Source of the DNA: a virus
Virus record (IMG/VR): IMGVR_UViG_3300035180_002599
Location: 1-64,000 of that record
Direction: 5' to 3' (one strand)
DNA length: 64,000 bases
Part shown: positions 1-64,000 of the stretch, one piece after another
How the letters are laid out: every line of letters starts with the position of its first letter
How positions within the stretch are numbered: the first letter of the stretch is position 1
Translations under genes and position numbers: made by a program
The notes under the pieces: model-generated
Told to the model about the DNA's origin: nothing
Databases searched by the model: none
The model's input: the letters and a program-made list of their open reading frames with translations, nothing else

Positions 1-2427
1 TGCTCCTCTTGCTGGTGCCCCAAGAATTGTGTAAGTAGTAGTTGCATCCGGAGCAAAACCAGTAATAGCAGAAAATGTTAAGGTATTTGATGTATTAGAT
101 ACAATAACAATTTCATTCAATGCTGCAGCCAAACCAAAACCTGCTCCACCAGTAATACGAACCCGTTTTCCAGCCCATTGATTAACTGCCCAGTTTTTAG
201 TAGTATCAACCAATGTACTTGTTGTACCGGCACCAGTACAAGCTCCAAATGAATCAAAAATTATGTATCTTGAAGTACTATCAGGTGTAAATGATTGAGT
301 ACTATAAGTTAATGTATTAGATGTGTTTGAGGTAATAGTTAAAAAGTTATCTCTTCCGGTACCAGATTGAATTCTAACTTTTGCGCCAGCCCATTGATTT
401 GTGTTCCAGTTCTTAGTCGAATCTACTAAGGTGGTTGTACTTCCGCCAGTAGCATCACCATAAGATGATTTTGTAGGATCTTTAAATTGCTCATCTCTCC
501 CAAACATTGAAGGATCTACAATAACATACCTACCATTACCAATTAATGCAGTTGTAATAGATGCAACAGTAATTGTAGTAGCAGTATTAGAAATAATTAC
601 ACGAGGTTGGACTGCTCCAGTTGTACCTGCTAAATGAGTTTGAATAATTTTACCAACATGTTCATTAACTGTCCAATTCTTAGATGAATCAACAATGACT
701 GTAGCTGATTGAGAATTTGCTGCAGTCATATTTCCAGAAGCTGAAGTAACAAAATCGAAACCAGTTAATGAATCACAACCGATGATTGTAACTGTTCCAG
801 CATATGCAGAATCCCCTGCTAATACAACAGAATCTCCTATCTTAAAATTATGATTTATTGATGTTACAACATTACATACTGTACCTACCGCTGTTACATT
901 GGCAACGAATCCAGTTCCTACACCAGTAGTAGATGCTTGAGAGAATGTAGTGACGGAATACCCAGTTCCTGGACGTAATAATGAAATGCCCGTTACTGCA
1001 CCATTTGCCCCAACAGAAGTAACTTGAACTTTACCGTTTGTACCAGTAGCTAATGTTATAAAATCACCAACAACATAACCAGATCCAGCGGTATTAACTG
1101 TTACTGCAGTTATACCACCTGTACCACGAGTACCTGAGCTAATTGCTATAACTGAAGTATCTATACCAGGGAATTGAGCACTTAAATTACATGCAGTACC
1201 GTTATCACTTTTAGATCCTTGAAGAACCAAATCTGAATCAACATCATATTGAGCTAAAAATGATTGAGCATTACCGGCAATATAAAATTTATCATTATCC
1301 GCAATAATTTCGTAGGTGCTTGTATTATCTGGTGTTATTTGCCATTTTCTAGCTACTTCAATTGTTGTAGCATTGTTTTTAACAATTCTTCTTTGTTGAC
1401 CAACACCAGTTCCACCAGTTATTCTTATTTTATAATTATTATAAGCGTTTGGTGTCATTGTTTTTGATGAATCAGTTAAAACATATGTGCTTCCACTACT
1501 GGCTGTTCCCGAAACATATACTCCACCGACTTCACTCGTTCTTTCAATTGTTCCATCTGTACCAAAAGCTGCAAGAATCATATTTGTTGGTGCAGTTTTA
1601 TATTGCCAAATGTCGGTTGCTTCATCATAGTACTGAATACTAAAATATGGTGCAGTTGTAGCTGAAGTTAACAACCACAAACCTCCAGATTCAATTTTAA
1701 ATCTAGATGTATAATCAGGGGTTACAGTCCATGCGGCATTAACCGTTAAATCATTTGCTTCAATTACGAAATGAGTTTGTGCACCGGCAGTTGTCGATGG
1801 GGGTACTACAAAAGTGCTGTTATTGAACGAATCAATAGGTTGATAGTTTGCGTCGAATACAGTTAATGTGTTAGCATCATTGTATAAAATTCTTCTTACT
1901 TGAGTTTGCCCTGCACCATAAGTTAAACGAACTTGATAACCAGCCCATTGATTGATTTTCCATTTCTTAGTAGAATCACCGATTACTGATATAGAGGCGA
2001 CTGTTGCTACACCTTGGTCATATTTTACTGGTTCTGTAGATGAAGTAATTGTTCTAACTTGACCTGCTCCTGTTCCAGTCATAATACGAATAACTTTACC
2101 ATCTAAAATCCCAGCATTAAAACCTGCTATTCTTAATGTTGTCGAAGATGGAGCAGAAATTACCCTTCCATAGGTACCAGAAAATCGACTATATCGAATA
2201 GAAACAAATGTAGAAGGAGTTAATAACGGTGAAGCCAATTTATTATTTGTATTAGAATATGTATCATATCTGTAGAAGTTAGATCCATTTAGGTAATACA
2301 TAAATCTACCATTTCCATCTTCAGCTGTAGTTAATCCCGAGGTAGATGCGGCAGAAGCAGGAAATGGCTCCATTGATTGCCATAGTTGTTTCATATCTAC
2401 TGGTTTATTATTGTTTGTTGTTGGCAT
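1..2427 (-). CDS. Virion structural protein with repeats (partial, C-terminus outside window)
   Basis: The frame is open from the ATG at the high-coordinate end to the window edge (809 codons), so the C-terminus is missing. The product is rich in Thr, Ser, Gly and Asn. It carries degenerate repeats of roughly 60-70 residues around a core like NWxxNQWAGxxVRI followed by a G-rich turn and SNTSNTLT. Such beta-rich repeats suit a fibre, baseplate or decoration protein. It is the last visible gene of a minus-strand virion operon downstream of two fibre-like genes. I do not recognise the family; a structural role is inferred from composition and context. Confidence 0.7.
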   Translation of the reverse strand, partial: MPTTNNNKPVDMKQLWQSMEPFPASAASTSGLTTAEDGNGRFMYYLNGSNFYRYDTYSNTNNKLASPLLTPSTFVSIRYSRFSGTYGRVISAPSSTTLRIAGFNAGILDGKVIRIMTGTGAGQVRTITSSTEPVKYDQGVATVASISVIGDSTKKWKINQWAGYQVRLTYGAGQTQVRRILYNDANTLTVFDANYQPIDSFNNSTFVVPPSTTAGAQTHFVIEANDLTVNAAWTVTPDYTSRFKIESGGLWLLTSATTAPYFSIQYYDEATDIWQYKTAPTNMILAAFGTDGTIERTSEVGGVYVSGTASSGSTYVLTDSSKTMTPNAYNNYKIRITGGTGVGQQRRIVKNNATTIEVARKWQITPDNTSTYEIIADNDKFYIAGNAQSFLAQYDVDSDLVLQGSKSDNGTACNLSAQFPGIDTSVIAISSGTRGTGGITAVTVNTAGSGYVVGDFITLATGTNGKVQVTSVGANGAVTGISLLRPGTGYSVTTFSQASTTGVGTGFVANVTAVGTVCNVVTSINHNFKIGDSVVLAGDSAYAGTVTIIGCDSLTGFDFVTSASGNMTAANSQSATVIVDSSKNWTVNEHVGKIIQTHLAGTTGAVQPRVIISNTATTITVASITTALIGNGRYVIVDPSMFGRDEQFKDPTKSSYGDATGGSTTTLVDSTKNWNTNQWAGAKVRIQSGTGRDNFLTITSNTSNTLTYSTQSFTPDSTSRYIIFDSFGACTGAGTTSTLVDTTKNWAVNQWAGKRVRITGGAGFGLAAALNEIVIVSNTSNTLTFSAITGFAPDATTTYTILGAPARGA

Positions 2428-2436
2428 ATGTAGTCC

Positions 2437-2742
2437 TTAAAAAGTTATATTTTGTAAAATTCCAGTATTAAATGCCATATCCATGACACTTTCTACTTGA
2501 CGTTGAGCTTGTATATCACCTATTCTTGATTGGTTTGTCAATGCAGTTACCGTACTAACTGTTGATAGAGGTCCAGAGTCTGTTAATTGTATTTTAAGTC
2601 TTTTACCTGCATCTGTAACCATCCCAAATTCAAGACGATCAAGAAAAAATGACATCATATTATATATATCTGTAAGATTCCTTTCTGTTTCTAGTTGTGT
2701 TTCTTCGGTAGCTAACCCACTTAATAAATTTGTTGTTGCCAT
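2437..2742 (-). CDS. Small virion-operon protein, unknown
   Basis: A 101-residue protein sits one base from the preceding fibre gene and ends 9 bases before the next start, so it is translated within the structural operon. It has an amphipathic N-terminal half (ETERNLTDIYNMMSFFLDRL) and no signal peptide or metal motif. A minor virion part or fibre assembly protein is plausible from position only. Confidence 0.6.
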   Translation of the reverse strand: MATTNLLSGLATEETQLETERNLTDIYNMMSFFLDRLEFGMVTDAGKRLKIQLTDSGPLSTVSTVTALTNQSRIGDIQAQRQVESVMDMAFNTGILQNITF

Positions 2743-2743
2743 A

Positions 2744-5323
2744 TTAATCTCCTGTTACTATATATAAACCAAATGATCCAGAATCTGGTTTTATCCAAAA
2801 GACCTGTTCACCGGTTGCTGGCGTTGGTTGTGTAGCTTGGATAAAAACATTATTTGTTCCACTTGATATATTTATATCTCCACTACCTAATAAACTATTC
2901 CCGTTTATAGTTTTAATGTTTGTTCCAGAAACTAATGTATCTTGTTTACTTGTATCTGATGGATGGGTATGATCTGCTAAAGCAACCGTTGTAGATGATC
3001 CAATATTCGCTATTCCATCCATATTCGGAGTAGTAGAAGATAAACCAGTAATTCCATTAAATGATGTTCCAGTAGCTACACCAATATCAGGTGTGACTAG
3101 AGATGGAGAGTTTAATGGTGCTTTTAAATCCAAAGCAGATTGTACAGCAGTTGAAATTGGTTTTGATAAATCAGAAGTGTTATCAACAAAATTTAAACCA
3201 ACATCATCTTTAACTAATGTAACAACTCCTGTTTTACCAGCAACTGAATCTACCGCACCTGAAGTGATGTAGATATATATCGAACCTGACCATCTGTATG
3301 TTTTATTAGTATCTAAAGCAACATATATTTTACCAGTTTCGCCAGTTGTCGGAAAAGATGCGAAGTTTGCAAATTCTATAACATCATCAACATAACTAGG
3401 AAGTTGAGAAGATGGAATTAATGCATTTTCATCAAGAGTTGCAACACCATTTGCAACTCCTTTTTCTGATGATGCTATACGAGCAGTTGCATCTATAGCA
3501 TTAATAGTAATATCAGCACTTCCATCAAATGGAATACCATTAATATTTCGTGGTGTTTGCAACATAGTTGCTGTTCCTGCATTACCAGTAATGTTTGTCT
3601 GAGCAGGATGTACATGGTCTGCTCTAGCAACCGTTGTACTAACACCTACTGTAGCAGTTCCTGATACTAATGGTATTGTTGAACTTAGATCCGTAATATT
3701 ATTAAAACTGGTTGCATTTAATGCACCAGTACTTGGATTGTATGTTAATTTAGTACTTGATACTTTTGCATTTAATGATCCAGAGGCACTAGTTCCTAAA
3801 ACCGGATAATATGTAGCATTCGTAGTAGTATCATCAGTTACTGATACAGTACCAGAAATAGCTAAATCAGTTGAACCTAATAATGAATTACCATTAATTG
3901 TTCTTATGTTTGTTCCACTTATTAATGTTGGTTGAAATGCTGTACTATCTAAACCATCTAATAAGTCCGCATTAAGATTTGTAACTTTAGTTGTACTTGC
4001 GACAACTAATGGTGGTGTACCTGTTCCAACTGTTGAAATGTGTTGCGTACCTGAAATACCTGCAGGAAAGTACACGTACTTATTCCTATCGTAATACTCG
4101 ACATTTCTTCGTCCAATAGGATAACCACCAAACCATTCAATAGCCCCAAGCTGAACTCCATTTGCATTAATTGATGTGTTTGTAGAGTTAAATGTTACAC
4201 GCACAGCTTTTGATTTATCAGATGTTGAAGCAGAAGGTTGAAAGGCGATTGTAGTGTGCGGAATATATACATGTATAGGCCAACCATTAACCGAACCTGA
4301 TGTCACAAGGTTCCATGAAGAATCGGAGGCATCTTGTTCCTCTATCTTTATTGTTATCGTATTTGAATTAGTAGAAATATAAGAGTAGAACTTATTAAGG
4401 AAAACGTAGCTGTTTAGTGCATTAATATCCCAAGTTATACGCCATGAATTAGTAGAATTTGCCGGAATAATTGCTTGAAGTGCTGCACTTTGACCTTCGC
4501 CAATCATCATATCTGCAAGGTTATTTGCGGATACCCTGGTACTTGTTGTCCATGTCGTACCGTCTGTAGATTCTTCTTGAATAGTTGGTGATATAAATCT
4601 AAATTTATTATTCATTTCACCATGAATTAATGCCATTTCTTCAACAGCTGGCGTGCCAAGATTATATGTTACTGTGTTATTTATAGAATTTACACCAGAA
4701 AAAGCATTTGCTGAAATTTTACCACTTCCATCTCTTATAGGAATGGTGTTTGCTGCAATAGTTGTTAAAGCGGTTACCCCGTTTAATGAAGAAGCATTTA
4801 CATTAGTAATTGATGCACCATTACCAATAAAGTTCGTAGCACTTAATGTGTTTCCTGAGAACTGAAAGAAGTTAGAACCAGAATAAAATCTTAATGAACC
4901 ATCCGAATCTAATGATTGAATACCTGATTTGAATACACCATTACTTGTTCCAGATAATAACCAAGTTGCGGATGAATCTGTACCCATAATAGCATTAAAT
5001 GCACCAGTATTCACGCCATTAGTAACTCCCCACGGGGAGTTAGAACCGGTAGATTGTATATATGACGCAGCCGTTTTTGAGATTTTTCCAGTGTCTAGTT
5101 CGTTAATAGCTGCTTGTACAGTTGTTGAAACAATACTCCCAGCCGGTACATTTGATATTGTTCCAGCCGATGTTAAATCAAGGATACTTGGTGACCCATT
5201 ATCCTTCCGCATGAATAACTTACCATCGTACGTATTCATTGCTAATTCGCCTAAAGCCAAGTTGGCAGTTGTTGGAATATTCCCTTGTACAGCCGAACGC
5301 TTTAATAATATTGGTTGTGCCAT
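2744..5323 (-). CDS. Tail fibre-like protein
   Basis: This 859-residue protein begins with an ILLKRS...LALGELAMN module like the N-terminal domain of the Mtd family and many T4-like cyanophage fibres. The body has repeated fibre motifs: SVAGKTGVVTL with DDVGL, LADHTHPSDTSK, and TINGNSLLGSxD. It probably forms a trimeric beta-rich fibre for host recognition. The neighbouring 464-residue protein shares the N-terminal module and the ADHVH-type repeats, so the two are paralogues. A TATAAATA octamer lies about 50 bases upstream on the same strand. Fibre identity is well supported; the exact T4 equivalent (gp34-37, gp12) cannot be set from sequence alone. Confidence 0.8.
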   Translation of the reverse strand: MAQPILLKRSAVQGNIPTTANLALGELAMNTYDGKLFMRKDNGSPSILDLTSAGTISNVPAGSIVSTTVQAAINELDTGKISKTAASYIQSTGSNSPWGVTNGVNTGAFNAIMGTDSSATWLLSGTSNGVFKSGIQSLDSDGSLRFYSGSNFFQFSGNTLSATNFIGNGASITNVNASSLNGVTALTTIAANTIPIRDGSGKISANAFSGVNSINNTVTYNLGTPAVEEMALIHGEMNNKFRFISPTIQEESTDGTTWTTSTRVSANNLADMMIGEGQSAALQAIIPANSTNSWRITWDINALNSYVFLNKFYSYISTNSNTITIKIEEQDASDSSWNLVTSGSVNGWPIHVYIPHTTIAFQPSASTSDKSKAVRVTFNSTNTSINANGVQLGAIEWFGGYPIGRRNVEYYDRNKYVYFPAGISGTQHISTVGTGTPPLVVASTTKVTNLNADLLDGLDSTAFQPTLISGTNIRTINGNSLLGSTDLAISGTVSVTDDTTTNATYYPVLGTSASGSLNAKVSSTKLTYNPSTGALNATSFNNITDLSSTIPLVSGTATVGVSTTVARADHVHPAQTNITGNAGTATMLQTPRNINGIPFDGSADITINAIDATARIASSEKGVANGVATLDENALIPSSQLPSYVDDVIEFANFASFPTTGETGKIYVALDTNKTYRWSGSIYIYITSGAVDSVAGKTGVVTLVKDDVGLNFVDNTSDLSKPISTAVQSALDLKAPLNSPSLVTPDIGVATGTSFNGITGLSSTTPNMDGIANIGSSTTVALADHTHPSDTSKQDTLVSGTNIKTINGNSLLGSGDINISSGTNNVFIQATQPTPATGEQVFWIKPDSGSFGLYIVTGD

Positions 5324-5372
5324 GTGGTATATAACCTTTTCAAATCATATATATGATTTATTGAATTTAGTA

Positions 5373-5380
5373 TATTTATA
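5373..5380 (-). promoter_or_regulatory. T4-type late promoter octamer
   Basis: An exact TATAAATA on the minus strand about 50 bases before the large fibre gene. This matches the T4 late -10 recognised by gp55, and the window encodes a gp55 homologue. Confidence 0.6.
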
Positions 5381-5413
5381 GTTAGAAAATATATATAAAT
5401 CCGAAGTCTTATA

Positions 5414-6808
5414 TTAGAATGACCCGCCATCAATTGTAGATGAAATACTAATAGCATCAGTAATACCATAACCAGCAATAGTTGTTGGTTTAGATGTGAT
5501 TGAAACCCAAGTAGGAGCTAATGCTACCGCCGCTCCGATAGAAGTTATACGACCTTTTGCATCAACCGTAAATGGTCTAACTTCCGTTGCGACATTATTA
5601 TATGTTCCAGCGGTAACACCACTATTTGCTAAAGTAAGTGCAATTGTTCCAGTATTAAGAGCAGTAGCAGTGGCTGTAACATCCCCAGTTACTGCAAGAG
5701 TTTGAGTAGCAGGGAGTTGTGCAACGTTTAATACATTTCCTAAACCAACATCATCAGCAACAAGGGTAACTGCTCCAACTTTACCAGCAACACTTACAAC
5801 GTCAGGAGAACCACCTTCTACTTTATCCCATGCAGTACCATCAAATACAATTAAGTCACCAAGAGACCAGTTATTGTTAGAATCAATAGTAGTATTACCA
5901 GCAACACTGACTTTATAGTAATAACCTTTAGTACCTGTTCCATTGGTAAGTGTAGGAGTATTAGTTGAAGCATTCCAAACACCTTGATAACTTAATCCAC
6001 CAACTAAAGAATCGGGAATTTGTGAGACTGTGAGTTTTCCGGATGAATCAAGTGTAGCAACACCATTATTTGCACCAAGCAATGAGATACTTACTTTAGT
6101 TGTATCCGAAGCATGAACGTGATCTTCTCTTGCTGCTTTAGTGCTTACACCAACTGCGGCTATTGAATCCATTAGTGGAGCGGCAATAGCTAATCCTGTG
6201 ATACTATTAAAACTTGTACCAGTTGCTACACCAATATTTGGGGTTACCAAAGTTGGTGAATTACTTAATACTACCGAACCAGTACCAGTACTAGTTGTTG
6301 TTCCGGTACCTCCATTCGCCACGGCTACAATACCAGTTACATTTACAGCATTACCAGTAATGTTACTATCTAAGAATGCAATTTGTTTTGTAGCAGTACC
6401 ATTGTACCATTTTAGTACCCCATTATTTGCCCAAAGGTCTCCAGAAAATGGAGCGATTGGATCAACAGTACCATTTGGTAATAATAATGAAGCGCTTGAT
6501 GCGGTTGGTGTCATAAGAATTTGTTTGCCACTAAACAAATTAGAATTTAATGATGCTTTAGATGTGTCTGATGCATGAACGTGGTCAGCCCTTGCCCACG
6601 TTGTAGCTGTACCAACTGCAGCTGTTCCATTCATTACAGGAATTGTTGTTGATGCTTGACCAAGACCTCCAATTACCTCAACGTTAGCTCCACCATTAGT
6701 TCCAATGAAAAGGTTTTTGCTTAATGCGGAGTAAGCTAATTCCCCTTCTAATAATGATGCAGGGGTTGCTGTTGTATTAGATCTTTTAATTAAAATCGTT
6801 TGTGACAT
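5414..6808 (-). CDS. Tail fibre-like protein, paralogue
   Basis: A 464-residue protein starting with ILIKRSNTT...LLEGELAYS, the same N-terminal module as the larger fibre downstream. Repeated blocks include WARADHVHASDTSK, REDHVHASDTTK and VAGKVGAVTLVADDVGL. The C-terminus has SITSKPTTIAGYGITDA, common at fibre tips. It probably builds a second fibre or a fibre segment. It sits in the minus-strand virion operon, 16 bases from the next gene upstream. Confidence 0.75.
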   Translation of the reverse strand: MSQTILIKRSNTTATPASLLEGELAYSALSKNLFIGTNGGANVEVIGGLGQASTTIPVMNGTAAVGTATTWARADHVHASDTSKASLNSNLFSGKQILMTPTASSASLLLPNGTVDPIAPFSGDLWANNGVLKWYNGTATKQIAFLDSNITGNAVNVTGIVAVANGGTGTTTSTGTGSVVLSNSPTLVTPNIGVATGTSFNSITGLAIAAPLMDSIAAVGVSTKAAREDHVHASDTTKVSISLLGANNGVATLDSSGKLTVSQIPDSLVGGLSYQGVWNASTNTPTLTNGTGTKGYYYKVSVAGNTTIDSNNNWSLGDLIVFDGTAWDKVEGGSPDVVSVAGKVGAVTLVADDVGLGNVLNVAQLPATQTLAVTGDVTATATALNTGTIALTLANSGVTAGTYNNVATEVRPFTVDAKGRITSIGAAVALAPTWVSITSKPTTIAGYGITDAISISSTIDGGSF

Positions 6809-6824
6809 TTATTTTTCCTCTTGT

Positions 6825-7220
6825 TTAAAAATATCCACCATTAACAATTGTTACTGTATCTTTTGGAGTTAGAATTAGTTTCCAATCAGAAAGTGTTCCA
6901 TAGTTTGTAGTTGATAATATAAAAGTTTCTGAAGTATCAGTCCTGATTGCAATGTCACCTGTTTTAGCTTGTGAAAGTGCTAACATTTCTGATTGCGATG
7001 CTACTACGAAAACCTCAGTTACTGCCAAATCTGGTAAAATACTACCAGAAAGTTTCCCATCTGCATTAAGAACTGGTACATTACCAGCATCTGTACCGGT
7101 GTTTAATGTACTTACATTTCCTAATTCAGCAATTGCGGCTTTCTCAGCATCCGTCATAAATTTTTTATTTGCAGCTTCTACTATATTTACAGCACTAATT
7201 TTTTGAAAGTTTACAGGCAT
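6825..7220 (-). CDS. Small fibre-associated protein
   Basis: A 131-residue protein with fibre-like segments (KKFMTDAEKAAIAELG, LNADGKLSGSILPDLAVTEVF) and a C-terminal DTVTIVNGGYF. The AVTEVFVVASQSEMLAL stretch also occurs in short fibre or fibre-connector proteins. It lies between two structural genes. A fibre or baseplate-connector role is inferred; no enzyme motif is visible. Confidence 0.6.
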   Translation of the reverse strand: MPVNFQKISAVNIVEAANKKFMTDAEKAAIAELGNVSTLNTGTDAGNVPVLNADGKLSGSILPDLAVTEVFVVASQSEMLALSQAKTGDIAIRTDTSETFILSTTNYGTLSDWKLILTPKDTVTIVNGGYF

Positions 7221-7233
7221 TTTTTTTACCTTT

Positions 7234-7800
7234 CTATATTAAGTATTGGTAGTTTACATCTACATAGCTACCATCTAAATCATGAACTTTTAGAGTTATA
7301 ACATTCATATTTATATTATCAACTAACTCATTTAAGTTAGATATCACTCCCATTTCATGAACATATATTTGAACTAGATCTAATATTTTTTTACTAACTA
7401 TGATTCTTCCATCTAATATTTGTAATCCAACGTCTGTAGTTTCGTGTGTTATATTATTTATGCTTGAACTTATAGTTTCATTATCTAAATTAAATGTAAT
7501 TGTTGTTCCATTTGGAACTACAACTTTGGTTATGAACCCTGATATATCTACAGTTACATTAGCTATAGGAAGTAATTTATAATCTGATAATATCGAAGGG
7601 GAATTTACAAATTTATTAAAGGCACAATCAAAATATATGTAATTTACACTATTAGGAATTTTTTTTATTTTTTTAGCCAATACAAATATATTAGAAGATA
7701 ATGTTTGGTTCAAAACTATACCTTCAGTTATATACAGATATTCTGGGTCAATTTGAGAATTTTTAATATTTATCTCTAAACCATCTTTTATAATATACAT
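7234..7800 (-). CDS. First gene of the minus-strand virion operon, unknown
   Basis: A 188-residue, beta-rich, Ile/Asn-rich protein (for example LPIANVTVDISGFITKVVVP). It is the first gene after a TATAAATA late octamer and precedes the fibre genes, so a virion role is likely. No recognised domain. Confidence 0.55.
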   Translation of the reverse strand: MYIIKDGLEINIKNSQIDPEYLYITEGIVLNQTLSSNIFVLAKKIKKIPNSVNYIYFDCAFNKFVNSPSILSDYKLLPIANVTVDISGFITKVVVPNGTTITFNLDNETISSSINNITHETTDVGLQILDGRIIVSKKILDLVQIYVHEMGVISNLNELVDNINMNVITLKVHDLDGSYVDVNYQYLI

Positions 7801-7824
7801 TATTTTCCCCGTATTTGTTTTATA

Positions 7825-7832
7825 TATTTATA
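7825..7832 (-). promoter_or_regulatory. T4-type late promoter octamer
   Basis: An exact TATAAATA on the minus strand about 25 bases before the first gene of the virion operon, back to back with the host-type promoter of nadM. Confidence 0.6.
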
Positions 7833-7836
7833 AAAG

Positions 7837-7860
7837 TTTAAGGAATATTTTGATATAATA
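7837..7860 (+). promoter_or_regulatory. Host-type promoter for nadM
   Basis: TTTAAGG, then a T-rich stretch and the extended -10 TGATATAATA. There is no -35. The same layout recurs before many plus-strand genes here and resembles Campylobacterota sigma-70 promoters. Confidence 0.65.
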
Positions 7861-7872
7861 AATATATAAAAA

Positions 7873-7916
7873 TAACCGATATGGTTATCTTTAAATTTAC
7901 CGACGAAGGTGATATT
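7873..7916 (+). promoter_or_regulatory. Conserved NAD-gene leader hairpin, copy 1
   Basis: A 6-bp hairpin (ATAACC, loop GATAT, GGTTAT) is followed by AAATTTACCGACGAAGGTG and the nadM start. The same arrangement, with compensating changes in the stem, occurs before nadV. The Shine-Dalgarno GAAGGTG lies in a possible second small hairpin (ACC-GACGAA-GGT). This suggests shared post-transcriptional control; the ligand or protein is unknown. Confidence 0.55.
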
Positions 7917-8960
7917 ATGAAAAAAAGTCTAGCAGTCTATATTGGACGTTTCCGTCCTCTACACAATGCACATCGCAATACAATTGAAACTTGTCTTAAA
8001 GAAAATGATGAAGTTTTGATTCTTATTGGGTCATGTGGAAATCCCCGAAATATTAAAAACCCGTTTACATTTGATGAGATCAATATTATGATTCGCTCAT
8101 GTTTCTCTGAAGAAGAAAATTCTAGAATTAAAATTGAGCCTCTTCTTGACCATTCATATGATGATACGAAATGGATTTCTCAAGTTCAAGGTATTGTTAA
8201 TACCGTAAAAACCTCAGATGAGAACATTAAGCTATATGGTAATGAGAAAGATCACTCATCTTTCTATCTGAAGTTTTTCCCTCAATGGAAATTTCGAGAT
8301 ATTGAAAACGTTTCAGATCTTCACGCTACAGATATTCGTAGATGTATGTTTTCAGATGAAGATAAAGAAGGTAACTGGATGTTGATTCAATCAAAAGTAC
8401 CAAAGTCTGTATTTTTGTTCTTGAAAGCGTTTGAAAAAACACAAGATTTTAAGAATCTAAAAGAAGAATATGATTTTATTCAAAAATATCGAAAATCATG
8501 GGAAAAAGCTCCATATCCACCAACATTTGTTACCGTAGACGCTGTTGTAGAATGTCTAGGTCACGTTCTTATGATTCAACGAAAAGCAACACCAGGTAGA
8601 GGTCTTTGGGCAATGCCAGGCGGATTTATTGATGTTCATGAAAAAATTGAAGATGCCATGATTCGTGAGTTGAAAGAAGAAACCAAAATTGATGTTTCTC
8701 ATAACCTTATAAAAGGTAGCATAAAAGCTAAAGAGGTTTTTGATAATCCTTATCGTTCTCTAAGAGGTAGAACAATTACACATGCTTATCATGTCGTTCT
8801 TAATCTTGACTATCTCCCTAAAGTAAAGGCAGATGATGATGCTATGGATGCGGTATGGATTCCTCTAGCAACACTTGCAGAAATGAGCAATCTTTGTTTT
8901 GAAGATCATATTGATATAGTTGCATATTTCACTAAAATTTCAAAAGTTTTTAAACATTAA
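7917..8960 (+). CDS. nadM: Bifunctional NMN adenylyltransferase / Nudix hydrolase
   Basis: This 347-residue enzyme has an N-terminal nucleotidylyltransferase domain: GRFRPLHNAH at residues 10-19 holds the HxxH-type ATP site. A C-terminal Nudix domain follows, with a box starting GGFIDVHEKIEDA near residue 235 and ending RELKEETKID. The first domain joins NMN and ATP to make NAD; the Nudix half probably hydrolyses ADP-ribose or a related nucleotide. An upstream in-frame ATG exists, but the chosen ATG has GAAGGTG at good spacing. With nadV 0.3 kb downstream it forms a two-step nicotinamide-to-NAD salvage route, as in KVP40-type phages and the NARP2 counter-defence pathway. Confidence 0.92.
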   Translation: MKKSLAVYIGRFRPLHNAHRNTIETCLKENDEVLILIGSCGNPRNIKNPFTFDEINIMIRSCFSEEENSRIKIEPLLDHSYDDTKWISQVQGIVNTVKTSDENIKLYGNEKDHSSFYLKFFPQWKFRDIENVSDLHATDIRRCMFSDEDKEGNWMLIQSKVPKSVFLFLKAFEKTQDFKNLKEEYDFIQKYRKSWEKAPYPPTFVTVDAVVECLGHVLMIQRKATPGRGLWAMPGGFIDVHEKIEDAMIRELKEETKIDVSHNLIKGSIKAKEVFDNPYRSLRGRTITHAYHVVLNLDYLPKVKADDDAMDAVWIPLATLAEMSNLCFEDHIDIVAYFTKISKVFKH

Positions 8961-8982
8961 TTAAGTTTAATATGATATAATT
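8961..8982 (+). promoter_or_regulatory. Host-type promoter
   Basis: TTAAGTTTAATATGATATAATT directly after nadM, about 30 bases before the next small gene. Confidence 0.6.
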
Positions 8983-9010
8983 AGTATATCAAAAGAAAAG
9001 AAGGATTGAA

Positions 9011-9232
9011 ATGAACTCACCTGATAAGAGAACTCAAAAAGCATTACAACGTCTAAGGCAAGGTAAAGGTATATACTTAATCACAATTAGCTTGCCTGAT
9101 GGTGGTTCTTATAAACTTTTAGTAAAGTTTAACAAGGGCGAATCTTTCATTGTTAAATTTTACAAAGACGGAAATCGTCTTGGTAAAAGAAAAAGAGGAA
9201 TTATCCTCAAGAAGATTCAAAAACATATTTAA
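9011..9232 (+). CDS. Small basic protein, unknown
   Basis: A 73-residue, strongly basic protein (KRKRGIILKKIQKHI at the C-terminus) between the two NAD genes, with its own promoter and the RBS AAGGA. The charge could suit nucleic acid binding, but no domain is recognised. Confidence 0.6.
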   Translation: MNSPDKRTQKALQRLRQGKGIYLITISLPDGGSYKLLVKFNKGESFIVKFYKDGNRLGKRKRGIILKKIQKHI

Positions 9233-9271
9233 AATCCGATATGGATTAAATTTAACCGAAGAAGGTGTAAA
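9231..9271 (+). promoter_or_regulatory. Conserved NAD-gene leader hairpin, copy 2
   Basis: AATCC, loop GATAT, GGATT forms a 5-bp hairpin followed by AAATTTAACCGAAGAAGGTG and the nadV start. Compared with the nadM leader, the loop and downstream block are kept while the stem bases change in a paired way. Confidence 0.55.
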
Positions 9272-10648
9272 ATGAAAAATAGAATTATGATGGTAGACAG
9301 TTATAAATTGTCTCATAAAAACATGTATCCACAAGGTGCTAACTATATGTTTGATTATATGGAAAGCCGTGGCGGTCTATACCCAGCAACTATATTTGTG
9401 GGTCTTCAACCAATGCTAAAAGAGTATTTCAGTGAACCCATCACTGAAAATGAAGTTATTGAAGCCCAAGGTTATGCAAAAGCCCATGGTGTTCCATTTG
9501 ATTATGATGGGTGGATGTACATCGCAAAAGATCTTAAAGGTATGCTTCCTATTCGCATCAGAGCTGTAAAAGAAGGAACACTAGTTCCTGTAAGTAATGT
9601 AATGGTCACAATCGAAAGTACAGACCCAAAAGTTTTTTGGGTTGTATCATGGCTTGAAACATTCTTCATGAAAATTTGGTATCCAATTAACGTAGCAACA
9701 CGTAGTTTTTACGTTCGCAAAATGCTAAAAGAATTTAGCGATAATACCGGTTCTGGATTTGTGGATTTTAGTTACCACAATTTCGGCGACAGAGGATCTA
9801 CTTCTATAGAGGCAGCTGCAATCGGTGGTTCTGCTCATATGGCAGTAGGTTTCCAAGGTACTGATAATTTCAATAGTCTAAAATTTGTCTTTGAAAACTA
9901 TGGTGATACTAATGTAGGCTTCAGCATTCCAGCGAGTGAACATTCAACAGTAACTAGTTGGGGACAAGAAAATGAATATAATATGATTGCTAATTACGTG
10001 GAAGAATTCAAAGGCTCTCCAATCATTGCTTGTGTTATGGACAGTTATAACATTTTTGAAGCTGTTAAATTCATCACAAGTGGTGAAATGAAAACAAAAA
10101 TTGAAAGCGATGATTATCCTATTTTCGTTATTCGCCCTGATAGTGGTAACCCAGTAGAAGTTATCGGAGCTATTATCAATATCATGGAAGATAATAGTGT
10201 CAAATTCACAATGAACGATAAAGATTACAAAGTCTGGAACAAATATCGTATAATTTGGGGCGACGGCATCAACATGGAATCAATGAAAGAAATTCTAGAA
10301 TATGTGACTGAACGTGGCTACAGCTCTGATAATATTGCATTCGGATCTGGCGGTTGGCTCATGCAACAACATGACCGGGATACGCAAAAATTCGCTATCA
10401 AATGTTCAGCTATTCAAGTTAATTCTGAAATGAGAGATGTATTTAAAGACCCAATAACAGACCACGGCAAAAAATCTAAGAAAGGTATAATCACACTTTG
10501 GAAAACTGAAAATGGCTATGAAACTGATTATAGAAACAGATCTTGGGAAGATAAAATAGTCGACTCCCTTGAGGTAGTTTTTGAAAACGGTGTTCTTAAA
10601 CGCAATCAATCATTCAGTGAAATTAGAGAGATTGTAAGCAAACAATAA
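9272..10648 (+). CDS. nadV: Nicotinamide phosphoribosyltransferase
   Basis: A 458-residue NAMPT-family enzyme that converts nicotinamide and PRPP to NMN. Typical segments are DSYKLSHKNMYP near the start, DYMESRGG, FGDRGSTSIEAAAIGG, IPASEHSTVTSWGQENEY, VIRPDSGNP, IIWGDGIN and AFGSGGWLMQQ. The Arg/Asp/Gly elements of the phosphate and nicotinamide sites (RPDSG, GDG) are present and the length is normal. The start is set by GAAGGTG in the conserved leader. It supplies NMN to NadM encoded just upstream, which can restore NAD during infection, including after NAD-depleting host defences. Confidence 0.95.
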   Translation: MKNRIMMVDSYKLSHKNMYPQGANYMFDYMESRGGLYPATIFVGLQPMLKEYFSEPITENEVIEAQGYAKAHGVPFDYDGWMYIAKDLKGMLPIRIRAVKEGTLVPVSNVMVTIESTDPKVFWVVSWLETFFMKIWYPINVATRSFYVRKMLKEFSDNTGSGFVDFSYHNFGDRGSTSIEAAAIGGSAHMAVGFQGTDNFNSLKFVFENYGDTNVGFSIPASEHSTVTSWGQENEYNMIANYVEEFKGSPIIACVMDSYNIFEAVKFITSGEMKTKIESDDYPIFVIRPDSGNPVEVIGAIINIMEDNSVKFTMNDKDYKVWNKYRIIWGDGINMESMKEILEYVTERGYSSDNIAFGSGGWLMQQHDRDTQKFAIKCSAIQVNSEMRDVFKDPITDHGKKSKKGIITLWKTENGYETDYRNRSWEDKIVDSLEVVFENGVLKRNQSFSEIREIVSKQ

Positions 10649-10649
10649 A

Positions 10650-10892
10650 ATGGTTTCATTAACTAATGAGGGAATGGCAACTTTCAAATCATCTATGATT
10701 GTACTTGGTTTGAAAGGTATTACTAATATAAAGTTTGATTTTGAACATGATATAATTATTATAAACCACCCATTATTTGATGAAATTATAATCGTGGAAA
10801 ATGTTCAATATGAATACAACAAAATGGGTATGAAATACGCTAAATATTGTTATGATATATTAGTGAACAAGTACCCAGAACTATTACTTTAA
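10650..10892 (+). CDS. Small protein, unknown
   Basis: An 80-residue protein starting two bases after the nadV stop, so probably translationally coupled. It alternates beta-like segments (IKFDFEHDIIIINHPLFDEI) with a C-terminal helix ending YPELLL. No recognised family. Confidence 0.5.
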   Translation: MVSLTNEGMATFKSSMIVLGLKGITNIKFDFEHDIIIINHPLFDEIIIVENVQYEYNKMGMKYAKYCYDILVNKYPELLL

Positions 10893-10902
10893 AAGGAAAG
10901 CT

Positions 10903-11166
10903 ATGAAATTATTCTTAATAATGAAAGAAGATCAATTAGAAAAAACTGTAGCTAAAAAATATATTGTTATGCAAGGATTTTTTAAATACAAAGGTGAGAG
11001 ATACGTATTGTTTTTCTCTGATTATTGTAAACAAAATGATGTTAACATTTCAGATGCTGCTTGGGATAAAAATTTTACTAGATTAAAAAATAGATTTTCA
11101 GGCAAAAATGAATTACCTGAAAAATTGCTAAATAAAATAGTTAAAATTGCACCTCAGCTAAAGTAG
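10903..11166 (+). CDS. Small protein, unknown
   Basis: An 87-residue basic protein preceded by AAAGGAAAG. It has aromatic strand-like segments (YIVMQGFFKYKGERYVLFF) and a Lys-rich C-terminus. No known domain; it is cotranscribed with nadV. Confidence 0.5.
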   Translation: MKLFLIMKEDQLEKTVAKKYIVMQGFFKYKGERYVLFFSDYCKQNDVNISDAAWDKNFTRLKNRFSGKNELPEKLLNKIVKIAPQLK

Positions 11167-11170
11167 CTAC

Positions 11171-11518
11171 ATGGAATTCAAATATTATAAAATTAAAAAC
11201 AAAGATGGTAAATATTCTACCGGAGGTTCTAGTCCTAGATTTACTAAAAATGGAAAGACTTGGCATCAACAAGGACATGTTACAAATCATGTTACTCAAA
11301 TAGTAAATCCAAATACTTATTACGGTTGTTATTTAGTTATTATAACTCCAGAAGGTGTTGAAGAAAAACGAATTGAACCTTTTTTGTTGGAAAAATATCA
11401 AAATTATTATAACAAGCACATAACTACATCTGCATGTTTCGCACAAAATAATGGAGATAGATATCGAAAATGGATAGATGAATTATATCAAATTGTTAAT
11501 GAAAAAGGGTTACAATGA
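11171..11518 (+). CDS. Unknown protein
   Basis: A 115-residue protein with Gly/Ser/Asn-rich loops and many aromatic residues, and with the motif KWIDELYQIVNEKG at its C-terminus. Its stop overlaps the next start. No family recognised. Confidence 0.5.
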   Translation: MEFKYYKIKNKDGKYSTGGSSPRFTKNGKTWHQQGHVTNHVTQIVNPNTYYGCYLVIITPEGVEEKRIEPFLLEKYQNYYNKHITTSACFAQNNGDRYRKWIDELYQIVNEKGLQ

Positions 11519-12039
11519 AGAGCTTTAAACATATAATTATTGGAATATTGGCATTTGGTTATATAGTTTTTGAAAAAATCTTCTGGGAAAAATTTGCAGT
11601 TCATATTATAAATCATATAAAAGAGAAGGATTTTTATAATAAGTTTGAGACGTTAATTTTAGCAAGCAATCGTTATATTATTCTATTAAGCTTCATTTTA
11701 TTTTTCTCAGTTTCTGAGATCATGGGATTATACGCTTTAATTCTTTTTTCTAAAGGAATGTTGATATTCGGAATTATTATGTATATAGTAAAATTGCTTC
11801 CGGTTATTGTTGCTTTCAGTTTATTGGAAAAAGCTAAAGATAAATTATATTCATTCAACTGGTTCAAGATATCTCATATTTTTATTCTAAAATGGATAAA
11901 TGAATTAAAAGAATCAAAAAGTTATATAGCTATAAGAACAAAAATTGCTGAGATAAAATCATTGATTATATCTGACCGTGAGAACAAGTTCTTACATTTG
12001 TTCAAATATTCGGTTAGTAAACAAAAAGGAAAGAGATGA
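11515..12039 (+). CDS. Integral membrane protein, unknown
   Basis: A 174-residue protein with about three hydrophobic segments (IIIGILAFGYIVF near the N-terminus, YIILLSFILFFSVS, then MLIFGIIMYIVKLLPVIVAF) and a basic cytoplasm-like tail. It overlaps both neighbours by 4 bases. It may act with the lipoprotein gene that follows, in the host envelope. Confidence 0.55.
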   Translation: MKSFKHIIIGILAFGYIVFEKIFWEKFAVHIINHIKEKDFYNKFETLILASNRYIILLSFILFFSVSEIMGLYALILFSKGMLIFGIIMYIVKLLPVIVAFSLLEKAKDKLYSFNWFKISHIFILKWINELKESKSYIAIRTKIAEIKSLIISDRENKFLHLFKYSVSKQKGKR

Positions 12040-12311
12040 AAAAAGTTCTGTTATCAGCAATGGTAGGATTAATGTTGTTTTCTGGTTGTGCTGACAATAA
12101 AGTCATTGACCAGAAAGAATACACCACGTATGGTTTTTTTAATGAATCAGACTCTAAAAATCCAGAAATTCAGTACAGTTTATCTGTTGGTAACGTAATT
12201 TGGGGAATAGTTTTAGTAGAAACTATCATTGCTCCAGTTTATTTTTTCGGGTTTTCATTGTATGAACCTGAAGGAAAAATTGGCACAGTTGAAAAAGGCG
12301 TAGTTAATTAA
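12036..12311 (+). CDS. Predicted lipoprotein
   Basis: A 91-residue protein with a classical lipoprotein signal: Lys-Lys, a hydrophobic run and the lipobox LFSGC with Cys at residue 18. A second hydrophobic stretch (VIWGIVLVETIIAPVYFFGF) lies near the C-terminus. Overlap with the upstream membrane gene suggests a shared envelope function such as superinfection exclusion or lysis timing; this is inference. Confidence 0.65.
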   Translation: MKKVLLSAMVGLMLFSGCADNKVIDQKEYTTYGFFNESDSKNPEIQYSLSVGNVIWGIVLVETIIAPVYFFGFSLYEPEGKIGTVEKGVVN

Positions 12312-12312
12312 T

Positions 12313-12340
12313 TTTAAATTAAGCAAATGTATGATATAAT
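12313..12340 (+). promoter_or_regulatory. Host-type promoter for hsp20
   Basis: TTTTAAATTAAGC, then TATGATATAAT, about 23 bases before the Hsp20 gene. Confidence 0.6.
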
Positions 12341-12362
12341 TACAAATAAAAAAGGATAATAC

Positions 12363-12824
12363 ATGGATTATAATAGTTTTTGGAGAACAATGGTTAACAA
12401 CTCTAAAGTCACACCTAAAGAAGTATTGTCGGAGTTACAAAAAACTAAGCAAAATATGAAGACCCTTAAAAGGGAAGACATGTACAAACAGTACGGTCAA
12501 ATGTTTGACTCTATTTTTGAAGATTTAACTAAAATTTTCAGTGAAGATGAACAACCAGAAATCAACACAGAGAAATCAAAAGGTTTTTCTGAAAAAACTG
12601 GTAAAATCGAAATCCCTTTGGCAGGGTATTCAAAGGCAGATATTTCCGTTAAGTTGGAAAAAGATATTTTGATTGTATCAAATACAAACCCAAATAAACC
12701 TTCCAAAACATTGAAATATCGAATACCAGGTGATATTGAAGAAGTTTCATTAAGCATGGAAAACGGATTGTTAACTGCAATGGTTAAACGACCTAATTTA
12801 ACTCCAAATATTAAGTGGATTTAA
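12363..12824 (+). CDS. Small heat shock protein (Hsp20/alpha-crystallin family)
   Basis: A 153-residue protein with a helical N-terminal arm and an alpha-crystallin domain from about residue 75. Supporting segments are KIEIPLAGYSKADISVKLE, a strand LIVSNT and SLSMENGLLTAMVKRP, close to the family hallmark A-x-x-x-n-G-v-L. Small Hsps hold unfolding proteins in an ATP-independent way and are common in T4-like cyanophages. The gene has its own promoter and is followed by the promoter of the RNA island. Confidence 0.85.
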   Translation: MDYNSFWRTMVNNSKVTPKEVLSELQKTKQNMKTLKREDMYKQYGQMFDSIFEDLTKIFSEDEQPEINTEKSKGFSEKTGKIEIPLAGYSKADISVKLEKDILIVSNTNPNKPSKTLKYRIPGDIEEVSLSMENGLLTAMVKRPNLTPNIKWI

Positions 12825-12830
12825 TCTTAT

Positions 12831-12853
12831 TTTAAGATAGTTTGTGATATAAT
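12831..12853 (+). promoter_or_regulatory. Host-type promoter for the tRNA island
   Basis: TTTTAAGATAGTTTGTGATATAATAC. It points into the short leader peptide, the hairpins and the tRNA genes. Confidence 0.6.
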
Positions 12854-12891
12854 ACAAACATAAATAAAACAACAAACAAAAGGAACAAGTC

Positions 12892-12924
12892 ATGAAGAGT
12901 ACAAAACTTCAAGACGTGTTTTGA
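12892..12924 (+). CDS. Putative 10-residue leader peptide
   Basis: ATG preceded by AAAGGAACAAGTC encodes MKSTKLQDVF and stops 21 bases before a strong hairpin. The RBS, short length and position at the 5' end of the transcript suggest a leader peptide. Translation is inferred. Confidence 0.35.
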   Translation: MKSTKLQDVF

Positions 12925-12944
12925 TTCATTCAATCTAAGAATCA

Positions 12945-12987
12945 AGAGGCGTCTTTAAATAATCAAATGATTGATAGGACGCCTCTA
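12945..12987 (+). promoter_or_regulatory. Hairpin competing with a tRNA acceptor stem
   Basis: AGAGGCGTC pairs with GACGCCTCT (9 bp). The 3' arm contains GCCTCTA, which is also the 5' acceptor strand of the following tRNA-Lys-like gene, so the two folds exclude each other. Confidence 0.5.
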
Positions 12988-13054
12988 AAACTTTAAAGTG
13001 AAGTACCGTGCTTTTAACACGGATAAGATGGAGCATTACCGTCTAGAGGTACCA
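12981..13054 (+). tRNA. tRNA-Lys(UUU)-like gene with non-canonical T-loop
   Basis: A full cloverleaf can be drawn by eye. The acceptor is GCCTCTA/TAGAGGT with one G-U pair. The D stem is ACTT/AAGT with loop TAAAGTG. The anticodon stem is CCGTG/CACGG with loop CTTTTAA (anticodon TTT). The T stem is GATGG/CCGTC, and the 3' end is A plus an encoded CCA. The T-loop is AGCATTA instead of TTCRANY and the D-loop lacks GG. A normal tRNA-Lys(TTT) follows 9 bases later. It could be a tRNA, a decoy or a tRNA mimic. Confidence 0.6.
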
Positions 13055-13063
13055 TACATTTAT

Positions 13064-13139
13064 GTATCGGTAGCCCAATGGTTAAGGCACTATACTTTTA
13101 ATATAGGGATTGAGAGTTCGAGTCTCTCTCGATACACCA
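13064..13139 (+). tRNA. tRNA-Lys(UUU)
   Basis: A canonical cloverleaf: acceptor GTATCGG/TCGATAC, D-loop with GG, anticodon loop CTTTTAA, T arm GAGAG-TTCGAGT-CTCTC, and encoded CCA. Confidence 0.93.
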
Positions 13140-13145
13140 AAATAG

Positions 13146-13219
13146 TTAATTTATGAAGACACATTATCTTGAAAATAAATGAAGGTCATGAGACAGTTGT
13201 GTGTGTAACCATAAGTTAA
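13146..13219 (+). ncRNA. Structured RNA element, unknown
   Basis: A 10-bp terminal stem (TTAATTTATG with CATAAGTTAA, one G-U) encloses an ACACA/TGTGT helix and a possible small anticodon-like hairpin with loop CTTGAAA. It resembles a degenerate tRNA but no T arm or CCA can be placed. It may be a processing signal or a small RNA. Confidence 0.35.
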
Positions 13220-13222
13220 TTA

Positions 13223-13281
13223 ATAATTTGATAAAGAAACGGATTTTATAACAGACACATCACGTTTCTTTATCAAGTTAT
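13223..13281 (+). ncRNA. Long 19-bp hairpin
   Basis: A 19-bp stem with a single G-U pair and a 21-base loop. The inner arms are TTGATAAAGAAACG and CGTTTCTTTATCAA. It has no U-tract, so it is more like a processing or regulatory hairpin than a standard terminator. Confidence 0.45.
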
Positions 13282-13320
13282 AAAATAACTAATAAATAAA
13301 ATAAAAATCAAGGAGCAAAT

Positions 13321-13407
13321 ATGTTTAGTCATATGCAACCGCATAGTTTTAGTACTTTTCATCATTTTAGTATGAGCATGTTTGCTCATTTTATGCTGAG
13401 TTATTAA
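13321..13407 (+). CDS. 28-residue His/Phe/Met/Ser-rich peptide
   Basis: ATG with AAGGAG at good spacing encodes MFSHMQPHSFSTFHHFSMSM and eight more residues. Among 28 residues there are five His, six Phe, five Met and six Ser. The stop is directly followed by two mutually exclusive hairpins, which is the layout of an attenuation leader. tRNAs for Phe, His and Ser lie downstream. A metal-binding micropeptide is an alternative. Confidence 0.5.
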   Translation: MFSHMQPHSFSTFHHFSMSMFAHFMLSY

Positions 13408-13443
13408 TCTCAGGAATTTCGGTTCCTGAGAGGGAACCGAAAT
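13408..13443 (+). promoter_or_regulatory. Mutually exclusive hairpins after the peptide stop
   Basis: Fold A pairs TCTCAGGAA with TTCCTGAGA. Fold B pairs ATTTCGGTTCC with GGAACCGAAAT (11 bp). They share the TTCC segment and cannot coexist, as in attenuators or riboswitch expression platforms. No U-tract follows fold B. Confidence 0.5.
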
Positions 13444-13521
13444 AAGATCTTACAAATCCTCTGTTTCAGTAACATTTCCGTTACGTTCCTCCAACAAAAT
13501 AATTTTTTTTAATGTCACCTT

Positions 13522-13554
13522 TTTCAGAAATACTTATACTTTTTCTGAAATTTT
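13522..13554 (+). terminator. Possible intrinsic terminator
   Basis: TTTCAGAAA pairs with TTTCTGAAA (9 bp), followed by TTTT. The stem is AT-rich and weak; it lies just before the tRNA-Phe-like gene. Confidence 0.35.
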
Positions 13555-13559
13555 CTCAT

Positions 13560-13635
13560 GCCATTCATACAAATCAAGTGAATGTACCAGACTGAAAATC
13601 TGAGGAGCCGGGAGCGTTACCCGGGAATGGCACCA
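13560..13635 (+). tRNA. tRNA-Phe(GAA)-like gene with non-canonical T-loop
   Basis: The acceptor GCCATTC/GAATGGC is perfect, with A and an encoded CCA. The anticodon loop is CTGAAAA (GAA) on a stem with one C-A mismatch. The T stem CCGGG/CCCGG is perfect but its loop is AGCGTTA. The D arm is TACA/TGTA with loop AATCAAGTGAA, lacking GG. A canonical tRNA-Phe lies about 120 bases downstream with a related acceptor stem. Confidence 0.6.
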
Positions 13636-13673
13636 TTGAACATACAATAAAGAACTTATTGAAGTTTTTAATT

Positions 13674-13747
13674 GTGTTCGTAGCATAAAAGTAATGCGCT
13701 GGTTTGTGGCACCAGATAAGCGGGAGCGTTACCCGTCGTTCACCCCA
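13674..13747 (+). tRNA. tRNA-His(GUG)-like gene with non-canonical T-loop
   Basis: The D stem GCAT/ATGC has loop AAAAGTA, and the anticodon stem CTGGT/ACCAG has loop TTGTGGC (GTG). The T stem is GCGGG/CCCGT with loop AGCGTTA. The 3' end is C73 plus CCA, as expected for tRNA-His. The acceptor GTGTTCG/CGTTCAC has U-U mismatches at positions 4 and 5, the same two as in the canonical tRNA-His twin downstream. No G-1 is encoded (the base is T). Confidence 0.6.
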
Positions 13748-13751
13748 AAAT

Positions 13752-13826
13752 GCCATCATAGCTCAATGGTAGAGCGATACGTTGAAGGCGTATGCGTTGT
13801 AGGTTCAAGTCCTACTGTTGGCACCA
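13752..13826 (+). tRNA. tRNA-Phe(GAA)
   Basis: Acceptor GCCATCA/TGTTGGC, D arm GCTC-AATGGTA-GAGC, anticodon loop TTGAAGG (GAA), T arm GTAGG-TTCAAGT-CCTAC, encoded CCA. Confidence 0.92.
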
Positions 13827-13835
13827 TCTTTTTAT

Positions 13836-13912
13836 CTGGTTGTAACGTGAGTGGTATAACGGGCCGTTTTGGAAACGGGGAGAAGTGAGTTCGAGTCTCA
13901 CCTGCCAGACCA
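13836..13912 (+). tRNA. tRNA-Pro(UGG)
   Basis: Acceptor CTGGTTG/CTGCCAG with one mismatch, D-loop GAGTGGTATA, anticodon loop TTTGGAA (TGG), T arm GTGAG-TTCGAGT-CTCAC, encoded CCA. Confidence 0.88.
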
Positions 13913-13925
13913 ACAATTTGTAAAT

Positions 13926-14002
13926 GGTGTTTGTAGATTTAATGGTAAAACGCTTCCCTGTGAAGGAAGTAATTGAGAGTTCAAGTCTCTCCATTCACCC
14001 CA
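13926..14002 (+). tRNA. tRNA-His(GUG)
   Basis: G-1 is encoded before GTGTTTG/CATTCAC. The anticodon stem CTTCC/GGAAG has loop CTGTGAA (GTG), the T arm is GAGAG-TTCAAGT-CTCTC, and C73 is followed by CCA. The acceptor has U-U mismatches at positions 4 and 5. Confidence 0.9.
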
Positions 14003-14008
14003 AAATAT

Positions 14009-14080
14009 GCCTACACTTCAGGTGAAGATCGTTCTCTCATAAGGAATGATAGTGTGGTTCGATACCACATGTAGGTACCA
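14009..14080 (+). tRNA. tRNA with CAU anticodon (Met or Ile2), short D arm
   Basis: The acceptor GCCTACA/TGTAGGT, anticodon loop CTCATAA and T arm TGTGG-TTCGATA-CCACA with encoded CCA are clear. Only about 15 bases separate the acceptor and anticodon stems. The D arm is reduced to CTTC-AGGT-GAAG with a 4-base loop. It could be elongator Met, or Ile if lysidine-modified. Confidence 0.8.
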
Positions 14081-14097
14081 ATAATAATGTTTAGTAT

Positions 14098-14172
14098 CGG
14101 GATATGGGAAAGTGGTAATCCGCTTGTTTTGGGAACATGAGACCGTCGGTTCGAGCCCGACTATCCCGACCA
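14098..14172 (+). tRNA. tRNA-Pro(UGG), second copy
   Basis: Acceptor CGGGATA/TATCCCG is perfect, the D-loop has GTGGT, the anticodon loop is TTTGGGA (TGG), and the T arm is GTCGG-TTCGAGC-CCGAC with encoded CCA. Confidence 0.9.
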
Positions 14173-14174
14173 TT

Positions 14175-14257
14175 GGGTGAAGCATGCAAGGTGCATAAGA
14201 GGATTGCTAATCCTTGGGTCGAAAGGCTGCTGAGTTCGATTCTCAGTTCACCCGCCA
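14175..14257 (+). tRNA. tRNA-Ser(GCU)
   Basis: Acceptor GGGTGAA/TTCACCC, anticodon loop TTGCTAA (GCT), a long variable arm (GGGTCGAAAGGC region), T arm CTGAG-TTCGATT-CTCAG, G73 and encoded CCA. Confidence 0.9.
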
Positions 14258-14264
14258 AAGTTTA

Positions 14265-14272
14265 TATAAATA
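14265..14272 (+). promoter_or_regulatory. T4-type late promoter octamer
   Basis: An exact TATAAATA 24 bases before the first ART-like gene, implying that this gene is made late. Confidence 0.6.
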
Positions 14273-14296
14273 TTTAAAAATATATTAGGTATTCAT

Positions 14297-15001
14297 ATGC
14301 ACTTTAAAAACTTCTTATTTGAAGATGACAAAATAAAACAATATTCTATTTTATTAAAAGAATGTGAAATAATGAATTCAGATGCTATGTTATTGTTTAG
14401 AGGTTCTAAACATCAAAACTCAAATTTTGAACGTATTAAAACCCGAAAAGATAGAAGACCTTTAGACACTTCACCATTGATGCAAAAATATATGGATGAT
14501 GCTTTTGAAAATAAATTTAAAGAGAGAATAAGAAGCACTACAGTTTTCTGTGCTCAAGATAAAGTAATGGCAGGGATTTATGGACCTTTATATGTAGTAT
14601 TTCCCACTACAAAGGCTGAGTATTTTTCTACAGATGAATTTATAGATTTAAATTCAGTATTTTCTGATTATATAGGTAGAACCTTAAGTAAGCTTCATTC
14701 AAAAAAAGTATCTGAATTTGAGAAAAAATATAATTATGATGATTATGCTCAATTTTTGCCGGATGAATTATTAAGAGAAAATAGTTCAGATGATACAAAA
14801 TCACTAGATATGTTAAACGATTTCTTGGATTGTATTGCAGATTTTTATGAAAAAACAAACGTTCCAAAAAATAGAATTGGAGAACAGATGATTCTTTGTG
14901 ATGAATATATCTTGGTAAAATATTCCTCTTTACCTGAACCTGATGTAAACACTTATTCAGAATTAAAAAAAGTTTTAGAAAAATTAATTGAAAATGCTTA
15001 A
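14297..15001 (+). CDS. ADP-ribosyltransferase-like protein with capsid-targeting-like N-terminus
   Basis: This 234-residue protein begins MHFKNFLFEDD, like the T4 capsid-targeting peptide with an L-x-E cleavage site. Its layout matches arginine mono-ADP-ribosyltransferases: LLFRGSK (R site), RIRSTTVFC (S-T-T site), then GEQMILCDEYILVK as the possible catalytic Glu region. The middle block RRPLDTSPLM is shared with the 260-residue paralogue near 58.7 kb (RKPLDTGKVL). The upstream late octamer fits a virion-packaged effector like T4 Alt. The ART assignment rests on motif order, not a database match. Confidence 0.6.
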   Translation: MHFKNFLFEDDKIKQYSILLKECEIMNSDAMLLFRGSKHQNSNFERIKTRKDRRPLDTSPLMQKYMDDAFENKFKERIRSTTVFCAQDKVMAGIYGPLYVVFPTTKAEYFSTDEFIDLNSVFSDYIGRTLSKLHSKKVSEFEKKYNYDDYAQFLPDELLRENSSDDTKSLDMLNDFLDCIADFYEKTNVPKNRIGEQMILCDEYILVKYSSLPEPDVNTYSELKKVLEKLIENA

Positions 15002-15005
15002 TTAG

Positions 15006-15028
15006 ATTTAAGATTATGTTGATATAAT
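15006..15028 (+). promoter_or_regulatory. Host-type promoter
   Basis: ATTTAAGATTATGTTGATATAATT about 30 bases before the next gene. Confidence 0.65.
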
Positions 15029-15057
15029 TTGTTATAAGAAAGATAGAAGGAGATACA

Positions 15058-15552
15058 ATGATATTACCTTTAGGTAAATTAAAATATAATGACCGGGAAA
15101 TTAACTTTTGGAAAGATTCCCACACTAATGTTTCTAGAGAAGGCAATGGGTTTGTTCGAGATCAGTTCTTGAATGAAGAAAGATATATGCGCATTTTTTC
15201 AGAAGTTATGAAACAAGGGTTTATGTCTTTTGGTATTTACAAGCCAGAATTAATTCTTATTGCATTTAAAGATGCATGGGGATTGCATTATTCTATATTG
15301 GCTGAAAGAAATGCAAATTCGGTTGTAGTTAAAACAGTTTATACTTCAAAAAAATATCCATTTTGGGAACATTTTCCAAAAATTCATAATCGAATTCATC
15401 TATTCGAGTTTGTGTTACCGGCTATGACAAAAAAAGAATATCTGGAAAGCAAACAAAAATCTAAAAGAGTAGATGTTGATATAAAATCTAAAAAAGAAGA
15501 TCCGATGTTTCTTGGTTCCATGAGGAAATCCGGTATCAAAAAGGTGTTTTGA
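15058..15552 (+). CDS. Unknown protein
   Basis: A 164-residue protein with AAGGAG before the ATG. It has aromatic-rich segments (AFKDAWGLHYSILAERN) and a Lys-rich C-terminus (KQKSKRVDVDIKSKKED). Its stop overlaps the start of a small membrane protein. No family recognised. Confidence 0.55.
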   Translation: MILPLGKLKYNDREINFWKDSHTNVSREGNGFVRDQFLNEERYMRIFSEVMKQGFMSFGIYKPELILIAFKDAWGLHYSILAERNANSVVVKTVYTSKKYPFWEHFPKIHNRIHLFEFVLPAMTKKEYLESKQKSKRVDVDIKSKKEDPMFLGSMRKSGIKKVF

Positions 15553-15689
15553 TGTGTGCTTGTTCTTTAATTTTCGTAGGTCTATTTTTAATAATAATGT
15601 TGATGTGGATATCTTCTGATAATTCTATTGGACCGAAACGATATATTAAAGAACAACCAAAAGATAAATCTAAGAAAGGAATGAAATGA
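15552..15689 (+). CDS. 45-residue single-pass membrane protein
   Basis: The start overlaps the upstream stop (TGATG) and its own stop overlaps the next ATG (ATGA), so it is in a tightly coupled operon. Residues 5-22 (SLIFVGLFLIIMLMWISS) form one membrane segment, followed by a basic tail. Confidence 0.55.
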   Translation: MCACSLIFVGLFLIIMLMWISSDNSIGPKRYIKEQPKDKSKKGMK

Positions 15690-16438
15690 GAACATTCGTT
15701 TGTGGTGATGTTCACGGAAAAATTGATATTAAAAAACTAAGTACTGAGTTTTGGCCTGAACAAAGAGAATTAACTAAAGAAGATGTGTTAATTCAGTTAG
15801 GTGATTTTGGTTGGATTTGGCATCCTTTAGCTCAGAATAATCCAGAACAAGATTATTGGCTTAATTGGTTAGGTACTAGAAAATATACATTGCTTGTTGT
15901 TCTTGGAAATCATGAAAATTATGATGAAATTGAGCAATTACCTGAGTGTCAAAAATTTAATGGAACTGTTCAATATTTAGAAGTTTCCGGAAGACATGGA
16001 GATGGTATAATTTATTTTGCTAAACGTGGCGAAGTTTATGAAATTAACAATAAAAAGTTCTGGGCTTTTGGCGGAGCTTTAAGCATAGATAAAGACATCA
16101 GAACTCCTGGAGTTTCATGGTGGGAAGGTGAATTGCCATCTTGGTGGGATTATGAGTATGGAATGAAACAGCTAGATAAAATAAATTGGAATGTTGATTA
16201 TGTAATATCTCATACTTGCCCAGTTAATATAGTGAATGAAATAATCCATAAAACACCATATACTGAAGGTAAGTTCAAAGATCCTGTAGCCGTATATTTC
16301 TTTGAGATTTACAAAAAACTTTTATTCAAAGAATGGCATTTTGGACATTTTCATGAAGATATTAGATTGGATTACACTAATACGGGTGATGGAATTTTTC
16401 ATGTGCATTATAATAACAAACCGTTTGAATTAATCTAA
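15686..16438 (+). CDS. Metallophosphoesterase
   Basis: A 250-residue calcineurin-like phosphoesterase with ordered metal motifs: GDVHG (residues 7-11), GDFGW (about 43), GNHEN (about 74), the ISHTCP region and GHFHED near the C-terminus. These bind two metal ions and hydrolyse phosphomonoesters or diesters. Its substrate is unknown; phage relatives include protein or nucleotide phosphatases. It follows a small membrane gene with an overlapping start. Confidence 0.85.
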   Translation: MRTFVCGDVHGKIDIKKLSTEFWPEQRELTKEDVLIQLGDFGWIWHPLAQNNPEQDYWLNWLGTRKYTLLVVLGNHENYDEIEQLPECQKFNGTVQYLEVSGRHGDGIIYFAKRGEVYEINNKKFWAFGGALSIDKDIRTPGVSWWEGELPSWWDYEYGMKQLDKINWNVDYVISHTCPVNIVNEIIHKTPYTEGKFKDPVAVYFFEIYKKLLFKEWHFGHFHEDIRLDYTNTGDGIFHVHYNNKPFELI

Positions 16439-16440
16439 TA

Positions 16441-16462
16441 TTAAGATTAATCTGATATAATT
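16441..16462 (+). promoter_or_regulatory. Host-type promoter
   Basis: TTAAGATTAATCTGATATAATT about 25 bases before the next gene. Confidence 0.65.
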
Positions 16463-16486
16463 ACTGTATCAAAAGAAGGATAGAAG

Positions 16487-16804
16487 ATGAATTACACAGG
16501 AATTTTCTTTGATGATGGGACACATATGACTTGGAATTTTGGATATCCACTTACTTATCCAGAAGGTGTGACTCCAGGTGACCTTTGTACGGTTTCAATT
16601 TATGGACGATATGAAGATGAAGATGTTGCATGTTTTTTAGTGGATTTTGATGGAAAATTGAATCAACCATCCGGAACTTTATTACATATTACAACCAAAG
16701 TTGAAAATGGCTCTAAGCCAGTAATGAGCGGGTTAAGAGCAACTGAACATTATGAGAAAATTGAAAATTTTTCTCCATTTACTATTACAGGAGTGTGGAA
16801 ATAA
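16487..16804 (+). CDS. Unknown protein
   Basis: A 105-residue, probably beta-rich acidic protein (YGRYEDEDVACFLVDFDGKL). Its stop overlaps the next start (TAATG). No family recognised. Confidence 0.5.
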   Translation: MNYTGIFFDDGTHMTWNFGYPLTYPEGVTPGDLCTVSIYGRYEDEDVACFLVDFDGKLNQPSGTLLHITTKVENGSKPVMSGLRATEHYEKIENFSPFTITGVWK

Positions 16805-17280
16805 TGGGAATGTTTGATACTTTTTATGACAAAAATTTGAAATGTGTTAATGGTTGTGATTTATCAAAAACTGGATTTCAAACTAAAGTTTTTGACTGTG
16901 ATTTAGGACATTATTCAGTTGGTGAACCAGTGAATGGATCTAGCGAATTTCTAGATACATTCAAATCCACTAATAATTGCCCTCATTGTGGACAAGTCAA
17001 TGAAGTCACAGGTGTAGTATCTTCTAATGTTTTCCTTGGATTTATAGAAACTGGGGTAGAGTGTTATGATTCATTTTTTGAGACAAAGCTTCGCATAAAC
17101 GAACTTAAAGCTGAGCTTAATGCACTAAAATCACAAGCTTTTAAAACAGTAAAAATCTATGATATGATAGAAGCTGGTGAAGGTATTTCTGATTTTTATA
17201 GAACATTGTGGGATCTAGGAGAACATACCAATAATTTTATTCTTAGTCAAAATATGGAAAAATTAAAGAAACTTCTATAA
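16804..17280 (+). CDS. Zinc-ribbon protein, unknown
   Basis: A 158-residue protein starting at the ATG that overlaps the upstream stop; an in-frame GTG slightly upstream is less likely. It has two Cys pairs (CVNGC and CPHC), consistent with a zinc ribbon, and then a helical segment (LRINELKAELNALKSQ). It starts MGMFDTFYD, a beginning seen in small phage zinc-ribbon proteins. Confidence 0.55.
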   Translation: MGMFDTFYDKNLKCVNGCDLSKTGFQTKVFDCDLGHYSVGEPVNGSSEFLDTFKSTNNCPHCGQVNEVTGVVSSNVFLGFIETGVECYDSFFETKLRINELKAELNALKSQAFKTVKIYDMIEAGEGISDFYRTLWDLGEHTNNFILSQNMEKLKKLL

Positions 17281-17444
17281 GAAAGATTATTGGAATTACA
17301 ATAATTTTAGGTAGTCTTATTTTTTTCTAAGCGACTGTTATTGAAGAAAAAATAAATGCAAATAAAGAAATTGAATTTGCTAAATCTAGATTGCAACAAC
17401 AAATTTTCAGCAATTCAGTTATTTGGTCTAAAGAATGTAATTAA
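17277..17444 (+). pseudogene. Probable remnant of a small membrane-anchored gene
   Basis: In one frame a hydrophobic anchor (IIGITIILGSLIFF) is followed by a single TAA and then 37 codons of well-formed helical sequence (EEKINANKEIEFAKSRLQQQ) ending in a normal stop. No ATG or RBS is seen. This looks like a decayed signal-anchored protein; chance cannot be excluded. Confidence 0.35.
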
Positions 17445-17458
17445 AAAAATTAATATTC

Positions 17459-17482
17459 TTTTAAGATTATTCTGATATAATT
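17459..17482 (+). promoter_or_regulatory. Host-type promoter
   Basis: TTTTAAGATTATTCTGATATAATT, close to the window consensus. Confidence 0.65.
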
Positions 17483-17514
17483 ATTGTATCAAAAGAAAGA
17501 CAGAAGGATTACAT

Positions 17515-17808
17515 ATGATTTTAGCAACAGGTTATGTTTATGGAAAGTATTGGGGAGGAGGCGAAAGTGCTTATAAAGCACATAATCTTTCATTTGAAAC
17601 CCGAGAAGAATTGGTAAAACATTTAAGCGAACTTAAATCATTTAATGAATTGGATTCCGGTTTGGGTTATCAAGAAGTAATTGGTGGTATTTACGCAGTC
17701 CAGGAAATAAAATATGTTGATGATTGGACAATGACAAGACAATTAGATGAGGTTACTTTTGGAAACCTCAGCGATGAACAATTTGATTTTGTTTATGATT
17801 TAATTTAA
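17515..17808 (+). CDS. Unknown protein
   Basis: A 97-residue acidic protein with AAGGA before the start. It has GYVYGKYWGGGESAYKAH near the N-terminus. No family recognised. Confidence 0.5.
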   Translation: MILATGYVYGKYWGGGESAYKAHNLSFETREELVKHLSELKSFNELDSGLGYQEVIGGIYAVQEIKYVDDWTMTRQLDEVTFGNLSDEQFDFVYDLI

Positions 17809-17818
17809 AGGAAAGATT

Positions 17819-18217
17819 ATGGCTACACGTTCACGAATTGGAATTAAACTAGAAAATGGTTATGTTCGTTCTATATACGCTCATTGGGATGGATATCCAT
17901 CCGGTAATGGTAATATTTTGTTTAATTATTACACTGATGTAACAAAAATTAACCAGCTATTGGATTTGGGTGATGTTTCTTCTTTGCAAAAAGAAATTGC
18001 CCCTCCAGAGGAACTTATTGAGTTTCATTCATTTGAAAACCCAGTTGAAAATGTAACCACATTTTATCATAGAGATAGAGGTGAGCGAGAACATCCTGCA
18101 CAAATTTCAACAGAAAAACAATTTTATGTTGATTTATCTGAAGAATATAATTATTTGTTCAAAGATGGAAAATGGTTTGTTAATGGTGAAGAATTGACTA
18201 AAGAGATGATTAAATGA
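17819..18217 (+). CDS. Conserved phage protein of unknown function
   Basis: This 132-residue protein starts MATRSRIGIKLENGYVRSIY followed by AHWDGYPSGNG, a signature of a small protein family common in T4-like and other phages. Its function is unknown. It overlaps the next gene by 4 bases. Confidence 0.65.
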   Translation: MATRSRIGIKLENGYVRSIYAHWDGYPSGNGNILFNYYTDVTKINQLLDLGDVSSLQKEIAPPEELIEFHSFENPVENVTTFYHRDRGEREHPAQISTEKQFYVDLSEEYNYLFKDGKWFVNGEELTKEMIK

Positions 18218-18438
18218 TACTAACTTCAGTAGGTTGCAAACCCTTAGACACCTTAAAGTCGGGCGGAAAAGTAAGAGTTAATTCATTCGATAATGATTGT
18301 TTATTAGTAGATTTAGAAACTGGGTTTGTGACCATAATCCGGGATGCTAAAATTTCTATAGGTGATACAATTATAATAACCGGAAATTTTTATATTTCAG
18401 GTTCTAGTAATCCATTTATTGGATATTTTGATATATAA
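18214..18438 (+). CDS. Unknown small protein
   Basis: A 74-residue protein that is probably an all-beta barrel by hydrophobic pattern (GDTIIITGNFYISGSSNPF). Its start overlaps the upstream stop. No family recognised. Confidence 0.45.
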   Translation: MILTSVGCKPLDTLKSGGKVRVNSFDNDCLLVDLETGFVTIIRDAKISIGDTIIITGNFYISGSSNPFIGYFDI

Positions 18439-18446
18439 GGAAGAAT

Positions 18447-18836
18447 ATGTTTAAAAATATTAATGAGCTTAGAAAAGAGCTAATGTTATCTAAAAAAACA
18501 GATAAAACAAAAGCAAACGTTTTAACAATGTTACTTTCAGAAACTCTGAATATTGCAAAATCAGATAAAAACAGAGAACCTACAGAAGCCGATATCCAAA
18601 CAGCAGTAAAAAGGCTGATAAAAAAAGCTGAACAAAGTATTTCTTTTGGAGTACAATGTGCAGATCTAGAGTTAAATATTTTGAAAACTATGATTCCGGA
18701 ACAAATGTCTGAAGAAGATATTAAAACATATGTTGATAAATTTAAGGAAATTCATGGATCTAACAAAGGTTTGATTATGAAAGAGCTTAAAAACATTCCG
18801 GGAATGAATATGAGTGTAGCTTCTAAATTAATTTAA
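18447..18836 (+). CDS. YqeY / GatB-tail-like protein
   Basis: A 129-residue protein matching the YqeY domain that also ends GatB. Matching segments are an N-terminal helix with KTDKTKANVLTMLLSE, then REPTEADI, AVKRLIKKAEQSI, LELNILKTMIPEQMSEEDI and a C-terminal GMNMSVASKLI. The domain binds tRNA in the GatCAB amidotransferase; free YqeY is poorly characterised. In this tRNA-rich phage a tRNA-binding role is possible. Confidence 0.75.
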   Translation: MFKNINELRKELMLSKKTDKTKANVLTMLLSETLNIAKSDKNREPTEADIQTAVKRLIKKAEQSISFGVQCADLELNILKTMIPEQMSEEDIKTYVDKFKEIHGSNKGLIMKELKNIPGMNMSVASKLI

Positions 18837-18837
18837 T

Positions 18838-18860
18838 TTTAAGATTATTTTGATATAATT
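18838..18860 (+). promoter_or_regulatory. Host-type promoter
   Basis: TTTAAGATTATTTTGATATAATT, followed by ATTGTATC. Confidence 0.65.
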
Positions 18861-18888
18861 ATTGTATCAAAAGAAAGAAGGAGTTATC

Positions 18889-19143
18889 ATGAATGAGATT
18901 TGGTCAGATACAAATAGATTTAACCAGTCAGGTTATAGCGCATCTACAATTTTCCCAAAACGGGAAAATTATTTAGATGAAACTTTATTTAATGAAGATC
19001 TTGAACTGGCAAATTTAAGAGAAGAATCACATCAGGATTGGTTAGAGGAAGAGCGTCGTGATTACCGACGTAATACCCATGATTATTTTTCAGCTTCTTG
19101 TCGTGAATATTCACGTAGCATGAGAGAAAGAACAGGGCTTTAA
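18889..19143 (+). CDS. Unknown charged protein
   Basis: An 84-residue protein starting at an ATG with AAGGAG; an upstream in-frame TTG overlaps the promoter and is rejected. It is rich in Glu and Arg (WLEEERRDYRRN, REYSRSMRERTG) and probably helical. Confidence 0.55.
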   Translation: MNEIWSDTNRFNQSGYSASTIFPKRENYLDETLFNEDLELANLREESHQDWLEEERRDYRRNTHDYFSASCREYSRSMRERTGL

Positions 19144-19146
19144 TGT

Positions 19147-19172
19147 TTTTTTAAGCATTAATTTGTTATAAT
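19147..19172 (+). promoter_or_regulatory. Host-type promoter for the Ro-like gene
   Basis: TTTTTTAAGCATTAATTTGTTATAAT, about 80 bases before the ATG. The untranslated leader can form a TGTATTA/TAATACA hairpin. Confidence 0.6.
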
Positions 19173-19251
19173 GCATGTACAAAAAATGAGGTGCCGGAAC
19201 GGTTGTATTAGTCAGCAGACATAAAAAAGTTAATACAGAAAAGGAAAGAAA

Positions 19252-20670
19252 ATGAACAAATTCGTTGAAGCTATGACAAACGAAACTCAAACAGAAAATG
19301 GTGCAGTTGCATTTAAAAGTTCTATGAACAAAAACGTAGACTTGTTTTTCGCAGGTGCTGTTAAAACATCAGTAGATGAAGTAAAAAATCTCATCACAAA
19401 AGCATTTTCGGAAAATCGTTTGCTTGCTTTAAAAGTAGCGTTCTATCTTCGTGATGCTCGTGAAGGACAAGGTAAACGCGATGTTATTCGGGCATTGATT
19501 AAAGTTCTTGCTCGAGAAGATTCGGCTACATTGACAAAAATTTTGCCATTCATTCCTATGATTGGACGTTGGAAAGATGTTTTTGAAGACATGAGCATTT
19601 ATAATGCAGAACAGCTTTTAATGATTAAAAAAATGATTGAAGTTGGAGCACAAGACCCATCGACTGTTCAGTTAATGGCTAAATGGATGCCTCGTAAAGG
19701 CCAAAATGCAGTAATTTTGACAAAACTTTTAGGTTTGTCACCAAAAGAATATCGTCGTTTCATCGTTGATAATTCTAACACCGTTGAGCAATTGATGTGT
19801 GCTAAACAATGGAATGATATTGATTTTGAGAAAGTACCATCCGTGGCTTCTAAAATCTATCAAAAAGCGTTCATGCGTAATTCCGAAACTTATCAATCAT
19901 ATGTAAACTCACTTGTAAAAGGTGAAGCTAAAGTAAATGCATCTGTATTGTACCCACATGATATTGTTTCAGCAGTACTGCATGATCGTGGGAATATGAG
20001 CGTCTTAGACGCTCAATGGAAAGCGTTGCCAGATTATATGAGCGGTGCTGAGCGTTACAATGTATTGCCAGTAATTGATACATCTGGATCTATGTGTTCG
20101 ATTGCTTATGGAAATACTACATGTATGGATATTTCTGTAGGTTTAGGTGTGTATCTTTCACAACGAAACCGTGGCGCATTTAAAGATATGTGGTGTAATT
20201 TCGATTCAACCCCAACTTTTTATACACTAAAAAGTGGAACAATTGAACAAGTTGTAAAGGGATTGGATTATAGTAACTGGGGCGGATCAACAGATCTAAA
20301 TGCAGTTTTCTATAAATTACTTAACACTGCATTGCAAAATAATGTACCATCTGAGGACATGCCAAAAATTATTCTTATCATCTCTGATATGGAATTCAAT
20401 TTATGTGGACGTCTTAGCAACTATGAGAAAATCAAAGTGCAGTACCGTGAGGCTGGATATGAATGTCCAGCAATTGTATTTTGGAATGTACAATCTCGAA
20501 ATAATACAACACCAGTTCGCTTCAATGAAAAAGGTGTGGCACTGATTGGTGGTTATTCACCAGTCATCATGCAACAAATCTTGAAAGGTGGATTGAAAGA
20601 TCTTACACCTGAGGGAATTATGTTACAAACGGTTTCCGATAAATATAATTACCTTAACGGTCTTGTATAA
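19252..20670 (+). CDS. Ro60/TROVE-like (DUF2828-type) protein with vWA domain
   Basis: A 472-residue protein. The N-terminal half has the helical-repeat pattern of TROVE/DUF2828 proteins (VDLFFAGAV, LLALKVAFYLRDAREGQGKR, then a second helical block). The C-terminal half is a vWA domain with an intact MIDAS DTSGS at residues 266-270 and a D-F-N-L strand later. Ro60 proteins bind the ends of misfolded RNA and Y RNAs in a ring topped by vWA. The 80-base leader and the 230-base spacer downstream may hold partner RNAs. Function in a phage is unknown; RNA handling is inferred. Confidence 0.7.
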   Translation: MNKFVEAMTNETQTENGAVAFKSSMNKNVDLFFAGAVKTSVDEVKNLITKAFSENRLLALKVAFYLRDAREGQGKRDVIRALIKVLAREDSATLTKILPFIPMIGRWKDVFEDMSIYNAEQLLMIKKMIEVGAQDPSTVQLMAKWMPRKGQNAVILTKLLGLSPKEYRRFIVDNSNTVEQLMCAKQWNDIDFEKVPSVASKIYQKAFMRNSETYQSYVNSLVKGEAKVNASVLYPHDIVSAVLHDRGNMSVLDAQWKALPDYMSGAERYNVLPVIDTSGSMCSIAYGNTTCMDISVGLGVYLSQRNRGAFKDMWCNFDSTPTFYTLKSGTIEQVVKGLDYSNWGGSTDLNAVFYKLLNTALQNNVPSEDMPKIILIISDMEFNLCGRLSNYEKIKVQYREAGYECPAIVFWNVQSRNNTTPVRFNEKGVALIGGYSPVIMQQILKGGLKDLTPEGIMLQTVSDKYNYLNGLV

Positions 20671-20671
20671 T

Positions 20672-20688
20672 AACGGATTTAGTCCGTT
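20672..20688 (+). terminator. Terminator-like hairpin
   Basis: AACGGA-TTTAG-TCCGTT directly after the Ro-like gene, followed by AGTTTAAAAA. Confidence 0.5.
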
Positions 20689-20689
20689 A

Positions 20690-20856
20690 GTTTAAAAATC
20701 ATTCGTTAGCTGCGTTAAAGCTAGATGTCGAATCAGCTTAAAAAATTGACGTTGGATGCAATGTGTTCTTTAAAAATTATTTCTGAATGAAATATTACAG
20801 CAACCAAAAAATATGAAAATAAGCTTAAGAAGCTAACCTTTTAGGGACACCTAATA
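20690..20856 (+). ncRNA. Possible structured RNA downstream of the Ro-like gene
   Basis: This spacer has no ORF. It contains several possible helices: TTAAAGCT with AGCTTAA, TAGCT with AGCTA, and TCATTC with GAATGA about 85 bases apart. Its position beside a Ro-like gene makes a Y-RNA-type partner conceivable. No Y RNA motif could be confirmed by eye. Confidence 0.25.
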
Positions 20857-20889
20857 ATTCAGGGATTTTTAATGATTTTTGCCCTGAAT
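20857..20889 (+). terminator. Terminator-like hairpin
   Basis: ATTCAGGG pairs with CCCTGAAT (8 bp) around a T-rich loop. It overlaps the region just before the next gene. Confidence 0.5.
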
Positions 20890-20902
20890 GATAAATAAAC
20901 AC

Positions 20903-21166
20903 ATGAAAATATTATTTCTTTTAATCACTCTAATTTTTATATGTCATAGCGACGAGCAATTAATAGAATCAATATCAGAGTCTAAGCTTAATTATCGAAT
21001 TGAAACAAAAAATAATACTATAACAGCTTCTTCTAGATATAAATTTTTTGAATACGATAATTCCTCCCTTAATTTCATTTATTTTTATAGAACCAAAATT
21101 GATGGTAATACTTTAGAAAGACGAACCACGGATGGATACAAGCTACTATTTCAATATAAATTTTAA
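20903..21166 (+). CDS. Secreted or envelope protein, unknown
   Basis: An 87-residue protein with an N-terminal signal peptide (MKILFLLITLIFICHS) followed by a small beta-rich domain. An in-frame ATG 15 bases upstream lies in the hairpin and is less likely. No RBS is obvious, so the start is uncertain. Confidence 0.5.
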   Translation: MKILFLLITLIFICHSDEQLIESISESKLNYRIETKNNTITASSRYKFFEYDNSSLNFIYFYRTKIDGNTLERRTTDGYKLLFQYKF

Positions 21167-21193
21167 TAAATAAAAATAAATTAAGGATAATTA

Positions 21194-22024
21194 ATGCATT
21201 ATAAAGATTTTTTATTTGAGAATTTAAATGAATATAGTCAAGAACGCTCTCAAGTCATTAAAATAGAAGAAGTTGTTAAATTAATAAAGACTGATTATTC
21301 AGAAGCTTGGAATAAATTAAATGAAGGTATTGTTCTTTACAGAGGAACTGAAAATAATTCTGATTTTATTATTACAGACCCCTCAATAGGTATTAGAAAT
21401 TCGGCAAACACTTTTAATTATTATACAGCTATTATAGATAATTCTAAGAGATGGAAAGGTTATCCTAAAAGATCTAAATCGGTTATATGCAGCACTTCAA
21501 TATCATATGCTGGAGGTTATGGTTCTGTTTTTTATGTGTTGCCAAAAAACGGATCTAATATAGGAGTAGCTCATGAAAGAGATTTTTGGGAATCATTTCC
21601 TATATTAACCCAACGTTTAGTTAAATTTGGATTCCGAGCTAAAACCTTACGAGGATTGAATTTAATAATAAATGCTCTTATATCTATAGCAGTTCCTAAT
21701 ATTAATCCTGATATTAAAGAATTTTCTACATTAGCTAAAACCTTAAAAGAAGTTGATGAGTATTTGAACAAAAAAGAATATTTGGAAGACGAAAACATAG
21801 ATCAAGAAATGTTGAAGAATTACATGGAGTTCTTAAATGTACACTCAGATGATAAAATTAACTGTTTAGAAGATATTGACAGTATATTAAATCCAGAAGA
21901 TAATAATTTCAAAAAATTCAAGCTAAGTGATTTCTCTATTAAAGGCGATCATGAGGTTTGGACAGACGGAAAATGTTTAATGATTAATGTTGATAAATTA
22001 GATTCATTAGGTGAATTATTATGA
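21194..22024 (+). CDS. ADP-ribosyltransferase-like protein with capsid-targeting-like N-terminus
   Basis: A 276-residue protein starting MHYKDFLFEN, with an L-F-E site at residues 7-9. ART-like order: IVLYRGTEN (R), YPKRSKSVICSTSISYAGGY (S-T-S) and, near the C-terminus, HEVWTDGKCLMI (candidate catalytic Glu). The next gene is a paralogue with the same three blocks (FYRGDK, YPKREYSVIGST, KEVWTDEDCVMI). It overlaps that gene by 4 bases. It probably modifies host proteins after injection, as T4 Alt does; this is inference from motifs and N-terminus. Confidence 0.6.
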   Translation: MHYKDFLFENLNEYSQERSQVIKIEEVVKLIKTDYSEAWNKLNEGIVLYRGTENNSDFIITDPSIGIRNSANTFNYYTAIIDNSKRWKGYPKRSKSVICSTSISYAGGYGSVFYVLPKNGSNIGVAHERDFWESFPILTQRLVKFGFRAKTLRGLNLIINALISIAVPNINPDIKEFSTLAKTLKEVDEYLNKKEYLEDENIDQEMLKNYMEFLNVHSDDKINCLEDIDSILNPEDNNFKKFKLSDFSIKGDHEVWTDGKCLMINVDKLDSLGELL

Positions 22025-22845
22025 GATTCTCTATTTTTTTACAAGAAAAACATGAAGGAACGAATAGAACAAAAGCTATCACTAAAAAGAAGTTAAAAGA
22101 ATTATTATCAGAATATAATGAAGATGAATTGCGAAATATTCTTGGTTCATCCGATAAATTTAATAAATTCTATAGAGGGGATAAGTTAAATAAATCTATA
22201 GGGTTCATTAGTCCTAAATTATCGAGAAGATTCTCTCCTTATGCTGCAAATAACTTTTATAATCTTTACTTATCTAATTCTAATGATTGGTCTGCATATC
22301 CTAAGCGTGAATATTCTGTAATTGGAAGTACAGGTTATGGCAAAGCATCTTCATATGCGGTTAATGAGCCTTTTATTTTGATACCTATTAAGAAAAATGC
22401 AAAAATAGGAATAGCCCCGGCTGATGATATATGGGATTCTTTCTTAAAAAAATTAGGTGATCTAAATAAAATAAACAAAATGGTAGGTAGAGCAGCTTCT
22501 ATTATTAATAAAAATTATTCTGGCTGGGATGAAAATTGGGAAAAAACTTTAGACATATTGAAATCTTTCAATAAAGATGCATTAAAGGGACTTGGATCTG
22601 GACAAATTGATAGCTTATTTGAAGATTTTCCGATGCTTAAAATGTTGATGAAGAGATATGATTCATTATACGATGCCTTAGAAGATAGAATGTCTCCAAA
22701 AGATAATGGGTTTTCAGTAGTAACTTTTGATAAATTCCTTACTGGTTCATATGGAAATAAAGAGGTCTGGACTGATGAGGATTGCGTTATGATAAAAGTT
22801 ACGGATTCTATAGATATCTTATATGAATTAACTAAAGGAAAGTAA
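22021..22845 (+). CDS. ADP-ribosyltransferase-like paralogue with capsid-targeting-like N-terminus
   Basis: A 274-residue paralogue of the preceding protein. It starts MRFSIFLQEK (L-Q-E at residues 7-9) and carries FYRGDK, YPKREYSVIGST, the region FILIPIKKNAKIGIAPADD, and KEVWTDEDCVMI near the C-terminus. The STS serine pair is reduced to ST-G, so activity may differ. It is coupled to its neighbours by an overlapping start and a two-base gap. Confidence 0.6.
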   Translation: MRFSIFLQEKHEGTNRTKAITKKKLKELLSEYNEDELRNILGSSDKFNKFYRGDKLNKSIGFISPKLSRRFSPYAANNFYNLYLSNSNDWSAYPKREYSVIGSTGYGKASSYAVNEPFILIPIKKNAKIGIAPADDIWDSFLKKLGDLNKINKMVGRAASIINKNYSGWDENWEKTLDILKSFNKDALKGLGSGQIDSLFEDFPMLKMLMKRYDSLYDALEDRMSPKDNGFSVVTFDKFLTGSYGNKEVWTDEDCVMIKVTDSIDILYELTKGK

Positions 22846-22847
22846 TA

Positions 22848-23579
22848 ATGACATTTAAGAAATTAATAGAAAGCATAGAAGACAAAGGAATACTTAAAGC
22901 TGTATTTATGGTTGCAGGACCTGGATCTGGAAAGACATTTATAGGTAAACAACTATTTGGGGAAATTCAGCCTAAAATTATTAATACTGATACCTATACA
23001 AGAGATTACTTCGGAATAGCTAAAGAAGCGTGGGATATTTTCTCTACTGAAACACCTAAATCAATTGTAGACAGATCTAAGCAATTGACTAAAGATCAAT
23101 TGTTTCTAAATATTAATTCAATGCTTCCTTTATTGATTGATAGTACAAGTTCTAACACTACATCATTATTCAAACGTGATGGTATTTTAAAATCTTTAGG
23201 GTATGAAACCGCAATGGTTTTTATTAAAGTTTCATTAGAAACTGCTATTCGTAGAAATGAAGAAAGAATAAAAAATGGAGAAGGCGGAGTATCAGAAGAA
23301 TTTCTTAAAGAAACTTATGGTAAAATTTCTGAAATTGAAGATTTTTATAAAGATAATTTTAAGAACTTTTATGTTATAATTAATGAGGATGATAACGCAT
23401 TTGATATATACTTACAAAAAAGATTTAAAGAGATTCAACGTTTTTATAACACACCAACTAGGAATCCAATAGGTATTAATGTGTTGAAAAAATTGAAAGA
23501 ATCCAAGGGTAAGTATATAACAGATAGTGAATTGTTTCCAAAAGACAGAGTAAAACAGATAATAGACGGATGGTATTAA
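22848..23579 (+). CDS. P-loop kinase (zeta-toxin / polynucleotide-kinase-like)
   Basis: A 243-residue protein with Walker A AGPGSGKT at residues 23-30, a DTYTRDYFG block after the second strand as in zeta-toxin or PNK-type kinases, DSTSSNTTSLF, and a basic lid ETAIRRNEERIKNGEGG. It begins MTFKKLIES, with an L-I-E site, so it may also be packaged. It could phosphorylate RNA ends, matching the RNA ligase and nucleotidyltransferases nearby, or act on UDP-sugars like zeta toxins. Confidence 0.7.
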   Translation: MTFKKLIESIEDKGILKAVFMVAGPGSGKTFIGKQLFGEIQPKIINTDTYTRDYFGIAKEAWDIFSTETPKSIVDRSKQLTKDQLFLNINSMLPLLIDSTSSNTTSLFKRDGILKSLGYETAMVFIKVSLETAIRRNEERIKNGEGGVSEEFLKETYGKISEIEDFYKDNFKNFYVIINEDDNAFDIYLQKRFKEIQRFYNTPTRNPIGINVLKKLKESKGKYITDSELFPKDRVKQIIDGWY

Positions 23580-23580
23580 G

Positions 23581-24111
23581 ATGATTGAAAATAAAGAAGA
23601 TTTAGAAATTGAGTTCAAAAAATGCTCTGAATTATTAATCTCAAATAACATTAATGAAATGTTAGAGAAAATAATAGAAATTTCGGAATCTCCTTTTAGT
23701 AAAGGCACTAGTGATTTCAAACTATTTGTAATAGATATTCTTTGGAATAAGCCGTTTTTAATGCTAATGTTAGTACACGCTTGGAATAAAAAACATCCAG
23801 GAAAAATGATTCCGAATTCAATAAGACGAGCGTTTAAATATCTGTTAGAATCTCATTTTTCGTATGATGAGTTAAATGATCTTGGAGTTTTTAATGGAAT
23901 ATCTATTAAAAATATAATTAAGATATCTAGACCGAAACCTTATCCAATGAAATTAGATATTGTAAAAGCTAGAGAATTTTATGATAAAGGTATAACCATT
24001 TATAAATCTGATATGCTATTCAATAAGCATATCTTAAATATTGAATTTGAAGAATTGGGAACAGGAACATTTTATCACTTTGAATGTTTTGTCATGTTAT
24101 TAGAAAAATAG
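23581..24111 (+). CDS. Unknown protein in the kinase/nucleotidyltransferase cluster
   Basis: A 176-residue, mainly helical protein starting one base after the kinase stop. It contains LLVHAWNKKHPGK-like and basic segments (MIPNSIRRAFKYLLES). The RRAFKYLL pattern and HAWNKKHPG recall the helical part of phage TROVE-like proteins, but this is weak. No firm family. Confidence 0.5.
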   Translation: MIENKEDLEIEFKKCSELLISNNINEMLEKIIEISESPFSKGTSDFKLFVIDILWNKPFLMLMLVHAWNKKHPGKMIPNSIRRAFKYLLESHFSYDELNDLGVFNGISIKNIIKISRPKPYPMKLDIVKAREFYDKGITIYKSDMLFNKHILNIEFEELGTGTFYHFECFVMLLEK

Positions 24112-24121
24112 AAGGATATAC

Positions 24122-24946
24122 ATGGGCGGAAATGCTATTAAATGTAGTTCTAGAATAAATCAAGAAAACATTGAAGAAACTATAATAGAAATAAAGAAAA
24201 TGTTATATGATTTAGATATCAATGAGAACAATATTGCAGTTTTGGGGTCAGCTAGTAAAAAACTTCCAGGAGAAACATCTGGAGATATTGACATAGCTAT
24301 CAATATAAATGCTCTACCAGTAAATAGTTATGATTATTTGATTGATTATATGTCTAAAAAAGTTATTGAATATAAAGATATGAGATCCATGGGTATTATA
24401 TCTATAGCATTTCCTATAAAAAACATTGATTTAAGACAAATTAATAAATTTGTCCAAGTAGATTTTATGTTGGTTGATTCTATAGAATGGGCTTCATGGG
24501 CTTTTTATTCACCGTCTAGTAAAGAAAGCCCGTGGAAGGGTTTATATAGAAACGAAATACTTTATTCTATAGCTAAGCATATGAATTTTGAATTTTTAGA
24601 TTTTATTGATTCTTTACCAGTTTCTTGGAAAAGAAATTTTTTTGATCTTAGCAAAGGTTTGTTAACTGGAACCCAAACTATAAAAGGTAAAAAATCAATA
24701 TTAAAAACAGCTAAGACATTAGAAAAAACATTAATAAGTAAAGATCCAGATGAAGTTGTTAAAATGATGTTTAATGAAGATTTGTGTAAAGATGATGTGT
24801 TGACGTGGGAAAGTACATTTAAACATTTAATTTCAGATGATTTTAAATATAAGAATAACTTATTAAACATTTTAAAAATGACTAAAGAAGGTATAACTAG
24901 AAAAGGTTATCCAGTTCCTATTGAACTGGATCAATTTTTTACATAA
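24122..24946 (+). CDS. Nucleotidyltransferase-fold protein
   Basis: A 274-residue protein with the polymerase-beta-type signature GSASKKLPGETSGDIDIAI from residue 42 (GS, then the metal-binding D-x-D) and a third acidic strand VQVDFMLV. A helical C-terminal part follows. Its substrate is unknown: nucleotidylation of RNA ends, tRNA or protein are all possible. It lies between a P-loop kinase and an RNA ligase fusion, which favours RNA end processing. Confidence 0.7.
   Translation: MGGNAIKCSSRINQENIEETIIEIKKMLYDLDINENNIAVLGSASKKLPGETSGDIDIAININALPVNSYDYLIDYMSKKVIEYKDMRSMGIISIAFPIKNIDLRQINKFVQVDFMLVDSIEWASWAFYSPSSKESPWKGLYRNEILYSIAKHMNFEFLDFIDSLPVSWKRNFFDLSKGLLTGTQTIKGKKSILKTAKTLEKTLISKDPDEVVKMMFNEDLCKDDVLTWESTFKHLISDDFKYKNNLLNILKMTKEGITRKGYPVPIELDQFFT
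24424..24931. other. Convergent gene ends
   Basis: The nucleotidyltransferase gene and the minus-strand ferritin-like gene converge and overlap by 16 bases at their 3' ends. No separate terminator hairpin is visible between them. Confidence 0.3.
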
Positions 24947-25398
24947 TCAGAGAATGTTTTTGGTGAGTTGTCTTGAATAGATCTAGTTTCTTTAGCTAAT
25001 GGGGCCAAATCATCAAAATGTTCTATCTCATCATTCATAATTTCGGTAAAAAAAGCTTCGGTTTCAACATCATCATTAGAACGAGCAAGTAACACAATTG
25101 ATCTATAATCATTGATAGCAGTTTGTTCTAAGTTTTGAGTAAAATCAAGAATTTCTTTATCGGTATCTGGATAATCGTTTGTATATTCCGTCAATTCAAT
25201 TACAGGATCTAATCCATGATTGATACAGAATGATATAATTTCATTAAAATGTTCAAATTCATCTTTTGAATGATCTATCAATTCTTCAGCAATTTTTGAG
25301 TTTGTTGCATATTCAGACATGGCCTTATATACTATACTGGTGCTAATTTCATCATTTAATACTTTAGCTAACATTTTTTCTAGTTGTTCTTTATACAT
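24931..25398 (-). CDS. Ferritin-like diiron protein
   Basis: A 155-residue four-helix protein with a complete ferritin-type metal set: E17, the EFEH motif at residues 47-50, E91 and the EIEH motif at 124-127. Bacterioferritin/Dps-like proteins store or oxidise iron and protect DNA from peroxide. It is the only minus-strand gene in this region and has a late octamer on its own strand, so it is probably a late product. Confidence 0.8.
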   Translation of the reverse strand: MYKEQLEKMLAKVLNDEISTSIVYKAMSEYATNSKIAEELIDHSKDEFEHFNEIISFCINHGLDPVIELTEYTNDYPDTDKEILDFTQNLEQTAINDYRSIVLLARSNDDVETEAFFTEIMNDEIEHFDDLAPLAKETRSIQDNSPKTFSDYVKN

Positions 25399-25423
25399 AG
25401 AAACTCCAATAAATAATTTACAT

Positions 25424-25431
25424 TATTTATA
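25424..25431 (-). promoter_or_regulatory. Late promoter octamer, ferritin-like gene
   Basis: An exact TATAAATA on the minus strand, overlapping by two bases an identical octamer on the plus strand. Confidence 0.6.
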
Positions 25432-25437
25432 TAAATA
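25430..25437 (+). promoter_or_regulatory. Late promoter octamer, RNA ligase fusion gene
   Basis: An exact TATAAATA on the plus strand 13 bases before the ATG. It is very close to the start, so the transcript would have almost no leader before AAAGGAAAG. Confidence 0.5.
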
Positions 25438-25449
25438 AAAGGAAAGTTA

Positions 25450-27069
25450 ATGACTCATTTATATCAAGAAGTATCAAAAAAAGGGACAGAATTCTTAAAC
25501 ACCATCTTTAATAAAGAAATAACGATTACTGAAAAGTTAGATGGTACTGCATTAATATGTAAACGAACCAAATCTGGCATAATTTTCTTTGGTAGAGATG
25601 GAACTAAGAAAATAGATAAAGTAGCTAGAATGTTTAGCACCATGTATGAAGCAGGAATTGAATATTTAAAAACTAAAGATTTATCATTTCTTAGATTAAA
25701 TGAAGAATTACATTTTGAATATTTTGCTCCTAAAGTTACTCATATAGTTTCATATGATAACATTCCGGAAAATGGTTTAGTATTGCTTGCTAGTACAACT
25801 AAACGTAATTTGAATATGATAGCATATGATTTAGGGGTATTGCCTCCTCCAATAATATTCAAAGGAAAATTGAATGATGAACAGAAAGATGAGCTAACTA
25901 AATTTTTGATTATGAGTCCAGAGCTTAGACAAATAAAATTCAAAACTAATTCATTTACTTCTTTTATTGTTAGTTTATTGAATGATAATTATACACCAGC
26001 ATTGGGTAGCAATGACATAGAAGGCATAGTAATAAGCACTCAAGATGGTACTTTTGTTTCAAAAATAATAGATCCATTATTCACAGATACCGTAATGTCT
26101 AAGAAAGATAATGATGAAGTAAAGGCGGAATATTATAAAGACATATCTCGTTTAGTAACTAATTTGGAAATGACTGGAGTTGAAACATATGATTCTCCAG
26201 AAGCAAATATTGAGGACAGATATATTGACTTTTTGATGAATATCATCATAAACAATATTAGTTCTATAATGGATAAAAAACAAGAGTTTGCTAAATATGA
26301 TTTTGGAAAACCTTATATAGCTTCTTATACTGATTTTAATTACAATGTTTTTCCTAAAGTCGTATCCGACATTATGAAAGATAATCCATGGTTTAGAGAT
26401 TTTGCTAGATTGACATTTAACACTTATGTTAAACCTAAAAATCGAGCTACGAAAAATTTTAGCAAAGATGATATTCAAATAATTAATAGAAAAATAGAGC
26501 TAATTAAAAAATATGTTCTATTAGATGATGATTTAGATGATGTAGTTGAATCTGTTATAGATGAACCTTTAGAAGTTTATGGGGTAATGTTTGGAAGATT
26601 TCAGCCATTAACTAATGGACATTTGAAAGGTATTGTGCAAATGTCCGAACAAGCAGACAAAGGATGTATTTACTTAGTAAAAGGTGAAAAAACATCCAGT
26701 GATAAAGATAAAAATCCTTTTGATGAAGAAATTCAAATCAAAATGCTAGAAGCGGTTGTTCCTAAAAATATTGAAGTAAAAGTTATAAACGCTGCATTTT
26801 TTCCAGATGTTATTAATGAAATGGATTACAATAATTATTTAGTTTTTTGTGGGTCTGATAGATACACGTCTTATTCTAAAATGTTATCTTATGTTGATGA
26901 AGGTAAAACTGTAGAGATTATTGAAATAAATAGAGATGAAAGCGAAGATGTTTCTGCAACTAAAGTAAGAGCTGCTTTAAAGAATGAGGACAAAGAACTT
27001 TTTGAACAAATGACTCCTAAAGAAATTCACAATTTTTATGAAGAATTGTTAACGTATATTGGTGAATAA
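25450..27069 (+). CDS. RNA ligase fused to an NMN-adenylyltransferase-like domain
   Basis: This 539-residue protein has two parts. The N-terminal half is a nucleotidyltransferase-type ligase: EKLDGTA puts the adenylated lysine at K29 (KxDG), with FGRDGTKK, HFEYF (motif IIIa-like) and EGIVIST (motif IV) following. From about residue 378 there is a nucleotidylyltransferase domain with FGRFQPLTNGH, CGSDRY and SATKVRAAL, the hallmarks of NMNAT/NadR. The ligase half resembles phage RNA ligases rather than DNA ligases. The fusion may make or use NAD at RNA ends, or couple RNA repair to NAD status. Confidence 0.8.
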   Translation: MTHLYQEVSKKGTEFLNTIFNKEITITEKLDGTALICKRTKSGIIFFGRDGTKKIDKVARMFSTMYEAGIEYLKTKDLSFLRLNEELHFEYFAPKVTHIVSYDNIPENGLVLLASTTKRNLNMIAYDLGVLPPPIIFKGKLNDEQKDELTKFLIMSPELRQIKFKTNSFTSFIVSLLNDNYTPALGSNDIEGIVISTQDGTFVSKIIDPLFTDTVMSKKDNDEVKAEYYKDISRLVTNLEMTGVETYDSPEANIEDRYIDFLMNIIINNISSIMDKKQEFAKYDFGKPYIASYTDFNYNVFPKVVSDIMKDNPWFRDFARLTFNTYVKPKNRATKNFSKDDIQIINRKIELIKKYVLLDDDLDDVVESVIDEPLEVYGVMFGRFQPLTNGHLKGIVQMSEQADKGCIYLVKGEKTSSDKDKNPFDEEIQIKMLEAVVPKNIEVKVINAAFFPDVINEMDYNNYLVFCGSDRYTSYSKMLSYVDEGKTVEIIEINRDESEDVSATKVRAALKNEDKELFEQMTPKEIHNFYEELLTYIGE

Positions 27070-27160
27070 TTCGGGTCTATGTATTTTTTACATTATTACC
27101 TAAACTGTGCTGAACTAACAGAAAATAAAATTATGATAAATGATATTTGTTTAATCATAA

Positions 27161-27183
27161 TATAAGCATAAATGTGATATAAT
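27161..27183 (+). promoter_or_regulatory. Host-type promoter
   Basis: TATAAGCATAAATGTGATATAAT before a small ORF and the ribonucleotide reductase genes. Confidence 0.6.
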
Positions 27184-27199
27184 AAAAGAAAGAGAATAT

Positions 27200-27361
27200 A
27201 TGAAAATTTGGTTTACTAAAAAATGCTATAATCTTGTAAATTTCTTGTACTTGTTTTTTAAAGAAAAACGAGACAATTTACATAAAAAATTAAATCCCGT
27301 TGATGATGGTATGTTTGGTTCTTTATTTGAGAACATAGACAAAATTAAAAACGAAGATTGA
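27200..27361 (+). CDS. Small basic protein, unknown
   Basis: A 53-residue ORF starting 17 bases after the promoter, with AAAGAGA before the ATG. The N-terminal half has aromatic hydrophobic residues (NLVNFLYLFFKEK), the C-terminal half is acidic. No family recognised. Confidence 0.4.
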   Translation: MKIWFTKKCYNLVNFLYLFFKEKRDNLHKKLNPVDDGMFGSLFENIDKIKNED

Positions 27362-27428
27362 AAAGGATAGAAGGAACTCTGATTTTAGAATACAAAAAAT
27401 AAATATTGTAACCAATCAAAGGACCTTA

Positions 27429-28550
27429 ATGTTATATAACAATTATAAGATAGATTTTACCCAAGAACCTATGTTTCTTGGTCAAGGACGAAACACTCAA
27501 CGTTTCGACGTTATGAAATATGAATTCTTCGATGAACGAAACGGAAAAATGCAAGGTTTTGACTGGGCATTTGACGAAGCTAAACTAACTCAAGATTACG
27601 TTGATTTTAACAACGCAATGCACCCTCATGAAAAATTCGCAACCACTAGAACTTTACAAAGATTAATTTATTTTGATTCATTGCAAGGAAGAGGTATTCT
27701 ATCCACTTTAGGACTTATTTGTACAATTCCTGAATTAGAAAATGCTATGCTCACTTGGCAGTATTTTGAAGGAGCTAAACACTCTAAAACATATACTGAA
27801 AATTTAAAAGGAATGTATGTAAATCCAACTGAAATATTTGATGAAGCCTGGGAGATACCAGAAATCACTAAAATGGCTGAAACTATAAAAGAGCCTTATG
27901 AAAACTGTTATAATTATGTAATTGAATATGAATACCGAAAAATAAAAGGTATAGATATTGATAAAGAATTTCTATACGATTTAAAGAAATCTGTAGTTAG
28001 ATTAATTGTAGCTATCAATATTTTGGAAGGTGTTAGATTTTACCCTGGATTTAGTATTATTTGGGCATTAAATAAAGGACAATCATATTTAGAAGGAACA
28101 TCAAAAAATCTTAAATTTATTTGTAGAGATGAAAATGTTCATTTATCAATGACTCAAAAGATTTTACAATTTTTCAAAAATAAGCCAGATGAAGGTTTTG
28201 TAGAGGTAATGAAAGATCTTCACGATGAGATTTATGAAGAGTATAGAAAAGCGTATGAACAAGAAGCAGAATGGATTGACTATTTATTCAGTCAAGGTTC
28301 TTTTTTAGGACTTAATGCAGAAATTTCTAAAGAGTATTTGAAATATATAATTAATAGAAGATTGAAAGCTATTGGTTACAATGTTATGTTTCAAAACTGT
28401 TCTAAAAATCCAATTCCATGGATCGAGCCATATATCAATATGGATAAGGTAGAAATATTGCCTCAAGAGGGCGAAGTTACAAATTATGTTTCTGGTGGAG
28501 TTGATAACTCCAAAGAAGCTTCAATAGATTTATATAAAGGTGTTTTATGA
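27429..28550 (+). CDS. nrdB: Ribonucleoside-diphosphate reductase, small (beta) subunit
   Basis: A 373-residue class I R2 protein that houses the diiron/tyrosyl-radical cofactor for dNTP synthesis. Seen are FDWAFDEAKLTQDYVDF (first Asp/Glu ligand region), LENAMLTWQYFEGAKHSKTYT (E-x-x-H pair), NILEGVRFYPGF and CRDENVHLSMTQ (second E-x-x-H). Its stop overlaps the nrdA start by 4 bases, so the subunits are coupled. It supplies DNA precursors for phage replication. Confidence 0.93.
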   Translation: MLYNNYKIDFTQEPMFLGQGRNTQRFDVMKYEFFDERNGKMQGFDWAFDEAKLTQDYVDFNNAMHPHEKFATTRTLQRLIYFDSLQGRGILSTLGLICTIPELENAMLTWQYFEGAKHSKTYTENLKGMYVNPTEIFDEAWEIPEITKMAETIKEPYENCYNYVIEYEYRKIKGIDIDKEFLYDLKKSVVRLIVAINILEGVRFYPGFSIIWALNKGQSYLEGTSKNLKFICRDENVHLSMTQKILQFFKNKPDEGFVEVMKDLHDEIYEEYRKAYEQEAEWIDYLFSQGSFLGLNAEISKEYLKYIINRRLKAIGYNVMFQNCSKNPIPWIEPYINMDKVEILPQEGEVTNYVSGGVDNSKEASIDLYKGVL

Positions 28551-30799
28551 GTTCAGCGGATATTTACGTTTTAAAGGCTGGAGGCCATAAGGAATTATGG
28601 AACCCAGATAAAATTCATGAAAAAGTTATGATGGCATGTGATGGAATAACTGGAGTCTCTGCTTCATTAATTGAAATGAATGCTAATTTACATATTAGAA
28701 ATAATATAAAATCTTCAGATATACAAAAAACATTAATCAATGCATCTTCAGAATTGATAAGCGAAGAAAATCCTAATTACGAATACGTAACAGCAAGATT
28801 GTTAAATCAACAAATTAGAAAAGAAGTTTACGGACAATATCAACCCCATGATTTCTTAGAAGAAATTAAAAAGCGTTGTAATAAAGGGATATATGATAAA
28901 GATATTTTCAATTATTACTCAGAAGAAGAAATTCAATACTTCGGCAAAAAAATAAGATATCAAAAAGATGATAATTTTACATATACTGGTTTAAAACAAC
29001 TTTATTCAAAATATTTAGTTAAACGAAAAGGTAAAATTGTTGAAACTCCTCAAGAGATTTTTATGTTAATGCCTATGTATGTTTTTAGAAATTATAATCC
29101 AGAAATGAGAAAAAAATGGGTAATTGAGGGGTATAAATGTCTTAGCGATTTTGAAGTATCATTACCTACACCTATCATGAATGGGTTGAGAACAGCTTTT
29201 AAGCGATTCATTTCTTGTAATCTAATAAATGCTGGAGATACTTCTAAATCATTAGCTATGGCAAATGCGTTTATTATGATGATGACTGCAAACAAAAGTG
29301 GAATAGGAGTCAATGACGGTTATATCCGAGGTTTGGGTGCTGATATTGATAACGGTCGTATGGAACATACTGGAATACTTCCAATATTAAAAGCTCAAGA
29401 ATCTGCAACCAAAGCATTCACTCAGGAGAGTAGAGGAGGTTCATCTACTAATTATTATCCTTTCTTTCATTATGAAGCTGAATTGATTATGCAATTGGGT
29501 AATGCTAAAGGAACTGCAGACACTCGTGTTAGACATGCAGACCATACTATTGTATTCAATAAATTGTTTTTTGAGCGAATTGCAAATGGGCAAGATATTA
29601 CATTATTTCACATAAATTCAGCTCCAAAATTGTATGACAATATTGGTTATAATGAAACATTTAAAGAGCTTTATGAACATTATGAAAGAACGGTTCCAGC
29701 AAAACATAAAAAAACAATAAAAGCTTCTGCTTATAAAGACTTGTTTCATAATGAAAGATTTTTACAAGGTAGATTGTATTATATGTTTGCTGATAATGCA
29801 AACCAACATGGTATGTGGAAGATTCATGTAAATCAATCTAATCTTTGTTTAGAAATTATTGTTCCAGCTACACCTTTAGATTCAGAAACTCCAGAGGTTG
29901 GTGTTTGTATTTTAGCTGGATTACAACATGGATATTTAACAGATGAACGAGTTCCTGTAGCTTCAGAATTTTTAGTAAGATTCTTAGAAGAAATGATTGA
30001 TTATATGGATTATACACATCCAGAGATTGAATACGCTGCAAAAAAACGTAGAACTTTAGGGATAGGACATTCAGATATTTTTCATTATTTAGCAAAAAAC
30101 AAAATGTTTTATAATACATTAGAAGGTCGAAATCTAATGCACAAACGTTATGAATTAGCTACATATTGGATGACCCGAACTAGTGTGGAAATAGCTAAAG
30201 AAAAAGGTCCTTGTGAGTTATATAAAGACACCAAATATTCTGATGGTATGGTTACATTAGATGTGTATAAACGAACCGTAGATGAATTAGTAACAGAGCC
30301 TTTACATTGTGATTGGGATGGATTACGGGCAGATTTGAAAAAGTTTGGTATTAGACATAGCACATTGACTTCAAACCCACCTTTCGGTAATTCAGCTAAA
30401 ACCGGAAATGCAACATCAGGTGCAGAACCTCCTAGATTTTTGGCTACAGTTAAAGATGATAAAAAAGTTAAATTGACTCAATTGGTTCCTGAATATAATA
30501 AGCTCAAAAATTATTATACTACGGCATGGGGAGAAGATTTCAATAATATTGATTACTTTAAGTTCATTGCAGTTCTTCAAAAATTCATAGATCAAAGTGT
30601 TAGCACTAATCAATATACAAACCTATTGAGATATGAAGGTGGAAAAGTTCCAATGAGTGTATTGGAAGAAGAGTTTATCACTGCATATTATTATGGATTA
30701 AAAACCATGTATTATCAAAATTTTAGAAGCGATGATGGAGTTGATGGTATAGATGATGAAAAAGCAACAGGCTGCGGAAGCGGAGGGTGTGTCGTATAA
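28547..30799 (+). CDS. nrdA: Ribonucleoside-diphosphate reductase, large (alpha) subunit
   Basis: A 750-residue class I R1 protein. An N-terminal ATP-cone starts with VLKAGGHKELWNPDKIHEKV. Next are the barrel with SCNLINAGDT (first redox Cys), NKSGIGVNDGYIRGLG, NQSNLCLEIIVPATP (N-x-C-x-E active site), the second redox segment GVCILAGLQHG and PPFGNSA. It ends with GCGSGGC, the Cys pair that re-reduces the active site. It acts with NrdB. Confidence 0.93.
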   Translation: MSSADIYVLKAGGHKELWNPDKIHEKVMMACDGITGVSASLIEMNANLHIRNNIKSSDIQKTLINASSELISEENPNYEYVTARLLNQQIRKEVYGQYQPHDFLEEIKKRCNKGIYDKDIFNYYSEEEIQYFGKKIRYQKDDNFTYTGLKQLYSKYLVKRKGKIVETPQEIFMLMPMYVFRNYNPEMRKKWVIEGYKCLSDFEVSLPTPIMNGLRTAFKRFISCNLINAGDTSKSLAMANAFIMMMTANKSGIGVNDGYIRGLGADIDNGRMEHTGILPILKAQESATKAFTQESRGGSSTNYYPFFHYEAELIMQLGNAKGTADTRVRHADHTIVFNKLFFERIANGQDITLFHINSAPKLYDNIGYNETFKELYEHYERTVPAKHKKTIKASAYKDLFHNERFLQGRLYYMFADNANQHGMWKIHVNQSNLCLEIIVPATPLDSETPEVGVCILAGLQHGYLTDERVPVASEFLVRFLEEMIDYMDYTHPEIEYAAKKRRTLGIGHSDIFHYLAKNKMFYNTLEGRNLMHKRYELATYWMTRTSVEIAKEKGPCELYKDTKYSDGMVTLDVYKRTVDELVTEPLHCDWDGLRADLKKFGIRHSTLTSNPPFGNSAKTGNATSGAEPPRFLATVKDDKKVKLTQLVPEYNKLKNYYTTAWGEDFNNIDYFKFIAVLQKFIDQSVSTNQYTNLLRYEGGKVPMSVLEEEFITAYYYGLKTMYYQNFRSDDGVDGIDDEKATGCGSGGCVV

Positions 30800-30815
30800 G
30801 GAAACCATATTGGAA

Positions 30816-31319
30816 ATGAACAAGGAGAATTGGGATATCCTCCTTGAACGTATTCAATATTTAAAAAATGAAGTTAGAAAGTACAAATATGATTTTCTAA
30901 CTGGTCTAAAAATGAGAAAAGATTTTGATGGATATTTGAGAATTTTGTTTGAAATGTGTGATTTTGAAAATAGAGATTTCACAATAATTCTTATAGATAT
31001 TGATGGATTACATGATTTGAATAGAAATTCAGGTTACTCTAAAGGTGATGAACTTATTAAAACTGTTGCTGATTCATTAATTGTTTTCAAAGAATGTAAT
31101 GGAACTGAGATTTTTAGGATAGGTGGTGATGAATTTGGAATTCTAGTAAAAGGTCATGATGAATCCAAATTAGAGCAAGCCTTAAATAAATTAGAAAAAT
31201 GTACTTGGGCATATACTCATGTAACTCCTGATAAAGATTTTGGGTCTCCAGCTCATGTATTTAAAATTACAGACGATAAAATAATTGCTAAGAAACTTGA
31301 CAAAAACACATCTAGGTGA
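30816..31319 (+). CDS. GGDEF-domain protein (putative diguanylate cyclase)
   Basis: About 167 residues from the chosen ATG; an upstream ATG inside nrdA would add 21. It has an N-terminal helix, YDFLTGLKMRKDFDGYL (the usual D-x-L-T-x-L start of GGDEF domains), IDIDGLHDLNRNSGYSKGDE and an intact GGDEF at residues 103-107. No RxxD inhibition site precedes it. GGDEF enzymes make c-di-GMP or related dinucleotides. Its placement in the reductase operon is unusual. It could alter host motility or biofilm signals or interfere with cyclic-nucleotide defences. Confidence 0.85.
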   Translation: MNKENWDILLERIQYLKNEVRKYKYDFLTGLKMRKDFDGYLRILFEMCDFENRDFTIILIDIDGLHDLNRNSGYSKGDELIKTVADSLIVFKECNGTEIFRIGGDEFGILVKGHDESKLEQALNKLEKCTWAYTHVTPDKDFGSPAHVFKITDDKIIAKKLDKNTSR

Positions 31320-31323
31320 TATA

Positions 31324-31545
31324 ATGATTAATAAACGAGAAGCGTTGCTTAATGAAATTATGAAAGATACACCGATAAGAAAAACCAAATTTAGGGATAT
31401 ATATCCTAAAGAAATAATTTTAGAAAAAGTCGTTGAACGAAGTTCATTTTGTTTAAATTGTCTATCAGCTAAAGAAATAGAGTTATTATGGAACGAAAAT
31501 AGAAGGAGGATAGATGAAAGATCTTTATCAGAAAATAAACAATAA
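31324..31545 (+). CDS. Small protein, unknown
   Basis: A 73-residue protein with TAGGTGAT before the ATG, five bases after the GGDEF stop. It has a C-x-x-C pair (FCLNCLS). Its end overlaps the next gene. An in-frame upstream extension is possible but has no RBS. Confidence 0.5.
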   Translation: MINKREALLNEIMKDTPIRKTKFRDIYPKEIILEKVVERSSFCLNCLSAKEIELLWNENRRRIDERSLSENKQ

Positions 31546-31894
31546 AAACTATTTAGTTATTCATCTTAGAAGCTCATGGGCTAAAGCTAGAGGTTATTCT
31601 TCTTTTTATAAAATAAGAAGCTTGGAGTACGTATCTGGAAATTTCGATACTGGGTTTTCTTATGGCCCTCCAATCTTATTATCAATGGCTAAATTGAAAA
31701 TAAAAACTAGAATGGGTTGTATGTTTTTTAAATTGGATAAAATAGATATTGAATATTCATTATTTGAAAATTTTGATGATGCTGTAGAGTGTTTAGCAAC
31801 TGAGAAAAATTCTAGAATAGTTAGGTCTCCATTTGAATCTATTACAAAAATGAATAATTACCTTTATAAGCGAAGACCTTGGGTATTCCTTTAA
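31514..31894 (+). CDS. Unknown protein
   Basis: A 126-residue basic protein with a strong AGGAGG before its ATG, overlapping the preceding gene by 32 bases. It is rich in aromatic residues. No family recognised. Confidence 0.5.
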   Translation: MKDLYQKINNKNYLVIHLRSSWAKARGYSSFYKIRSLEYVSGNFDTGFSYGPPILLSMAKLKIKTRMGCMFFKLDKIDIEYSLFENFDDAVECLATEKNSRIVRSPFESITKMNNYLYKRRPWVFL

Positions 31895-31902
31895 TTTAAT
31901 CA

Positions 31903-31929
31903 GTTTTTAAGATAACTTATGTTATAATA
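31903..31929 (+). promoter_or_regulatory. Host-type promoter for the HU gene
   Basis: TTTTTAAGATAACTTATGTTATAATAA about 30 bases before the HU-like gene. Confidence 0.6.
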
Positions 31930-31957
31930 ATTATTCAATAAAACAAAAAGGATTCAA

Positions 31958-32233
31958 ATGAATAAAGCGCAACTAATCGAGACGTTGGCATCTAAACTTG
32001 ATGTAAATAAAACAGAAGCGGGTCGTGTTCTTGACACAGTTCTTTCTACAATTATCGAAGGTACAAAAACTGACGGAGAATGTGTAGTTCCAGGTCTAGG
32101 TAAATTGGTAGTGACTGAAACTGCAGCACGTTCTGGTGTTTCAAAAATGGGCGGCGTTGAAAAAGCTTGGACAAAACCAGCTGGTAAAAAAATCAGTCTC
32201 AAATTGTCAAAAGAAGGAAAAGAAGCTCTCTAA
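31958..32233 (+). CDS. HU/IHF-like DNA-binding protein
   Basis: A 91-residue DNABII protein: MNKAQLIETLASKLDVNKTE opens the helical dimerisation part, GLGKLVVTETAARSGVSKMG forms the beta arm, and the end is ISLKLSKEGKEAL. The usual arm Pro in R-N-P is replaced, so the DNA-bending wedge is atypical. It likely bends or compacts phage DNA. A GAAGCTC/GAGCTTC hairpin overlaps its stop. Confidence 0.85.
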   Translation: MNKAQLIETLASKLDVNKTEAGRVLDTVLSTIIEGTKTDGECVVPGLGKLVVTETAARSGVSKMGGVEKAWTKPAGKKISLKLSKEGKEAL

Positions 32234-32240
32234 GAGCTTC
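32222..32240 (+). terminator. Terminator-like hairpin
   Basis: GAAGCTC-TCTAA-GAGCTTC spans the HU stop codon; the T-tract downstream is weak. Confidence 0.4.
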
Positions 32241-32293
32241 ACGCTTATTTAAGGTTTATTAGTAAGTTTTAAATAATCGTAGAAGGAAAGAAT

Positions 32294-33103
32294 ATGACTG
32301 CAGAAAAGTTTTTTTGTATCAAATGCGAATATATAATGAAAGAACATAAATGTCCGCGTTGTAATCAGAATACATTTATTGTAGGTAAAAACACAAGATT
32401 TCCCTCTAATCCTAGAACAGAGGATTATAGACATATTGCTTTGTGTTTAGATTCTTATATTGACTCATACAATTTAGATGATTTGCCTCGTGTTGAAGCT
32501 TATATTAAGAAATACAGAAAAGAAACTAAAACTGATTTTGAAAAATTACGTGAACAAAAAAAGAAAGAATTGAATGATAAGCTATTTACTATTAATGATT
32601 CATTTACTACTAATTATTCATTAGACGGAATTAGAAGAGAAGCAATGTGGAGAGATGATGTTTATAAAATCCCTAAACATATTAGTGATTTTTTAAGAGA
32701 TTCTATATTACTACCTAACGTGAGAATACTTGATGAGAAAGAGGTATATTTTTCAAATATAGCATTCTTATATAATGAATATTCATATGAAGGTGATTTT
32801 TCTCCAAAAGATCTTTTCAAGATCTATAAATGTAAACCTTATTCTAAAAGTGGTGAGCTTATATTAACAAACGGGTTAAAAAACAGATCCCAGAATTATA
32901 TAAATTTCTTCTTTAGAACAGAGTTAGAGGCTCAACTTGCAAATGAGTTAATTGCGGATGAATATAAAAATTTGTTAGCACATGTACCTGCAAAATTTAA
33001 GAAACATCCTGACTTATTGAAGTACATTCAACAATGTGATATTTTTACTAAAAAATATAATGGACCTAAATTACATGATTTAATGCCAGAATATTATCTA
33101 TAA
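32294..33103 (+). CDS. Zinc-ribbon protein, unknown
   Basis: A 269-residue protein with an N-terminal C-x-x-C...C-x-x-C ribbon (FCIKCEYIMKEHKCPRCNQN) and a long charged helical remainder. The ribbon suggests nucleic acid or protein binding. No family recognised. Confidence 0.55.
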   Translation: MTAEKFFCIKCEYIMKEHKCPRCNQNTFIVGKNTRFPSNPRTEDYRHIALCLDSYIDSYNLDDLPRVEAYIKKYRKETKTDFEKLREQKKKELNDKLFTINDSFTTNYSLDGIRREAMWRDDVYKIPKHISDFLRDSILLPNVRILDEKEVYFSNIAFLYNEYSYEGDFSPKDLFKIYKCKPYSKSGELILTNGLKNRSQNYINFFFRTELEAQLANELIADEYKNLLAHVPAKFKKHPDLLKYIQQCDIFTKKYNGPKLHDLMPEYYL

Positions 33104-33126
33104 TTAATTATTAAAATGATATAATA
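33104..33126 (+). promoter_or_regulatory. Host-type promoter
   Basis: TTAATTATTAAAATGATATAATA before the next gene. Confidence 0.55.
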
Positions 33127-33148
33127 CAAAAAGAAAGAAGGAGAGTTT

Positions 33149-33988
33149 ATGGAAGTAATAACTGTAGAAATGTATAAATGTAGCATTTGTAAAAAAACTC
33201 ATACTACAAAAAAATCAGCATTATCTTGTCAGGTTAATTGTAGAAAGAAAGCTAAAGAAAATGAAAAAAGAAAAAAAGCTTTTGAAAAATCTGAATCCAT
33301 TAGATTGACTGCAACTTCTCTTAAAGACATTTTTGTAAAATTAAATGAATATCTAAGAGAATATCACCAAGTTCGGATAGATTTCGATTCTTATCCTTCT
33401 AGAATTGGTATGCAATCAATAACACATAACGCTCCAATTGGGGTAAGAACCAGTTGGACTTCAAATGATTCAGAGGGAAAGCCAACGTCATATCTAGCAT
33501 TTACAGGAAGATGGGAAGGAACTGTGTTTAATTTAGACGGAACATTAAGTTCCAAAACATTTGGAGAATTGATTGGAACCTTCAGCTCTAATTCATTTAG
33601 ATTTTTACATACCGGAACGGGTTCTTCTGGAACTAAATTTTCAATCGATGGGTGTATGTTTTTACAAGATTTCCCAATCATTCATAGTAAATATGAGTTG
33701 TTCATGCAACTTAAAAGAGTTAAGGAAGATATTGAGTTAGCTAGAACTCAAGCAATAAAAACTCATGCATTTAATTTGAACAAAGCTATAACCGAAGACC
33801 CTGATGTTTTAGAATTAAAAAAAGTAGAGCAAGAATTACTTAGTAATTTGAGCTCTTTGCGGGGATATATTTCTGAGGTAATTGAAGAGAAGCGAGTTCA
33901 ATATGAACCAGATTTTAAACATCTTTTGGAAATACAAGATAATTTTGATGAGGTGAAATTCAATGAACTTAAATACTCACTTATCTAA
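33149..33988 (+). CDS. Protein with N-terminal C2H2-like zinc site, unknown
   Basis: A 279-residue protein. Residues 9-32 hold a C-x-x-C...C-x-x-x-C cluster (MYKCSICKKTHTTKKSALSC), then a basic stretch, a beta-rich middle domain (AFTGRWEGTVFNLDG) and a C-terminal helix. The RBS GAAGGAG sets the start. Its end overlaps the next gene by 26 bases. Confidence 0.55.
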   Translation: MEVITVEMYKCSICKKTHTTKKSALSCQVNCRKKAKENEKRKKAFEKSESIRLTATSLKDIFVKLNEYLREYHQVRIDFDSYPSRIGMQSITHNAPIGVRTSWTSNDSEGKPTSYLAFTGRWEGTVFNLDGTLSSKTFGELIGTFSSNSFRFLHTGTGSSGTKFSIDGCMFLQDFPIIHSKYELFMQLKRVKEDIELARTQAIKTHAFNLNKAITEDPDVLELKKVEQELLSNLSSLRGYISEVIEEKRVQYEPDFKHLLEIQDNFDEVKFNELKYSLI

Positions 33989-34208
33989 TTTATTAAAAAG
34001 CCCTTTATGGGATAAATTGATTGATGAGAAGCCTGAGATTCTTTTATATAAAGATCCTGTTGAGATAAAACTAATTAAAGTTCAATATTCTGGAACTAAC
34101 ATTAATAGTTCTGGAAATTCGTTATTAACTTCAGGAGATTTAGATATATCAGAATATTATAAATTTAAAAAGAATGAATCTAAAGGCCGTGTATTATACT
34201 TACAATAA
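33963..34208 (+). CDS. Small protein, unknown
   Basis: An 81-residue protein overlapping its upstream neighbour. It contains INSSGNSLLTSGDLDIS, similar to the NSLLGSGDINIS repeat of the fibre proteins at the left end. This is the only clue; function unknown. Confidence 0.45.
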   Translation: MNLNTHLSNLLKSPLWDKLIDEKPEILLYKDPVEIKLIKVQYSGTNINSSGNSLLTSGDLDISEYYKFKKNESKGRVLYLQ

Positions 34209-34220
34209 AAGGAAAATAAC

Positions 34221-34676
34221 ATGATTAATATCAAACAAGGTGATATAACTGAAGCTACAGAGGATTTGATAGCCCATCAAGTCAATTGTAAAAATGTTAT
34301 GGGATCTGGAGTGGCTAAGGCTCTATTTACAAAATATCCAGATGTATTGGCTAAATATCGTTGGTTCAATGAAAGAACTGAAGAACATGAACTATTAGGG
34401 AAAGTTGATATTTTCACAGCATTCTCTAAAGATCATTCTACTTCCAAGAAAATAGCTAACTGTTATTCTCAATTTGATTATGGTTCAGATGGGAAATTAT
34501 ACACCGATTATAATGCGGTTAACAAATGTTTCAAATATATTGCAGAGAACTTCAAAGGAACCGTTGCAGTCCCTTATCTTTATGGATGCGGATTAGGCGG
34601 AGGAGATTGGTCTATTGTGTATTCATTGATTGTAGCTAATCTTGGCAATCGAGTTACTTTTTATAAGTTGGATTAA
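34221..34676 (+). CDS. Macrodomain protein (ADP-ribose phosphatase/hydrolase type)
   Basis: A 151-residue single macrodomain: NIKQGDITEATEDLIAHQVN opens the fold, CKNVMGSGVAKAL forms the ADP-ribose loop, and VAVPYLYGCGLGGGDW forms the second phosphate loop. This is the Poa1p/ALC1-like branch that acts on ADP-ribose-1''-phosphate or removes ADP-ribose from targets. In a phage with ART-like proteins, RNA ligase and NAD enzymes it probably recycles or reverses ADP-ribosylation. Its stop overlaps the next start. Confidence 0.88.
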   Translation: MINIKQGDITEATEDLIAHQVNCKNVMGSGVAKALFTKYPDVLAKYRWFNERTEEHELLGKVDIFTAFSKDHSTSKKIANCYSQFDYGSDGKLYTDYNAVNKCFKYIAENFKGTVAVPYLYGCGLGGGDWSIVYSLIVANLGNRVTFYKLD

Positions 34677-35083
34677 TGAAAGTTTTATATACAATCTATA
34701 GAGATCTTAGAAAAAGATTCAACAATTGCACATCAGTTAGCGTTGAAGTTTTTGTTGCTATTTTGTTGTTCGGTGTAGGTTCTTTATTTTTCTCTTTGGT
34801 TCAAATTATAATACAATTGTTATACTTTATCATTGTTTTAGAAATTACCAGAATGGTGATTGAATACATAAAATCTAAAGAACATAGAGTAAAAATTAGG
34901 TATTTGATTGATGCAGCTATAATTGCTGGCATTAGAGAAATTATCATTATAGTTGTAGATTCTCACAAAATACAAGAACATGTCAATCAGTTGGTCATAT
35001 ATGGATTAATCACTTTTGTTTTATTAATTATGCGAGTAATAGCTATATTTGGTTCTCCAGATGAAGTTAAATGTAACGTTTAA
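34676..35083 (+). CDS. PsiE-like membrane protein
   Basis: A 135-residue protein with four hydrophobic helices (VEVFVAILLFGVGSLFFSLV, LLYFIIVLEITRMVI, AAIIAGIREIIIIVV, LITFVLLIMRVIAI). The LEITRMVIEYIKSKEHRVKI segment matches the pattern of the PsiE family, whose function is unclear. It would sit in the inner membrane. Confidence 0.6.
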   Translation: MKVLYTIYRDLRKRFNNCTSVSVEVFVAILLFGVGSLFFSLVQIIIQLLYFIIVLEITRMVIEYIKSKEHRVKIRYLIDAAIIAGIREIIIIVVDSHKIQEHVNQLVIYGLITFVLLIMRVIAIFGSPDEVKCNV

Positions 35084-35088
35084 AAATT

Positions 35089-35112
35089 AATTAATGATTG
35101 TTTTGATATAAT
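35089..35112 (+). promoter_or_regulatory. Host-type promoter
   Basis: TTAATTAATGATTGTTTTGATATAAT before a zinc microprotein. Confidence 0.6.
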
Positions 35113-35131
35113 TATAAAAAGAAGGATAGAT

Positions 35132-35212
35132 ATGTTCAAATTTTGTTCTAAATGTTGTTCTATGGTATTAGTAAAAAACCATTCATGCACTGTATGTGGA
35201 AAGGTTTTGTAA
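35132..35212 (+). CDS. 26-residue zinc-ribbon microprotein
   Basis: MFKFCSKCCSMVLVKNHSCT then VCGKVL: two C-x-x-C pairs in a minimal ribbon. GAAGGAT precedes the ATG, and the stop overlaps the next start (TAATG). Confidence 0.55.
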   Translation: MFKFCSKCCSMVLVKNHSCTVCGKVL

Positions 35213-35637
35213 TGGCGAAATATATTGGAAATGTAGTTGTTATTGAAGAAACTAATCTTCCTGCGTTGTTTTATTTTAAGTATTTGGCTGAATCATATGA
35301 TAAAGAAACTAAATGTCCACCCGTTCAATATTATGACGAAATTGATAAACAAGGTTTGGACAAAACCTTCACAATGATGTTAGAAGAAACGGATTCAATA
35401 GATAAAACATCTGAATCCGAAATTAGATCATCTATTATAAGAAAAATGAATACTATAATCCAAGACGTAACAAAAACTGTTTGGCACGGATTCAAATACA
35501 ATGTAATTCATGAAAATGTAAAAGATGAAGGTCTTGCAAAGAAGCAATCGCAAGTTATTGCTAAAATGATTAAAAATCATGAAGCTCCTTATGATGATAT
35601 TTTTACAAAATACACCGTAACTATTATTCAAGGATAA
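35212..35637 (+). CDS. Unknown protein
   Basis: A 141-residue protein from the ATG overlapping the microprotein stop; an upstream in-frame ATG lies inside that microprotein and is rejected. It is acidic then helical (SEIRSSIIRKMNTIIQDVTK). No family recognised. Confidence 0.5.
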   Translation: MAKYIGNVVVIEETNLPALFYFKYLAESYDKETKCPPVQYYDEIDKQGLDKTFTMMLEETDSIDKTSESEIRSSIIRKMNTIIQDVTKTVWHGFKYNVIHENVKDEGLAKKQSQVIAKMIKNHEAPYDDIFTKYTVTIIQG

Positions 35638-35642
35638 ACTGA

Positions 35643-36002
35643 ATGACTGAAATAACTAAAGAGATTGTAGTATATTTATCTGAAGATGGTAAAGAGTTTT
35701 TATCTAGATATGATTGTGTAAAACATGAGGAAAAAATGAAAGAGGTTGCAGAACGTTATGCATATCTTTCCGAATTCATAACAAAAGAAATGAATTATTT
35801 CTTTAAAAGAGATTCAACTAATTTATTTAAAGTTACGGCTTATGATGATGATCTTACAATAGAAACTTTATGGGACGGTCATTATAGTGAATTAGATGGG
35901 GATTTTGATATTGATTATAGTTTATGGGATCCATTTAAACGAATGATCCGGATAAAATATGGATATGATATAAAAACGCCTTCTTGGTATTGGGGAAAAT
36001 AA
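35643..36002 (+). CDS. Unknown protein
   Basis: A 119-residue acidic protein, five bases after the previous stop. Its start MTEITKEIVVYLSEDGKEFL suggests a short strand-helix fold. Its stop overlaps the next small ORF. Confidence 0.5.
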   Translation: MTEITKEIVVYLSEDGKEFLSRYDCVKHEEKMKEVAERYAYLSEFITKEMNYFFKRDSTNLFKVTAYDDDLTIETLWDGHYSELDGDFDIDYSLWDPFKRMIRIKYGYDIKTPSWYWGK

Positions 36003-36127
36003 TGTCAATACAAAAAGAAGTATTTGAAATTTTAGAAAGAGATTCTACAATGAGATCTAAATTTACTTGGTATCGGTTCAATATTCAAGATGATTTTTTA
36101 ATAATGGGTATATACAATGAAAAATAA
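36002..36127 (+). CDS. Small protein, unknown
   Basis: A 41-residue ORF overlapping both neighbours by one and eleven bases (MSIQKEVFEILERDSTMRSK start). Tight packing supports it being real. Confidence 0.4.
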   Translation: MSIQKEVFEILERDSTMRSKFTWYRFNIQDDFLIMGIYNEK

Positions 36128-36518
36128 CATTTCTGACTTTAAGATAAACTCATTTGCCCAAGCAGTATATTTTTCAAATAATCAACGAACCCGATATGTT
36201 TTTAAAATATCTTCTATAGGTGAAGAATATGATTACAAAACGTCAAAACCTTATATCGTTTTATATGATGGTGAATGGGATCATTATAATGATGAGCCGG
36301 TTTATTATGATTTAAAGGATTGTGAGCCTTGGGTCCCAGAAAAAGGAGAATTTTGTTGGTTTTGGGATAATGATAAAAATATTTCACATCCTAGAAAATT
36401 TGATAAGATGGATGAAACAAATCCTAAATTATATCAGCCTGAAGAATCCGTAATGGGGTTTAAATTCTGTGAGCCGTTTTTTGGAACTCTCCCTTCACCT
36501 TTAGATAACACTGATTAG
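36117..36518 (+). CDS. Unknown protein
   Basis: A 133-residue acidic, aromatic-rich protein (WVPEKGEFCWFWDNDKN). No family recognised. Confidence 0.5.
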   Translation: MKNNISDFKINSFAQAVYFSNNQRTRYVFKISSIGEEYDYKTSKPYIVLYDGEWDHYNDEPVYYDLKDCEPWVPEKGEFCWFWDNDKNISHPRKFDKMDETNPKLYQPEESVMGFKFCEPFFGTLPSPLDNTD

Positions 36519-36536
36519 TTGAAATATTTTATTTTT

Positions 36537-36560
36537 CTTTAAGTCTATTTTGATATAATT
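36537..36560 (+). promoter_or_regulatory. Host-type promoter
   Basis: CTTTAAGTCTATTTTGATATAATT, followed by ATTGTAT. Confidence 0.65.
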
Positions 36561-36589
36561 ATTGTATAAAAAGAAAAGAAGGATAGAAA

Positions 36590-37168
36590 ATGAGATTCAA
36601 ATACACAAGAGAAATGTATGTTGGTGATGCGGTTAAATCAGTTGAAGATTTAGATACACAAGTAACAGCGTTTTATCGCCAATCAATTAACAATCAACCA
36701 GTAGCTATTGTATTTGTTGGAAAATCAACTAAACCCTTCGCAAGATATGCATTTAAAAATGAACAAGAACGTTCTAAATATGTTCAAGATATCATTGATG
36801 CAAGAGCAGCTCGTATTAAAGAAAATCAAGTATACAAAGCTGAACAAAAAGCTAAAAATGTTGTAAAAGCACAAGAAGTTCAAGTCGGTGACATTTTTCA
36901 TTGTGGCTGGGGTTATTCAATGTCGTTGAATGATTTCTATCAAGTCATTGCTAAAAAAGGTAACAAAGTAACTGTTCGAGAAATTGGTTCTGAATATGTT
37001 AGCGGTGACTGGATGGGCGGACAAGTTAAATGTATTCCAAATTCATTCGCTTCAGGAAGCGAAGAAATGACAAAATTGTTAAAAGGTGACTCATTTAAAG
37101 TTTCAGATTCGCGATATGCTTATAAATTCGACCCATCACAAACTTGTTATGAAAGTCATGCAGACTAA
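36590..37168 (+). CDS. Unknown protein
   Basis: A 192-residue protein with a long Lys/Ala helix (RAARIKENQVYKAEQKAKNV) between a small N-terminal domain and a beta-rich C-terminal half (VGDIFHCGWGYSMSLNDFYQ). It uses more host-like codons and has a strong promoter and RBS, suggesting high expression. Confidence 0.5.
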   Translation: MRFKYTREMYVGDAVKSVEDLDTQVTAFYRQSINNQPVAIVFVGKSTKPFARYAFKNEQERSKYVQDIIDARAARIKENQVYKAEQKAKNVVKAQEVQVGDIFHCGWGYSMSLNDFYQVIAKKGNKVTVREIGSEYVSGDWMGGQVKCIPNSFASGSEEMTKLLKGDSFKVSDSRYAYKFDPSQTCYESHAD

Positions 37169-37177
37169 GGGATAAAA

Positions 37178-37555
37178 ATGAAATTGGCAGTAATAGGTAG
37201 TCGGGGTTTCAATGATTATGAATTATTGAAACTTCATTTAAATAACGTTATTCAAAATAACAGAGTAACTCATATTGTTTCTGGCGGAGCTTTAGGTGCG
37301 GATAGTTTAGCTGAAAGATTTGCCAAAGAAAATAATATTGAAACTCTTATATTTTTGCCCGATTGGAAAACACACGGAAAAGCTGCGGGATTTATCCGAA
37401 ACAAAGATATAGTTTCTAACGCAGATATGGTAGTTGCTTTTTGGGATGGAAAATCTAAAGGGACTAAACATTCAATTGATTTAGCTAATAAATCAAAAAC
37501 ACCGTTGCTTATTGTTGAAACTTCTAATAATTTAGGTTTGTTTGATATGTTCTGA
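37178..37555 (+). CDS. SLOG-superfamily (YspA/DUF2493-like) protein
   Basis: A 125-residue Rossmann-like protein with MKLAVIGSRGFNDYELL, SGGALGADSLAERFAKE, PDWKTHGKAAGFIRNKDIV and VVAFWDGKSKGTKHSIDLA. These are hallmarks of the YspA branch of SLOG, predicted to bind nucleotides or nucleotide-derived ligands. In SLOG families ligands include NAD- or ADP-ribose-related molecules, fitting the NAD theme here. Function in phages is unknown. Confidence 0.8.
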   Translation: MKLAVIGSRGFNDYELLKLHLNNVIQNNRVTHIVSGGALGADSLAERFAKENNIETLIFLPDWKTHGKAAGFIRNKDIVSNADMVVAFWDGKSKGTKHSIDLANKSKTPLLIVETSNNLGLFDMF

Positions 37556-37585
37556 TAAATACCATAAAATATCTGGATATAACAA

Positions 37586-38353
37586 ATGAAATTTAGCGAA
37601 TTTGAATCTACACTAAACCTTCTAGAAAAAATCAAGGTAGATAATGGTTCTTTGGTATTTGATTACAAAGATAAAGGTAAAGGTGTAAGCAAAACATCTA
37701 TAGGTACTAGTTTTGGAAAATCCAAACTAAAACCTTATGCAAAATCAGACTCCATATTGAACGGCAAAACTGTGTTTAGTGTATATCAATCTTCAGGAGC
37801 TACTGAGATAATGGCTGCACTGAAAGGTAAAAATGATATAAATGTAGATTCTGAAGATTATGTTCATTTTATAAATCGAACGGCAATTTATCTTTATAAA
37901 GTTCTACAAGATAAAAAAATTGACATAATTATGTCGCCTAAATCTAGTTCGCCTTTGGTTGATGATTTATTAGATGCAGTAAAAGAAAGATTGCCCCATA
38001 TAATAACATATAAAGCTGTATTTGAAAAAATTCCTAAAGAAGCTATAAAAGATGTTTATATGGAAGATGATCCAAGGGTTACTGATAAAATTAGAAAATC
38101 TTTTGAAGCTATTAAGAAAGCCGCAATTAAAAAGGGATATTTTGCAATGGTTAAAATAGATCCGCCGTTTCGTAGATTTGTTAGAGGTTTTTTTCAAGAA
38201 ATTGACCCAAAAATCGTAGCTAAGTGTGAAGATAAAAATGTAGCTTTATTAGATGATGTTATAGCTTCAGGTACAACTATTTCAGAAATGATGAGAATGA
38301 TAGGGGCGGCAGGAGCTAAAGATGTCATGGGTATTACTATTTTTAAATCTTAA
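37586..38353 (+). CDS. Phosphoribosyltransferase-like protein with capsid-targeting-like N-terminus
   Basis: A 255-residue protein. It starts MKFSEFESTLNLLE, with a possible L-L-E cleavage site. The C-terminal half is a type I PRTase fold with the PRPP loop VALLDDVIASGTTISE near residue 222. The enzyme may use PRPP with a base, or only bind it. A GATAAATA (one base off the late octamer) lies 30 bases upstream. Confidence 0.65.
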   Translation: MKFSEFESTLNLLEKIKVDNGSLVFDYKDKGKGVSKTSIGTSFGKSKLKPYAKSDSILNGKTVFSVYQSSGATEIMAALKGKNDINVDSEDYVHFINRTAIYLYKVLQDKKIDIIMSPKSSSPLVDDLLDAVKERLPHIITYKAVFEKIPKEAIKDVYMEDDPRVTDKIRKSFEAIKKAAIKKGYFAMVKIDPPFRRFVRGFFQEIDPKIVAKCEDKNVALLDDVIASGTTISEMMRMIGAAGAKDVMGITIFKS

Positions 38354-38362
38354 AGGGTTTAA

Positions 38363-38614
38363 ATGCTTTTTAATATAAAATTATCACCATTAACGGACAA
38401 ATATTATTTCTCTACAGAAAATTATGAAATAGAAGCTAAAAATAAAAAAGAAGCTTTTAAAATAATTAATAAAGATTCTAGAGTTAAACATTTATTGGAT
38501 AATGAGTTTGCAGAAGTTTCTATCACCAAAAAAAGTTTATCTTTTGGTGATATTTTATTGAAGAAATATGGATCCGAAATAAAATTTAGAGATTTATTAT
38601 TCAGTGTCAATTGA
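38363..38614 (+). CDS. Small protein, unknown
   Basis: An 83-residue protein 9 bases after the PRTase gene. It is Lys-rich with alternating strands and helices (NYEIEAKNKKEAFKIINKDS). It converges with and overlaps the minus-strand gene downstream by 18 bases. Confidence 0.5.
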   Translation: MLFNIKLSPLTDKYYFSTENYEIEAKNKKEAFKIINKDSRVKHLLDNEFAEVSITKKSLSFGDILLKKYGSEIKFRDLLFSVN

Positions 38615-39040
38615 AAATTTTCTTTTCATATATCTAATAGCAGGCAATAATCCTTCTTCTCCCTCTGCTTCTAAATTCCTCATAGCTTCCAAAGTTTTTT
38701 GTTTTTGAATATCATCCAGTTTATTAAATAATTCATCATATTCATCTTGTAGAGATCTAGAAGCTTTGCTAGATTGTTTCAAGTATTTGAGCCACAATTT
38801 TGAAAGCTCCACAGTTGCGGCTGTTTTGGAATGAAATGGTTCAGTTTCATATTCTCCAGTATAATATTTGTCTTTGAAAATTCTACCTACGTACATACCT
38901 TGATCGTCTTTAAATATTTCAGCGTTTATTTGTTTATTGTTGTTAAACACATCAAATACTTCTTGATTGGTGATAAATTTATTTTTCTTAATAGTTAAAC
39001 TAACCTCGGGATTTACCTTTACAAAGTCACTAAAATTCAT
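38597..39040 (-). CDS. Putative packaged protein, paralogue of its neighbour
   Basis: A 147-residue protein starting MNFSDFVKVNPEV. It aligns along its length with the upstream 144-residue neighbour: GMYVGRIFKDKYYTGEYE with GTYFKGSIIANPHYSGKK, and SLQDEYDELFNKL with TLKNEYADLIKLL. The SLQDEY helix also appears in a 66-residue protein near 59.1 kb. It overlaps its neighbour by one base. Confidence 0.55.
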   Translation of the reverse strand: MNFSDFVKVNPEVSLTIKKNKFITNQEVFDVFNNNKQINAEIFKDDQGMYVGRIFKDKYYTGEYETEPFHSKTAATVELSKLWLKYLKQSSKASRSLQDEYDELFNKLDDIQKQKTLEAMRNLEAEGEEGLLPAIRYMKRKFSIDTE

Positions 39041-39474
39041 TATTCTTCCTTTTTTATTTTTATTAAATTTTGCTTAATATAATCTATTGCTTTTTGTAAT
39101 GCAACATTATCTTCAGTTTTCAGAGATTTTAAAAATTCATTAGCTTTAGTTTTATCATCAGAATCCAATAATTTTATCAAATCAGCATATTCATTTTTAA
39201 GCGTATCAGTTTTATCTACATAATCATTTAATGAATCTTTGTATTTTTTATACAAAGATTTTGTTTTTATTAATGCAGAAGAGATTGACATTTCTTCATC
39301 CGTAGATTTTTTTCCAGAATAGTGAGGATTAGCTATAATTGAACCTTTAAAATAAGTCCCTTTATCATCTGTTTTCTTTACAATCTTTCCTACTTCTTCA
39401 TCTCCATCAAATAAAGTAATTCCAGAATCTGTTTCTATGACTGATAAACTTTCTAAAAATAATGAAAATTTCAC
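39040..39474 (-). CDS. Putative packaged protein with capsid-targeting-like N-terminus
   Basis: A 144-residue acidic protein starting MKFSLFLESLSVIE, followed by a small beta domain and a helical tail. It is a paralogue of the adjacent 147-residue protein. Isolated minus-strand placement between plus-strand early genes suggests separate, perhaps late, expression. Confidence 0.55.
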   Translation of the reverse strand: MKFSLFLESLSVIETDSGITLFDGDEEVGKIVKKTDDKGTYFKGSIIANPHYSGKKSTDEEMSISSALIKTKSLYKKYKDSLNDYVDKTDTLKNEYADLIKLLDSDDKTKANEFLKSLKTEDNVALQKAIDYIKQNLIKIKKEE

Positions 39475-39490
39475 GATTCTTCCTTAATGT

Positions 39491-39517
39491 TATTTTTATG
39501 CAAGTTGTGTTATAATT
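39491..39517 (+). promoter_or_regulatory. Host-type promoter
   Basis: TATTTTTATGCAAGTTGTGTTATAATT; the -10 TTATAAT is clear. Confidence 0.5.
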
Positions 39518-39546
39518 ATTTATAAGAAATATAACTAAGGAAAAAT

Positions 39547-39756
39547 ATGAGCTTCAAAATCATAGATGAAGATATTGTAATTACTAAAACACTAATACAT
39601 GAATTAATGAATGAAGTGGGAACTAAAACTGGATTTGATTATATGCCGTATAATGAAGATGAAAATTGTTTAGGAAACCTAAAAGGTTTCATTTATTCAT
39701 TAGTAGATAGCGCTTATAATAAAGGATATCTACAAGGGGTGTCTGAATGCGATTAA
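39547..39756 (+). CDS. Small acidic protein, unknown
   Basis: A 69-residue acidic protein with AAGGAAAA before the ATG. It overlaps the next gene by 10 bases. Confidence 0.5.
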   Translation: MSFKIIDEDIVITKTLIHELMNEVGTKTGFDYMPYNEDENCLGNLKGFIYSLVDSAYNKGYLQGVSECD

Positions 39757-39941
39757 TTATATTACTAGTTTTAGTTACTAATATATATGCAACAGAAATT
39801 TGTATTGTTCCTGCTCCTGTAGGAACATTTACTACTCATGCTGATAATCATAGCAACGTTATTCAAACTATAAAATATGAAAACTGTCTGACTAGAAAAA
39901 AACTAGATGAAGTTTTAAAAGCATTAAATAAACACAAATAA
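39747..39941 (+). CDS. Small secreted protein
   Basis: A 64-residue protein with a signal peptide (MRLIILLVLVTNIYA) and a short Cys-containing mature part. It probably acts in the periplasm. Confidence 0.5.
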   Translation: MRLIILLVLVTNIYATEICIVPAPVGTFTTHADNHSNVIQTIKYENCLTRKKLDEVLKALNKHK

Positions 39942-39953
39942 TAAAGGATTTTT

Positions 39954-40052
39954 ATGTTAGTATTACATGGTATGGTTTTTTCTGGGACTCAGATATCATT
40001 AATAATGATAGCAATTTTTATAATTATGCTCATACCTTATTTAGATAATTAA
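39954..40052 (+). CDS. 32-residue membrane peptide
   Basis: AAAGGATTTTT precedes the ATG. Residues 11-28 (GTQISLIMIAIFIIMLIP) form one membrane helix. It lies directly after a secreted protein gene; a lysis or exclusion role is only a guess. Confidence 0.4.
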   Translation: MLVLHGMVFSGTQISLIMIAIFIIMLIPYLDN

Positions 40053-40065
40053 AAACATTAATATT

Positions 40066-40090
40066 CTTTTAATTTTTTTCTGATATAATT
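40066..40090 (+). promoter_or_regulatory. Host-type promoter
   Basis: CTTTTAATTTTTTTCTGATATAATT, followed by ATTGTATC. Confidence 0.65.
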
Positions 40091-40122
40091 ATTGTATCAA
40101 AAGAAAGAAAGAAGGATTTATT

Positions 40123-40374
40123 ATGTCAACAGGATTAAAAGTTACATTAGTTGCGGTTATTGCATTGTTAGTAGCTGGATGGGCAGATGCCCCATTAACA
40201 CAAACTAAACCGGAATATAGGGTTGTTTGTGTTAATCCAGAAGTGGATGACCGTTGCGAAATTTTGAATTCTAATGATATTAAAGTTGATGAAGTAAATT
40301 TTGAAATTGCTTCTGAAAACAATATGATGTCCGATGAATCTCAAGTTAAATTGTGGGTAGAAGGTAAAAAATAA
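40123..40374 (+). CDS. Small envelope protein
   Basis: An 83-residue protein with an N-terminal signal/anchor (KVTLVAVIALLVAGWADA) and an acidic mature part with two Cys. Its stop overlaps the next start. Confidence 0.5.
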   Translation: MSTGLKVTLVAVIALLVAGWADAPLTQTKPEYRVVCVNPEVDDRCEILNSNDIKVDEVNFEIASENNMMSDESQVKLWVEGKK

Positions 40375-40802
40375 TGTATTGTCCGCCTATTGGTGGCACT
40401 ATACCCAAATGGGAACATGCTTCAGATGTTTCTATAACAATAACATTAAAAAGGAAAAAGTTCATCAGTAATGATTTACTCAGTTCAGATAAAGATTATA
40501 AACCAAATAATGAATTTTATTTTTTAAAAGATGATTTAATATCAATTGGATATTTTGAAAAAACTAAAATGGGAAATTTTTATTTGACTTCGGAGAAATA
40601 TGATTCATTAATGATTATGTATCCATCAATAGAGGAAGAATTCAGTTCAGTAACGTTTCAAAGTAATAAAACCGTTAATTATGTTTCTACTAGTTATGCT
40701 AAATTGGCTACGTTTTTGTATGTGAATAAGATTTTGTGTAATAATATAAATGAAGAAATAGTAGATATGTATTTAAAGGAGCACCCTGAAGTGCTCCTTT
40801 AA
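40374..40802 (+). CDS. Unknown protein
   Basis: A 142-residue protein with a CPPIGG start. Its last codons (HPEVLL) lie inside the terminator hairpin. No family recognised. Confidence 0.5.
   Translation: MYCPPIGGTIPKWEHASDVSITITLKRKKFISNDLLSSDKDYKPNNEFYFLKDDLISIGYFEKTKMGNFYLTSEKYDSLMIMYPSIEEEFSSVTFQSNKTVNYVSTSYAKLATFLYVNKILCNNINEEIVDMYLKEHPEVLL
40775..40800 (+). terminator. Intrinsic terminator
   Basis: AAAGGAGCAC-CCTGAA-GTGCTCCTTT, a 10-bp stem ending in T residues, overlapping the end of the gene. Confidence 0.7.
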
Positions 40803-40903
40803 ATTATTTTTATGGCTTTTAGCAGATTGGTTATATTGATTACTTTTAATATTTAATGTGTATTCATTTTTAATGAAATAAAAATATCATTAAAAATAAT
40901 TAC

Positions 40904-40926
40904 TTTAAAGGGCTGAGCCCTTTAAA
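40904..40926 (-). terminator. Terminator after the tail sheath gene
   Basis: TTTAAAGGGC-TGA-GCCCTTTAAA, a 10-bp stem reading into T-rich DNA on both strands. It lies 20 bases beyond the sheath stop. Together with the plus-strand terminator it separates the two convergent operons. Confidence 0.65.
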
Positions 40927-40945
40927 ATTTATTTTAGATCAACGC

Positions 40946-41274
40946 TTATGCGAAGATCTCTTTAAAATCTACTCCTGTACCCACTGCTATAAAGTTTAGT
41001 ACTAAAAACTCTGCGGTTCTTGCTGGTTTAATAGCAATGTCTGCAATGAATTGATTAGAATCAATAACATAAGGAGTATTGTTTGTTTCATCACAACGAA
41101 CGTAGAAGTCGAAAATACCTCTGTTTGCTTTGATGTTTCTCAAATATGGTTCGATTGTAGATTTGAATCTAGCACGGGTATAAACATCATTGTTTTTGAA
41201 AACATAATATTTTGCCATACGAGAAATTGCTCTTTCCATTTGATTGAAAAGACCTCTAACGTTAATCCGGTCAA
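40946..41274 (-). CDS. 18: Tail sheath protein gp18, exon 2
   Basis: The C-terminal 109 codons of the contractile tail sheath: DRINVRGLFNQMERAISRMA, then FTIEPYLRNIKANRG-type sequence, CDETNNTPYVID and IKPARTAEFLVLNFIAVGTG. These match the end of T4 gp18. It is joined to exon 1 by removal of a 623-base group I intron, restoring the SAFDRINV junction. Alone this part lacks a good start and RBS. Confidence 0.85.
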
Positions 41275-41897
41275 CATTTATTTTCACAAAATTCGTTACA
41301 TTTTGTCGTTATTTGCGAGGACAAATAACTGCTTAATATTTCTATTAAGGGAAGACTATATCACCACTTTTTAATTCAAATTTGGTAGGGAATTAAAAAG
41401 GCTCACCACTTCGGATTCACTTGAATCCTACTCTACTAAGGCATTACCCGTTCGATAGTCGTTGGACCTTCACCTATACGGTGCTTGGATGCTGATTGTC
41501 CAATACTAATAATTTTTAAACATTCACGCTTACCTTTTCAAGTTACGTTGTAGTTTATTAGTCTCTAAGGATTTTCCAGCAGTTCAATGAGTTTTATGTG
41601 CGCCTGAACCGTTTAACGTTTTTATTTATTAAAAAAAGATTCCAACAAATCCATTATTTCTTACCTTGGAATATATCTCAAATTGTTTATTATGTATGTG
41701 GGTATGTTGTCTTGGAACCCGTCATACACTATGGTTTTTGTTGCTTATGTTAAATATTCTTTACCGACTAATATTACTTTACGCTGCTTTAAAATGATCG
41801 TAGTTTGTGTCCCAACCATAAAATTCTTTATTACCGATAACATATTCACCTACCACAATGTTTATGTTATTTATTAATGCAAAACCAATATTTTTTG
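41275..41897 (-). other. Group I intron in the tail sheath gene
   Basis: Exon 1 ends in T (GTGCGT) and the intron ends in G, as required. The exon end pairs with an internal guide GCGCAC (plus-strand 41598-41603) with the terminal U-G pair. The core shows P/Q-like segments (CTGCTGGAAAA, AATCAGCATCCAAGC), TCCAACGACTATCG, and GATATAGTC; P7 pairs GACTAT with ATAGTC. The join gives A-F-D-R as in T4 gp18. About 290 bases lie in the P1 loop; no homing endonuclease domain is recognisable there. Confidence 0.85.
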
Positions 41898-43236
41898 ACG
41901 CACTTGGTTTGCTTTGCAATGTTTTTTGACCCCAAACTACTGTACCTTGACCGTTAAAAGAAACGATTGGGTTAATCATGTTTTTGTATAAGATATCTCT
42001 CATACCTTGATTAGGATTGATTGCCAATTTGATACAATTTCTTAAAGAACCATTATCAATACCTGCAGATGCGTCCCATGTGTTCAATGCAGTGTTTGCT
42101 AAAGCTCTAAGACCCGCAACGTCACCAGCAATGTTAACCCACATATATTCATCTAACTCTGTTGAGTATTGATATTTGTAGTTTCCGAAATATGCATTAT
42201 ATTTACCAATAGCATCACCGATATTGAGATCTACAGTTACGTACTGAACCATGTTTTCTACAGCAATTGAAGGTTTAATACCAACAACATCATCTCTCAA
42301 TGCACCTAAAAACCCGATACAATCTTTTCTTTGTCCACATAATGTAGCAACTTCACGATGCGCTTTTTCATTAGCAATAACAATATCAATATCTAAGTCT
42401 TCAATGTTAGCGAAAACGTCATATGCTAATCCATATTTTCCAGTCAAATCTCCATTAGCACCTTGTGTAAGAACTAAGTCTTTGATTACTGCATTTACAT
42501 CAGTTACTGGGTATGTCAATGATACGTTGTCTTTTACATAAATGTAAGAACTTGCACGATTGATTACTTTCTCAATATACAATGATTTCCCATTTTTTGA
42601 ATCTAATGCTGTTGGATTTACAGATACTATGAATCGCTCTACAATAGTTGTTCCATCCATAACTACTACAACAATTTCGCCATTAGTTTGGTCAATATTT
42701 TGTTGGAAAAGATCACCTAAAACTATACCTGAATTTGGATATAATTCTTGTCCTTTTTTGCTCAATGCAGCTTCATTCGCTACTATAACACGAATGTTGT
42801 TTCCCCAAGTTCCTGGAGTTCTAGCAAAAAATTTAAATTTAGATGTAGCAACGTCTACAAATGGGTATGATGTTTCTGATAACTCATAATCTTCGTCATT
42901 CATTACTAAATTTGGAACCGCAGTCAAAATTGTAGCACCATCAGAAGCTAATTCCCCAACTGCATTTTTCATAGCTTGTTCATCGCCTACACGAGAAACA
43001 TAACATTTGTCTGCATATTGTAAAAAGTTATAAACCTGATACCAGTCATTATAATTGCTAGAATTTGGTTTACCAAAATAAAGTTTAAGATCGTCTACAT
43101 TTGTGATTAACACATATTGATTTAACGGACCTTTAACAAACTCACCGCTGAATGCCCCAATAGCAGTGCTAACTGTAGGTACTATGATGCTTAAGTCAAT
43201 TTCATTAACTTGTACACCAGCCGATAATTGTGCCAT
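41898..43236 (-). CDS. 18: Tail sheath protein gp18, exon 1
   Basis: The N-terminal 446 codons of the contractile sheath, starting MAQLSAGVQVNEIDLSIIVP and containing SAAIGAF-type, GKPN, FLQYADKCYVSRVG and NPIVSFNGQGTVVWGQKTLQ, which strongly resemble T4 gp18. Without splicing the frame reads on for 39 intron codons to a stop, giving a 485-residue truncated product. A CATAAATA near-late octamer lies about 80 bases upstream. The sheath surrounds the tube and contracts to drive injection. Confidence 0.93.
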
Positions 43237-43318
43237 ATAATCTCCTTTAATCTCCGAGTGAAATAATTGATTATTTAGTTTTTCGACTTTCCCGGTCGTA
43301 GTAATAATCTTTCTTTAT

Positions 43319-43894
43319 TTATGTTTCAGAAGAAGAAGTAGTAATAATATCTGTAGGTTTGTTGTTCAAATCAAATACGGCATCCGCTCTAACTATAGCT
43401 TGAGGATTTGAACTAATTAATTGACCATTGAACTCAATATCCATATAATCATATTTTAAAGCTAAGTCCAAAACTAATACATTATTATCATTTGAACTAG
43501 AATAATTCAAGTCACCAATATTTAATATTTTTGAGTTTCTATACCATACTTTTAGCAATGTATTACCTTGAGAATCTGTAATTAAAATAAACGAATCTCC
43601 TTCATTTTTAGAGAAATTAGCATCGGGAACAGTAACCATACTGAACGCTTTAGCCATTAATTTTAACCAAATTGAAAAGCTTTCATCTAATAATATAGTC
43701 AATTGTAAATCATTGAATGTTATTTGATCTGAAGTATTGTTTAAATAAGCCCCAGTTCTAGATGGAATCTGAGGATGAGAAAAATCTATCCCAGGCAAAT
43801 TTACGTTCTGTACATTATAAACAATTTCATCATCAAACAAAGTACTTCCAAAATATATAGAAGTATCTAGTGCAAAATTTTTAGATCCAAACAT
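43319..43894 (-). CDS. 19: Tail tube protein (gp19-like)
   Basis: A 191-residue beta-rich protein directly upstream of the sheath gene, the usual 18-19 neighbourhood. Segments such as FGSTLFDDEIVYNVQNVNLPG, a long loop, DLQLTILLDESFSIWLKLM and VLDLALKYDYMDIEF fit tube proteins (compare the T4 gp19 ending LALDYWE). Similarity is distant; a baseplate tube-initiator is an alternative. Confidence 0.6.
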   Translation of the reverse strand: MFGSKNFALDTSIYFGSTLFDDEIVYNVQNVNLPGIDFSHPQIPSRTGAYLNNTSDQITFNDLQLTILLDESFSIWLKLMAKAFSMVTVPDANFSKNEGDSFILITDSQGNTLLKVWYRNSKILNIGDLNYSSSNDNNVLVLDLALKYDYMDIEFNGQLISSNPQAIVRADAVFDLNNKPTDIITTSSSET

Positions 43895-43914
43895 AATTCA
43901 TTCCTTTAAAGTGG

Positions 43915-43938
43915 TTTTAAGTATACTTGTGATATAAT
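43915..43938 (+). promoter_or_regulatory. Host-type promoter for the gene 55 operon
   Basis: TTTTAAGTATACTTGTGATATAAT. It heads the operon gp55-47-46. Confidence 0.65.
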
Positions 43939-43971
43939 ATTTATTGTTTAAAACAATAAGGAATAGTTATA

Positions 43972-44844
43972 ATGGCAACGAATTATGTCGATAAAGATGA
44001 AATTACTGCCGAAATAATTAATATTCAGCTAAGAGAGAAGATAAGACAGGTAAACAAGAGTATTGAAGAAGTCGGAGCGATTTTAAAAAAAACACCTGAA
44101 CATGAACCCAATTGGGAACTTAGAGAGAAATATGAAAAATTATTGGCCGAACAAAAAGCACTAATAGAAAAGGGTGCGGACCCAGAATATAGTAGGCAAA
44201 AATTTGGAGAAATTGTATTACTGATTAATGAAAATTTATTGAAAAAACCTTGTTTTAGGAATTATTCAGAAAATTGGACAGAAGATTTTAAAAGTAATGC
44301 AATTTATAAGATATTCAAATATATAAACAATTTTGACCCCGAAAAAATAAGTAAAGTTACTGGACGCAAAATCAGTTCTTTCGCTTATTTGACTCAAATT
44401 ACATATATGGCTTTTGTTGAAGTAATAAACAAAAGGAAAAAAGATAACTCTGATTTAATGGATAATATGATTCCATTACAAGATTTAAAACCTGAACATT
44501 TTGGATATAGTAAATTTGAGAGATCCAGCTCTTATTACCCAAATGAAGAAGATGAGCGAACATATTTTATAATTGACAATGTGAAAACTTCTTTATATGA
44601 CCAATTAAAAATTATAAGAGAAACTAATGACGCTGTTCATGTTACATACCCAGCAAACTACTCATTAAGTATAGATGAATTTACCTTAATAGATTCATTG
44701 AAATTTGATAAGCTGACTTTAATCAAACAAAAAGAAGCTGAAGAATGTTTTAACTCTTCAGATGATGAAGATACTTGTTTTGCATTCGCAGATGAGGAAT
44801 TTGAGGACTGGGGAGAGTGGTCTGAAAAGGATGCTAATGATTGA
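43972..44844 (+). CDS. 55: Late-transcription sigma factor (gp55-like)
   Basis: A 290-residue protein. Residues from about 85 (CFRNYSENWTEDFKSNAIYK, IFKYINNFDPEK, SSFAYLTQITYMAFVEVINK) match the T4 gp55 sigma-2-like core FSGYTQSWKQEM...NFDETK...AYITQACFNAFVQRIKKE. It has an N-terminal helical extension and an acidic C-terminus. gp55 directs RNA polymerase to TATAAATA late promoters, several of which occur in this window. Confidence 0.85.
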   Translation: MATNYVDKDEITAEIINIQLREKIRQVNKSIEEVGAILKKTPEHEPNWELREKYEKLLAEQKALIEKGADPEYSRQKFGEIVLLINENLLKKPCFRNYSENWTEDFKSNAIYKIFKYINNFDPEKISKVTGRKISSFAYLTQITYMAFVEVINKRKKDNSDLMDNMIPLQDLKPEHFGYSKFERSSSYYPNEEDERTYFIIDNVKTSLYDQLKIIRETNDAVHVTYPANYSLSIDEFTLIDSLKFDKLTLIKQKEAEECFNSSDDEDTCFAFADEEFEDWGEWSEKDAND

Positions 44845-45961
44845 TTTAACTTTTTCTGGAAAACAAATTATCTTAGGGGATTGTCATTTCGGAAAAGGGA
44901 AATTTTCTCAAGCGTTATTTGAATCTCAAATGGATTTTTTTGAAAAACAATTATTTCCATATATGAAAGCTAATAATATTGATACCATAATCCAATTAGG
45001 TGACTTTTTTGATAACAGAAAAAATATGGATATCAATTTTTTCAATCAGTTAGTTGATAGATTTTTTAATAAAATGAAGTCGGAAAATTTTAAAATGATA
45101 GAGATCTTGGGCAATCATGATATTTATTTTAAAAATACCCGAGATGTCAATATGATTAAAATGTTGGAAATGATGTTTCCAAGTAATCTTAGAGTAATAT
45201 CTGAGAGAGAATATGCTTATATTAATGAGAAAAAATGTTATTTTGTTCCTTGGATATTAGATCATGAGACTTTGAAAGCTTCTGAGCTAAAAGGAGTTGA
45301 ATATCTGTTTGGTCATTTTGAGATTAAAAACTTTCAAATGACCAAAGGACATTTTGATGAACATTCTACATTAACTCAAGATTTTTTTAAGAAATCAAAA
45401 ATTAAAAGAGTATTTAGCGGACATTATCATCTAGTAGATCATAAAGCAAACATTTCATATGTAGGTACACCATTTCCTTTAGATTGGGGAGATTTTGATG
45501 ACTTTAAATTCTTTTATGTCATAGATACCGAAAATGAAACTTTAGATCGTATTTACAATGAAGAATCTAAAAAATATGTAAAAATAAAATATAATTCAGA
45601 TTGTAAAGATGGATGTATTGAGATACATGGGTTAGAACCTGAAAGAGGTTTTTATTCAAAGGTTGATGATATTAATACTTCAGAATTGAAAAAACATTAT
45701 CTAAAAGCATATATTAATAAAAAAGATGAAACTAAATATCATGAAGAGGTTATGTTTTTGCTTAGAGAAAAAGGTTGTGAATTTACAGTAACGGATAATC
45801 AAGAAATAAGTAACCTTATAGGAACTGATTACATAGCTGAAGAACATCTTGAAGATCATTCAAGCACTAAAGAAATTATTTTGAAAACTATTAAATCAGA
45901 AGCACCTGAATTGCTTGAATTAGTTAATGAATTATTGAATGAAATTGTAATAGAAGATTAA
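44837..45961 (+). CDS. 47: Recombination endonuclease subunit gp47 (Mre11/SbcD-like)
   Basis: A 374-residue metallophosphoesterase with GDCHFGKGKF (residues 14-23), QLGDFFDNRK, EILGNHDIYF, FGHFEI and SGHYH motifs in order. It acts with gp46 to resect DNA ends for recombination-dependent replication and host DNA breakdown. The ATG overlaps the end of the sigma factor gene; in-frame starts slightly upstream are possible. Confidence 0.92.
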   Translation: MIDLTFSGKQIILGDCHFGKGKFSQALFESQMDFFEKQLFPYMKANNIDTIIQLGDFFDNRKNMDINFFNQLVDRFFNKMKSENFKMIEILGNHDIYFKNTRDVNMIKMLEMMFPSNLRVISEREYAYINEKKCYFVPWILDHETLKASELKGVEYLFGHFEIKNFQMTKGHFDEHSTLTQDFFKKSKIKRVFSGHYHLVDHKANISYVGTPFPLDWGDFDDFKFFYVIDTENETLDRIYNEESKKYVKIKYNSDCKDGCIEIHGLEPERGFYSKVDDINTSELKKHYLKAYINKKDETKYHEEVMFLLREKGCEFTVTDNQEISNLIGTDYIAEEHLEDHSSTKEIILKTIKSEAPELLELVNELLNEIVIED

Positions 45962-45969
45962 GGAGTTTA

Positions 45970-47709
45970 ATGTTTATTAGGTTTAAACGATTAGCATTTA
46001 AAAATGTGTTATCTTATGGTAACATAATGTCCGAATTTAATTTTAAAACGGGAATAGATATAATAACGGCATCTAATGGAAATGGAAAATCTTCCATTAT
46101 AGATGCATTGACTTATAATTTATTTGGAAAACCTTATAGAAAAATAAAATTGGGAAATCTAATCAATAACAAAAATGGAAAAGAGCTTTACACAGAGCTA
46201 GAATTTGATGTAGATGATATTTCATACAAAATAGTAAGAGGTATGCGCCCTAACATTTTTGAAATAAGTACGTTTATAGACGGTGAATATAAATTAATAA
46301 ATCAAGACAGTACATCTAAAGATTATCAAAATATATTAGAGAATGAGATTTTGATGATTAATGAAACTGTATTTAGACAACTTATTGTTTTGGGTGCTAA
46401 TGTTAGTAACTCTAGAAATTTTATGGATTTAAATCCTACAGAAAAAGAAGAAGTATTTCAAGTAGTAACTGATACATCATTATTTAAACATCTGAATGAT
46501 ATTATAAAAAGCAAAAGAAATGAATTAAAAACAATACTTACTGAGCACAATTATCAATTTGATATCTTATCTAGCACTATAGAATCTGAAAGACAAACTG
46601 TAGTATCCATGCAAAAACAAAACGCTTTTTTACAACAAAACAAAGACAACCGTATAAACGAAATGAAAAAATTCATTGAAGAGGGTAAACTTAAGCTTTT
46701 GGATTATGATAAAGCTATTGAAAAACTAAAAGAGTTAAAATCCAAGTATGATGATTACATGTCCGATTTAGAGTTAGTAAAAACCGATATTAAAAATCTT
46801 AAAGATGAATCCGCGTTAGTAACTGGTAAAAAAATAGCTTTTGAACATATGAAAGAAGCTAGTATAATTTGTGACAGATGTGAGCATGAAATTCTTCCAG
46901 AAGGATATGATGATGTAGAATATCAAGAGGCTTTAAAAAGATTAGATATAATTAATGAGTCGTTGAAGAAAAAACAAGAAGTTTATGTTTCATTGATTGA
47001 AAAAACAGATTCTTTGAAAGAGAAATTATTAAACAGCAAACGAATTACTCAAAATAGATCTGAGTTAATATCTTCTTTAGAAAAAAAAGAAAATGAATTA
47101 AAAGATATAGAAACTTGGGAAATTGTAGAGATTGATACTTCTTCTATAGAGGCTAAAGAGAAAGAACTAACAAAAGTCAAATCCATTATATCTGATGCAG
47201 AAAATAAACACGCTGCCTTAAATCAATTGATGAAGTTAATTGGTGGAGACAATTTGAAAGGATATATTTTATCTAAGCAAATTCCATTATTGAACAAATA
47301 CATTAATGGTTTCATTGAGAAATTTAGTGATTTTAATTTCAATTTTGTAATAGATAACAATTTTAAAGAACAATTTATTTCTCGTAATGAATCCCAAGAG
47401 TTTCATTCTTTCTCAAATGGACAAAAACAAAGATTTACTTTTGCTATTTTGTTTGCTTTTCTAAAACTTATTGAAGAACGATCTGGTGTTAGTACGAATT
47501 TATTAGCTATGGATGAAATTTTGGATTCTAGTGCAGATAGCTCTGGAAGATCTGAATTGCTTGATATTTTGTATAATAATTTCTCAGATAAAAAGAATAT
47601 CATTATAATATCACATCAACCAGAAATACGCGAAAGAACAGAAATCATAAATAGAACCTTTGAAGTTCACAATAATGGTTTTTCAAAGTTGGTTGAAGTA
47701 ACTTCTTAA
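45970..47709 (+). CDS. 46: Recombination endonuclease subunit gp46 (Rad50/SbcC-like)
   Basis: A 579-residue SMC-like ATPase with Walker A ASNGNGKSSIIDAL near residue 34, a coiled coil with a zinc hook (CDRCEHEI), the signature FSNGQKQRFTFAILFAF, Walker B LLAMDEILDSSAD and a final ISHQPE switch. It forms the nuclease complex with gp47, encoded 8 bases upstream. Confidence 0.94.
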   Translation: MFIRFKRLAFKNVLSYGNIMSEFNFKTGIDIITASNGNGKSSIIDALTYNLFGKPYRKIKLGNLINNKNGKELYTELEFDVDDISYKIVRGMRPNIFEISTFIDGEYKLINQDSTSKDYQNILENEILMINETVFRQLIVLGANVSNSRNFMDLNPTEKEEVFQVVTDTSLFKHLNDIIKSKRNELKTILTEHNYQFDILSSTIESERQTVVSMQKQNAFLQQNKDNRINEMKKFIEEGKLKLLDYDKAIEKLKELKSKYDDYMSDLELVKTDIKNLKDESALVTGKKIAFEHMKEASIICDRCEHEILPEGYDDVEYQEALKRLDIINESLKKKQEVYVSLIEKTDSLKEKLLNSKRITQNRSELISSLEKKENELKDIETWEIVEIDTSSIEAKEKELTKVKSIISDAENKHAALNQLMKLIGGDNLKGYILSKQIPLLNKYINGFIEKFSDFNFNFVIDNNFKEQFISRNESQEFHSFSNGQKQRFTFAILFAFLKLIEERSGVSTNLLAMDEILDSSADSSGRSELLDILYNNFSDKKNIIIISHQPEIRERTEIINRTFEVHNNGFSKLVEVTS

Positions 47710-47712
47710 TAA

Positions 47713-47738
47713 GTTTATAAGATTAATTATGATATAAT
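47713..47738 (+). promoter_or_regulatory. Host-type promoter
   Basis: TTTATAAGATTAATTATGATATAATA before the clamp-loader operon. Confidence 0.6.
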
Positions 47739-47758
47739 AAAACAATTAAAGGAACTGC

Positions 47759-48019
47759 ATGAAGAAGATTAACCCCTCTAATGATAGTACCTCATTGCTT
47801 AATGATATATGGCGCCTGAAAGAAGAATTGAATGATCCTAATTTGTCAATGTTGGACATCATAACAGAATATATTGAAAGACACAATTTAGACCCAGATG
47901 ATATTGGGGAAATTTTAGCACAAAATAAAAACTTTGTAAAAATATTAGAAAATGAATTGATAAAAGCTAAAGTTTTTAAATCAAAAAAAGAAATAAATTC
48001 TTTTGATTGTTGGGAGTAA
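47759..48019 (+). CDS. Possible late-transcription co-activator (gp33-like)
   Basis: An 86-residue acidic, helical protein. The segment MLDIITEYIERHNLDPDDIG followed by EILAQNKNFVKILENELIKA resembles the RNA-polymerase-binding part of T4 gp33 (IIEKMVEEFGMSYLEATTAF...IIEKIQSEAI) in length and pattern. It sits between late-transcription and replication genes. The call is tentative. Confidence 0.45.
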   Translation: MKKINPSNDSTSLLNDIWRLKEELNDPNLSMLDIITEYIERHNLDPDDIGEILAQNKNFVKILENELIKAKVFKSKKEINSFDCWE

Positions 48020-48022
48020 ATT

Positions 48023-48592
48023 ATGCTTCATTATAATAATCAATATGATATAGCTAATGGAATATTTTTGACATTTGATAAGAATTTAGCTAATAGAAAA
48101 ATGACTTCTAATCACTCTATTCAAGTAAGAGAAAAAACAAAAAGCTCATTTCCTTATATGAAATATAGTGACTGGACCAAAGAGCGATTTGCTATTTCTA
48201 TTATTTACTTGATGTATAAGAAAAAACCTCCATCTTTTAAAAACTTAATACAAATGCTTTATGATTTAGATGAAAAAGAAGTTAAAAAATTCAAAGCTGA
48301 AATTATAAATTATGAAGTACTTGTTTCTAGAGATGTTGAATTTTTAGTACAAAAGTATGGATCCAAACCTTCAGAAGAAGATATGTTTTTTGAATATTCT
48401 TTAGGAAACATTAAATTTTACACATTATGGTTTTATTTGAAAAAAATAAATGCTGATATAGATAATATTATGAATTCTCGTATAAAAGGAGTCATCATAA
48501 GAAGAATCAAAACTTTATTGTTATTTGTTTCATTCAGCGAAGAGAAGCTTAAAAAAATTGATATTTTATTAAAAGAGAGGTTAGACATTTGA
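48023..48592 (+). CDS. Unknown protein upstream of the clamp loader (gp62 position)
   Basis: A 189-residue, mostly helical basic protein directly before gene 44, with overlapping stop and start. T4 gp62, the small clamp-loader subunit, is a similar size (187) and is also adjacent to gene 44, but I see no convincing sequence similarity. gp62 is offered only as a positional guess. Confidence 0.5.
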   Translation: MLHYNNQYDIANGIFLTFDKNLANRKMTSNHSIQVREKTKSSFPYMKYSDWTKERFAISIIYLMYKKKPPSFKNLIQMLYDLDEKEVKKFKAEIINYEVLVSRDVEFLVQKYGSKPSEEDMFFEYSLGNIKFYTLWFYLKKINADIDNIMNSRIKGVIIRRIKTLLLFVSFSEEKLKKIDILLKERLDI

Positions 48593-49575
48593 AAAAAATT
48601 GACACGAAACATTATCTATGGGCGGAGAAATATAGACCTCAATTGGTTGAAGATATTATTATGCCAGATAGTGTTAAAAAACAAATGATGACTTGGGTTA
48701 AAACGGGTCAAATTCCAAATATAGGATTGTTTGGTTCTGTTCCTGGAACGGGAAAATCAACATTTGCTAATGTAATTCTTAAAGAATTAGATGCGGATTT
48801 TCTTTGGATTAACGCTTCAGCGGATGGTGGTATTGATAAAATGCGAACGGAAATTCCTAAGTTTGCACAAAGCGTTTCCATAAATGGACGTCCTAAGATA
48901 GTTGTATTGGATGAAGCAGATAACCTTACAGCGGTTACAAACGGTGCTCAATTTGCTATCCGTGGTATTATAGAAAAGTATGCATCCAATTGTCGTTTCA
49001 TGTTAACTGGAAACTATAAAGAACGTATCATTGAACCTATTTTAAATCGTTTGGTTAATTTTGATTTGGATGAACTTGCACAAGTTTACAAACAAGAAAA
49101 TGCTAAAGAAATTTTCCGAAGATTAAAATTCATTTTAGATAATGAAGGTGTAAAATATGATTCAAAAGCTTTAGGTCCTATTATTACAGCATCATACCCG
49201 AGCATTCGTGAAATGACGGTAACTTTACAGAAATTGACTGTAGAAAATGATGATGGTGAACTTGAATTGCTTACAAATGATAAAGTATTTGAAAGCTCTC
49301 AATTAATGCGTAAATTTTGTGATACTTTAGTACAAAAAGATTTCTTTGAAGCTAGAAAAATAATCACAGAGCTTGCAGATCATGATGCCGTTTATTCATA
49401 CCTTTGGAAACATATAGAAACTTATGTAGAAGAATCCAGTATCCCACAATTTGTTTTGATTTTGGCTAATTTTCAAGATCAATCTTTGCGAGCTCGTGAC
49501 AAGTCGGTCACTTTAGCAGCGTTTGTAGCAACCGTTATCATGACAGCTAACATTAAATTAATAACCAAGGAATAA
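48589..49575 (+). CDS. 44: Sliding-clamp loader large subunit gp44
   Basis: A 328-residue AAA+ ATPase: WAEKYRPQLVEDIIMPDSVK, Walker A GSVPGTGKST (49-58), VVLDEADNLT (Walker B), FMLTGNYKERIIEPILNRL (sensor 1 and Arg finger region) and a C-terminal collar. It loads the gp45 clamp. The start is TTG, overlapping the upstream stop, with GAGAGG as RBS. Confidence 0.93.
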   Translation: MKKIDTKHYLWAEKYRPQLVEDIIMPDSVKKQMMTWVKTGQIPNIGLFGSVPGTGKSTFANVILKELDADFLWINASADGGIDKMRTEIPKFAQSVSINGRPKIVVLDEADNLTAVTNGAQFAIRGIIEKYASNCRFMLTGNYKERIIEPILNRLVNFDLDELAQVYKQENAKEIFRRLKFILDNEGVKYDSKALGPIITASYPSIREMTVTLQKLTVENDDGELELLTNDKVFESSQLMRKFCDTLVQKDFFEARKIITELADHDAVYSYLWKHIETYVEESSIPQFVLILANFQDQSLRARDKSVTLAAFVATVIMTANIKLITKE

Positions 49576-49576
49576 A

Positions 49577-49975
49577 GTGACACCATCAGAATATATTAAA
49601 TTAGTTTTAAAAACAGAAAGTACAAAAGATCCAGTCAAATCAGAATATGGTGTTAATTCCCGTATTCTTCATGCATGTATGGGAACGGTTACAGAATCCG
49701 CAGAATTAATAGATGCTTGTAAAAAGTCTATGTTTTATGGAAAGACTTTAGATAAAGTAAATTTAGCAGAAGAAGCTGGTGATATTTTATGGTATATAGC
49801 TGTATTATGTGATGAGCTTAATATTACGTTTGAAGAATTATTTGAGGTGAATATTAATAAATTGAAAAAACGTTACGGTGACAAATTCAGTGATGAAAAA
49901 GCAGAAAACCGTGATATTGACTCCGAAAGAAAAATTCTAGAAGATGGACATTCATCTTTAATAAAAGGCTCATAA
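49577..49975 (+). CDS. MazG-like nucleotide pyrophosphohydrolase
   Basis: A 132-residue all-alpha NTP-PPase pattern: TESAELIDACKKS (E-x-x-E), then LAEEAGDILWYIAVL (E-x-x-D) with a helical remainder. Such enzymes hydrolyse NTPs or dNTPs and in phages may alter (p)ppGpp or modified dNTP pools. It starts with GTG after AAGGA. Confidence 0.8.
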   Translation: MTPSEYIKLVLKTESTKDPVKSEYGVNSRILHACMGTVTESAELIDACKKSMFYGKTLDKVNLAEEAGDILWYIAVLCDELNITFEELFEVNINKLKKRYGDKFSDEKAENRDIDSERKILEDGHSSLIKGS

Positions 49976-50826
49976 TGAAAAAAGTTAAAAACGATTTCTT
50001 CCCAATTGTTTCACCAAAACCAGATGACAACATGAAAAATAATGAACATCATACATTGTTCATTAAACAAGAAGAAGGTGAATCTGTAAAGATTTCTCCT
50101 GATTATAAAAGATTCATTATGTATCTAACTGATTTTGCTGAAGATTCACGAGGACTACATGAAACTTATAATGTTCTAAGAGAAGCCGGAGATGATGATA
50201 TATTAGAGATTAGAATAAGCTCTCATGGCGGTTTTATCAAAGAAGGACAAATTTTACACAATATTATAACAGAAATATTTGATGGCAGATGTGTAACTGT
50301 ATTGGATCCTATGGGGTATTCAATGGGTGCGCTTGCATTTTGTATGGGAGATTATCGTTTAGTATATGAATCTTCAGAAATTATGTTCCATAATTACAGC
50401 ACCGGGTTGTGGGGTAAAGGTAATGAAATTTTAGCTCATATGAAACATACAGATAAAAGTATTAAAGACTTTTTTGATTCTGTAGTAATTGGTTTGACTG
50501 ATGCAGAAAAAGAAACGTTGTATGCTGGCGGAGATTTTTGGTTTAATGCTAAAGAGATGTGTCAACGAGGTATAGCAACTTCAGTTTCTGTAGGGCCACA
50601 TGTATTTGATGCTGAAGATTATCTTGAATTGTTGAAGCGTATGGGAAAAGAAGCTAAAGCAAAAGGTATCAAAAAACGTATTAAAACTTTGCGAGAAGCT
50701 CAAAAGATTTATGAAATTGATGTGGTTACTCCATTCATTGAAGAAAAAATGAAAGAAGAAGCAGAAGCATCAAAAGAATCAGAAGAAGTTAATAAAAAAG
50801 AAACAAAAAAAGGAAAAACAAAATGA
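49975..50826 (+). CDS. ClpP-like serine protease
   Basis: A 283-residue protein with a ClpP/SppA-type fold: SSHGGFIKEGQILHNII, nucleophile S116 in MGYSMGALAF, H139 in IMFHNYSTG and a helical handle. A Lys/Glu-rich C-terminal tail (about 40 residues) is added. It could process virion or regulatory proteins, or subvert host Clp chaperones. It overlaps both neighbours by 1-4 bases. Confidence 0.85.
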   Translation: MKKVKNDFFPIVSPKPDDNMKNNEHHTLFIKQEEGESVKISPDYKRFIMYLTDFAEDSRGLHETYNVLREAGDDDILEIRISSHGGFIKEGQILHNIITEIFDGRCVTVLDPMGYSMGALAFCMGDYRLVYESSEIMFHNYSTGLWGKGNEILAHMKHTDKSIKDFFDSVVIGLTDAEKETLYAGGDFWFNAKEMCQRGIATSVSVGPHVFDAEDYLELLKRMGKEAKAKGIKKRIKTLREAQKIYEIDVVTPFIEEKMKEEAEASKESEEVNKKETKKGKTK

Positions 50827-51422
50827 GTATTATAGAACCAGAATCAATTACACCAGAACCAGTACAAATTATTTGTATTCTTGACCGTTCTGGGTCAATG
50901 TCATCTTTAGTGTCCGATGTTATCGGATCTTACAACACGTTTATTGAGAAACAAAAATCTGAACCGGGTGAAGCTGAAGTAACTCTTGTTTTGTTTGATA
51001 CTCAGTATGAAGAAGTTTACAGCAAAGTTAATGTTAAAGAAGTTCCTTTGTTGGATAACAAAACTTATTTTGCTAGAGGAGGTACGGCACTATTAGATGC
51101 CGTTGGTAGAGCTATTTCTTCTTGTAATGCAGAAGATGCTATTGTGTTGATTCAAACAGATGGTGAAGAAAACTCTAGCAGAGAGTTCACTAAAGAAAAA
51201 TTAAAAGAACTGATTTCCAAAAAAGAAAAAGCCGGCTGGGATTTCATTTTCTTAGGCGCTAATATTGATGCCTTTTCTACAGGGGCTTCATTTGGATTGT
51301 CCCCTTCAAAATCTGTTCAATATACGGCAAATTCAGCTGGTATTGACCAAGCATTCATGGCTATGAGTACTGGTACCGCAAATTACAGAGCTAGTAAGCT
51401 TGGTAAATTTAACATATCTTAA
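50823..51422 (+). CDS. von Willebrand factor A domain protein (TerY-like)
   Basis: A 199-residue single vWA domain with an intact MIDAS: DRSGSMS at residues 21-27, a Thr in ARGGTALLDAVG, and TDGEENSS. It resembles TerY-type stress proteins, which are often linked to TerD/TelA genes, and those occur at the right end of this window. It is coupled to the ClpP-like gene by a 4-base overlap. Confidence 0.75.
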   Translation: MSIIEPESITPEPVQIICILDRSGSMSSLVSDVIGSYNTFIEKQKSEPGEAEVTLVLFDTQYEEVYSKVNVKEVPLLDNKTYFARGGTALLDAVGRAISSCNAEDAIVLIQTDGEENSSREFTKEKLKELISKKEKAGWDFIFLGANIDAFSTGASFGLSPSKSVQYTANSAGIDQAFMAMSTGTANYRASKLGKFNIS

Positions 51423-51435
51423 TCAAAGATATGTT
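51411..51435 (+). terminator. Terminator hairpin
   Basis: AACATATCTT-AATCA-AAGATATGTT, a perfect 10-bp stem across the stop codon; downstream is A/T-rich. Confidence 0.55.
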
Positions 51436-51456
51436 AAAATATTAAAAAGGTAATAT

Positions 51457-52056
51457 ATGATAATAAGAAAATTATTTAAATTTGAAGGTGCTCATATTGT
51501 TAGAAATTGTTCATCTGATAGATGTAAGAGATCTTTACATGGTCATAGCTATGTAGTAGAATGTTTTTTCTCTTCTAAAGGATTAGATCAAGGACAAATG
51601 GTCATGGATTTTGGTTTAATGAAAGGTACTGTAAAAGATCTAATTGATTCATTTGACCACGCTTATAGTATGTGGAATAAAGAATCTGAGGATTTTAAAA
51701 ATTTCATTTATGAAAATTCAGCTAGATGGATTTCAATGCCAGTTTCTCCTAGTGCAGAAGCTTATTCTTTAATGTTATTTTATATCATTGATAAAATTGT
51801 AAAAGCTACAGAATTCAATAACGGTGAAAAAGAAGTAGAGCTGGTTTCGGTTAGAGTACATGAGACAACCACTGGATATGCAGAATCGTTTAGAGCTGAT
51901 TTAGAATATTTCCCATTTAATTTGATGGATATAACATTTAGTGAGCAAATAAAATCAGAATGGCACGATCCGGAAATGTATGATAAATTGATTCAATATA
52001 ATCAACGACCTATGAAAAAACCGTTTGTCAACCCTATAGTTGTTCAGCAAGTTTAA
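51457..52056 (+). CDS. queD: 6-carboxytetrahydropterin synthase (QueD)
   Basis: A 199-residue PTPS/QueD-family protein with zinc ligands H13 (FEGAHIV) and HGH (28-30), catalytic Cys in the CSSDRCKR loop, MDFGLMKG, FDHAYSMW and VRVHETTTGYAES. It makes the 7-deazaguanine precursor used for queuosine or for deazaguanine DNA modification. No queC, queE or transglycosylase is visible in the window. It stops one base before the next start. Confidence 0.88.
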   Translation: MIIRKLFKFEGAHIVRNCSSDRCKRSLHGHSYVVECFFSSKGLDQGQMVMDFGLMKGTVKDLIDSFDHAYSMWNKESEDFKNFIYENSARWISMPVSPSAEAYSLMLFYIIDKIVKATEFNNGEKEVELVSVRVHETTTGYAESFRADLEYFPFNLMDITFSEQIKSEWHDPEMYDKLIQYNQRPMKKPFVNPIVVQQV

Positions 52057-52349
52057 TGAAAGTATCCGAGTTTGAAACCATTTTTGCTAAGGAGTTATCC
52101 TTAGCAATGTCCCATATCTTGGGGTATGATGTTAAAATCACTGCGTTTCATGATACTAATCATTATGAAGATATGATAATTATTCAATTGTATTGTCCAA
52201 ATCAATTTAAAGCAATTGACGGTACAGTAAAAGAGTTTAAAAATTTTGCTATTTCTCATAAAATTAAAGAGTTAAAATGGGAAGATTGTTATAATCATAC
52301 CCAATGGTGTTTAAATTTTCTGGACATATATCCAGAAATTTTGTTATAA
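52056..52349 (+). CDS. Small protein, unknown
   Basis: A 97-residue protein overlapping the queD stop by one base. It starts MKVSEFETIFAKEL and ends YPEILL. The N-terminus only loosely resembles the capsid-targeting type. No family recognised. Confidence 0.5.
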   Translation: MKVSEFETIFAKELSLAMSHILGYDVKITAFHDTNHYEDMIIIQLYCPNQFKAIDGTVKEFKNFAISHKIKELKWEDCYNHTQWCLNFLDIYPEILL

Positions 52350-52352
52350 ATA
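52345..52352 (+). promoter_or_regulatory. Late-type octamer before uvsX
   Basis: An exact TATAAATA about 50 bases before the uvsX start. uvsX is not a late gene in T4, so this may be a chance match or added late expression. Confidence 0.4.
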
Positions 52353-52401
52353 TTTTACAGGTTATCCTGAAAATAAAAAAATCGTTGAAAAAGGTAAAAA
52401 A

Positions 52402-53451
52402 ATGTCGTTGATTGATAAATTAAGAAAAAACTCTACTATTAAAGAAGCGTCGGTTCTAAGCGAATCTAAATTCTTCACAGAAAAAGAACAAATCCCTACA
52501 GATATTCCTATGTTAAATGTTGCATTGGGTGGAAGTATTCAAGGTGGTCTAGGTGCGGGTTTGACCATGATTGCCGGTCCGTCTAAACACTTTAAATCAA
52601 ATTTTGCATTGAAAATGGTCAGCACTTTTTTAGCAAAGAAAAAAGATGGCGTTGTAATGTTTTATGATTCAGAGTTCGGCTCTCCTGATAGTTACTTCAA
52701 AAGTTTTGGCATTAATACAGATAATGTTTTGCATCTCCCTATTAAAAATGTAGAGGAATTGAAATTTGACATTGTGAAACAACTTGAAGAATTGGATAAA
52801 AAAGATAATGTAATGATTCTAATTGACTCGATTGGGAATCTTGCAAGCAAAAAAGAAATTGATGATGCATTGAAAGAAAATGCGGCTGCGGATATGTCAA
52901 GAGCTAAACAATTGAAATCTTTGTTCCGTATGGTAACTCCATATCTTACATTCAAAGATATTCCTATGATTGTTATTAATCATACTTATCAAGAGATTGG
53001 ATTGTTTCCGAAACAAATAGTTGGCGGAGGTACTGGGTCTACTTATTCTGCAAATGCTGTTTGGATTGTTGGTCGTTCACAAGAAAAAACAGGTACTGAG
53101 ATTACTGGATGGAACTTCACTATCAATATTGAAAAATCACGGTTTGTTAAAGAAAAATCTAAAATTGAAATTAATGTTACTTATGATGGTGGTATTGATA
53201 AATTTTCAGGACTTTTGGATAATGCATTGGAAGGTGGATATGTAATTAAACCATCGAATGGATGGTATTCACGCGCGCATATTCCAGATGATAAAAAATT
53301 CCGAGAAAAAGATACTCATACTGATGATTTTTGGAACACTATTCTTAATGATACGAACTTTCCTTCATATCTTGAGAAAAAATATAAACTAGTTACGGAT
53401 ATAAGTTTTGATAACGTTTTGGTTGAAGAACCAGATGAAGATGACGTTTGA
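52402..53451 (+). CDS. uvsX: RecA-like recombinase UvsX
   Basis: A 349-residue recombinase with Walker A AGPSKHFKSNFAL, MFYDSEFGSPDSYFKSFG, Walker B VMILIDSIGNL, loop region EIDDALKENAAADMSRAKQL and IPMIVINHTYQEIG. It drives strand exchange for recombination-dependent replication with gp46/47. The acidic C-terminus (EEPDEDDV) is typical. Confidence 0.94.
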   Translation: MSLIDKLRKNSTIKEASVLSESKFFTEKEQIPTDIPMLNVALGGSIQGGLGAGLTMIAGPSKHFKSNFALKMVSTFLAKKKDGVVMFYDSEFGSPDSYFKSFGINTDNVLHLPIKNVEELKFDIVKQLEELDKKDNVMILIDSIGNLASKKEIDDALKENAAADMSRAKQLKSLFRMVTPYLTFKDIPMIVINHTYQEIGLFPKQIVGGGTGSTYSANAVWIVGRSQEKTGTEITGWNFTINIEKSRFVKEKSKIEINVTYDGGIDKFSGLLDNALEGGYVIKPSNGWYSRAHIPDDKKFREKDTHTDDFWNTILNDTNFPSYLEKKYKLVTDISFDNVLVEEPDEDDV

Positions 53452-53920
53452 TTCTTTCATAAATCCTCTTGAAAAAAGAGGTACATATTCTGCAATAAAA
53501 TTTTCTAAAGAATCCGTAGAAACGCTCATTAACAAAATAAATGATTTACAAATACCGAACCCAATAGATAAAGAAGATATTCATTGCACTTTAATATACA
53601 GCAGAAAATATTTACCTTATTATGAAGCTACCACTCCTATGAAATTTGAATTCCCTATTTCATGCGGGGATTTAGATTTATTTGGAGAAAATAGAAATAT
53701 ATTAGTTCTTAAATTGAATTCTAAGATATTGACGTTCAGACATAATGAAATAATGTCAGATTATTCGGGTGTTTATGACTACGATGAGTATATTCCTCAT
53801 ATAACTTTATCTTATGATGTTGGAAACTTTGATATTTCTTCAATCAAAGCAGCATTCAAAAATATAAAATTAAAATCACAAATCGAATATTCAGAACCGC
53901 TAGATTTATCTGATAAATAA
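53441..53920 (+). CDS. acb1: Acb1-like anti-CBASS phosphodiesterase
   Basis: A 159-residue 2H-phosphoesterase-type protein with two H-x-T motifs: HCT at 48-50 (EDIHCTLIYSRK) and HIT at 120-122 (EYIPHITLSYDVG). GTYSAIKFSKES, DLDLFG and LKLNSK agree with T4 gp57B/Acb1, which cleaves cyclic di- and trinucleotides to block CBASS. The start chosen overlaps the uvsX stop; a longer in-frame start inside uvsX is unlikely. Confidence 0.82.
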   Translation: MTFDSFINPLEKRGTYSAIKFSKESVETLINKINDLQIPNPIDKEDIHCTLIYSRKYLPYYEATTPMKFEFPISCGDLDLFGENRNILVLKLNSKILTFRHNEIMSDYSGVYDYDEYIPHITLSYDVGNFDISSIKAAFKNIKLKSQIEYSEPLDLSDK

Positions 53921-53945
53921 GATTAGATAAACAATCGAGGTAAAT

Positions 53946-54491
53946 ATGGAAAAATTTAGTAAATACAATGCTCAATTAGAACTTAATGAAGCTATGTTCA
54001 ATTTGGTGGTTGCCATGAGTTTTAATGAAGATCTAAATGAAGGTAAAATTGATAATTTTGCTAATAAATTTGGAATGAAAATTCATAAAAGCAACGGGTT
54101 AATAGATTATATAAAAAAATTCACTATGGCTACGGGAAAATTACTTTTAGCCGCTATAAAAGGTGACGCTGAAACTGTTAAAAAAATTGCTACGTCAGTT
54201 ACAAAAGAAGAATTTATTGACTTTCTTTTAAAACTAGATATGGCTACATTGCATTTGATTACTGGACCTATTCACATGATTGATGCAATAACTGGATGGG
54301 ATCTTTCAGCAAACCTTCAACACTATACTGGACATGTTAAAGATGTGGTTGTTAAATCTGTTAAAGATGCTTTAGATTATGTAAAAGATAAAATAGATAA
54401 CTTCATGGCTCCTGGTGAAAAACGGGAAGAGATGGAAAAACACGTAATAACTTTACAAAAATTAGCAGATCCTGCTTTATTGGCAGCTTAG
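53946..54491 (+). CDS. Putative packaged protein
   Basis: A 181-residue, mostly helical protein starting MEKFSKYNAQLELNEA. It has two L-N-E sites (LELNE^A and EDLNE^GKI) resembling prohead-protease cleavage points, so residues up to about 36 may be a propeptide. GATAAATA lies just upstream. The 250-residue protein two genes on shares the LNEG feature. Confidence 0.5.
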   Translation: MEKFSKYNAQLELNEAMFNLVVAMSFNEDLNEGKIDNFANKFGMKIHKSNGLIDYIKKFTMATGKLLLAAIKGDAETVKKIATSVTKEEFIDFLLKLDMATLHLITGPIHMIDAITGWDLSANLQHYTGHVKDVVVKSVKDALDYVKDKIDNFMAPGEKREEMEKHVITLQKLADPALLAA

Positions 54492-54502
54492 GAGAAAAAT
54501 AT

Positions 54503-55501
54503 ATGTGTGTTATAGTAGCAGCGAAATTACCAAGAAATAAAAAAACAGGCTTACCAGAAAAAGACGCTCAATGGCGTTTAGCAAAAATTAGAGATAGAAC
54601 ATATTCCCCTACTTATAAATTGAAACGTTATACAGTAAATGAAGTAGGTGCATCTCAAATATTTCTTGTAGACCTTGACACGGATTGGACTGAAGGATTA
54701 TCTATTCACCCAGATGGATCTTATATGGGAATGGTAAATTCAGCTCTTAATAATTCAAGCGATAAGAAAGACGATGGAAGTAAATCATCTTCAGAAGGTT
54801 CTATTTCTGTAAATGGTAAAGCTATTAGAAGAGCTTTAAAACTTCATAATATCGAAAAAGCAGTTGAACTATTAAAAGAATATAAATTTGATGGAAATAC
54901 ATTCCTTACAGATGGTGATCGTTTGTTCATCATGGAGACATACCTTCCTGCTGAAGTTAAAGACAAATACCGTTCTAAAATAGAAGGAACAAACAAACGT
55001 TTTGAAGATGTAGTTCCTCCCGAGGAATATGTAGTAAGCACTAAAGAAATTAAAAAAGATTATTTAGTTGTAAGAGCTAATTCTGGAGTATTAGATCCAG
55101 ACGGTGGTTATGTAGAAGTTGATGGTGATAGTTATGAGTCTTCTCAAAAAAGAAGAGAATACACTATGAAGTTCATTGAAGAATCTGTTTATGAACCAAT
55201 TGAATTAATAACTAAATTATCTAGACTAGGACGAGATGATATAGACAAAAATCCGTTTTTCAGACCAATTAGATTGAAAGGAAAAGCTAAATCAAAAGAC
55301 AATCCAAACGTTGAAATATTTAGCACATCTATTATCCAATTGGACCCAGCAGGAACTATGATCTTAAAACCAATAGAATGTAAAGTTGAGGATGTAAGTG
55401 TCAATAAATTAGTTTCTGGTAAATATTTAGCAAATCTTGTAATTTTACCAGAAAGTTCACCAATGTTTGAAAATTTCAGAACATTTGTATTACAAAAATA
55501 A
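54503..55501 (+). CDS. Putative N-terminal-nucleophile hydrolase-like protein
   Basis: A 332-residue protein starting MCVIVAAKLP. After Met removal Cys2 would be the N-terminal nucleophile, as in NAAA/conjugated-bile-acid or acyl-transferase-type Ntn hydrolases. Supporting features are RDRTYSPTYK, IHPDGSYMGMVNSAL (the Asn/Asp oxyanion region) and GNTFLTDGDRLFIMETYLP. It lies between two putative packaged proteins. Target unknown. Confidence 0.55.
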   Translation: MCVIVAAKLPRNKKTGLPEKDAQWRLAKIRDRTYSPTYKLKRYTVNEVGASQIFLVDLDTDWTEGLSIHPDGSYMGMVNSALNNSSDKKDDGSKSSSEGSISVNGKAIRRALKLHNIEKAVELLKEYKFDGNTFLTDGDRLFIMETYLPAEVKDKYRSKIEGTNKRFEDVVPPEEYVVSTKEIKKDYLVVRANSGVLDPDGGYVEVDGDSYESSQKRREYTMKFIEESVYEPIELITKLSRLGRDDIDKNPFFRPIRLKGKAKSKDNPNVEIFSTSIIQLDPAGTMILKPIECKVEDVSVNKLVSGKYLANLVILPESSPMFENFRTFVLQK

Positions 55502-55517
55502 GGGCATAGCCCTTATT
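55497..55517 (+). terminator. Terminator-like hairpin
   Basis: AATAAGGGC-ATA-GCCCTTATT, a 9-bp stem that overlaps the preceding stop. Confidence 0.5.
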
Positions 55518-55530
55518 GAGAGAAAACCTA

Positions 55531-56283
55531 ATGAATAAATTTAGCCAATTTGTAAATGAAAATGATTATAACTTGTTTGTAAAAACTGCAGATCTTTATA
55601 TAGAAAATCCGTTTTTATATCAACAACAATTAAATGAGGGTATTCTAGACTTTTTTAAAGATAAAATACAATTTATAAAAGACTTGGCTGAAAAATTTTC
55701 AATTGATGTAGTAAATCTGTTGAAAATCTTCAAAGAAAAATATGTATTTGGTTTTTTCTCAAAAATAGGTTGGTCTATGGCTAAACTAGTTGAACTAGTG
55801 CAAAAAGGTCATAAAATACAAAAGAATTTACATGATATTATTTTTAAATGGGCTAAAGAACACGGAGTAACGAAATGGACTGATGATAAAATCAAGTTAC
55901 TAGATGAGTATTTAAATCATCACCCTTATTTAAAAACTGTAACAGGACTTGCTGTTGCTGGTTTTTTGATTTATCAATGGACTAATTTAATTTCATTTAC
56001 GGGTGAAGTAGATTTTGATTTTGACCAAACATCTTTATTTCAAGCATTAACAGGGTCATTTTCTTTAACTGATATATTTGGTGGAGAAAATGGATTAAAA
56101 TTATTAACTTTTATAACCACAGGAACATTATTTAATATATCTCTTCCGTATCCAGGAGGAACTTGGGTCTTATTCGTGTTTAGCATTATTTACACAGTAT
56201 CTAAATACAAATTCCCTCAAATCGCTAATTCAATGAAACCGATGCTGAAAAAAGTATCAGTTCTTAAAAAAGAGAAAATATGA
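55531..56283 (+). CDS. Putative packaged membrane-active protein
   Basis: A 250-residue protein starting MNKFSQFVNENDYNLF, with a possible L-N-E^G cleavage site near residue 33. Two hydrophobic segments follow in the C-terminal half (TVTGLAVAGFLIYQW and GGTWVLFVFSIIYTV). A packaged protein with membrane segments could help DNA entry. The ATG lies just after a hairpin. Confidence 0.5.
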   Translation: MNKFSQFVNENDYNLFVKTADLYIENPFLYQQQLNEGILDFFKDKIQFIKDLAEKFSIDVVNLLKIFKEKYVFGFFSKIGWSMAKLVELVQKGHKIQKNLHDIIFKWAKEHGVTKWTDDKIKLLDEYLNHHPYLKTVTGLAVAGFLIYQWTNLISFTGEVDFDFDQTSLFQALTGSFSLTDIFGGENGLKLLTFITTGTLFNISLPYPGGTWVLFVFSIIYTVSKYKFPQIANSMKPMLKKVSVLKKEKI

Positions 56284-56369
56284 CATTCAATATATGCCCA
56301 ATATGTGGTTCAGTTTATTCTGATATTATTTGTTTTAAATGTGCCAAAAATAATTTTATTTTAAGATAG
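56280..56369 (+). CDS. 29-residue zinc-ribbon microprotein
   Basis: MTFNICPICGSVYSDIICFK then CAKNNFILR, with two C-x-x-C pairs. The start overlaps the upstream stop (ATGA). It is similar in design to the 26-residue zinc peptide near 35.1 kb. Confidence 0.5.
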   Translation: MTFNICPICGSVYSDIICFKCAKNNFILR

Positions 56370-56395
56370 CTATGATTATATAAAGGAAAAAGAAT

Positions 56396-57406
56396 ATGAA
56401 TTATGATTTACAAACTTTCAAAAATATGTTACCAGATGGATATACGCTTTTGTATGTAACAAAATCTGGATCTCAGTTGTACGGGACAAATACACCAAGA
56501 TCCGATACCGATTATAAAGGTGTTTATGCACCATCTGTTTATAGTTTAGTAACCAAAACAGATTTAGAAGAAGTTAAAAACGACACCGGAAATGACAAAA
56601 CAAAAAACAGTGCAGATGATGTGGATTGTACTTTAGATTCATTAGGTAAATTTTTTCTATTGCTCTCTAAAGGTGAAACTGGAGCATTGGACGTATTATT
56701 CTCTATGTTTCGTGAGGATACTATAGTTTATGCAGAGCCAACATTTTTAGAACACATGAAAACTGTGTATAAAGGTTTTTTAAGCTCAAACACTAAAGCG
56801 TTCATGGGATATTGTTTTCAACAAGCTACGAAATACGGCCTTAAAGGTAAACGATATGATTCATTGATGAAATTATTCAATGAAGCGTCTCCTTTAAATT
56901 CATCTAAAGATCTTACCGTTGCTGATTGGTTGGGAAATTTAGACTTTTCTACATTTGATGAAGCTCACGTAAAAGTAACTAGCAAAGATAATGGTGAATA
57001 TTTGTATGTTCTGGGGCGGGAATTTCATATGAAAATGCCCATGAAAGATGCGGGTCCCGTTTTGGAGAAAATGAAAGGAATGTATGGTGAAAGAACCAAA
57101 CAAGCATCAGAATCAGCTAATGGATCCACTGATTGGAAAGCCTTATCTCATGCAGTTCGTGTTGTTGAAGAAGCAAAAGAATTATTGACAGATGAGTTCA
57201 TAACGTTTCCATTAAAAAATGCAGAATATGTTAAACTTGTCAAACAAGGAAAATGTTCTGTAGAAAATGTAATGGAAACATTAGAACAAGAAATGAACAC
57301 AGTAGAAAATTTGCTACTAAGTACTAAATTACCTTCAGAAGTTGATAAGAATTTTGTGGATACAACTTTGTATTCAATAATAGATTTTTACAAAGCTCAA
57401 GCCTGA
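56396..57406 (+). CDS. RlaP-type nucleotidyltransferase
   Basis: A 336-residue protein with the PF10127-type signature SGSQLYGTNTPRSDTDYKGV (GS at 25-26, catalytic D-x-D at 37-39), then VDCTLDSLGKFFLLLSKGE and a helical C-terminal domain. RlaP (RNA-ligase-associated polymerase-beta-like) proteins are linked to RNA repair operons. Here an RNA ligase fusion and a P-loop kinase are elsewhere in the window. Confidence 0.8.
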   Translation: MNYDLQTFKNMLPDGYTLLYVTKSGSQLYGTNTPRSDTDYKGVYAPSVYSLVTKTDLEEVKNDTGNDKTKNSADDVDCTLDSLGKFFLLLSKGETGALDVLFSMFREDTIVYAEPTFLEHMKTVYKGFLSSNTKAFMGYCFQQATKYGLKGKRYDSLMKLFNEASPLNSSKDLTVADWLGNLDFSTFDEAHVKVTSKDNGEYLYVLGREFHMKMPMKDAGPVLEKMKGMYGERTKQASESANGSTDWKALSHAVRVVEEAKELLTDEFITFPLKNAEYVKLVKQGKCSVENVMETLEQEMNTVENLLLSTKLPSEVDKNFVDTTLYSIIDFYKAQA

Positions 57407-57411
57407 TTAAC

Positions 57412-57509
57412 TCATGTAGCCCATCCCGCCAATTTTTTGGTTGGGTTTTTTGAACTATGTTATTTAAAAAATTTAATCTAGCTTTTTTGTAAGCCAGAAC
57501 AAATGTCAT
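57412..57509 (-). pseudogene. GH108 muramidase fragment
   Basis: The minus strand reads TFVLAYKKARLNFLNNIVQK and, after one frameshift, LAGWAT before a stop. This matches the end of the intact GH108 gene about 2 kb away (SFVREYKKARMDFLYKIVQ...FLAGWTS). Only about 30 C-terminal codons remain. Confidence 0.65.
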
Positions 57510-58243
57510 TGTTGCCCCATTCCTTCTAATATTTTTAATAAGTCTTTATATGTTCTTATAACCGAAAAAGATGTAATAATATGATTCTGCTGTAATCATT
57601 ATTTCATTATTTTTATATGTACTATAATCAGGCATTGAACCGGATTTTGTATATGTATCCACCACAGTTGTTAACCATTTAGTTGAAGGTTCTTCATTAA
57701 ATTTAGATGCAGTATTATTTTTTTAATCTGTGTACAGTTGGCCAAAACTATTATTTCCAAGAAAATCAGGTACTGTTAAACCAAACGAATCTGCAAGATC
57801 CTTTACAACATCATCCTTATAAGTATAACCAAGTGTTGTAATCATTTCTACTGATTTTGGGAGATAAAGTAATCTTGTCATATCTTTTACTACTTTTGAA
57901 AAATAGAAAGTTGAACCTGGTTTAGGTATAATAATTGCAGTCTCCCCAAGTTGTTTAAATGAGTTAGCAAGACTAATTGAATATGTACAAAATAATGATG
58001 ATCGAAGTTTTACACCGAACTTTTTATTAAACAAAGAATCCATTTTCTCTGATAGTTCTTTTGATGTGTTTAACGGGGCCCTATCTGTCCTAATTTTAAA
58101 CTCACCAAATGTATCAAGTTTTTTTTGCAAATCCTCGAAACAAACAATGATTTTTTTCTAATTTTTGTGAGAATAATTTGTTGACGGATAGTATCAAAAT
58201 TGTCTGTAAAATCATTTTCCAATACAAATCGTCTAAAATTCAT
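57506..58243 (-). pseudogene. Decayed ART-like gene
   Basis: The minus strand starts MNFRRFVLEND, a capsid-targeting-like N-terminus. It then needs two frameshifts to read QKLEKNHCLFRGFAKK and KLDTFGEFKIRTDRAPLNTS, hits an in-frame stop after GQLYTD, and resumes with STYKNNEIMITAESYYYI before a last frameshift (RTYKDLLKIL). Block by block it follows the intact 260-residue ART-like gene next to it. The only surviving long frame (57723-58130) lacks its R site. Confidence 0.75.
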
Positions 58244-58267
58244 TGCTTTATCGGCTTTACTTTTAAT

Positions 58268-59050
58268 TTAATCATTGGATACATCATTAAAGGCTTTTTT
58301 CATATCTTCTAGAAATACTAGTAGATTTGCATATGTATCAATACCTGAATAATTTGGCACTTTTACATAATAATATGAGTCATTTTCAATCATAATTTCA
58401 TTAGACTTGTATTGGTTATATGGAGGAAAGCTGGAAAATTTTTTATATGTCTCAGCAGTTCTTTTAAATACTTCGTTGATTAAACTAAAATCTATATTCT
58501 TATTTTTTGAAGCTATTATCTTCATATATAAGTTAGAAAATCTACTACTACCTAAATCCATAGGTTTCATACCAACACTCTTAGCAAGCTCATCTTGCTC
58601 ATCTTTTGAAAATCCTATTTTATCTAACATAACATCCATATTAAGATCATAAAAAAATTGTGTCATATCAGGGATTATTGAAGATGCATAAAATGTACTT
58701 CCAGCTTTTGGTACAACTATACCAATATTTCCCATATTAAAACTAAGACCAGTATAAGACATTGCAATTTTAGGTGAAAATGTGGCGAATGTTGTTGATG
58801 AACGAATGGGTTTATTGAATAATTTAACAAATTCTTCATCCATTTTTGTAGATAAAACTTTACCGGTATCTAATGGTTTTCTAAATTGTCTAATCGTTTT
58901 TTCTCCAACTGGGTCGATAGGTTTTAAGAAACCACGATAAAGACAATGAGTTTTTTCTAATTTTTGAGACTTAATAGATTCTATAATTTGTAACAGAATA
59001 CCTTCAAATTTATTATTTTTAGTCTCCAGTACAAATCGTTTAAAATGCAT
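58268..59050 (-). CDS. ADP-ribosyltransferase-like protein with capsid-targeting-like N-terminus
   Basis: A 260-residue protein starting MHFKRFVLETK. ART-like order: CLYRGFLKP (R), RSSTTFATFSP (S-T-T), GIVVPKAGSTFYASSIIPDM, and YKSNEIMIENDSYYYVKV near the C-terminus (candidate Glu). It shares RKPLDTGKVLSTKMDEEF with the 234-residue ART-like protein near 14.5 kb (RRPLDTSPLMQKYMDDAF). It is intact beside a broken copy, showing duplication. It probably acts on host proteins after injection. Confidence 0.62.
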   Translation of the reverse strand: MHFKRFVLETKNNKFEGILLQIIESIKSQKLEKTHCLYRGFLKPIDPVGEKTIRQFRKPLDTGKVLSTKMDEEFVKLFNKPIRSSTTFATFSPKIAMSYTGLSFNMGNIGIVVPKAGSTFYASSIIPDMTQFFYDLNMDVMLDKIGFSKDEQDELAKSVGMKPMDLGSSRFSNLYMKIIASKNKNIDFSLINEVFKRTAETYKKFSSFPPYNQYKSNEIMIENDSYYYVKVPNYSGIDTYANLLVFLEDMKKAFNDVSND

Positions 59051-59250
59051 TATTTCTTTCCTTTACCTTTAATCCAACCATCAGAAACATCATTAAAGAA
59101 TTTCTTCATCTCTTCTTCATCAAGTTCGGCAGGAGAACTAACATTATATTTTTTCAGCATATCTTGAAAGTATTCTTGATACTCATCTTGAAGTGATTTT
59201 TCCTCTACAACGATTTCATCGCTAATATAATCTGAAAACTTAAAACTCAT
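59050..59250 (-). CDS. Small putative packaged protein
   Basis: A 66-residue acidic protein starting MSFKFSDYISDE. Its SLQDEYQEYFQDML helix matches SLQDEYDELFNKL in the 147-residue protein near 38.8 kb. It overlaps the ART-like start by one base, and a CATAAATA near-late octamer precedes it. Confidence 0.5.
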   Translation of the reverse strand: MSFKFSDYISDEIVVEEKSLQDEYQEYFQDMLKKYNVSSPAELDEEEMKKFFNDVSDGWIKGKGKK

Positions 59251-59271
59251 ATTAATTCCTTTTTCTTTTAT

Positions 59272-59808
59272 TTATGCGTTTTGTGCTCTTGATGTCCAAC
59301 CAGCAAGAAACATCTTTTGTGAGGGGTTATCTTGTACGATTTTATATAGGAAATCCATACGTGCTTTCTTATATTCACGAACAAATGACTCAGCACCAAA
59401 TGTATTAATTGCATCAACTGTATGAGGACCCATCTGACCATCAACTGTTGATTTTACAATCGTCTGTGCATATTTCACTGCACGGCTAACACCACTATTA
59501 ACGGCAAAATCATACATATTATTTGCGACGTTTTGATCGGTAATTAGATCACCCATTATCATATCCCAGAAATTTTTCTTATAGAAGTTCATAACACTAT
59601 TAGTTAATTCAACATCGCTCATAAGCAATTTATCGAAATTAGTAGGGTTAGATTTTTTCATTTTATCAATTATTGTCCATCCGTCCCATTTAGGAAAGAA
59701 ATTTCGTGCAATACCACGAAAAGTCTCACCACCTTTATCATTAGGGTTATTAACATACCCACCTTCAAATACAGAAGTTTTTTCAAATGCTATTTTAAAA
59801 TCAGCCAT
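59272..59808 (-). CDS. GH108 muramidase (endolysin or virion lysozyme)
   Basis: A 178-residue GH108 enzyme. E15 in VFEGGYVNNPNDKGGETFRG is the catalytic residue; IARNFFP, MYDFAVNSGVSRAVKYAQ and VDGQMGPHTVDAI (a peptidoglycan-binding-like repeat) follow. It hydrolyses the glycan of peptidoglycan. With no signal peptide it needs a holin or virion delivery. A decayed C-terminal copy lies about 2 kb away. Confidence 0.9.
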   Translation of the reverse strand: MADFKIAFEKTSVFEGGYVNNPNDKGGETFRGIARNFFPKWDGWTIIDKMKKSNPTNFDKLLMSDVELTNSVMNFYKKNFWDMIMGDLITDQNVANNMYDFAVNSGVSRAVKYAQTIVKSTVDGQMGPHTVDAINTFGAESFVREYKKARMDFLYKIVQDNPSQKMFLAGWTSRAQNA

Positions 59809-59848
59809 ATGTGCTCCTTTGTTTATATTTAAATATTTATTAATAAGA

Positions 59849-59872
59849 GTTTAAGGTTATTTTTGTTATAAT
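59849..59872 (+). promoter_or_regulatory. Host-type promoter for tmRNA
   Basis: AGTTTAAGGTTATTTTTGTTATAAT, 19 bases before the mature tmRNA 5' end. Confidence 0.65.
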
Positions 59873-59890
59873 CATAAATACAAAATATAT

Positions 59891-60257
59891 GGGGTCGAAA
59901 TAGGATTCGACATTTTTTCTGTGTAATATAACAATCAAGCAATCTGGGAAGATTTTAAATATCCAACAAATAATAACAGCAAACTCAACTAGCTATAATA
60001 CATCTTACGCACTAGCTGCGTAATGTACGGGGTTGTCAAGACTCGCCCTGTTACCTAAATCTTGACTCCTTGTTTACATAGGATAAAATGTAAGTTGTTC
60101 GATATGCAATTCATAATCGCGAGTATTAGAAAGTAATACAATCATTATACAATGAATAAATGTTTTGATTTTCGGTTTTTAAGAAAGCCGTCTAAGCTTG
60201 TATTAAATTGTTATGTGAAGGATGAAATGGAACTCGGGGCAGTACCGAGCGACTCCA
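59891..60257 (+). ncRNA. ssrA: Phage tmRNA with non-canonical T-loop
   Basis: GGGGTCG opens the acceptor and pairs with CGACTCC at the 3' end; AGGATTCGAC is the conserved tmRNA D region. The P2 helix pairs CAAGC with GCTTG and ATAACAAT with ATTGTTAT. The tag frame starts at GCA (59979) and encodes ANSTSYNTSYALAA then TAA, ending in the usual ALAA degron. A pseudoknot (GTCAAGA/TCTTGAC with ACGGGG/CCCTGT) follows. The T stem CTCGG/CCGAG is perfect but its loop is GGCAGTA. CCA is not encoded. It could rescue ribosomes stalled during infection. Confidence 0.88.
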
Positions 60258-60445
60258 ATCTTTCTAAGAATTAACCTTCACGCGGTGAAAGATGTAAGTA
60301 CTCGATAGAGGAAACTAATAATTCTAAAATAAAGTATGAAATGAATATCTTTGAAAAAGAAATAATTTTCCTAGAGGTTTCTTCAGGTATAATGGATAGA
60401 ATTTATGTTGGTTGATATACCTGAGTGTTGATTATCAATAAAGGA
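60258..60445 (+). ncRNA. Structured RNA region after tmRNA
   Basis: There is no ORF. It contains TTCAC-GCG-GTGAA and a TCAGGTATA/TATACCTGA hairpin with a 22-base loop. It probably lies on the tmRNA primary transcript and may be trailer or a separate small RNA. Confidence 0.35.
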
Positions 60446-60471
60446 TTTTAGAGGATACAACATCCTCTAAA
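60446..60471 (+). terminator. Terminator of the tmRNA transcript
   Basis: TTTTAGAGGAT-ACAAC-ATCCTCTAAA, a 10-bp stem. A strong U-tract is lacking. Confidence 0.55.
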
Positions 60472-60524
60472 GTGTAGTTTATAGAAATTAATGGATTTTT
60501 ATAAAATACATTTGAAAGGTTCTT

Positions 60525-61337
60525 ATGACAAAAAACTTAATGGAAATTCTGGACTCTTGTGAATTTGTAACCAAACACGTAACAATAAATGAAGAATTAT
60601 TATATTCATTTTCTAATAAAATGATTAAACCTATCCCGGTTACACCTAAACATTCCAAAAACTTGAAAATAGATATATACAATAGCATAATGGATTCTGC
60701 ATTACAATTCTGTTTTTGGTATGGAAATTCCTCTATTAGAATCAATAATCATTCTAGTTCAGAAATTACTAGATTGGTAAAAGAATATAGTTATGATATT
60801 GAGCTATTAAAGAAGCATATTAGATTAGCTCGATTCCCTAATATCGAGTCCAGAACAAAAATTATAGATGAAATTGGGCCTATTAACACTAACAGAATGA
60901 GAAGAATAATTTCTATTATATCAAACACTAGAGATGTTGATTCTATATTGAGTACATTAACTGCAGAATTTGATTCATTCGCAAATGATATACTTCTCAA
61001 AAAAGCTTTATTAACCGTTATGTCTATCCATTTTAAAACTGGAATAATAAAAGATCCAGAAAAGATATTAATTCCTGCTGACTATCAAATTCCTAAAATG
61101 CTTAGACATTTTGGTATTCTTAAATATTCAAATGAATTAGCATATAAAGTTGACAATAACATACTTCTCCTAGAAAATTCAGAAGAAGAATTAGCTATTC
61201 GTATTCAAGCTATAAAAGCGGTTAAACGGATACAAGATTTATCTCAAGTTCCTTCATATATGATAGATCAAATACTTTTTCATTCTAGAAAAAATATAAC
61301 ATCAAATCATCATCTAACAATTACCACGAGTTATTAA
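60525..61337 (+). CDS. Queuosine-salvage Qng1-like (DUF2419) protein
   Basis: A 270-residue protein with features of queuosine 5'-phosphate N-glycosylases: ALQFCFWYGNSSIR, FANDILLKKALLTV, then IPADYQIPKMLRHFGILKYS followed by IRIQAIKAVKRI. In that family a D-Y-R/Q-V/I-P-x-x-L-R segment is diagnostic. It would release queuine from Q nucleotides for reuse. The phage also has queD. Identification is from motif memory only. Confidence 0.65.
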   Translation: MTKNLMEILDSCEFVTKHVTINEELLYSFSNKMIKPIPVTPKHSKNLKIDIYNSIMDSALQFCFWYGNSSIRINNHSSSEITRLVKEYSYDIELLKKHIRLARFPNIESRTKIIDEIGPINTNRMRRIISIISNTRDVDSILSTLTAEFDSFANDILLKKALLTVMSIHFKTGIIKDPEKILIPADYQIPKMLRHFGILKYSNELAYKVDNNILLLENSEEELAIRIQAIKAVKRIQDLSQVPSYMIDQILFHSRKNITSNHHLTITTSY

Positions 61338-61342
61338 TATTA

Positions 61343-61365
61343 TTTTAAGAATAGTTTGATATAAT
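61343..61365 (+). promoter_or_regulatory. Host-type promoter
   Basis: TTTTAAGAATAGTTTGATATAATT before a small gene and the ter cluster. Confidence 0.65.
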
Positions 61366-61390
61366 TAGATATTCAACACGAAGGAAAAAA

Positions 61391-61642
61391 ATGTTTGTAA
61401 ATCTAATTTCAACAACAAACGCTAAATTTCAAAAATATGTTTGTGACGAGTCTTTAGAACCGAAAGGTCACTTGATATGTCAAACGGGTATATCGTTTTT
61501 ATACACCCCTTATTTTCAAAACAATCGGGCTGGTATTTACAAAGGGCTTTTGTCTTCTGTGGTTGACACTATAACAGTTTCTGGAGATATATGTACGGTA
61601 AAAACCTTGAATTCCGTATATGTATTTAAAATGTATGCTTAA
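61391..61642 (+). CDS. Small protein, unknown
   Basis: An 83-residue beta-rich protein (VDTITVSGDICTVKTLNSVY near the end) with GAAGGAAAAA as RBS. No family recognised. Confidence 0.5.
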   Translation: MFVNLISTTNAKFQKYVCDESLEPKGHLICQTGISFLYTPYFQNNRAGIYKGLLSSVVDTITVSGDICTVKTLNSVYVFKMYA

Positions 61643-61704
61643 AGAAAATTTAAGCATTTTATTCTGTGTAATTAAACTACAAAAACAAAATATAAAGGAA
61701 AGAG

Positions 61705-62301
61705 ATGATTAATTTACAAAAAGGTCAGTCAATCAATTTGTCAAAAGAAGTGAATGCTCAAGGATTACAAAATCTTCGTGCAAGTATCGGATGGGATCCA
61801 AATAAGTTTAACACTGGTGGAAAATTTGATTTGGATATCAGTTGTTTCGCTTTGGCAGATTTGGGCGGAGGTTCTTATAAACTTCAAAAAGGTTCTGATT
61901 TCTGTTTTTATAATGCACCAATTTCAGCAAACGGAGCTTTGAAATATAGTGGAGATAACACTACAGGTGGGGGAGAAGGTGATGATGAGTACATCGATAT
62001 TGATTTGAGCAAAGCTGAAGCTGGCATTACAAACTTTTCAATTGTCGTTAGTATTCCAGAGCCACTTAACAGAACATTAAACTTTGGTATGGTTAGTAAC
62101 TCATATGTAAGAATTACAAACACATTGACTGGTGAAGAAATTGCCCGATATGATCTCGGAGAAGATTTCAGCACAGAAACGGCAGTCCAATTCGGTTCAA
62201 TTTACCTTTATAACAATGAATGGAAATTCAAAGCAATCGGGCAAGGGTTTCAAGCAGGTCTTAGTGAATTTTTGGAAGAATACAAATACGATAACAACTA
62301 A
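61705..62301 (+). CDS. terD: TerD-family protein, copy 1
   Basis: A 198-residue TerD/CABP-like protein. It starts INLQKGQSINLSKE, has RASIGWDPN, FDLDISCFAL, and the calcium-site stretch YSGDNTTGGGEGDDEYIDID, then SNSYVRITN and WKFKAIGQGFQAGL. TerD proteins bind Ca2+ and act in tellurite/stress and phage-defence gene clusters. It is paired with a second TerD and TelA. Confidence 0.88.
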   Translation: MINLQKGQSINLSKEVNAQGLQNLRASIGWDPNKFNTGGKFDLDISCFALADLGGGSYKLQKGSDFCFYNAPISANGALKYSGDNTTGGGEGDDEYIDIDLSKAEAGITNFSIVVSIPEPLNRTLNFGMVSNSYVRITNTLTGEEIARYDLGEDFSTETAVQFGSIYLYNNEWKFKAIGQGFQAGLSEFLEEYKYDNN

Positions 62302-62345
62302 GTTGTTCTAAACTATTCAATAAAACATAATTAAAAAGGAATAAC

Positions 62346-62975
62346 GTGGCAGGTATTAATTTAACTAAAGGCCAAATAATCAATTTAAGCAAAGCTCCTG
62401 CAGCTTTGAATGAGTCAACCGGACTTCGTAAGGTGTCATTTGGTTTGGATTGGGGAATGATTTCTCGTGGTGGTATACTAGGATTTGGTAAAACTAAAGA
62501 AAAGGTCGATTTGGATGCAAGTGCAGTTCTGATGGATGCCAACAAAAACATTGTCGAAATTGTGTATTTTGGAAACCAAACAAGTTCAAAAGGAACTGTA
62601 AGACATTCAGGTGATGACCGTGGCGGTGATGATGCGGATGATGGAAAAGATAATGAAGTAATTAAAGTTAATTTGGAGTGTATGACTGAAGCAACTCACG
62701 TAGCTTTTGTACTTAACAGTTATTCTGGTCAAGATTTTGGTCAATTGCCATATGTTCGTATTCGTGCATATACAGGAGACCGTGAAGTTCCTTTAGAATC
62801 ACAAATTCTTGGTAAAATGGAACTGTCTAAAGATCCTTCTTACAACGGCAAAACCTCAATGGTTATGGGTATCGTTTCAAAAGTAGGTAATGAATGGACA
62901 TTTAAAGCAGTTGGTCAAGCAACATCAGATCGCGATGTTCGTGACTTAGCAAGATCATCTCGTAATTTCGTTTAA
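62346..62975 (+). CDS. terD: TerD-family protein, copy 2
   Basis: A 209-residue paralogue of the preceding TerD protein, starting with GTG after AAAGGA. It has INLTKGQIINLSKAP, VSFGLDWGM, VDLDASAVLMDANK and HSGDDRGGDDADDGKDNEVI as the Ca-binding acidic stretch, then SYVRIRA-type and WTFKAVGQA. Codon use is closer to highly expressed genes. Confidence 0.9.
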   Translation: MAGINLTKGQIINLSKAPAALNESTGLRKVSFGLDWGMISRGGILGFGKTKEKVDLDASAVLMDANKNIVEIVYFGNQTSSKGTVRHSGDDRGGDDADDGKDNEVIKVNLECMTEATHVAFVLNSYSGQDFGQLPYVRIRAYTGDREVPLESQILGKMELSKDPSYNGKTSMVMGIVSKVGNEWTFKAVGQATSDRDVRDLARSSRNFV

Positions 62976-62995
62976 TTTTAAAAAAGGATAGAAAG

Positions 62996-64000
62996 ATGGC
63001 ATTAACACCAACAAGAGTTGCAGCACCTGCAACTCAATCAACAACTTCGTTTCCACAAACAACAGAAGTTTTAGAAACTGAAATTTCTTCATATATGAAT
63101 AATATTCCCCCAGAATATCGAGATGAAGTTTTAGCTAAAAAAGATCAAATTGTTTTTGGTGATATTTCAACCATTCAAAAATTCGGTTCAGAGATTGCTA
63201 CAGCTAGTGCAAAATTTACAGCCGAGAGTACAAACGCTATCAAACTGGGTAATGCTGGAGATATTGGTGATAAAATTAATGAGATGATGAGAATTTCTAA
63301 GAAATTAGATCCATCTAAACTGCTTGACAACAAAGATCCAGGATTTTTTGGTAAACTTTTCGGAAAAACAAAAGACAAAATAATTGAATTTAAAAATGAC
63401 CAAATGAGCATTAATGAATCATTAAAACAACTTGGTAATTCACTTCTTGCTGATGCAAAGTCTTTAGAAAATGAAAATAAAAAACTTGAGGGCATGTACC
63501 AACAAAACTCAGAAAATATCAAACTGTATGACGTTATTTTAGCTGCGGGTATGATTAAGAAACATGAGATTGAATCTCAAATTATTCCACGATTAGTAGA
63601 AAAAGCTCAAGAATCTGGAAAACCTGAAGATGCTAATGAAGTCCGTGCTGGACAAAATTTCCTACGACAATTGGATGTTCGTATAGCAAACATAAATTCA
63701 GCACGTTCAGTTGCAATTCTTCAAGCTCCTGCTCTAAAAGATATGCAAGATAGCAATGCTATGCAAATTGAAAACATTCAAACTATGATTACAATTGGTT
63801 TACCAGCATGGCACCAACAAATTGCGATGTATATCAGTCAAATGGAAACTCGTCGATCTGTAGAAATTACAAATCAATTGTCTCAAGGTATTAATGAAAC
63901 AATGAGAGCTACCGCAGCTTTACAAGGTCAAAATGCAGTTATGATTGCAGAAGCGGCGAACAAAGCTATTATTGATGTTGAAACTATTCAAACTATTCAA
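62996..64000 (+). CDS. telA: TelA-like toxic-anion resistance protein (partial)
   Basis: The frame is open to the window end (335 codons). The long helical pattern FGDISTIQKFGSEIATASAK, LLDNKDPGFFGKLFGKTKDK, QLDVRIANINSARSVAILQA and LPAWHQQIAMYISQMETRRS is typical of TelA/KlaA (PF05816). It works with TerD-type proteins in tellurite or stress resistance; exact function is unknown. AAAGGATAGAAAG is the RBS. Confidence 0.88.
   Translation, partial: MALTPTRVAAPATQSTTSFPQTTEVLETEISSYMNNIPPEYRDEVLAKKDQIVFGDISTIQKFGSEIATASAKFTAESTNAIKLGNAGDIGDKINEMMRISKKLDPSKLLDNKDPGFFGKLFGKTKDKIIEFKNDQMSINESLKQLGNSLLADAKSLENENKKLEGMYQQNSENIKLYDVILAAGMIKKHEIESQIIPRLVEKAQESGKPEDANEVRAGQNFLRQLDVRIANINSARSVAILQAPALKDMQDSNAMQIENIQTMITIGLPAWHQQIAMYISQMETRRSVEITNQLSQGINETMRATAALQGQNAVMIAEAANKAIIDVETIQTIQ

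Follow-up and report, generated by a model that had tools for sequence, protein, structure and literature searches.

A covarying two-hairpin leader upstream of the NAD-salvage genes nadM and nadV in phages and bacteria

Dual-site translational repression by CsrA and RsmE acts on two hairpins with GGA-type loops, one of which lies over the Shine-Dalgarno (SD) sequence. NrtR, an ADP-ribose-sensing Nudix repressor of NAD genes, binds DNA operators. The DNA polymerase (gp43) of phages T4 and RB69 has an autogenous translational operator, and the available part of the study describing it reports loop bases that vary among related phages (PMC3014915). According to the sections available of two further sources, rebuilding of NAD from nicotinamide by nadM and nadV is a survival route for phages facing NAD-destroying bacterial defences (PMC9503650, PMC12028318). 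The first of these, which surveys viral NAD systems, includes the NadV and NadM of phages; leaders go unmentioned in its available parts and the word 'riboswitch' is absent from its main text (PMC9503650). In the open-licence full-text literature, judged by titles and the beginnings of abstracts, we found no paper describing a leader of the kind reported here, and both this leader and the control of nadM and nadV appear to be undescribed.

We analysed a window comprising the initial 64 kb of an IMG/VR phage record of 93,309 bases (G000; the record is incomplete), in whose ORF list T4-type genes were recognised by eye. On the plus strand, nadM (7917-8960) encodes a bifunctional NMN adenylyltransferase/Nudix protein of 347 aa and nadV (9272-10648) a nicotinamide phosphoribosyltransferase of 458 aa, both identified with Pfam and NCBIfam. 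The ORF list places a basic 73-aa ORF between them (9011-9232, plus strand), which has no Pfam or PHROG match above cut-off. Its stop codon (9230-9232) directly adjoins the first hairpin of the nadV leader, and its product is a possible alternative regulator of the leaders.

Elsewhere in the window, six tRNA genes lie at 13064-14169 and a tmRNA gene at 59891-60258. Five similar phage proteins form one family (14297-15001, 21194-22024, 22021-22845, 57723-58130 and 58268-59050), the first and last of which both belong to phrog_11975, a PHROG without assigned function. We take their R-G ... S-T-S/T ... E look to recall ADP-ribosyltransferases, a likeness that has no library match; if they were such enzymes, the phage would both spend and rebuild NAD. 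A 539-aa protein (25450-27069) carries a second nucleotidyltransferase domain at its C-terminal end (PF01467, residues 380-508), and the EKLDG motif in its N part recalls RNA ligases.

Both NAD genes of the window are preceded on the plus strand by two hairpins, H1 and H2, with a conserved AAATTTA linker between them. An earlier note on this DNA had described a GATAT hairpin before each gene, and direct reading of the sequence confirms it at 7872-7888 and 9233-9247. In nadM, H1 is a 6-bp stem (ATAACC/GGTTAT) and in nadV a 5-bp stem (AATCC/GGATT), each carrying the pentaloop GATAT and each recovered by RNAfold and a hairpin scan. Equally borne out, by sequence and RNAfold, is the description of AAATTTA(A)CCGA(C/A)GAAGGTG after both copies of H1, with the SD in a second small hairpin. 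The linkers occupy 7893-7899 and 9248-9254. H2 of nadM (7897-7912) reads TTACC-GACGAA-GGTGA and holds the SD GAAGG (7905-7909) in its loop and 3' arm, while H2 of nadV (9255-9266; ACC-GAAGAA-GGT, SD GAAGG at 9261-9265) is weak, having 3 bp only; both were found with RNAfold and the hairpin scan. From the start of the H1 loop to the start codon there are 39 nt in nadM and 34 nt in nadV. Comparison of the two H1 stems shows a fixed loop-adjacent CC/GG and, among the next three pairs, one unchanged and two changed on both sides (A-U to U-A and U-A to A-U). The statement that stem bases change in pairs is thus true, although within the window the evidence consists of these two events only.

RNAfold places H1 and H2 in the minimum-energy and centroid structures of both trimmed leaders, with weak fold z-scores of -1.86 and -1.66. 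Throughout the record, on both strands of the window and of the other 29 kb, a GATAT loop with a stem of at least 4 bp occurs at two sites only. The motifs CCGANGAAGG and AAATTTA(A)CCGA are likewise confined to the two leaders, and CCGAYATGG occurs twice in 93,309 bases, so that the absence of a third copy, first remarked for the window, holds over the whole 93-kb record. The nadM and nadV leaders align with a score of 39; the highest score among 20,000 composition shuffles was 32. Some leader pairs gave higher scores, probably from overlapping ORFs, and were left out of the comparison. A scan that ignored loop sequence found H1-like and H2-like hairpins together at 3 of 110 ORF starts, two of them being nadM and nadV.

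Overlooked at first reading was that both H1 loops contain an AUG (GATATGG). The ATG in the nadM loop, at 7881, is in frame with nadM and is where the ORF list starts the gene; that in the nadV loop continues GAT TAA. An AUG in the H1 loop, as the idea of a mini-uORF would have it, was not seen in other lineages. A promoter scan found none directly upstream of either leader, and by eye only, a TATAAT is present at 7854-7859.

As far as sequence comparison can tell, the window leader is probably a lineage variant of a much wider two-hairpin nadM/nadV leader. Profile searches of viral contigs gave 80 nadV loci and 80 nadM loci. An exact-motif scan of viral contigs with CCGATATGG...CCGANGAAGG returned 37 stretches, none of them a nadM/nadV leader, and a search of viral contigs with a single NadV protein returned no relatives. 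GATAT is absent from the leaders of the relatives, in which H1 has a different conserved loop and is followed by an A-rich linker, the SD hairpin and the ATG. The general layout, present in most phages that have both nadM and nadV, begins with H1, whose stem covaries and whose conserved pentaloop lies about 38 nt upstream of the AUG (31-46 nt from loop to start codon across the family); an A-rich linker of variable length and sequence follows, and then H2, a covarying hairpin around the SD. A lack of hairpin conservation in relatives had been named as what would speak against a functional element; the layout proves widely conserved, the GATAT loop itself does not.

When the best hairpin was taken from each of 253 non-redundant leaders, its pentaloop was most often ATAGA (57), AGAGA (20) or AGTGA (9), and both instances of GATAT are those of the window. 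The H1 loop follows lineage, being AUAGA, AGAGA/AGUGA, GUAGU or GUUGA, with GAUAU in the window. Stems of at least 4 bp flank the word ATAGAC in 62 of its 105 occurrences in leaders versus 12 of 338 elsewhere in the same loci, a control made without selection. An SD hairpin with a GGAnn loop and at least 4 bp precedes 169 of 220 nadM/nadV starts versus 25 of 964 other ORF starts (compared by Fisher test); these other ORFs include one nadA as well as neighbours from the same cluster. The covariance model R1 gave 48 matches at E<0.001 in 45 phage records, 35 of which have a match at E<=1. Within each record the matches lie within about 9 kb of each other, around nadM/nadV by position, their downstream genes being partly identified. 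Applied to 33 held-out loci that had been retrieved with the NadM of the window, R1 found 33 matches in 19 of them, all on the gene strand.

The leader stands on both genes in the cultured Synechococcus phages B23 and BUCT-ZZ01, Rhodobacter phage RcXuper and Xanthomonas phage LucasX. Pectobacterium phage CBB and Salmonella phage Munch have a hexaloop, GNNGUA, on both genes. The nadV genes of Escherichia phage Lw1 and Klebsiella phage KLB15 have the SD hairpin only. In KLB15 (L241, L262) the distant nadM and nadV have in common an SD hairpin of the form ACGU-GGAG[U/C]-ACGU, and in KVP40 (L046, L259) these genes, again distant, have only an SD hairpin of the UGG(G)GAG(C)CCA type in common; the leaders of KLB15 and KVP40 are possibly a reduced form. 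Neither hairpin was found in Staphylococcus phage SAP01 or phage ICP1, both without NadM. The same two-hairpin leader precedes a nadA (quinolinate synthase, above the NCBIfam cut-off) on a phage contig (L137:1908-2798). It is also seen on small uncharacterised genes of the same clusters (L086:362, L115:1602, L110:750, L168:2072, L150:2274 and L157:2314), some of them PHROGs without assigned function; these are candidates for new NAD-related or regulatory proteins.

Chromosomal nadM-nadV pairs of Xanthomonadales, Burkholderiales and other bacteria show the same leader layout. One bacterial genome scan gave 80 nadV loci, in which H2 is present in 45 of 51 unique nadM leaders and 12 of 77 nadV leaders, and a G[AG]NAGAC loop lies at the right distance in 82 bacterial leader entries. 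A second model, R2, was built from 28 non-redundant bacterial leaders. Its 82 matches across the 80 bacterial loci all occupy one of two recurrent sites, consistent with the starts of nadM and nadV. In 15 whole genomes (3.7-9.7 Mb), with at most 150 candidates scored per genome, R2 identified two sites in ten genomes, one in one and none in four, so the regulon looks like the nadM-nadV pair and little else. An adjacent bacterial nadM-nadV pair (G180) has a canonical leader. In Variovorax (L347, L355, L362, L368, L381), the nadM and nadV leaders have, by eye, a GUUGA pentaloop in common and GC-rich stems. In Xanthomonas albilineans (L346), where the nadM match covers the C-terminal part only (query 208-349), the nadM leader is gone and the nadV leader is kept.

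Covariation was assessed in alignments A3 (48/52 filtered sequences), A4 (the AUAGA class, 40/52) and A6 (25/26), all preselected for an H1 stem of at least 5 bp; a mixed-class alignment, A5, was misaligned by MAFFT and left out. In the 40 AUAGA-class leaders so selected, all 12 pairs change on both sides, with 184 double-change cells versus 51 in shuffles, and sliding the pair partners destroys this signal. RNAalifold predicts exactly H1 and H2 from the same leaders unaided. H2 is the cleaner covariation test because the class had been preselected for the H1 stem and not for H2; here 88.8% of cells are paired and all five pairs have changed on both sides. H1 of the AGNGA class shows 65 double changes versus 17 in shuffles. 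Bacterial leaders picked by loop word only, with no stem selection (A7; 28 non-redundant of 82 leader entries), have 88.1% of cells paired and 59 double changes versus 20 when shuffled.

These data also bear on whether the hairpins could be a passive element, tuning or stabilising initiation as a standby structure or by protecting the mRNA 5' end, that spread together with a mobile nadM-nadV cassette. A passive role is possible for hairpins close to an SD, and the leader does track the co-occurrence of nadM and nadV in phages and bacteria. However, the loop survives complete turnover of the stems and is matched on two separate genes, and this speaks against a passive structure, which needs no loop sequence. 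We regard such an explanation as improbable.

Neither covariance model recognises the window leaders: R1 gives no significant match (nadM 6.9 bits, E=0.81; nadV 3.1 bits, E=5.5) and R2 no match at all. Their membership of the family therefore rests on layout, spacing and gene pair. Both genes of this one genome carry the leader with the same H1 loop, both loop distances fall within the family range and the SD lies inside H2 on both. GAUAU fits a loose R-N-N-R-W consensus, drawn here from the observed loops. H2 of the window has GACGAA/GAAGAA and the SD partly in the 3' arm in place of the GGAnn pentaloop of the family. The two leaders could in principle be unrelated to the family and without function, having arisen by local duplication or as two AT-rich leaders that converged on the same SD context. 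The failure of both models would fit this, as would the 25-30 bases that the leaders have almost verbatim in common and the tail-sheath relatives of the window phage, none of whose 11 records, many of them short, has nadV, leaving the exact variant without a second genome. Against it stand the two compensated pair changes, the identical loop on the same gene pair and the family spacing; moreover, R1 also missed the AGNGA class, which is a clear lineage, finding nothing in records such as those of L097, L131 and L136. Being blind to records of other loop classes, R1 is class-specific. An unrelated pair of this sort is very improbable, and the window pair is probably, on its sequence features, a divergent variant with its own loop, GAUAU, for which one genome was found here. 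Its leaders would descend from, or converge on, the same system as the wider family.

The conserved signal is RNA, as shown by the strand bias of the loop: among 443 unique leaders, 154 have the hairpin with the loop in sense and 1 in antisense orientation. A DNA operator was accordingly rejected as the main reading, given these strand-specific loops and the position of the nadV copy between a stop codon and the SD. Of 66 genomes, 37 have an identical pentaloop on nadM and nadV, where shuffling gives a mean of 14.8 and at most 24, and pairings of loop class within genomes are RTAGA with RTAGA in 27 cases, RGNGA with RGNGA in 16 and direct crosses of the two in 2. A loop that differs by lineage yet matches within the genome makes a co-evolving protein likelier than an invariant NAD riboswitch.

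The earlier note had proposed a shared RNA operator or small riboswitch, possibly sensing NAD, NMN or nicotinamide. Its first part is supported by the strand-specific loops, the covarying stems, the SD hairpin and the restriction to nadM/nadV across phages and bacteria. As a small translational riboswitch, H1 loop and H2 would bind a pyridine nucleotide or related metabolite and control access to the SD. The two ordered hairpins ending at the SD and their confinement to NAD-salvage genes, one phage nadA among them, are what such an element might show, and NAD+-II riboswitches, in the parts available of the relevant papers, also act on translation of an NAD-related gene (PMC7749635, PMC10085692). 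The conserved unpaired core, however, amounts to about five loop bases and the SD; the loop changes by lineage and is nevertheless the same on both genes of a genome, linker length and sequence vary, no Rfam family matches, and nadV without nadM is nearly always leaderless. A riboswitch now seems unlikely.

The co-occurrence of the leader with the partner gene points, at the level of sequence, to a factor encoded by the nadM-nadV pair, NadM before NadV. In bacteria, the nadV hairpin is present at 49 of 52 loci with nadM versus 1 of 28 without. Among phage records, 34 of the 41 that have a strong NadM show H2 before nadV, versus 1 of the 9 without, the one being an 11.5-kb fragment; 34/41 is the script count, which hand correction (L053, L058, L063) would raise to 37/41. 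The nearest nadV relative of the window (L050, 56% identity), from a record with a weak NadM match only, has neither hairpin, and with few exceptions genes of either kind without their partner have no leader. These partner correlations are partly confounded by ancestry and start-codon calls. NadM presence alone is not enough, since nadM from bacteria without nadV has the leader in 0 of 5 cases; two nadM genes with a remote nadV have none either. Trees of NadM and NadV built for one set of 45 genomes require 4 and 7 changes of loop class, respectively, a small contrast obtained on long branches with three discordant genomes of 48 left out. A Pfam search found no known RNA-binding domain in NadM, and its Nudix part scores weakly against the NrtR model of NCBIfam.

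The leader might instead be read in trans by NadV, by an RNase, by an RNA-binding protein of the host or by a small phage protein, for example the product of the 73-aa ORF. H2 loops contain a GGA reminiscent of CsrA and RegB targets, the basic 73-aa ORF sits between nadM and nadV, and loop matching within genomes fits any cassette-linked protein. CsrA and RegA were rejected as common factors: PF02599 occurs in 1 of 31 phage records and PF01818 in 7 of 31, and neither was found in the incomplete record of the window. One phage contig, L252 (the record of L054), encodes a CsrA homologue (PF02599, E=5.9e-21). The lack of library matches for the 73-aa ORF also counts against this alternative, and the occurrence of the leader in both phages and bacteria calls for a factor that moves together with the two genes. 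We consider a reader of this other kind doubtful.

The features found by computation, namely shared structure, covariation, strand specificity, gene restriction and within-genome loop matching, are consistent with a translational operator of two hairpins whose reader is a protein encoded with nadM and nadV, most likely NadM; we give this reading a probability of roughly 0.5. H2, when held closed, would block the SD so that ribosomes could not start. An RNA-binding protein encoded by the pair, most likely NadM itself, would read the H1 pentaloop about 38 nt upstream and, once bound, stabilise or cover H2, and output of the NAD-salvage enzymes would thereby be limited by the level of their own product. 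Release might follow when the enzyme is busy, or when substrate or NAD/ADP-ribose levels shift during anti-phage NAD depletion. Repression at the RNA level, a protein ligand, NadM as that protein and the metabolic signal are what we infer. More tentatively, a mobile NAD-salvage cassette of phages and bacteria may carry its own RNA-protein circuit, in which NadM is the repressor reading the pentaloop upstream of both genes and possibly senses NAD/ADP-ribose through its catalytic or Nudix site, loop and protein having co-diversified into the lineage pairs AUAGA, AGNGA, GUAGU, GUUGA, GNNGUA and GAUAU.

The leader suggests an on/off control of NAD salvage that appears undescribed. If an NAD enzyme does read it, a metabolic enzyme would be regulating genes by binding RNA, and the matched pairs of loop and protein would form a natural library. 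Because the leader stands on both genes in cultured phages and on bacterial chromosomes, the question is directly testable.

Several known systems resemble the nadM/nadV leader in part. CsrA/RsmE targets also have two hairpins, one of them over the SD, but the H1 loops here are mostly AUAGA or AGAGA, with no GGA; in the window the H1 loop GAUAU has none, and its record contains no csrA. With NrtR the likeness is that a Nudix-related domain controls NAD genes, the difference that the conserved feature of nadM/nadV is a strand-specific RNA. Rfam scans of the window and its relatives found no family at the leaders, and a loose threshold gave matches at chance level only (DapZ, E=0.54). The NAD+-II (pnuC) riboswitch is likewise located in the 5' leader of an NAD-related gene and acts at the ribosome binding site; in the available parts of its descriptions it has three helices, a long-range pseudoknot and a highly conserved core, and belongs to pnuC of Streptococcus and others (PMC7749635, PMC10085692). 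The nadM/nadV leader, in contrast, consists of two simple hairpins with lineage-variable pentaloops; it has no Rfam match (Rfam 15 may not hold the NAD+-II class) and no pseudoknot predicted, the folding tools used being ones that do not model them. In the gp43 operator, one gene is controlled and a DNA-binding enzyme is the repressor, whereas the nadM/nadV leader belongs to two NAD-salvage genes, encloses the SD in a second hairpin, occurs on chromosomes as well as in phages and would be read by a putative repressor.

Follow-up and report, generated by a model that had tools for sequence, protein, structure and literature searches.

A single gene, occupying exactly positions 25450–27069 on the + strand of the window (the 64,000-nucleotide stretch of viral DNA analysed here, positions 1–64,000 of IMG/VR record IMGVR_UViG_3300035180_002599), encodes from an ATG start a 539-residue protein in which a ligase-like half is joined to a nucleotidylyltransferase of the HIGH superfamily, as judged by Pfam, AF2, Foldseek and alignments. 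We see an even chance that this fusion belongs to a phage-specific cassette for nucleic-acid end repair that is expressed late and often packaged in the virion. Such a cassette would combine a HIGH nucleotidylyltransferase with a family-X-polymerase-like nucleotidyltransferase and with one or two paralogous ligases of the Rnl2 type. The first-pass annotation had read the gene as an RNA ligase fused to an NMN-adenylyltransferase domain, and the joining of a ligase half to a half of NMN-adenylyltransferase type, with a NadM/PPAT-type fold and with catalytic motifs in both halves, was borne out.

Domain architecture of the fusion protein

The AF2 model of the whole fusion is good (mean pLDDT 86.5). 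Its C-terminal half (residues 374–539; 26569–27066, + strand) was assigned by Pfam, motifs and the model. PF01467 matched this half with 34.1 bits against a cut-off of 21 (E 3.6e-8), and in a search of its own record the half was returned at E 2.0e-10. The motifs GRFQPLTNGH (residues 382–391), GSDR and SATKVR (residues 502–507) are present, and both the (H/T)xGH and the SxTxxR patterns are matched. Residues 374–539 of the model superimpose on PPAT (3k9w; Z 16.9 over 153 residues), NadM (2qjo; Z 16.5 over 155 residues) and NMNAT (1ej2; Z 15.5 over 151 residues); as modelled, the fold is certainly of the PPAT/NadM/NMNAT type. The NCBIfam models for NMNAT stayed below their cut-offs (TIGR01527, 33.7 of 127 bits; PRK01153, 27.4 of 181.2 bits). 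Since PPAT and NMNAT score alike and the NCBIfam models are far from their cut-offs, ‘NMN adenylyltransferase’ is to be read as the name of a fold, not of a substrate. Fold and motifs of the model fit NMNAT and PPAT-like specificity equally, and NAD synthesis by the C-terminal half is not supported by them. Two further first-pass suggestions, that this half serves the ligase and that NAD-capped or ADP-ribosylated RNA is the target, stay conjectural; on the RNA substrate the present results are neutral.

The N-terminal half (about residues 1–340, the boundary being taken from a profile match to residues 1–339; 25450–26469, + strand) is ligase-like and of the Rnl2 type. Alignments place motif I at EKLDG, with Lys29, motif III at FEYF and motif IV at IEGIV; motif V reads VSKIIDP, with a single Lys in place of KxK and in an uncertain register against Rnl2. 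The roles that we assign to EKLDG, FEYF, IEGIV and the motif V lysine are presumed from general knowledge of the ligase family. PF09414 (RNA_ligase) remained under its curated cut-off with the whole protein (E 0.11) and with the N-terminal half alone (14.3 bits against 27, E 0.047, profile positions 2–156 of 171); the best score among the relatives, 26.6 bits for the protein of locus L031, also lies just under 27 bits. Comparison with T4 Rnl2 by hhalign gave E 0.017 at a probability of 2.7 (negative control, 0.44) and fell short of significance for both ligase alignments (type 1 and type 2, see below), although the two types match each other at E 3e-5. Zero matches came from the PDB when it was searched with a profile of the ligase-like alignment, and likewise from a tblastn search of phages with the ligase of L014; among the Pfam models listed for the cassette members scanned there was none for a DNA ligase. 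Among viral models, proteins labelled RNA ligase were matched by Foldseek at E about 5e-10. These fold searches used the full-length model, with the ligase half matched as part of it, and in the PDB fold lists the HIGH half took up all places, to the exclusion of the ligase half. A longer helical stretch follows the ligase core in the AF2 model. We assign the N-terminal half, with weaker confidence, to a divergent Rnl2-type ligase, for which sealing activity is predicted from the sequence. Structure prediction, which the first-pass annotation had proposed as a check, was thus positive for the C-terminal half (PPAT/NadM/NMNAT, Z 15–17) and weaker for the ligase half, whose matches are to viral RNA-ligase models.

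The ligase and HIGH profiles both match one open reading frame in 11 further distinct sequences, giving 12 fused proteins with the window; the 11 include L003 (from LR756500) and L061 (domain order reversed). The layout of the window fusion recurs in Vibrio phage Va1 and Campylobacter phage CP220. Chance motif matches as the source of the fusion are ruled out by this recurrence in other phages. Foldseek against viral models returned A0A6J5NWC5 as a full-length database relative (E 2.9e-34), and a scan of viral contigs with the fusion protein itself as query returned zero relatives.

A conserved partner gene upstream

The gene at 24122–24946 (+ strand) encodes a protein of 274 residues, starting M-GGN, which was identified by its AF2 model (pLDDT 95.7) and fold matches as a family-X-polymerase-like nucleotidyltransferase and which is the conserved partner in the cassette. 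Residues 7–233 match Pol lambda (4k4i_E; Z 11.6, rmsd 3.2, 179 residues aligned), and Pol beta (Z 10.8) and Thermus PolX (Z 10.6) are matched as well, with palm and thumb covered. The catalytic residues Asp55, Asp57 and Asp114 (GS...DxD and a third Asp) are invariant across 29 aligned rows; this alignment was used because the pattern for the third Asp proved too strict (60 of 83 rows fit both patterns). A PDB profile search with the nucleotidyltransferase alignment gave only chance-like matches, for example to catenin. Identity with RlaP was considered and rejected: of 8 members scanned at E 0.1, none matched PF10127.

Relatives of this protein were sought with an alignment of the window sequence and two relatives as query. 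They numbered 252 in viral contigs and one in genome_contigs (84,980 species), the latter in a metagenome-assembled genome. The best 80 loci of the 252 were kept, and their sequences served for the iterative construction of a profile for each of the three cassette families. The loci were chosen by the nucleotidyltransferase alone; 55 of the best 80 were non-redundant, and 31 of these had 5 kb on both sides. A ligase-like or a HIGH gene accompanied the nucleotidyltransferase in 29 of these 31 (ligase in 23, HIGH in 27, both in 21), the exceptions being L096 and L101, with neither. As a control for linkage, the type-1 ligase was located in 12 of 14 whole records (122–389 kb), at one place per record, and comparison by hand put it inside the nucleotidyltransferase-centred locus of at most 17 kb in 10 of the 12; several of these records are near-duplicates, so they are not independent. 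The link to the neighbouring nucleotidyltransferase, which had been proposed from the window alone, is therefore real, and stronger than could be known then.

The same gene set occurs in the named phages PA5oct (gp256 and gp253), Atu_ph07 (gp066 and gp065) and Sinorhizobium phage Phosso (446 and 447). The genes are split in Xanthomonas phage X1 and Stenotrophomonas phage Ps15 and fused in Va1 and CP220, the ligase halves of these four having been recognised partly by eye. Genes that look by eye like PD-(D/E)XK nucleases were also seen (L006 4141–5142, L019 6740–7756, L007 4276–5220, L012 3316–4650), either near the nucleotidyltransferase and ligase or, in cyanophages, beside the HIGH gene; the three that were scanned had no Pfam match above cut-off.

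Two ligase types and the state of their motifs

A rapid maximum-likelihood analysis of 75 ligase rows places the window protein in a clade of 33 rows (‘type 2’; SH-aLRT 98), on a long branch (1.38 changes per column) whose exact place is unsure. Type-2 ligases usually lie downstream of the nucleotidyltransferase gene, and fusions with a HIGH half occur at separate places in this part of the tree. Seven of the 33 rows retain strict KxDG (window, L052, L053, L054, L067, L070 and L093). Both HIGH motifs are kept in 5 of the 12 distinct fused proteins found by the profiles, and the window protein is the only type-2 fusion among these 12 that has KxDG together with both HIGH motifs. Va1 reads KTDG and CP220 KYDG at motif I, although the ligase profile reaches neither. 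Of 67 HIGH domains outside ligase fusions, 57 retain both motifs; in L050, L052, L053, L054, L055, L070 and L093 the HIGH domain is part of a larger protein of 621–1006 residues.

Judged from these sequences, the fused family looks to be decaying in several lineages, and the window copy appears to be under selection for catalysis: intact motifs on so long a branch are hard to explain otherwise. With both active sites decayed in many fusion relatives, some members of the family may serve a role other than catalysis. Missing catalytic residues or an inert adenylyltransferase half, which had been named beforehand as fatal to the original reading, were thus encountered in many relatives but not in the window copy.

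Leader peptides and the prohead protease

Of the 74 distinct nucleotidyltransferase sequences that have the GG/SG start motif (79 rows less 5 without it), 63 show Glu directly before it and 7, the window included, the start Met. Similarly, Glu precedes GGxYG in all 16 distinct type-1 ligases that have this motif. The peptides ahead of E/GG or E/SG resemble the leaders of the T4 internal proteins ipII and ipIII. A rough leader pattern, which was written after the sequences had been viewed and which misses T4 ipI, fitted 43 of 70 nucleotidyltransferases, 25 of 39 KxDG ligases, 22 of 50 HIGH genes and 2 of 12 fused proteins, against 173 of 790 background open reading frames. The T4 prohead protease cuts after Glu. 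Among the records of relatives, 12 of 14 contain a gene for a prohead protease of the Peptidase_S77 (gp21) family; none was found in the window's own 93-kb record, which is probably a fragment. In sequence, the leaders that the nucleotidyltransferase and the presumably active ligase paralogue carry in most relatives look capsid-targeting-like, as if a T4-type prohead protease cut at E/GG or E/SG. T4 internal proteins are described as packaged by way of their leaders, and at least one of them as an injected protein that acts against an enzyme of the host (PMC3012670).

Neither the window fusion nor the window nucleotidyltransferase carries a capsid-targeting leader, and for these copies packaging is conjectural. 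The PA5oct nucleotidyltransferase, itself leaderless, is annotated in its record as a structural protein by ESI-MS/MS; the ligase-like gp256 of the same phage has no virion note in the record. NMNAT-like proteins have been reported by mass spectrometry in virions of the cyanophages S-SCSM1, S-CBWM1 and S-CREM2, where the authors consider that they may be carry-over in the purified virions (PMC9602691, PMC10665884). In the huge-phage loci L081 (4956–11714), L082 and L083, several nucleotidyltransferase domains lie in long open reading frames in which E/GG is repeated internally, as if these were polyproteins cut there.

Promoter and genomic context

The late-type promoter claimed in the first-pass annotation corresponds to the T4-late-type motif TATAAATA at 25430–25437 (+ strand), ending 13 nt upstream of the fusion ATG. 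With 10 such sites against an expected 16, the window is not enriched in them. Seven of these sites are nevertheless located no more than 60 nt ahead of the start of a gene on the same strand, a position in which 4% are expected; AT-rich intergenic gaps inflate this excess. A transcript starting from the motif would have a very short leader, cutting into the ribosome-binding site, and use of the site is accordingly rated as plausible. A ferritin/rubrerythrin-like gene (24931–25398) is divergent from the fusion, and a back-to-back pair of these motifs at 25424–25437 is common to both.

Upstream of the cassette lie a P-loop kinase with a CTS-like start (22848–23579, + strand; AAA_33, Zeta_toxin and polynucleotide-kinase PHROG), which is a possible partner, and two phrog_12810-type proteins, also with CTS-like starts (22021–22845 and 21194–22024, both + strand), whose label as ADP-ribosyltransferase-like is inferred by eye only. 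CTS-like starts were noted on four proteins in all outside the kinase, at 14297–15001, 21194–22845 (the two just named) and 58268–59050; three of the four were scanned, and the PHROGs that they match, of unknown function, also include genes next to the cassette of Atu_ph07. The four are possibly packaged ADP-ribosyltransferases. Further upstream, a DUF2828/DUF7788 protein with a vWA-like part (19252–20670, + strand) may, we assume, be a Ro/TROVE-like RNA-binding platform. Separate from the cassette are RlaP, an RNA-repair-associated Pol-beta-type nucleotidyltransferase (56396–57406, + strand; PF10127, 41.8 bits against a cut-off of 23), and four tRNA genes. The phage also has, as originally noted, a NadM-type NMN adenylyltransferase/Nudix protein distinct from the fusion (7881–8960, + strand), together with NAMPT (9272–10648).

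Discussion

The model that we propose builds on the domains, motifs, gene linkage, leader pattern and promoter motif, which are observed directly, and on papers and records that place HIGH homologues and one nucleotidyltransferase in virions; packaging of these exact proteins, catalysis, a substrate for the HIGH half and an RNA or DNA target are inferred. Many relatives would produce the enzymes late, with a short leader that directs them to the prohead and that a T4-type prohead protease would trim after Glu, and they would be packed and delivered with the genome. In the new host the polymerase-like enzyme would restore nucleotides at broken ends, the ligase would adenylate itself on the motif I lysine (Lys29 in the window) and then seal the ends, and the HIGH half would produce an adenylylated metabolite, most simply NAD+, to be consumed by the infection programme. 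A more far-reaching proposal, offered tentatively and with more doubt than confidence, is that a whole class of phages, T4-like and jumbo ones, injects a ready-made end-repair kit of family-X-type polymerase, ligase and NAD-type adenylyltransferase, matured by the prohead protease at Glu-Gly or Glu-Ser, and that the ligase–adenylyltransferase fusion seen in this lineage couples cofactor synthesis to sealing.

RNA is slightly favoured as the target of the cassette, in view of the Rnl2-type ligase, RlaP, the DUF2828 protein and the tRNAs. For DNA speak the family-X fold and the replication genes that neighbour the relatives, and it counts against RNA that the polymerase-like fold matches DNA enzymes and not RNA enzymes. 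The cassette might repair incoming phage DNA, filling gaps and sealing nicks before replication in the manner of the packaged base-excision-repair enzymes of African swine fever virus (ASFV), which we consider rather unlikely. The palm-plus-thumb matches to Pol lambda, Pol beta and bacterial PolX agree with such a role, as do the genes resembling DNA polymerase, primase and replicative helicase that recur in the relatives' loci (assigned by eye and from named records) and the packaging of PolX, DNA ligase and AP endonuclease described for ASFV (PMC12172490). It sits less well with a ligase half that resembles RNA ligases, with the lack of DNA-ligase Pfam models among the scanned members and with the presence of RlaP and tRNA genes in the same window.

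For the fusion itself, the loss of both HIGH motifs in 7 of the 12 fused proteins and of strict KxDG in 26 of the 33 type-2 rows would be expected if it were mainly a structural or scaffolding protein of the virion, its enzyme folds being relics and the intact window motifs a slowly decaying remnant. We hold this to be improbable, given that the ligase and HIGH motifs of the window have both survived on its long branch and that stand-alone HIGH domains mostly keep theirs. It is quite possible, if on balance doubtful, that the HIGH half is functionally unrelated to the ligase and is a host-metabolism enzyme (for NAD, CoA or a sugar nucleotide), packed or made late and fused by way of gene order. 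HIGH genes do occur without a ligase in L044, L045, L047, L082 and L083 and in cyanophages, and the phage has NAD salvage genes of its own; the repeated fusion at separate places of the type-2 tree and the linkage of both ligase and HIGH genes to the polymerase-like gene nevertheless speak for a joint function.

If the cassette reading is correct, some phages carry repair enzymes in the particle rather than express them after entry, and the view of how the earliest tRNA-cutting or DNA-cutting defences are beaten would change. The NMNAT-like proteins that have turned up again and again in cyanophage virions would also acquire a role open to testing, and the polymerase-like enzyme and the ligase paralogues are named as partner families, which are described neither in Pfam nor in PHROGs. 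Phage RNA repair (PMC7824862), NAD salvage (PMC9503650) and injected enzymes are each already known singly, and our searches of the open-access literature found no account of this packaged cassette, of its E/GG leaders or of the ligase–HIGH fusion.

Compared with known systems, the window protein shares with T4 RNA ligase 2 and PF09414 an EKxDG motif I, motifs III and IV and, less firmly, a Foldseek match to viral RNA-ligase models, and differs in its score below the Pfam cut-off, the single lysine of motif V, the longer helical stretch and the HIGH fusion, and in having no significant profile match to T4 Rnl2. The HIGH domain is homologous to that of the NMNAT-like or cytidyltransferase proteins of cyanophage virions (phrog_395, phrog_3041), in which a ligase half was not detected. 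As in the phage systems described for RlaP and RNA ligase (PMC7824862), a Pol-beta-type nucleotidyltransferase would work with a ligase, there an ATP-grasp RNA ligase; unlike in those systems, the nucleotidyltransferase of the cassette is not RlaP, leaders occur in most relatives and a HIGH partner is present. The NadM-type adenylyltransferase fold is shared with the NadM–NadV salvage pathway of phages (PMC9503650), but the fusion has neither a Nudix domain nor a paired NAMPT, the salvage genes of this phage being the separate ones at 7881–10648. ASFV is a eukaryotic virus whose ligase is a DNA ligase, not of the Rnl2 type, with no HIGH enzyme described alongside it (PMC12172490); by analogy only, its packaged base-excision-repair enzymes (PolX, ligase and AP endonuclease), which likewise bring a family-X polymerase and a ligase together in the virion, may be the nearest precedent known to us for such a kit.

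Follow-up and report, generated by a model that had tools for sequence, protein, structure and literature searches.

A one-piece tmRNA gene and a gene for SmpB lie 12.6 kb apart in the viral genome analysed here, and we take it as probable (about 70%, judging from sequence) that they form a phage-owned trans-translation pair, in which a putatively functional tmRNA works with the SmpB of the same genome. Of the new facts, the presence of SmpB on the same record tells us the most. The window, by which we mean the whole stretch of DNA analysed, covers bases 1-64000 of a viral record of 93,309 bases (classed linear; G+C 30.6%). The genes of the record include those of a contractile-tail sheath, UvsX, clamp loader, ribonucleotide reductase and NAMPT, and the best matches of UvsX among phage records are C48C1 (64%, 156 kb) and Acidovorax phage ACP17 (60%, 156 kb). 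On account of the sheath, UvsX and clamp loader genes and of these 156-kb relatives, we classify the phage by its gene content as a T4-like myovirus; the record probably holds part of its genome.

An earlier note, made from the letters alone, had proposed a phage-encoded tmRNA at 59891-60257 with the tag ANSTSYNTSYALAA. The Infernal search that it suggested gave an RF00023 match over the whole model at 59891-60258 (+) of the window, scoring 60.7 bits where the gathering score is 47 bits (E 2.9e-21 over 64 kb), and both the coordinates and the tag were correct. ARAGORN called four tRNAs in the window and no tmRNA. The parts of the gene are the following.

59891-60257, plus strand: one-piece tmRNA gene, RF00023 60.7 bits, helices paired, mature ends predicted
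59891-59897, plus strand: 5' strand of the acceptor stem, GGGGUCG, 7/7 pairs with 60250-60256 including the G3-U pair
59898-59911, plus strand: D-loop AAAUAGGAUUCGAC, with A15, U17 and G19 kept (E. coli numbering)
59941-59965, plus strand: pseudoknot pk1, weak, with 5 and 4 pairs and one base in common
59979-60023, plus strand: tag reading frame, resume codon GCA, ANSTSYNTSYALAA, stop UAA (GCA...GCG UAA)
60005-60023, plus strand: P5 hairpin, 7 pairs, enclosing the end of the tag
60028-60066, plus strand: pseudoknot pk2, 5 + 7 pairs in pseudoknot order
60193-60201, plus strand: standard-body motif UAAGCUUGU, overlapping the 3' strand of P2d (60196-60200)
60233-60249, plus strand: T-arm CUCGG-GGCAGUA-CCGAG with a two-piece-type T-loop, T-stem 60233-60237 with 60245-60249, 5/5 pairs
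60238-60244, plus strand: T-loop GGCAGUA, two-piece type
60250-60257, plus strand: 3' strand of the acceptor stem, CGACUCC (60250-60256 paired), and discriminator A at 60257

The tmRNA is genuine and all the standard parts are present. Of the parts that had been described by eye, the P2 helix, pseudoknot and acceptor stem do pair when the helices are checked by script (P2 in segments of 5, 6 and 5 pairs), pk1 being the weaker pseudoknot, the resume codon is in place, and the tag ends in ALAA as claimed, followed by the stop UAA. The features expected of an RF00023 member, a tRNA-like domain carrying G3-U70 and the discriminator A and a resume codon with tag and stop, are found here, and the tag frame is aligned to the resume region of the model. 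The G3-U pair is an identity element for AlaRS. CCA is not encoded 3' of the discriminator A (60257), where the genomic sequence reads AUC. Folding gave a minimum free energy of -85.6 kcal/mol (z -2.08), with 3/100 shuffles equally low, which taken alone is moderate.

Looking for smpB elsewhere in the genome had also been advised, and it was found outside the window on the same record.

72856-73305 (L002:8856-9305), plus strand: smpB, 149 aa

The curated cut-offs for SmpB (PF01668/TIGR00086) are exceeded, with 135.1 bits against 27 for PF01668 and 142.2/119.1 and 132.1/130 for the two NCBIfam equivalog models. The protein is 30-38% identical to the six other SmpBs aligned, which come from phage-collection records (five huge phages and one short faecal 'phage' contig). 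At the site of the G-T/S-E motif, GTE or GSE in the other six, it reads SFE, so that the motif is lost. The bases of tmRNA reported to contact SmpB, A15, U17 and G19 (PMC8363625), are all present in the D-loop of the window.

The T-loop had been called odd, with the question of how SmpB, EF-Tu and alanyl-tRNA synthetase would treat it. It is indeed not UUCRANY, as the one-piece genes otherwise have it (UUCRANN), and belongs to the GGCRGUA type, a trait of the alpha group (RF04321/RF01849) whose Rfam alpha_tmRNA consensus is GGCgGUA. The UUCRANN loop is typical of the RF00023 group but not defining, since the RF00023 model still scores the window gene over its cut-off. A GGC-type T-loop pattern in tmRNA context matched 121/398 Pseudomonadota genomes (about 114 with a true T-stem by inspection, the last seven being chance matches), and the bacterial loci with GGC[AG]GTA that were fetched were permuted in 30/30 cases. 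RF00023 was above cut-off in 97/150 bacterial genomes; 30 of the one-piece loci were fetched and 27 parsed, all 27 with a UUC T-loop, and among the 31 bacterial genomes with GGC[AG]GTA in the shared set none had a one-piece match over cut-off. The GGC-type pattern was also found in at least 119 stretches of viral contigs. The pattern imposed no T-stem pairing, and the T-stem was perfect in 120/120 viral matches listed, window included; with an AGCGTTA version of the pattern, four or more T-stem pairs were seen in just 6/23 viral matches. The 120 viral matches listed comprise 106 in permuted order, 5 in one-piece order (the window, L248 and L270 in full, L234 and L240 without the message part) and 9 left unassigned, and CCA is encoded in 115 of them. 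Damage or sequencing error as the source of the loop was rejected, because the same loop with perfect T-stems recurs in all 120 of these matches. One mitochondrial tmRNA with GG replacing UU, and a G in Caulobacter, have been noted already (PMC1168896). According to Keiler 2000 (cited in PMC11915505), a two-piece tmRNA of this general type works in Caulobacter, so the loop is no obstacle in principle. By these sequence comparisons alphaproteobacterial-type two-piece tmRNAs normally have GGCAGUA as their loop, and it poses no anomaly to SmpB, EF-Tu or AlaRS; the real oddity is a two-piece-type elbow inside a one-piece gene.

The window gene is not permuted, its 5' half beginning at 59891 and its 3' half lying 338 nt downstream, and it scores 22.3 bits with RF04321 against a cut-off of 47. 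Its 5' end GGGGNCGAAATAGGATTCGACA, with one base left free, was found in 10 viral stretches, 10/10 of them permuted with GGC[AG]GTA. The standard-body motif stands upstream of the T-arm in 19/27 bacterial one-piece genes and in 2/155 permuted ones; it is present in the window and in L248 and absent from L270. Some UUC one-piece genes, a minority, also have D-loops like that of the window, and therefore the D-loop alone does not decide the class. The body motif on one side and the classes of the 5' end and T-loop on the other thus make the body of the standard type and the tRNA-like part of the two-piece type, and we describe the gene, from these motifs, as a chimera (or re-permuted form) that joins a one-piece body to a two-piece elbow. 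It shares gene order, body motif, tag frame, P5 and pk2 with the RF00023 one-piece tmRNAs, from which it differs in having GGCAGUA instead of UUCRANN and in the lack of an encoded CCA; with the permuted two-piece tmRNAs (RF01849, RF04321) it has in common the T-loop and the 5' end GGGGNCGAAATAGGATTCGACA, whereas its halves follow the standard order and enclose the tag. Its origin may lie in exchange, re-permutation or convergence. A tmRNA of permuted ancestry returned to standard order, as is mentioned for the mitochondrial tmRNA of Jakoba libera (PMC11915505), would resemble the window gene.

At least 120 viral stretches (loci L440-L556, L240, L330) matched a pattern for the tRNA-like domain alone, lacking the message part, with about one chance match estimated for the pattern. 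Among the matches listed there are 84 distinct sequences of 74-98 nt in 119 loci, and 119/119 of the listed loci examined have 7/7 acceptor and 5/5 T-stem pairs. None of 32 records bearing such mini-tmRNAs had SmpB over cut-off. Nine standard tag-less sequences are listed in PMC11915505, and the tag-less class is therefore known but small in print; by analogy with phage DS6A, the minis are possible decoys for SmpB or tmRNA. Position 13 of the D-loop and position 55 of the T-loop covary in the 84 distinct minis listed (G-U 59, A-G 15, G-C 6, others 4), A13 accompanying G55 in 15/15 G55 minis among the matches listed. The same two positions are G-U in 27/27 bacterial one-piece genes and A-G in 105/106 viral permuted genes among the matches listed. 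Positions 54-58 are U-A, G-G, A-U or A-A in the minis listed. The window tmRNA, with G13 by right alignment, departs from this pattern, unless its D-loop contains an additional base.

Phage tmRNAs are uncommon, as the earlier note had it: 402 of 18,146 phage genomes are given as bearing one (PMC9004378). Melnitz and the pelagimyophages likewise carry ssrA on the phage genome, but their tmRNAs are two-piece and a phage smpB is not mentioned in the pertinent account (PMC9004378). Phage tmRNA is thus known, and the pair with SmpB is rare but not unprecedented, since an earlier study of huge phages (Al-Shayeb 2020, PMC7162821) reports both tmRNAs and SmpB. Via SmpB we found five huge-phage records, and in three of them, those of two Lak phages and of LR756504, RF00023 is likewise over cut-off. 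These three share with the present record an SmpB together with an RF00023 tmRNA, their genomes being of 540-636 kb, compared with a record of 93,309 bases here; the T-loops of the two Lak tmRNAs are UUC and that of the 636-kb phage is odd, with 8 nt. The tmRNA of this 636-kb phage (L060, LR756504) has the T-loop UGUCGUAA and a D-loop without the GGxUUCGAC form. In a 735-kb phage, a group I intron (L067:1272-1503, minus strand; RF00028, 96.1 bits) adjoins a weak tmRNA-like match. In a search of a literature collection with few subscription journals, nothing on a phage tmRNA-SmpB pair came up other than the statement of Al-Shayeb 2020. RF04321 was run on 14 UvsX relatives (15 records counting the own one) and gave 2 permuted tmRNAs, in G023 (L370; tag ANDNTVEFALAA, T-loop UGCGAAU) and in G042 (L371; tag ANDNAPSVVESEMLLAA, T-loop AGCGUCA). 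Both of these T4-like relatives have intact tags of the ANDN type.

The tmRNA gene stands among phage genes, and the record holds several others related to translation and RNA repair.

59272-59808, strand opposite to the tmRNA: endolysin gene, adjoining the tmRNA
60525-61337: queuosine-salvage gene, directly after the tmRNA
56396-57406 of the window: RlaP
L002:11635-12171: stand-alone HD_4 protein, best NCBIfam match RelA/SpoT, below that cut-off
L002:14072-14485: PTH2 (peptidyl-tRNA hydrolase)
L003:4851-6074: T4-type RNA ligase, above the Pfam cut-off and below the NCBIfam one
L003:6569-7654: HD plus P-loop protein

The translation and RNA-repair genes may form a set that keeps translation going under attack. 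The HD_4 protein resembles the hydrolase end of RelA/SpoT, a likeness that makes phage control of (p)ppGpp possible. Late in the record, L003:11075-14022 encodes a QueC match, a radical-SAM protein and an unclassified protein of 477 aa, possibly a base-modification set together with the queuosine-salvage protein. There are also three TerD-domain proteins (L002:2806-3465, 3942-4523, 5104-6132) and a TerC/DUF475 protein (window 61705-62301). Assigning a host from TerC (best match 50%, sphingomonads, with biased search patterns) or from the UvsX matches (64% to phage C48C1, 60% to an Acidovorax phage) was rejected. Beside the canonical tRNA-Phe and tRNA-His genes, the window has a Phe-like (13560-13634) and a His-like tRNA (13674-13747) with the T-loop AGCGUUA and a D-loop without GG. 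Their 15-mer T-arm is found in 85 viral stretches, and 42/89 matches (window included) have it in a context of 7/7 acceptor and 5/5 T-stem pairs, against 3 for a shifted control that tests the acceptor stem only; a search of the literature on phage tRNA elbows gave no lead. A candidate late promoter CATAAATA at 59873 was rejected, such octamers being without enrichment by a rough count, and sigma-70-like sites occur at chance level. Neither blastn and megablast searches of phages nor SmpB as a single-protein query against viral contigs gave a useful lead.

If the gene is expressed, its RNA would be trimmed by host enzymes, with CCA added after transcription, and charged by host AlaRS via G3-U70 and A73. 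The phage SmpB (or that of the host) would bind the elbow, where the contact bases of the D-loop are kept, and GGCAGUA would act as a working alternative elbow common to two-piece tmRNAs. EF-Tu would then bring the tmRNA to ribosomes stranded on broken messages, and the nascent chain would receive ANSTSYNTSYALAA and be released at UAA. The presumed gain is the recycling of ribosomes (and amino acids) when breakdown of host mRNA or defence nucleases strand ribosomes. Counting against the pair are the moderate fold, the CCA that is not encoded, the lost SmpB motif and the G at D-loop position 13 by right alignment, unlike the A found with G55 in viral permuted genes, as well as the lack of conservation: among 47 UvsX-related viral contigs, none had RF00023 over cut-off and none had SmpB.

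The tmRNA could instead work with the SmpB of the host, while the phage SmpB has some other role (e.g. with the host tmRNA) or was picked up recently as a passenger. SmpB was found in 0/50 other viral records chosen for a tmRNA or tmRNA-like match, many of which are fragments, and therefore most phage tmRNAs probably do use host SmpB; the divergence of the phage protein and its lost motif point the same way. We still regard this as rather unlikely for the present genome, as the tmRNA and smpB share one 93-kb record, the SmpB frame is intact at 149 aa and passes the equivalog cut-offs, and huge phages that keep SmpB can keep a tmRNA too. Loss of function, the gene being a passenger or a decaying remnant of host origin, would agree with the missing CCA, the weak pk1 and the lack of conservation in UvsX relatives. 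Yet the long-range helices that were checked are fully paired despite a genome of 31% G+C, smpB is retained as well and tmRNA genes with intact tags are kept in two of the UvsX relatives, all of which makes decay quite improbable.

Inhibition of tmRNA by an RNA consisting of the TLD only, like the one in phage DS6A, has been reported (PMC4131195, PMC11915505) and tag-less minis are common in viruses, so a decoy is conceivable, with phage tmRNA and SmpB titrating host factors and blunting host trans-translation. A decoy needs neither resume codon nor ALAA tag, stop, P5 or pk2, all of which are kept here, and we hold it to be very improbable. Finally, the sequence comes from a metagenome as a viral contig of the linear class, which is often fragmentary, and a bacterial tmRNA or smpB might have been joined to it in assembly or binning. 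This is scarcely credible considering that the tmRNA is flanked by the endolysin and queuosine-salvage genes, that UvsX, sheath and clamp loader lie on one side of it and the T4-type RNA ligase beyond smpB on the other, and that this T-loop was never seen in the bacterial one-piece genes surveyed.

The preferred reading thus remains a phage tmRNA working with the phage's own SmpB. An extension of it, which we put forward as doubtful though possible, is an orthogonal pair, in which a chimeric tmRNA and a divergent SmpB tuned to its elbow would keep rescue under phage control whatever the type of the host tmRNA; such a gene could have originated by re-permutation, or a tag-less GGCAGUA mini-tmRNA could have gained a message domain by insertion. 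The survey suggests that tag-less mini-tmRNAs are common in viruses and that there is an alternative tRNA/tmRNA elbow, in which D-loop and T-loop clearly covary. The window gene accounts for standard software overlooking such genes. It shows that the two tmRNA body plans are combinable, which bears on the origin of permuted tmRNA genes and on their possible reversion, and the phage would offer a natural tmRNA-SmpB pair on a genome of moderate size, where recognition of the elbow can be tested.
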